Assembly: GCA_003696125.1 (NCBI GenBank)
Contig: RFHZ01000315.1
Location: 1 to 14,172 of the forward strand
Length of the DNA stretch: 14,172 bases
Origin: Nitrospinota bacterium
GTDB taxonomy: Bacteria; Tectomicrobia; Entotheonellia; J063
Reading direction: 5' to 3'
Both the position numbers and the translations under genes were made by a program. This document shows positions 1 to 14,172 of the stretch, in pieces. Below the pieces are notes generated by a model. The model was not told where the DNA came from, made no database searches, and saw only the letters and a list, made by a program, of their open reading frames with translations. Numbering within the stretch: position 1 is the first letter of the stretch; each line of letters begins with the position of its first letter.

Positions 1-131
1 GAGACGCGAGCCGCCTGGACGATGCGGGCATCCCCTCCCAGGTAATCGACCAGGCGGACAAAGCCATGATTCAAGACCGGAAACTCTTTATCCAGGATCG
101 CCTCGGCGGCCGGGACGACAATATGGGCCAT
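1..131 (-). CDS. thyX: Flavin-dependent thymidylate synthase ThyX, N-terminal part (runs off the window)
   Basis: ThyX makes dTMP from dUMP using FAD and methylenetetrahydrofolate in the cytoplasm. Only about 43 N-terminal residues are visible, starting MAHIVVPAAEAILDKEF and continuing with GFVRLVDYLGGDARIVQAAR. That second stretch resembles the conserved ThyX N-terminus, where 'VRLVDYMG.D..IVQAARVS' leads into the active-site region. The ATG is the complement of 129-131. A purine-rich ribosome site (AAGGAAA on the minus strand) lies about 6 nt upstream, which supports this start. The catalytic part of the protein lies outside the window, so completeness cannot be judged. It is transcribed away from the regulator gene and is probably unrelated to the polysaccharide operon. 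Confidence 0.85.
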   Translation of the reverse strand, partial: MAHIVVPAAEAILDKEFPVLNHGFVRLVDYLGGDARIVQAARV

Positions 132-270
132 GACCGGTTTCCTTTTCCGTACCTGTTACTAAACCTGCCCTCTGTTTTATCCTGGAGAGGCTATCGAAAA
201 AACTTTTGACCGCGGAACAGGAGAGTCTTTCCCTGTCGGCCATTGTTACGGATGATAAAATTCCCTCTCT

Positions 271-300
271 TTTATACCGGATAGGCGATGGCGCTGTCAA
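271..300 (-). promoter_or_regulatory. Sigma-70-like promoter reading towards thyX
   Basis: On the minus strand a perfect -35 TTGACA (complement of 295-300) is followed, after an 18-bp spacer, by TATAAA (complement of 271-276). A start near 264 would give thyX an untranslated leader of about 130 nt. I see no convincing gene in that leader. Assignment rests on sequence match only. Confidence 0.6.
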
Positions 301-320
301 GCGGAGAGGCGCGACGGAGA

Positions 321-381
321 GGCAAGGGTTTTTTCGCTTGCCGAAGAGGGGCAAATAGGGTATAGTGATAGTGAATTTGCC
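321..381. repeat. Four GGCAA/TTGCC half-sites around the regulator promoter
   Basis: GGCAAG (321-326) and CTTGCC (337-342) form one inverted pair. GGCAAA (350-355) and TTTGCC (376-381) form a second pair that straddles the -10 box. The first pair overlaps the -35 box. This layout would suit an operator for a repressor or for autoregulation. The binding protein is unknown and the call is inference from symmetry. Confidence 0.4.
338..366 (+). promoter_or_regulatory. Sigma-70-like promoter of the response-regulator gene
   Basis: TTGCCG (338-343) and TATAGT (361-366) are separated by 17 bp. Transcription would start near 373, about 46 nt before the ATG at 419. This also argues against the in-frame ATG at 365, which lies inside the -10 box. 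The rest of the 132-418 gap holds only this promoter, the divergent thyX promoter and the GGCAA repeats. Confidence 0.55.
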
Positions 382-418
382 AAAATTTCAAAAAAAGAAA
401 AAGCATAAGGAGAGGACG

Positions 419-1789
419 ATGTCCTCCTTTCGGATACTGATTGTCGATGATGATGCCGATCATCTGGCTTTTTGTCAGGAGATCTTCCAGCAGATCCAGG
501 CCGAAGTGGTGGGGGCTTCTTCCGGAGAAGAAGCCCTGGCCTGTCTGGCCCGCGAGCGGTTTGACATCGTGGTCTCAGATCTGGTCATGCCCGGGTTAAA
601 CGGGTTGGATCTGCTGCGGGCCATGCGGGAAAAGAAATATGATATCCCGGTGATCATCATGACCGGGTATCCCGATTTAGAGAATGTGGAAGCCTGCCTG
701 GAGTCCGGCTCCTTCGATTACATCGCCAAGCCGTACGAGCCCTACCTCTTGCTGAAGATGGTGCAGCGGGCTTTATGCAAACACCAGAAGAAGATTCCCC
801 CGCTTCCGTTGGGTGAGGAAAAAGAACCGGCACCGCTTCTTCCCCTTTCCCCTAACCTCATCGGCGAGTCTCCCCAGATGCAAGAGGTTTTCCGTATGGT
901 GGGTAAGGTGGCCTGTTCCAATACCAATGTCTGTATCTACGGGGAGAGCGGAACCGGTAAGGAGCTCATTGCGCGGGCGATTCACTATCACAGCGTGCGG
1001 AAGGATCATCCGTTGATCACCTGTGACTGCACCGCCATCCCGGAAGGGTTGATGGAGAGCGAGATGTTCGGCCATGTCAAGGGAGCCTTTACCTCGGCTG
1101 CCACCGAACGGGATGGGGTGTTTCAGTTGGCCAACGGGGGAACCCTCTTTCTGGACGAGATCGGAGAGCTGAACATTCCCTTGCAGGCCAAGCTGCTGCG
1201 GGTCATCCAGTGTCGGGAGTTCCGCAAGGTGGGGGGAACCAGGCCGATCAAGGTGAACGTCCGGCTCATTGCCGCCACCAACAAGGACCTGCACGCCGCG
1301 GTGAAGAACGGCACCTTCCGTGAGGACCTCTTCTACCGGATCAATGTGATTCCGATTACCCTGCCCCCGCTGCGAGAGCGACGAGAAGACATTCCGCTCC
1401 TTATCGATTTCTTTATCCAGAAGTTCAATGCGGAGAATGACAAGGCGATAAGGGGGGTGACTCCCCGTACCCTGCAGCGGCTCATCCAGTATGAGTGGCC
1501 GGGCAATGTGCGGGAACTGGAGAACACGATCGAGCGAGCCGTGGTGATGGCGGAAGGGGAATGGATCGATGACCGGGCCCTCCCCTGGCAGGAGGAGAAG
1601 CCGAACGTTCTCCCCCTGCTCCCCCGCTTCCAGCCCCTGGCTCAGGTAGAGAAGGCCTACATTCGGGAGGTGTTGCAGGCGGTAGGGGGGAACAAGCGGC
1701 AGGCGGCCCGTATCCTGCAGATCTCTCCGACCACCTTATACCATAAGCTTCGCTCCTCGCAGGCGAAGGCGCAGGGGCTGAAGCGTTGA
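419..1789 (+). CDS. NtrC-family sigma-54-dependent response regulator
   Basis: This is a 456-residue activator with three domains. Residues 1-120 are a receiver with acidic pocket D10-D12, phospho-acceptor D54 (in VVSDLVMPG), T82 and K104. Residues about 147-380 are an AAA+ sigma-54 activation domain with Walker A GESGTGKE (175-182), Walker B GGTLFLDEIGE (240-250), and WPGNVRELENT (360-370). Residues about 411-446 are a Fis-type helix-turn-helix. The loop that contacts sigma-54 reads GAFTSA (222-227) instead of the usual GAFTGA. The start at 419 is chosen because AAGGAG precedes it by a few bases; an upstream in-frame ATG at 365 would add a Lys-rich, receiver-unlike tail. A sigma-54 promoter lies about 330 bp downstream, so it probably activates the polysaccharide operon. 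No partner histidine kinase is in the window. A PrsR-like role is possible but not shown. Confidence 0.9.
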   Translation: MSSFRILIVDDDADHLAFCQEIFQQIQAEVVGASSGEEALACLARERFDIVVSDLVMPGLNGLDLLRAMREKKYDIPVIIMTGYPDLENVEACLESGSFDYIAKPYEPYLLLKMVQRALCKHQKKIPPLPLGEEKEPAPLLPLSPNLIGESPQMQEVFRMVGKVACSNTNVCIYGESGTGKELIARAIHYHSVRKDHPLITCDCTAIPEGLMESEMFGHVKGAFTSAATERDGVFQLANGGTLFLDEIGELNIPLQAKLLRVIQCREFRKVGGTRPIKVNVRLIAATNKDLHAAVKNGTFREDLFYRINVIPITLPPLRERREDIPLLIDFFIQKFNAENDKAIRGVTPRTLQRLIQYEWPGNVRELENTIERAVVMAEGEWIDDRALPWQEEKPNVLPLLPRFQPLAQVEKAYIREVLQAVGGNKRQAARILQISPTTLYHKLRSSQAKAQGLKR

Positions 1790-1803
1790 TTTATCTTTCT
1801 TGC

Positions 1804-1826
1804 CTGCAGGGAGAGCTTCTCTGCGG
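1804..1826 (+). other. Hairpin just after the regulator stop codon
   Basis: A 9-bp stem with two G-U pairs (1804-1812 with 1818-1826) and a 5-nt loop sits 14 nt after the stop codon. No T-run follows, so it is more likely a 3'-end stabilising structure or chance than an intrinsic terminator. Bases 1806-1817 recur exactly, inverted, at 1921-1932. Confidence 0.3.
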
Positions 1827-1904
1827 CCTGGGGAAGGGGGTGATGTGCAAAAAGTGCATGTTTTAAAGAAACAGCAATCCGGCCTCACTGTGAAGACTAC
1901 TGGT

Positions 1905-1932
1905 GCAGGGAGGGGGCAGTAGCTCTCCCTGC
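1905..1932 (+). terminator. Possible weak terminator hairpin after the regulator
   Basis: GCAGGGAG (1905-1912) pairs perfectly with CTCCCTGC (1925-1932) around a 12-nt loop. The following bases are C/T-rich and include TTTT at 1938-1941, but there is no true U-tract. It may end transcription of the regulator weakly. The same arms could instead be a protein-binding site upstream of the sigma-54 promoter. Confidence 0.3.
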
Positions 1933-1944
1933 TCCCCTTTTCCT

Positions 1945-1971
1945 CCCTAAGATCCCCTCCCCCTCCCCCCC
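1945..1971 (-). other. G-quadruplex-forming motif (minus strand)
   Basis: The plus strand has C-runs of 3, 4, 5 and 7 at 1945-1947, 1954-1957, 1959-1963 and 1965-1971. On the minus strand this gives four G-runs with loops of 1, 1 and 6 nt, which satisfies the usual G3+N1-7 rule. It lies in a long pyrimidine-rich tract upstream of the sigma-54 promoter. Whether it folds in the cell is unknown. Confidence 0.5.
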
Positions 1972-1995
1972 TTGTCCAGAAGCCGAACGCTTTCC

Positions 1996-2008
1996 TGAAC
2001 TCTGTTCA
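1996..2008. promoter_or_regulatory. Candidate enhancer (activator-binding) palindrome
   Basis: TGAAC-TCT-GTTCA is a perfect 5-bp inverted repeat with a 3-nt spacer. It is centred about 140 bp upstream of the predicted sigma-54 start, within the usual range for NtrC-type enhancers. Only one such palindrome was found, whereas these activators often bind paired sites, so the assignment to the upstream regulator is tentative. Confidence 0.35.
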
Positions 2009-2064
2009 CTAACCGGACGGATTCCTCACCCCTGGCCAATCCCTCCCTGCATTCCCCTCCTCTC

Positions 2065-2077
2065 TAACCGCTTGAAA
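2065..2077 (-). promoter_or_regulatory. IHF-like site between enhancer and sigma-54 promoter
   Basis: The minus strand reads TTTCAA-GCGG-TTA, one mismatch from the IHF consensus WATCAANNNNTTR. It lies between the candidate enhancer and the promoter, where IHF normally bends DNA for sigma-54 activators. Matches of this quality are common by chance. Confidence 0.3.
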
Positions 2078-2116
2078 ACGCTCACCTCTCTCCTTTTTTC
2101 TTCCCTGTTCTCCCCC

Positions 2117-2133
2117 CTGGCACCCCTTTTGCT
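2117..2133 (+). promoter_or_regulatory. Sigma-54 (RpoN) promoter of the polysaccharide operon
   Basis: The sequence reads C-TGGCAC-C-CCTT-TTGCT. It has the diagnostic GG (2119-2120) and GC (2131-2132) separated by exactly 10 bp, and matches YTGGCACR-N4-TTGCW at all positions except the R. Transcription should start near 2144, giving a leader of about 190 nt before the first operon gene. It lies downstream of a sigma-54 activator gene, which strongly supports function. Confidence 0.8.
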
Positions 2134-2149
2134 TCCTCCAGGAGCATAT

Positions 2150-2215
2150 ATGAGCAGACAGGCAGGAAAAGGTTACCCACCTCTCCTACGGCTCCTACGG
2201 TTGTTCACCTCGTAG
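2150..2215 (+). CDS. Possible 21-residue leader peptide
   Basis: A short ORF begins ATG AGC AGA CAG and ends in TAG inside the operon leader. AGGAG (2140-2144) sits 5 nt upstream of the ATG, an ideal ribosome-site spacing. The peptide reads MSRQAGKGYPPLLRLLRLFTS. The repeated codons CTC CTA CGG encode LLRLLR, and five of seven codons there are Leu. The stop codon falls inside the 3' arm of a small hairpin (2195-2199 with 2211-2215). The predicted sigma-54 start near 2144 would leave the ribosome site at or outside the transcript end, so translation is doubtful unless the true start is a few bases earlier. It may be a control peptide or a chance ORF. Confidence 0.3.
   Translation: MSRQAGKGYPPLLRLLRLFTS
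2183..2200 (+). repeat. Tandem 9-bp repeat in the leader
   Basis: CTCCTACGG occurs twice in direct succession (2183-2191 and 2192-2200). It is in frame with the short leader ORF, so it duplicates three codons. The second copy also forms the 5' arm of a CTACG/CGTAG hairpin with 2211-2215. Confidence 0.8.
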
Positions 2216-2259
2216 CAGGAAATCCTCTCCATGATCAGATGAGGAAAAAGCACGAGAAG

Positions 2260-2271
2260 GGCGGTAGCCTG
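2260..2271 (+). promoter_or_regulatory. ops-like element (RfaH/NusG-paralogue recruitment site)
   Basis: GGCGGTAGCCTG matches the enterobacterial ops element (GGCGGTAGCNTG) at every defined position. It is on the coding strand, in the untranslated leader, 62 nt before the first operon gene and about 116 nt after the predicted start site. ops elements pause RNA polymerase and load RfaH, which suppresses termination in long polysaccharide operons, the same gene context as here. The match is visible; that an RfaH-like protein acts here is inference. Confidence 0.6.
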
Positions 2272-2332
2272 TCTCACCCCTGATTGACTCCTGTAATTGA
2301 CTTGAAAAACAGCAAGATAGAGAGGGCAAGAG

Positions 2333-3199
2333 ATGGTGAAGAAGTTTGTCTTATACCTGATGATTATCCTGATAGGGGGGGGATGTGCCGCCCTCCCCCC
2401 TCTCCCTCCTCCGGTGGAGCAGACCCTGCTCCCCCCGGATCTGGTTCTCCCGCAAAAACCAGAGCAGGAAGAGACCTATACCCTGGGTCCGCAGGATGGG
2501 TTGCGCATAACCATCTATGATAATCCAGACCTGTCCAGAGAGGTGGTCGTCTCGGCAGATGGCTCCTTCGTCTACCCGCTCATCGGCCAGGTGCAGGCTA
2601 CCGGGTTGACCGTGCGCCAACTGGAACAGGAGCTGACACGGCGACTGGCCGATGGCTACCTGGTAGAGCCGCAGGTCAGCGTCACCGTTACCCAGTACCA
2701 GAGCCAGAAGGTCTATGTCCTGGGAGCTGTCCGCTCCCCAGGCATCTATACCCTGCGACAGGACACCACCCTGCTGGAGTTGATCTCAAAGGCAGGAGGA
2801 CCGACAGGCGATGCCGGACTGGAGGTGTTGGTCGTGAAGGCCTCTGAAGCCACACCAGAGGGAAAGAATCTGCCTCTGATCCGGGTCGATCTGGAAAAGC
2901 TCCTGGCCGGGGAGATCCAGCAGCCGATCGCCATTGGCGAGGCCGATACGATCTATGTCCCCCAGCAGAGGTACTTCTTTGTGTACGGGGAGGTGCAACG
3001 ACCTGGCCGCTATCCCCTGGAGCGGAACACCACCGTCTTTAAGGCCATCACTCTGGCCGGGGGGTTTACCAGATTTGCAGCCAAGAGACGCCTCAAGGTG
3101 CAGCGGGTCATCGATGAGGTGCCCCAGGAATTCCATGCCCAGATGAACGATCGCTTACAGGCAGAGGACATCCTGGTCGTTCCCCAGAGTTACTTCTAG
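2333..3199 (+). CDS. Wza-like polysaccharide export outer-membrane lipoprotein
   Basis: A 288-residue exporter of the Poly_export/SLBB family, which forms the outer-membrane channel for exopolysaccharide or capsule. A hydrophobic signal (residues 4-14) leads to GGGC with the putative lipidated Cys at 18. The -3 residue is Gly rather than Leu, so the lipobox is imperfect. A Pro-rich linker follows. Residues about 48-125 form the export domain, with 'YTLGPQDGLRITIYDNPDLS'. Two SLBB domains follow: about 127-180, beginning KVYVLGAVRSPGIYTL, and about 214-265, beginning FFVYGEVQRPGRYPL. At 288 residues it is shorter than E. coli Wza and resembles EpsA/GumB-type exporters. It is the first gene after the sigma-54 promoter and ops-like site. 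Its start has a modest GAGGG ribosome site 7-8 nt upstream. Confidence 0.9.
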   Translation: MVKKFVLYLMIILIGGGCAALPPLPPPVEQTLLPPDLVLPQKPEQEETYTLGPQDGLRITIYDNPDLSREVVVSADGSFVYPLIGQVQATGLTVRQLEQELTRRLADGYLVEPQVSVTVTQYQSQKVYVLGAVRSPGIYTLRQDTTLLELISKAGGPTGDAGLEVLVVKASEATPEGKNLPLIRVDLEKLLAGEIQQPIAIGEADTIYVPQQRYFFVYGEVQRPGRYPLERNTTVFKAITLAGGFTRFAAKRRLKVQRVIDEVPQEFHAQMNDRLQAEDILVVPQSYF

Positions 3200-3230
3200 C
3201 CTCCTTTCTTCCAGCACGAGCGATACTCCT

Positions 3231-4796
3231 ATGTACAAAGACTTCTATGGACTCACAGAACAGCCTTTTAACATCACCCCGGATTCCAAGTTCCTCTACT
3301 GGAGTCCGAAACACCAGGACGCCTTCCGGCATCTGGTCTACAGTATCCAGAATAAAAAGGGCCTCATCCTGTTGACCGGGGAAGTGGGAACGGGAAAGAC
3401 CACGGTGTTGAATGCGGTGGTCGAGCATTTTAAAGCCCTGGATCCCCAGAACCGGGTTGCCTTTCTGGTCCATTCCAAGCTCAAGGAGAGTGATCTCTTC
3501 CGCTATATCTTCAGCGAGTTTGGCCTGGAGGTGCAGAGGCAGGTCAAGAGCGAGTACATCGTCACGTTGAGGAATTTCCTCCTGCAAAACCGGGAAGAGA
3601 GGAGGTATATCCTGCTCATTGTGGATGAGGCACAGAACTTTTCCCGGAGCCTGCTGGAAGAGATCCGGTTGATCTCCAACATCGAAACCCCCAAGGAGAA
3701 ACTGATCCAGATCATCCTGGCTGGCCAGCCCCAGTTGAGAAAGATCATCGATTCTCCAGCCCTCTACCAGTTAAAGCAGCGGATCGGGATCAGCTATAAC
3801 ATCCTGCCACTGAATTATCTGGAGACCAGGTCGTATATTCAAAAGCGTCTCCAGATTGCCGGGGCCAAGGAAGAGCCCCTCTTCCTGCCAGAGGCCATGG
3901 AAGCTGTCTATCATTACTCCGGGGGGATTCCCAGGGTGATCAATATCCTCTGTGATAATGCCCTCCTCTTCGGCTGTGCAACCCAGCAGGCCCAGATCGG
4001 CCCGGCGATCATCGCGCAGGTAGCAGAGAGCATGCATCTACGACAGAAGAAAGTCCTCCAGCCAGCAGCAACCACCGAACCCTCTCCCCCCCAGCCGCCA
4101 GAACCGGTCGATAGTTTCATCATTCATCAGGCAAGAGGGGATATGGATCGCGCTGCCCGTCGTATCAAACGGGGTGCGACCCGTCGCATTAAGCGAAAAG
4201 GGTCTTACTGGTATCTCCTCCCCCTGGGTGTGATCCCCCTGGTGCTGTTTCTGGCCTGGTTGTTCCTGTCTCCTGGAGCAGCCTCGATGCGGGATCAGGG
4301 GAGACAGATCATGCACTCCCTCCAAACGGCATTCTCCGGGTGGTTTGCTTTGACCAGGACAGATCCTCCTCCGTCTACCCCTTCTCCCATCACCCCAAAA
4401 GAAGAGTCTCCCCAGGAGGTGGTTCAGGAACGACCGCTGCCCCAGCCTGTGGATGTCCCTCCAGCCGGTCAAGGGGAGGTGGTGGACCCGGTAGTGGAGA
4501 CGCTTACTCCGGCTGGAGCGATCCCGACGAGTGCTGCATCAGGAGACGCACCCGCAGATGAAGCGCTCCCCTGGCCAGCCTCTGCTCCTGCCAGAGAGGC
4601 ATCACCGTTACCAGAGGGGGGAAGGATCAAAAAGGTGGTGACGGTGCAGGAAGGGGATACGCTGACCGATATCCTGCTGCGGGAATACGGTGAGTACGAT
4701 GCTACCCTGCTGGATCTGATCGAGCGCGTGAACCCCCAGATAGTGGATATCAATCTGATAACGGTGGGACAGCAGATCCGTTTGCCGGAACGTTAA
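3231..4796 (+). CDS. ExeA/GspA-like AAA ATPase with membrane anchor and LysM domain
   Basis: A 521-residue protein whose first 270 residues are an AAA ATPase of the ExeA/GspA type, close to the ATPases found in exosortase/exopolysaccharide loci. It begins MYKDFYGLTEQPFNITPD, and has Walker A GEVGTGKTT (50-58), Walker B ILLIVDEAQN (127-136), AGQPQLR (164-170) and GGIPRVINILCDNAL (231-245). A basic stretch (308-323) precedes a single membrane helix (about 326-346). A Pro-rich, probably periplasmic linker (about 375-465) leads to a C-terminal LysM domain (about 469-518, from VTVQEGDTL to QQIRLPE), which should bind peptidoglycan. ATP hydrolysis in the cytoplasm could thus be coupled to the cell wall, perhaps to open peptidoglycan for the export machine. 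Classical GspA carries a different peptidoglycan-binding domain. It lies 31 bp after the exporter gene. Confidence 0.85.
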   Translation: MYKDFYGLTEQPFNITPDSKFLYWSPKHQDAFRHLVYSIQNKKGLILLTGEVGTGKTTVLNAVVEHFKALDPQNRVAFLVHSKLKESDLFRYIFSEFGLEVQRQVKSEYIVTLRNFLLQNREERRYILLIVDEAQNFSRSLLEEIRLISNIETPKEKLIQIILAGQPQLRKIIDSPALYQLKQRIGISYNILPLNYLETRSYIQKRLQIAGAKEEPLFLPEAMEAVYHYSGGIPRVINILCDNALLFGCATQQAQIGPAIIAQVAESMHLRQKKVLQPAATTEPSPPQPPEPVDSFIIHQARGDMDRAARRIKRGATRRIKRKGSYWYLLPLGVIPLVLFLAWLFLSPGAASMRDQGRQIMHSLQTAFSGWFALTRTDPPPSTPSPITPKEESPQEVVQERPLPQPVDVPPAGQGEVVDPVVETLTPAGAIPTSAASGDAPADEALPWPASAPAREASPLPEGGRIKKVVTVQEGDTLTDILLREYGEYDATLLDLIERVNPQIVDINLITVGQQIRLPER

Positions 4797-4873
4797 GAAG
4801 AGGATCTGTAAAATCGCCTGCCTCTCTTCCCATACCTTCATAACAGAATCCTTTCTCTAAGGTGGATATGTCC

Positions 4874-7744
4874 ATGAAAAATCTCCCTGCTTCCCCTGCT
4901 CCTCGAGAGTCTCTGCAGCGACAAGAGACAGAGTATGTCTATCTTGTCCCTGAGATGGAGGGGACTCCAGAAACCTCTTTGCGAGATTATTTTCGGATCA
5001 TCTGGCGCCGGAGATGGCTGGTGCTGGCTCCTCTCTGCCTCCTTCTTCCCCTGGTGGTGTTGAATCTCTCGGTACAGAAACCGGTCTATCAGGCCACGGC
5101 AACCCTCCTTATCGAGAATACCAACCCGCGTATCGTCCCCATTCAGGAGGTCTCCGCTCCTGATCGCTCCCCCAATTTCTATCAGACGCAGTATGAGATG
5201 ATCCGGAGTCGATCCATCGCGGAACAGGTGGTCGATGCCTTTCAGTTGGACAAGCGTCCCCCGGTCCAGGACTCAGCCCTGGTGCGCTTCATGCGCTCGG
5301 TGAACCGTTTTCCCAGCCGCATGCTCACCAAGATGCTCAACCTGCTGAAGCCTGCCCCCCCTCCTGAACAACCTGCCCCTTCCTCCAGGGGGGAGAGGAG
5401 AGGCAATGACCCGGCAGAGGTGCATCGGCAAAATGTCATCACCCAGTTTCAGGGTGCCATCCTGATCGAACCGCGCAAAGAGACCAAGCTTGTCGATATC
5501 TCCCTGCGGGGGTCCAGGCCGAGAGAGATCACGGCCATGGTCAACATGATTGCCGAGATCTATGTGCGCCAGAACCTGGAGAACAAGCTGGCAGAGACGA
5601 AAAAGGCGATCGACTGGCTGACCAAGGAAGGGGAACAACTGCAGGAGAAGGTACACCAGGCAGAGATGGAACTCCAGAGTTTTCGCGAGCAGAACAAGTT
5701 TGTTTCCCTGGATCTGGGAGAACGGCAGAATATCGTGCTGCAGAACCTGGGGGATCTGAATGCGTCCTACATGGATACCAAGGCCCAGCGGGTAGAGCTC
5801 CAGACCCGCATCAACGAGTTGCGGCGGCTCTCGGCCCAGGATATCACCATGATCGAGTCTTTTCCCGGGGTGTTGGAGAACTCGCTGATCCAGTCGCTCA
5901 AGAACCGCTATATCGATCTAAAACGCCAGTACGTCAACCTCTCCAAGCGCTATAAGGAGAAACACCCGAAGATGGTACAGCTCCGCTCCGAGATGCAGGA
6001 GGTAGAGCGGACCATTGATCGGGAAGTGCAGAAGATCGTCAACAGCCTGGAGACAGAGTACCGATCTCTGCTGGCCAAGGAAAGGGCGTTTGCCGGGGCC
6101 CTCAATGCGCAGAAAAACGAGACATTGAACCTCAACAAGGATGTGATAACCTATAACACCCTCAAACGGAATGTCGAGACGTACAGGGAGCTGTACCAGG
6201 CCATCTCTACCCGGCTGGCCGAGACCAAGCTGACCGAGGCGCTGGCAACCAACAACGTGAAGATCGTGGAACGGGCCGTCGTACCCGCCTGGCCTCTCCC
6301 CTCGCGCAAAGGGGCCAAGCTGCTCCTGGCGATCGTGGCCGGCCTGGGGCTGGGCATCGGCCTCGCCTTGTTGAGTGAACATCTGGATACCAGGCGGTTT
6401 AAGGCTGCCGATGAGGCGGAACAGTACCTCGACCTCCCTCTCCTGGGTATCGTGCCCCGCTATAAGCTCCCCCACCGGCATGAGCCGGGAATAATAATGT
6501 TGCAGGACCCCAGGTCTATTGCGGCAGAGGCGTATCGCACCATCCGCACCTGGATCCAGCTCTCGACCCAGACTCCGGCCCAGACCCTCCTGGTAACGAG
6601 CGCCATTCCGGATGAGGGGAAGACAACGACCAGTGCCAATCTGGCCGTGGCCTTTGCCCAGCTCGGCCAGCGGGTCTTGATCATGGATGCCGATCTCCGC
6701 TTCCCTTCCCTGCATCACCTCTTCGATGTCCCCAATAGCACCGGATTGACCGATATCCTGGTGCAGGGAAGGGATTGGAGGGAGGTGGTCCAGGAGACCG
6801 ATCTCCCCAACCTCAGGATTCTCCCCAGTGGAGTCGAACCGCCAAACCCGACCGAGTTGTTGAGCACACGGCGGATGCATAGCCTCCTGGCCCAATTGAA
6901 AGAGGCCTTTGATCTCGTCCTCATCGATTCCCCGGTGACCCTCTCCATACCGGATGTGGCCATCTTAGCGCCACGGGTAGATGGGGTGGTGCTGGTTCAT
7001 TACCCGATCAAGGGAGACAAGGCGGCTGTGCTCACCGCGAAAAGACTGCTGGAGCGGGCGCAGGCTCGCCTGCTGGGCATCATCTTTAACAATGTGCAAC
7101 AGCATGAGAGTACCTTCTACTCCTCTTATACCGGTGGGTATCACAACCGGTATGCCTATGTCCCGACTCCGGCACCCCAGGATGAGGAGCCGGTCAGGCA
7201 CCCGCCAGAGACACGGGTCGATCCGGTCCCTGCCGAGGCAGATCCCTTCCCGGCCCTTGCTCCAGGAATCCCCTGCAAAATCGGGGAGACGGTACGCAGC
7301 GGGGAGCTGGTCTGCACCGTACACGAAATCCTTTGGCAGCAACAGATCGGCACGCACCGGGCCGATTACGGTTTTGCCTTTCTCCTGCTTGATCTCACCC
7401 TGACCAACGAAGCAGAGGATCCCTATCTCTTCGATCCCGAGCAGACGGCCATCTATGTGGAAGAGCAGAGCACCTATGGTAAAGCCCTGGCCTCCCTCAT
7501 CTTGGTAAACGGGATAGAAGGGGAGGTGACTCCACAAGAGCCGCATATCGCCCGTTGCGATCCGATTACGGCCACCCTGGAACAGGGGTTTGAGAGGGAG
7601 GAGATAGAAGGACACCATACCCGCAGCGGTCTACTGGTTTACCAGGTTCCGGAAGAGACGAGCTCCTTTACCTTTGCCTATGAGAGCGAGGAGGTACAGA
7701 TCATCATCCCGCTGACCAAGCGTACAGGTACTACGAGGTATTAA
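4874..7744 (+). CDS. Wzz/Wzc-type polysaccharide co-polymerase and tyrosine autokinase with C-terminal DUF4352-like domain
   Basis: This protein controls chain length and couples synthesis to export. Numbering uses ATG 4874 (956 aa), chosen because AAGGTGG (4859-4865) sits 8 nt upstream; GTG 4862 and ATG 4868 are alternatives. After a Wzz domain with a first membrane helix (about 48-66), a long periplasmic coiled-coil region (about 230-440) carries the GNVR-type segment. A second helix lies at about 482-500. The BY-kinase domain has the oligomerisation motif EAYRTIR (552-558), Walker A AIPDEGKTT (577-585), Walker A' VLIMDADLR (601-609) and Walker B LVLIDSP (681-687). A tyrosine cluster, FYSSYTGGYHNRYAY (748-762), is the likely autophosphorylation tail. 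Unlike ordinary Wzc, about 190 more residues follow: a Pro/acidic linker and a DUF4352-like beta-rich domain (about 801-948). It lies 77 bp after the ATPase gene. Confidence 0.88.
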   Translation: MKNLPASPAPRESLQRQETEYVYLVPEMEGTPETSLRDYFRIIWRRRWLVLAPLCLLLPLVVLNLSVQKPVYQATATLLIENTNPRIVPIQEVSAPDRSPNFYQTQYEMIRSRSIAEQVVDAFQLDKRPPVQDSALVRFMRSVNRFPSRMLTKMLNLLKPAPPPEQPAPSSRGERRGNDPAEVHRQNVITQFQGAILIEPRKETKLVDISLRGSRPREITAMVNMIAEIYVRQNLENKLAETKKAIDWLTKEGEQLQEKVHQAEMELQSFREQNKFVSLDLGERQNIVLQNLGDLNASYMDTKAQRVELQTRINELRRLSAQDITMIESFPGVLENSLIQSLKNRYIDLKRQYVNLSKRYKEKHPKMVQLRSEMQEVERTIDREVQKIVNSLETEYRSLLAKERAFAGALNAQKNETLNLNKDVITYNTLKRNVETYRELYQAISTRLAETKLTEALATNNVKIVERAVVPAWPLPSRKGAKLLLAIVAGLGLGIGLALLSEHLDTRRFKAADEAEQYLDLPLLGIVPRYKLPHRHEPGIIMLQDPRSIAAEAYRTIRTWIQLSTQTPAQTLLVTSAIPDEGKTTTSANLAVAFAQLGQRVLIMDADLRFPSLHHLFDVPNSTGLTDILVQGRDWREVVQETDLPNLRILPSGVEPPNPTELLSTRRMHSLLAQLKEAFDLVLIDSPVTLSIPDVAILAPRVDGVVLVHYPIKGDKAAVLTAKRLLERAQARLLGIIFNNVQQHESTFYSSYTGGYHNRYAYVPTPAPQDEEPVRHPPETRVDPVPAEADPFPALAPGIPCKIGETVRSGELVCTVHEILWQQQIGTHRADYGFAFLLLDLTLTNEAEDPYLFDPEQTAIYVEEQSTYGKALASLILVNGIEGEVTPQEPHIARCDPITATLEQGFEREEIEGHHTRSGLLVYQVPEETSSFTFAYESEEVQIIIPLTKRTGTTRY

Positions 7745-7749
7745 GCTCT

Positions 7750-10212
7750 ATGCTCAAGCGATCTATCGACATCTGTCTTGCCCTCTTGGGCCTGACCTTT
7801 TTCCTCCCCCTGCTCCCCCTGCTCGGTCTGCTCATCAAACTCGATTCCCGGGGACCGATCTTCTACCTGTGTGACCGGGTGGGGAAAGGGGGGGAAGTGT
7901 TTAAGATGTACAAGCTGCGCACCATGTATGAGACGCTGGTCGATATTGGGACGAGTGTTTCTCCGGCCGGGGATCCCCGGGTAACACCGGTGGGACGGTT
8001 TCTGCGCCGCACCAAGCTCAACGAATTCCCCCAACTGTTCAATATCTTGAAAGGAGAGATGACCTTTGTGGGACCGCGTCCCGAGTCCCCGGATCTGGCC
8101 GCCCTCTATCCAGAGGAGGCCCAGAAGATCTTCAGCGTCACCCCGGGGCTGGTCGGTCCGAACCAGATTTTGGGTCGGAACGAAGAGGAGTGGTATCCCC
8201 CTGATGCCGATCCGCAGCAGTACTACATCGAATCGATCCTCCCCCACAAGCTGCCGCTCGACCTGGAGTATGTGGAGCAGTCCTCTACCTTCAAGGACCT
8301 GAAATACATCCTGCTGGGAGTCAAGGAGACCCTCTTCAAGGCGATCAGTTGGAAATTTGTCCTGCAGAAGCGCTCGCAGATCTATCTCCTGCTGGCCGAT
8401 GCCGGTCTGGTCATCCTCTCCTTTGTCCTGGCCCATCTCCTCCGCTTTGAAGGGCTCCCCGAGGGACCGTACCACCGCTTCTTTCTCCAACTGTTACCCC
8501 TGGTGGTGGTCATCCGCCTCTCCTGCTTTCTCTACTTTGGACTCTATAAGACCCTCATCCGTTACCTCTCCACCGCCGACATCATTGCCGTATGCAAGGC
8601 GGTCTCTCTAGGGAGCTTCCTCCTGGTCGGCCTCTCCTTCTTCCTGGACCTCCGCCCCTTTTCCCGGGCCGTCTTTCTCATCGATTGGCTCTGCCTGATC
8701 CTCTTCATGAGCTCGTTGCGTCTCGGCCTTCGCTTCCTCTGGGAACGACGCGCCAAAAAGCCGGTGAACCGGAATCAGAGACGGGTACTCATCTTCGGGG
8801 CTGGAGACGCAGGAGTCCTGGCCTATCAGTCGCTTATGGCAGAAAAGGGGAAGTTTGACGTGGTCGGGTTTCTCGACGACGATCCGGCCAAGCGCCACAA
8901 GATGTTGTTCGGAAAGCGAGTGCTGGGTGATCGTTTTAATCTCGAAGCCGTGGCCAAACTCTACCGGGTCCATGAGATACTGCTCGCCATCCCCAGTGCC
9001 CCGCCTCAGGAGGTGGCCAGGGTGGTACAGGCCTGCCAGCGGGCAGGGGTGCAGTTTCGCATCTTTCCCACCCTCAAGGATACGGGTACCCCCTCCCTTT
9101 TCAATCCTTCTTCTCCGGAGCGAGATCTGGCCTTTCTCTTGGGACAGGAAGAGATGGGCGTGGATATGCCTACCATCCGACGCCTGGTGCAGGGAAGGCG
9201 TGTCCTCGTCGCTGGAGCGAGTAGTGCGGTGGGGATAGAACTGTGTCGCCAGCTCCTCCGCTTTGCTCCTCAGAAGCTGATCATCATCGACCATGATGAA
9301 GCCTATCTGACCGAGCTCCTCATCCATCTCCTGGAGGAAGCATCTGCTGACCAGATTGTCCCGCTCCTCTGTCCGTCAGGCGGTACAGAGGAGAAGAGCG
9401 AAGAGATCGTGAGCACATACAGACCAGAGATCGTCTTCCAGTTGGGATTGCGGAAATATCCTCCCCTCTTCGATTTTCAGATAGAGCATCTGGCCTGGAG
9501 AAATTCTCTCTCCACATTTCACCTGGCCCGGCAGGCGGCTCAGAATGGCTGCCAGTACTTCGTCCTGGTCTCCTCCCTCGAGGCGGCCAGGCGTGACCAT
9601 CCGCTTTCTGCATCGCTCCGCACCGTTGAGCTCAGTTTGCGCCTCTTTTTTGCTGCACAACAGACGACACTGGTCACGGTACGGCTCTGTGATGTCCTGG
9701 AGAGTCGGGGAGGAATCGTGGCCCTGCTCGAACAGCAGATCATCGGTCGCCAACGGTTACTCCTTCCCCGGCGAGAGATAAAGCATCCTTTCCTCTCCAA
9801 GCAAGGGGCGGTGCGTTTTCTGCTGGGATCTCTGGCTCTTGCCGACACTCTCCCCTCAGAGCAGGCGGGGATCTTCGTCTGTACACGGAGCAAGGCTCTT
9901 TCCCTGGCAGAGATCGCCGGCAGGCTGGCCACCCTCTATGGATTACAGCTTGAGGAGGAGATCCCGGTGGAATATCTTCCCCCTCTGGAAGGGGAAAGCT
10001 CACCAGGTACTCCCCGGTCGACAGGAGAAGAACCTCCTCTAGGCAGCACGCAGAATCCGGGCATCGGCATAATGCGGGAAGAGCCCCCTGCCGAGATGCA
10101 GGAAGTCTCCCGGAACATCCAGCCCCTCTTCACCCGTCCTGTGCAGGATTTTTTCAATGTGAACTGGTATGATCACACCCAACACCTCTTACTACGGGAA
10201 GGTACACGCTGA
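7750..10212 (+). CDS. Fusion of initiating phosphoglycosyltransferase with CapD/PglF-like dehydratase (catalytic residues altered)
   Basis: An 820-residue fusion. Residues 1-200 are a monotopic PGT (Bac_transf, WcaJ/PglC type) that would transfer a sugar-1-phosphate to undecaprenyl phosphate; they show a membrane hairpin (8-30), DRVGKGG (42-48), YKLRTM (54-59), NEFPQLFNILKGEM (91-104) and FVGPRPE (106-112). The usual catalytic Asp-Glu pair reads Asn91-Glu92. Residues about 205-820 follow the FlaA1/CapD/PglF plan: four membrane helices (about 213-325), an intact first Rossmann domain (VLIFGAGDAG, 346-355; VVGFLDDDPAKR, 371-382) and a second nucleotide-binding fold (VLVAGASSAVGIELCRQL, 485-502). 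The family's S/T-D-K and downstream Met/Tyr and Lys are replaced (SSLE at 608-611, then no YxxxK), so 4,6-dehydratase activity is doubtful. Residues 745-785 are low-complexity. The gene begins 5 nt after the kinase gene, so they are probably translated together. Confidence 0.85.
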   Translation: MLKRSIDICLALLGLTFFLPLLPLLGLLIKLDSRGPIFYLCDRVGKGGEVFKMYKLRTMYETLVDIGTSVSPAGDPRVTPVGRFLRRTKLNEFPQLFNILKGEMTFVGPRPESPDLAALYPEEAQKIFSVTPGLVGPNQILGRNEEEWYPPDADPQQYYIESILPHKLPLDLEYVEQSSTFKDLKYILLGVKETLFKAISWKFVLQKRSQIYLLLADAGLVILSFVLAHLLRFEGLPEGPYHRFFLQLLPLVVVIRLSCFLYFGLYKTLIRYLSTADIIAVCKAVSLGSFLLVGLSFFLDLRPFSRAVFLIDWLCLILFMSSLRLGLRFLWERRAKKPVNRNQRRVLIFGAGDAGVLAYQSLMAEKGKFDVVGFLDDDPAKRHKMLFGKRVLGDRFNLEAVAKLYRVHEILLAIPSAPPQEVARVVQACQRAGVQFRIFPTLKDTGTPSLFNPSSPERDLAFLLGQEEMGVDMPTIRRLVQGRRVLVAGASSAVGIELCRQLLRFAPQKLIIIDHDEAYLTELLIHLLEEASADQIVPLLCPSGGTEEKSEEIVSTYRPEIVFQLGLRKYPPLFDFQIEHLAWRNSLSTFHLARQAAQNGCQYFVLVSSLEAARRDHPLSASLRTVELSLRLFFAAQQTTLVTVRLCDVLESRGGIVALLEQQIIGRQRLLLPRREIKHPFLSKQGAVRFLLGSLALADTLPSEQAGIFVCTRSKALSLAEIAGRLATLYGLQLEEEIPVEYLPPLEGESSPGTPRSTGEEPPLGSTQNPGIGIMREEPPAEMQEVSRNIQPLFTRPVQDFFNVNWYDHTQHLLLREGTR

Positions 10213-10214
10213 CC

Positions 10215-11222
10215 ATGGATAACACAGCAACCGCTTATTGGCAGACGCAGCAGGTACTCGTTACCGGTGCGGGCGGATTCATCGGGAGTCATCTGACCAG
10301 ACGGCTGGTGGAGCTAGGGGCCCGGGTACGCGCCTTTGTACATTACAACTCTCGCAACGACTGGGGCCTTCTCGAGCTTCTCCCTCAGGAGGTTCTGGAA
10401 GCGGTGGAAGTAACGTGCGGAGACCTCACCGATCCTCTACTCGTCCGCCGGGTGGTCACCGGTTGTCAGACCGTATTTCATCTGGGGGCGTTGATCGCTA
10501 TCCCTTATTCCTATCAGGCGCCCCGCCATTTCCTCGACACCAATATCTGGGGCACGCTCAACGTGTTACAGGCCTGCCTGGAAACGCGGGTGGAGAAGGT
10601 GGTGCACACCTCGACGAGCGAGACGTACGGTTCGGCCCGGTACACCCCGATCGACGAGGAGCACCCTTTACAGGCGCAATCCCCTTATGCGGCAAGCAAA
10701 ATTGCGGCAGACAAGCTGGCAGAGAGCTTTTACTGCTCCTTTGACCTGCCGGTGGCCACCATCCGGCCATTTAACACCTTTGGGCCCTGCCAGTCTGCCC
10801 GGGCCGTGATCCCTACCATCATCACCCAGGCTCTGGTTGCGGACACGGTCAGGCTCGGTACCCTCACCCCGGTACGGGATTTCACCTTTGTCGAGGATAC
10901 GGTATCCGGCTTCCTCCTGGTGGCCGCATCGGAGAAGAGTGTGGGACAGGTCTTCAACGTAGGCATGGGATACGGACTCAGCATCGGAGAGCTGGCAGAA
11001 GCGATCTTCAAGCTCTTTGACCGGCCCAAGCAGATCGTCACCGAGGATGAGCGGCTCCGACCAGAGCAGAGCGAGGTGATGACTCTCATCTGTGACAGCA
11101 CCAAAGCCAGAAACATTCTGGGCTGGAAACCTGCTTATACTTTGGAGCAGGGACTACGCTGCACCGTAGATTACATTCGGAGTCACCTGCATCGATACAA
11201 ACCGACCATCTTTAATCGCTAA
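10215..11222 (+). CDS. legB: LegB-like NAD-dependent nucleotide-sugar 4,6-dehydratase
   Basis: A 335-residue extended short-chain dehydrogenase that most resembles LegB, which turns a nucleotide-GlcNAc into the 4-keto-6-deoxy sugar in the cytoplasm. It has the NAD site GAGGFIG (18-24), and characteristic stretches VHYNSRNDWG (42-51), ALIAIPYSYQAP (92-103), HTSTSETYGS (131-140) and QSARAVIPTIITQ (183-195). The catalytic Thr134/Glu136 and YxxxK (Tyr158, Lys162) are all present, unlike in the preceding fusion protein. This enzyme could therefore provide the working dehydratase of the cluster. It starts 2 nt after the fusion gene, with AAGG inside that gene as ribosome site. LegB identity is from motif memory; whether it uses a UDP- or GDP-sugar cannot be told from sequence. 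Confidence 0.8.
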   Translation: MDNTATAYWQTQQVLVTGAGGFIGSHLTRRLVELGARVRAFVHYNSRNDWGLLELLPQEVLEAVEVTCGDLTDPLLVRRVVTGCQTVFHLGALIAIPYSYQAPRHFLDTNIWGTLNVLQACLETRVEKVVHTSTSETYGSARYTPIDEEHPLQAQSPYAASKIAADKLAESFYCSFDLPVATIRPFNTFGPCQSARAVIPTIITQALVADTVRLGTLTPVRDFTFVEDTVSGFLLVAASEKSVGQVFNVGMGYGLSIGELAEAIFKLFDRPKQIVTEDERLRPEQSEVMTLICDSTKARNILGWKPAYTLEQGLRCTVDYIRSHLHRYKPTIFNR

Positions 11223-11242
11223 TCAGACAAGAAGGACAGGGT

Positions 11243-11956
11243 ATGCAAGCGGTTATTCTCGCAGGTGGTAAGGGTAAGCGGCTCCTCCCTTTTACTCGCG
11301 TGTTTCCTAAACCTCTGGTTCCTTTGGGAGACAGGCCGATTCTCGACATGATTCTCCGCCAGTTGAAACACTTCGGTTTCACGCGGGTAACCCTGGCCGT
11401 GGGGCACATGGCGGAGATGATTCAGACCTATGTCCAGCAGGGGGAACGGTATGGACTCGCGATCGAATACTCTTACGAAGACGAACCCCTAGGGACGGCC
11501 GGCCCTCTGGCCCAGATTTCCAATCTGGAGTCGCGCTTTTTGGTGATGAACGGAGATCTGGTCACCACCCTCGATTATCAGGATCTCCTCGCTTTTCACC
11601 AACGGCACGGGGCCGTTGCCACCATCGGTACCTATCAGAAGACCTTCAAGGTGGAGTTGGGTATTGTCGAGAATGATGAGCACAACTTCCATGCCATTGT
11701 CGGGTACATCGAGAAACCGGTCTTTACCTTCAGTGTGAGCATGGGGATTTATGTGTTTGAAGCAGAGGTGTTGCAGTATATCGAGCCGAACAAGTATCTG
11801 GATTTTCCCCACCTGGTGAAACGGCTTCTGGTCAACAAACAGAAGGTCGTGAGTTACCCCTTCGACGGATACTGGCTCGATATCGGAACGCATACCGATT
11901 ATGAAAAGGCGCTCGAGGAATTTGAGCTGATCAAGGAGAAGCTTCATCTTGACTAA
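11243..11956 (+). CDS. Sugar-1-phosphate nucleotidyltransferase
   Basis: A 237-residue NTP_transferase-family enzyme that joins a sugar 1-phosphate to an NTP, giving a nucleotide sugar and pyrophosphate. It shows the signature LAGGKGKRLLPFT (6-18), PKPLVP (22-27), the metal-binding NGDLVTT region (103-109, Asp105) and YIEKP (155-159). It has only the catalytic fold, without the left-handed beta-helix or acyltransferase tail of GlmU or the CBS domains of PtmE. Between a LegB-like dehydratase and an aminotransferase it may supply their substrate (for example GDP- or UDP-HexNAc) or, with gmd downstream, GDP-mannose. The substrate cannot be read from sequence. The ribosome site GAAGGACAGG precedes the ATG. 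Confidence 0.85.
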   Translation: MQAVILAGGKGKRLLPFTRVFPKPLVPLGDRPILDMILRQLKHFGFTRVTLAVGHMAEMIQTYVQQGERYGLAIEYSYEDEPLGTAGPLAQISNLESRFLVMNGDLVTTLDYQDLLAFHQRHGAVATIGTYQKTFKVELGIVENDEHNFHAIVGYIEKPVFTFSVSMGIYVFEAEVLQYIEPNKYLDFPHLVKRLLVNKQKVVSYPFDGYWLDIGTHTDYEKALEEFELIKEKLHLD

Positions 11957-13151
11957 CTGGAAGGTACCACTGGCCGATATCGATCTGGGGGAAGAGGAAA
12001 TACAGGCGGTCAACACGGTCTTGCGATCCCGCTGGCTTTCCATGGGGCCGGTCACGGCCGAGTTTGAGCGGTGTTTTGCCGAATACCTGGGGGTACGCTA
12101 TGCCTTTGCCGTGACCAACTGTACCGTTGCCCTCCACCTGGCCCATCTGGCCTTGGGAGCAGGACCGGGGGATACGGTGCTCTGTCCATCCCTGACCTTT
12201 GTGGCCACGGCCAATGCCATCTGTTATACCGGAGCCACGCCGGTGTTTGTCGATATCACCGGCACAGAAGATTTTAACCTCTCCCCAGAGGATATCGAGG
12301 CCAGGATCGATGCCTCCACCAGGGGGATATGCGTGATGCACTACGGGGGATACCCCTGTGACATGGAGCGGATCATGCAGATAGCGAGGAGACATGACCT
12401 CTACGTGGTGGAGGATGCCGCCCATGCCCCGGGTGCTGCCTGCTGGATGCCGCTACAATCCGGGAAAGAGAAAGAGCCTGCGGAAAGGGTGCTCCAGAAG
12501 TGTGGGACCATAGGCGATATCGGCTGCTTTAGCTTCTTTGCCAACAAGAACATGACCACAGCCGAAGGGGGGATGATCACCACCAACAACCCTGAGCTGG
12601 CCGAACGGATTCAACGGCTCCGTTCCCATGGGATGACCAGCCTGACCTGGGATCGAGAGCAGGGGCATGGCTTCAGCTACGATGTGGTGGCGCTCGGGTA
12701 CAATTACCGCCTGGACGAGCTCCGTGCCGCCCTGGGCCTGGTACAGCTAGGGAAACTCCCTGCCCTTACCCAGCGCCGTGTGGAGATCACCCTGGCCTAC
12801 CGGGAAAAACTCGACGGGCTGCCGGGTCTCTCCCTTCCCTTCCGCCACCTCCCCCATCTCGCTGCCTATCATATCTTTCCCATCCTCCTGGACAGGGATT
12901 TGGATCGCCACGCCTTCATGCAGTTCATGAAGGCGCAGGGAATCCAGACCAGCATTCACTATCCTCCCATCCACAGGTTTACCCACTATGCGGCGATGGG
13001 CTATGGAGGAGAGAGGCTGCCTCATACCGAAGATATCGCCGACCGGGTGGTGACCCTCCCCCTCTATCCCCAGATGGGAAGGAGCCAGGTAGACTATGTG
13101 GCCGCCGCGGTAACGGAGTGGATAGTCACGAACACTTCCTCGGCATCATAA
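11949..13151 (+). CDS. DegT/DnrJ/EryC1/StrS-family nucleotide-sugar aminotransferase
   Basis: A 400-residue PLP enzyme that would aminate a 4-keto sugar nucleotide, with Glu or Gln as likely donor. Asp156 in VVEDAAHAPG (153-162) should contact the PLP ring nitrogen. Lys200 in FSFFANKNMTTAEGG (194-208) is the Schiff-base lysine, and HGMTSLTWDR (217-226) and LGYNYRLDELRAALG (239-253) are typical of the family. Residues about 166-186 form a charged insertion longer than usual before GTIGDIGCFSF. The start is TTG at 11949, overlapping the previous gene by 8 bp, with AAGGAG (11933-11938) 10 nt upstream; this suggests translational coupling. It could act after the LegB-like enzyme (LegC/PglE-like role) or on the gmd product (perosamine synthase-like). 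I cannot separate these. Confidence 0.85.
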   Translation: MTNWKVPLADIDLGEEEIQAVNTVLRSRWLSMGPVTAEFERCFAEYLGVRYAFAVTNCTVALHLAHLALGAGPGDTVLCPSLTFVATANAICYTGATPVFVDITGTEDFNLSPEDIEARIDASTRGICVMHYGGYPCDMERIMQIARRHDLYVVEDAAHAPGAACWMPLQSGKEKEPAERVLQKCGTIGDIGCFSFFANKNMTTAEGGMITTNNPELAERIQRLRSHGMTSLTWDREQGHGFSYDVVALGYNYRLDELRAALGLVQLGKLPALTQRRVEITLAYREKLDGLPGLSLPFRHLPHLAAYHIFPILLDRDLDRHAFMQFMKAQGIQTSIHYPPIHRFTHYAAMGYGGERLPHTEDIADRVVTLPLYPQMGRSQVDYVAAAVTEWIVTNTSSAS

Positions 13152-13190
13152 CCCTTGCCTGGGTGCAGGGTAGAAAAGGGATATTACCGA

Positions 13191-14172
13191 ATGAAACGAG
13201 CGTTGATTACCGGTATCACCGGACAGGATGGTTCCTATCTTGCCGAATTATTGCTCTCCCAGGGGTACGAGGTCCATGGCCTGATCCGCCGGGCCAGCAC
13301 CTTTAATACCAGCCGGGTGGATCATCTCTATGTGGACCCCCACGACCCTGAGGCCCGGCTCTTTTTGCACTATGGAGACCTGGCCAACGCGGAGCAGTTG
13401 ACCAACCTGATCTATAACATGCAGCCGGAGGAGATCTATCACCTGGGAGCCCAGAGCCATGTCAAGGTCAGCTTCGAGATGCCGGAGTACACCGGTGATG
13501 TGACCGGATTAGGGACAACCCGGATCTTGCAGGCGATCCGGCGCAGCGGCATCTCCACCAGGGTGTACCACGCCTCCAGCAGCGAGATGTTTGGCAACGC
13601 TCCGGCACCGCAAAACGAGAAGACACCTTTCCAGCCACGGAGTCCTTATGCGGCCGCCAAGGTCTATGCGCACTGGATGGTGGTCAATTACCGGGAGGGA
13701 TACGATCTCTTTGCCTGTAACGGTGTGCTCTTTAATCATGAGAGCCCGCGCCGGGGAGAGACGTTTGTTACCCGCAAGATCACGCGGGCCGTTGCCAGAA
13801 TCCTGGCCGGACAGCAGCAACGGTTATACCTGGGAAACCTGGAGGCCAGACGGGACTGGGGATACGCACCGGAGTATGTCGAGGCGATCTGGGCCATGCT
13901 CCAGCAGGACACCCCGGAAGACTACGTTATCGGTACAGGAGAAGCGCATTCGGTGCGAGAGTTCGTGGAAGCGGCGTTTGCTTACGTCGGACTCGACTGG
14001 CAGGAGTACGTGGAGATCGATCCACGCTATCTCCGTCCCACCGAAGTAGACAGCCTGCGTGCCGATGCCTCCAAAGCCAGGGCCGGGCTGGGCTGGGAGC
14101 CGAAGATCAGTTTCCAGGAACTGGTCGCCATCATGGTGGATGCGGATATGGAAGCACTCGGCCTGGTACCGC
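13191..14172 (+). CDS. gmd: GDP-mannose 4,6-dehydratase (3' end cut by window)
   Basis: Converts GDP-mannose to GDP-4-keto-6-deoxymannose, precursor of fucose, rhamnose, perosamine or colitose. The 327 visible residues begin [20 protein letters not shown] with the nucleotide-binding GITGQDG (8-14), and include [15 protein letters not shown] (33-47), a catalytic region ASSSEMFG (128-135, Ser130/Glu132), YxxxK (Tyr153, Lys157), [17 protein letters not shown] (171-187) and [13 protein letters not shown] (210-222). The usual Thr of the triad is Ser here, a mild change. The reading frame is open to the window end and, by family length, lacks only about the last ten or so residues. The ATG at 13191 has AAAGGG 10 nt upstream and lies 39 bp after the aminotransferase, so it should belong to the same operon. 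Confidence 0.95.

Follow-up and report, generated by a model that had tools for sequence, protein, structure and literature searches.

The enzymes closest to the gene studied here act in pathways in which a dehydratase, a DegT aminotransferase and a phosphoglycosyltransferase (PGT) are combined, as in PglF-PglE-PglC of C. jejuni and EpsC-EpsN-EpsL of B. subtilis (PMC10653937). The catalytic residues of PglF, T395-D396-K397 together with M405 and K409, lie in a TDKxnMx3K motif (PMC8987622), and an Asp-Glu dyad is stated to occur in all members of the monotopic PGT superfamily (PMC10519829). Large monotopic PGTs are defined by four N-terminal transmembrane helices (4TM) and a DUF, followed by a C-terminal PGT domain, and in M. 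xanthus one of them, EpsZ, is activated by a response regulator, probably by favouring the dimer (PMC12802240). The DUF of WbaP forms a dimer and binds uridine nucleotides, and it has been described as puzzling that large PGTs and PglF-like dehydratases have the same 4TM-DUF module (PMC10942596).

In the window, by which we mean the whole stretch of 14,172 nucleotides that was analysed, modules of these enzymes are joined in a single chain. The fused protein has the N-terminal catalytic fold, PRP motif and re-entrant helix of the small monotopic PGTs (PglC, EpsL, CapM), but carries Asn-Glu for the Asp-Glu dyad and is fused to a membrane pseudo-dehydratase. It resembles the dehydratases PglF, WbpM, CapD and EpsC in fold and in the order 4TM, CoA_binding_3, Polysacc_synt_2, whereas it has a PGT added in front and is without the TDKxnMx3K residues. 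As in the large monotopic PGTs WbaP, WcaJ and EpsZ, a PGT, four transmembrane helices and the same DUF occur in one chain, but the PGT comes first, the reverse of the order that defines that class, and a PglF-like domain is added. The component parts are already known and the protein is a recurrent fusion of known kinds. The literature searched, the coverage of which was incomplete, contained no description of the PGT-first fusion family, its reversed-order descendants without dehydratase, the reciprocal decay of its halves or the Asn-Glu variant; earlier notice of such fusions is possible.

Architecture of the fusion and its distribution

An earlier note on this DNA had described a PGT and a CapD/PglF-like part with four helices and two Rossmann folds in one reading frame, and both Pfam and AlphaFold2 agree with this description. 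The frame starts with ATG and contains no internal stops, and Pfam recovers all three expected domains (Table 1). The AlphaFold2 model of the whole chain (mean pLDDT 86.5, pTM 0.65, low confidence being limited to linkers and the last residues) has a PGT fold with a re-entrant helix (residues 2-32), membrane-length helices at 208-233, 240-262, 275-298 and 306-332, and then two Rossmann domains. The N-terminal PGT half of the model matches C. concisus PglC in Foldseek and has its PRP motif within GPRPE (108-112); in the motif alignment, the Rossmann/DUF part (344-438) retains GAGDAG and FLDDD. The predicted third domain aligns with C. jejuni PglF (5bjv) with Z 35.7 and rmsd 2.8 over 329 residues. 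An antisense open frame of 249 amino acids (7741-8490, minus strand) overlaps the PGT half and is probably an artefact of codon composition.

Table 1 Features of the fused gene and its neighbours in the window
Feature	Residues	Position	Strand	Evidence
Wzz-type chain-length regulator with BY-kinase domain, directly upstream of the fusion		4862-7744	+	Pfam, NCBIfam
Fused gene: PGT, four transmembrane helices, CoA_binding_3/DUF, pseudo-dehydratase	820 aa	7750-10212	+	Frame, Pfam, AlphaFold2, fused homologues
Monotopic PGT domain	1-195	7750-8334	+	Pfam Bac_transf (3-194, 169.6 bits, cut-off 27); PglC match in Foldseek
Asn-Glu replacing the catalytic Asp-Glu dyad, motif KLNEFPQ	91-92	8020-8025	+	Alignment; pattern surveys
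Four transmembrane helices	208-332	8371-8745	+	AlphaFold2 helices
CoA_binding_3 region	263-440	8536-9069	+	Pfam (57.6 bits); motif alignment
PglF-type dehydratase domain, folded, without catalytic residues	459-807	9124-10170	+	VIA-align; motif loss; Pfam Polysacc_synt_2 (485-745, 87.7 bits)
S609-L610-E611 where PglF has T395-D396-K397	609-611	9574-9582	+	Alignment
LegB-like soluble 4,6-dehydratase, TGAGGFIG and TSE...Yx3K intact		10215-11222	+	TIGR04180; motif
Sugar-1-phosphate nucleotidyltransferase		11243-11956	+	Pfam NTP_transferase
DegT-family PseC/LegC-like sugar aminotransferase		11949-13151	+	Pfam and NCBIfam

The window makes up an entire contig of a MAG that is fragmented (990 contigs, 8% contamination), and elsewhere PGT and PglF genes are neighbours without being fused (L004, L016, L058, L065, L087), so that one might suspect two neighbouring genes to have been joined through a missed stop or a contig mis-assembly. 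We consider such an artefact extremely improbable, since many independent assemblies contain this junction. About 20 other genomes have PGT-first fusions that share it, and the junction segment 120-345 alone aligns straight through in Desulfobacca sp. STE_27 (L032, 157 bits) and in G049 (L003, 147 bits). The assembly join or frameshift at residues 195-215 that had been foreseen as the weak point was thus not borne out.

Further fusions were found with a profile built from the fused proteins. The full architecture occurs in nine relatives, and PGT-4TM-DUF without the dehydratase in ten, which are reversed-order analogues of the WbaP/WcaJ class. In the phylum of G049 (82 genomes) there are eight full-length fusions (L003/L046, L047-L053) and three without dehydratase (L055, L059, L062), and among 297 genomes sampled from the Desulfobacca phylum one (L072) and seven (L032/L066, L070, L071, L073-L076), respectively. 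The pairing therefore recurs in at least two phyla, and the approximately 20 fused loci rule out a one-off fusion. A separate PGT-4TM-DUF fusion in G048 (L026:1435-3429), cut by the contig end, has a third domain that aligns to a dehydratase with the motifs absent; because this domain is not recognised by Pfam and the contig ends there, it is uncertain whether the protein counts as a second dead-dehydratase fusion. Frames of 414-722 amino acids in G086 (C9, C44), G087 (C67, C104) and G088 (C324) match part of Bac_transf, mostly the C-terminal half, and are possibly more PGT fusions or truncated PGT domains.

The adjacent unfused genes are a plausible source of the fusion. One such pair, in G055 (L004), was suggested to be a fusion by a long open frame, but translates as two adjacent genes. 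In a tree of the 4TM-DUF part, 18 fused proteins cluster together (support 85/89), with L050 and L072 placed among unfused PglFs, and a single origin of all fusions, these two included, is rejected (p-AU 0.004). As judged from these sequences, the fusion arose at least three times.

The inactive dehydratase half and its possible replacement

The dehydratase half had been called apparently inactive, and the loss of its catalytic motif supports this: besides the replaced triad (Table 1), L619 and L623 align to M405 and K409 of PglF. Where a TGxxGxxG NAD-binding motif would be expected the window has AGASSAVG (488-495), with two of the three glycines kept. The domain may be a currently functionless remnant heading for deletion, an idea to which the sister sequences L032, L070 and L071 and the groups of L055 and L073 lend some weight, having lost the dehydratase while PGT-4TM-DUF was kept. 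Such decay seems unlikely to us, since a neutral tail is expected to gather stops, whereas the approximately 330 codons of the dead half are free of frameshifts and in-frame stops (each of the remaining five frames has 4-8 stops) at only 26-29% identity to the intact fusions (about 28% to functional forms). Together with the high pLDDT and the close structural match of the confident model to PglF, this makes the dead half look retained instead of rotting.

We infer that the dead domain persists because it has a structural or sensing part to play, either as a scaffold at the membrane or as a module that senses nucleotides. By analogy with the nucleotide-binding, dimerising DUF of WbaP and the activation of EpsZ by a response regulator, a regulatory role beside a PGT would be reasonable. 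The scaffold or substrate-sensing role proposed in the earlier note is thus the best reading for the window, but its preference over channelling does not extend to the ancestor: coupling of the two activities, or channelling, is a plausible ancestral state, since nine relatives have an intact dehydratase and five of these an intact PGT as well.

The five with both motif sets intact are L003, L047, L048, L050 and L072. The other four (L049, L051, L052, L053) have an intact dehydratase and a broken PGT motif (DG, KS, VH and NC, respectively), and the window is the opposite case. Identities over PGT, TM and dehydratase parts follow the same division: 55/51/58 for the intact pair L003-L048, with the dehydratase best conserved, 49/36/28 for the window and L003, with the dehydratase worst conserved, and 37/58/70 for the PGT-dead pair L049-L052, with the PGT worst conserved. 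The Polysacc_synt_2 score of the window compares with 352-391 bits in five other fusions scanned, and for Bac_transf the two PGT-dead fusions that were scanned score about 74 bits, compared with 170-197 elsewhere. Motifs and domain identities indicate that each half was retired in a different lineage, a reciprocal decay that, like the adjacent LegB-type dehydratase, was not part of the earlier note.

In the window the fusion is followed by the LegB-like dehydratase (TIGR04180, 436.6 bits, below the cut-off of 475), the nucleotidyltransferase, the DegT aminotransferase and GMD; none of the genes in the window was recognised as an acetyltransferase. A DegT aminotransferase lies beside almost every fusion, so that the intact fusions fit the PglF-PglE-PglC and EpsC-EpsN-EpsL sets, although there the dehydratase and PGT are separate genes. 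Six of the 11 loci whose dehydratase is dead or missing have a separate 4,6-dehydratase of LegB or PseB/FnlA type, as does none of the nine with an intact one (Fisher p 0.014), and a separate PGT gene lay near three of the four PGT-dead fusions and none of 16 others (Fisher p 0.0035), tests that rest on phylogenetically few events. For dehydratase loss, a single branch of the fused-only tree splits intact from dead or lost forms, and an independent-pairs test has one pair and no power. In G307 the fusion, a nucleotidyltransferase, LegB and DegT form a near-minimal cluster between unrelated genes, and no nonulosonic-acid genes were recognised beside it. The replacement idea is weakened by L073-L076, which have a DegT neighbour and no recognisable replacement dehydratase; the GalE-like SDRs beside them were rejected for that role since their motif, SCS...Yx3R, is unsuitable. 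The separate dehydratase in G355, which sits in an FnlA-type FucNAc set, also counts against it, and the product of LegB and the nucleotidyltransferase may be a GDP-sugar and not a UDP-sugar.

The Wzz/BY-kinase protein ends, after a tyrosine-rich tail, in a DUF4352 (residues 806-891), which is unusual for a cytoplasmic kinase. At 3231-4796 the window encodes an AAA ATPase of the XrtA/PEP-CTERM-associated type (ExeA/GspA-like) with a hydrophobic segment and then a C-terminal LysM domain. In Desulfobacca sp. STE_27 (L032:1896-4546 and 7441-8967) an exosortase-like gene follows the dehydratase-less fusion, and three nearby proteins end in VPLP-type CTERM sorting signals.

The Asn-Glu variant in the PGT half

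The Asn at position 91, absent from the observations of the earlier note, sets the PGT half apart from its superfamily, of which it otherwise has the Bac_transf domain and fold as well as the PRP motif. Pattern searches found the Asn version of the motif in the window only, among 241 genomes of about 219 families, and in three of the 297 genomes sampled from the Desulfobacca phylum, where the Asp version gave 48 matches in 59 genomes; these counts are lower bounds, as pattern searches miss divergent motifs. Two of the three are the fused sisters L070 and L071, the nearest relatives of the window, which argues that Asn91 was inherited and rules out a sequencing error. The dyad of L032 is Asp-Glu. 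A stand-alone small PGT in G266 (L111:1234-1797) also has the rare Asn-Glu motif, as KINELPQ, and is apparently unrelated to the fusion clade.

Under the accepted covalent-intermediate mechanism an Asn at the nucleophile should abolish or cripple activity, and the genome of the window contains a single further PGT (C355), whose dyad is normal and which could act for the locus. With the dehydratase motifs gone and an Asn that is very rare elsewhere, both halves could be dead and the protein might regulate or scaffold the EPS complex at the membrane, the chain being started by the C355 enzyme. We find this rather doubtful, though still a live alternative because of that second PGT. The remainder of the PGT half has been conserved, with 63% identity to L070 and with short branches (0.26-0.32) for the window, L070 and L071, unlike the PGTs of L049, L051, L052 and L053, which have diverged domain-wide. 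The Bac_transf scores of the window, L070 and L071 are full (170-182 bits versus about 74 in broken PGTs), and the loci of the window, G355 and G307 have no second PGT. Since the domain is conserved apart from Asn91 and the locus has no other PGT, we judge the fused protein to be the initiating PGT of the locus and probably still active. It could even be imagined that the clade of the window, L070 and L071 works with Asn, dispensing with the standard covalent phospho-sugar intermediate and helped by the pseudo-dehydratase or DUF in compensation or regulation, and is a chemically distinct class of PGT, but we think this improbable.

The origin of the fusion would then be an adjacent PGT gene joined to a gene for a membrane UDP-GlcNAc 4,6-dehydratase of the PglF/CapD type. 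The ancestral protein probably catalysed the first and last steps in the synthesis and loading of a 4-amino-4,6-dideoxy sugar: its C-terminal half would dehydrate UDP-GlcNAc, the neighbouring DegT enzyme would aminate the product and the N-terminal PGT would put the sugar-1-phosphate on undecaprenyl phosphate. In the lineage of the window, dehydration appears now to be supplied by the adjacent soluble LegB-type enzyme, while the dead domain, folded, membrane-tethered and attached to the 4TM-DUF, would most likely serve dimerisation, sensing of NDP-sugars or nucleotides, or docking of sugar-nucleotide enzymes. The PGT half would stay the initiating enzyme of an EPS/PEP-CTERM-type locus despite its Asn. 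Taken as a whole, from fused ancestor to retained dead half, we hold this course of events to be somewhat more probable than the alternatives together.

The family illustrates how parts are added to such enzymes and dropped from them. It shows one way in which a PGT can come to have the 4TM-DUF module, namely by fusing to a PglF and then shedding the dehydratase; the window would be caught midway along this route, and the mirror-image cases lost the PGT instead. With natural Asn-Glu PGTs at hand, the need for an Asp nucleophile becomes directly testable.
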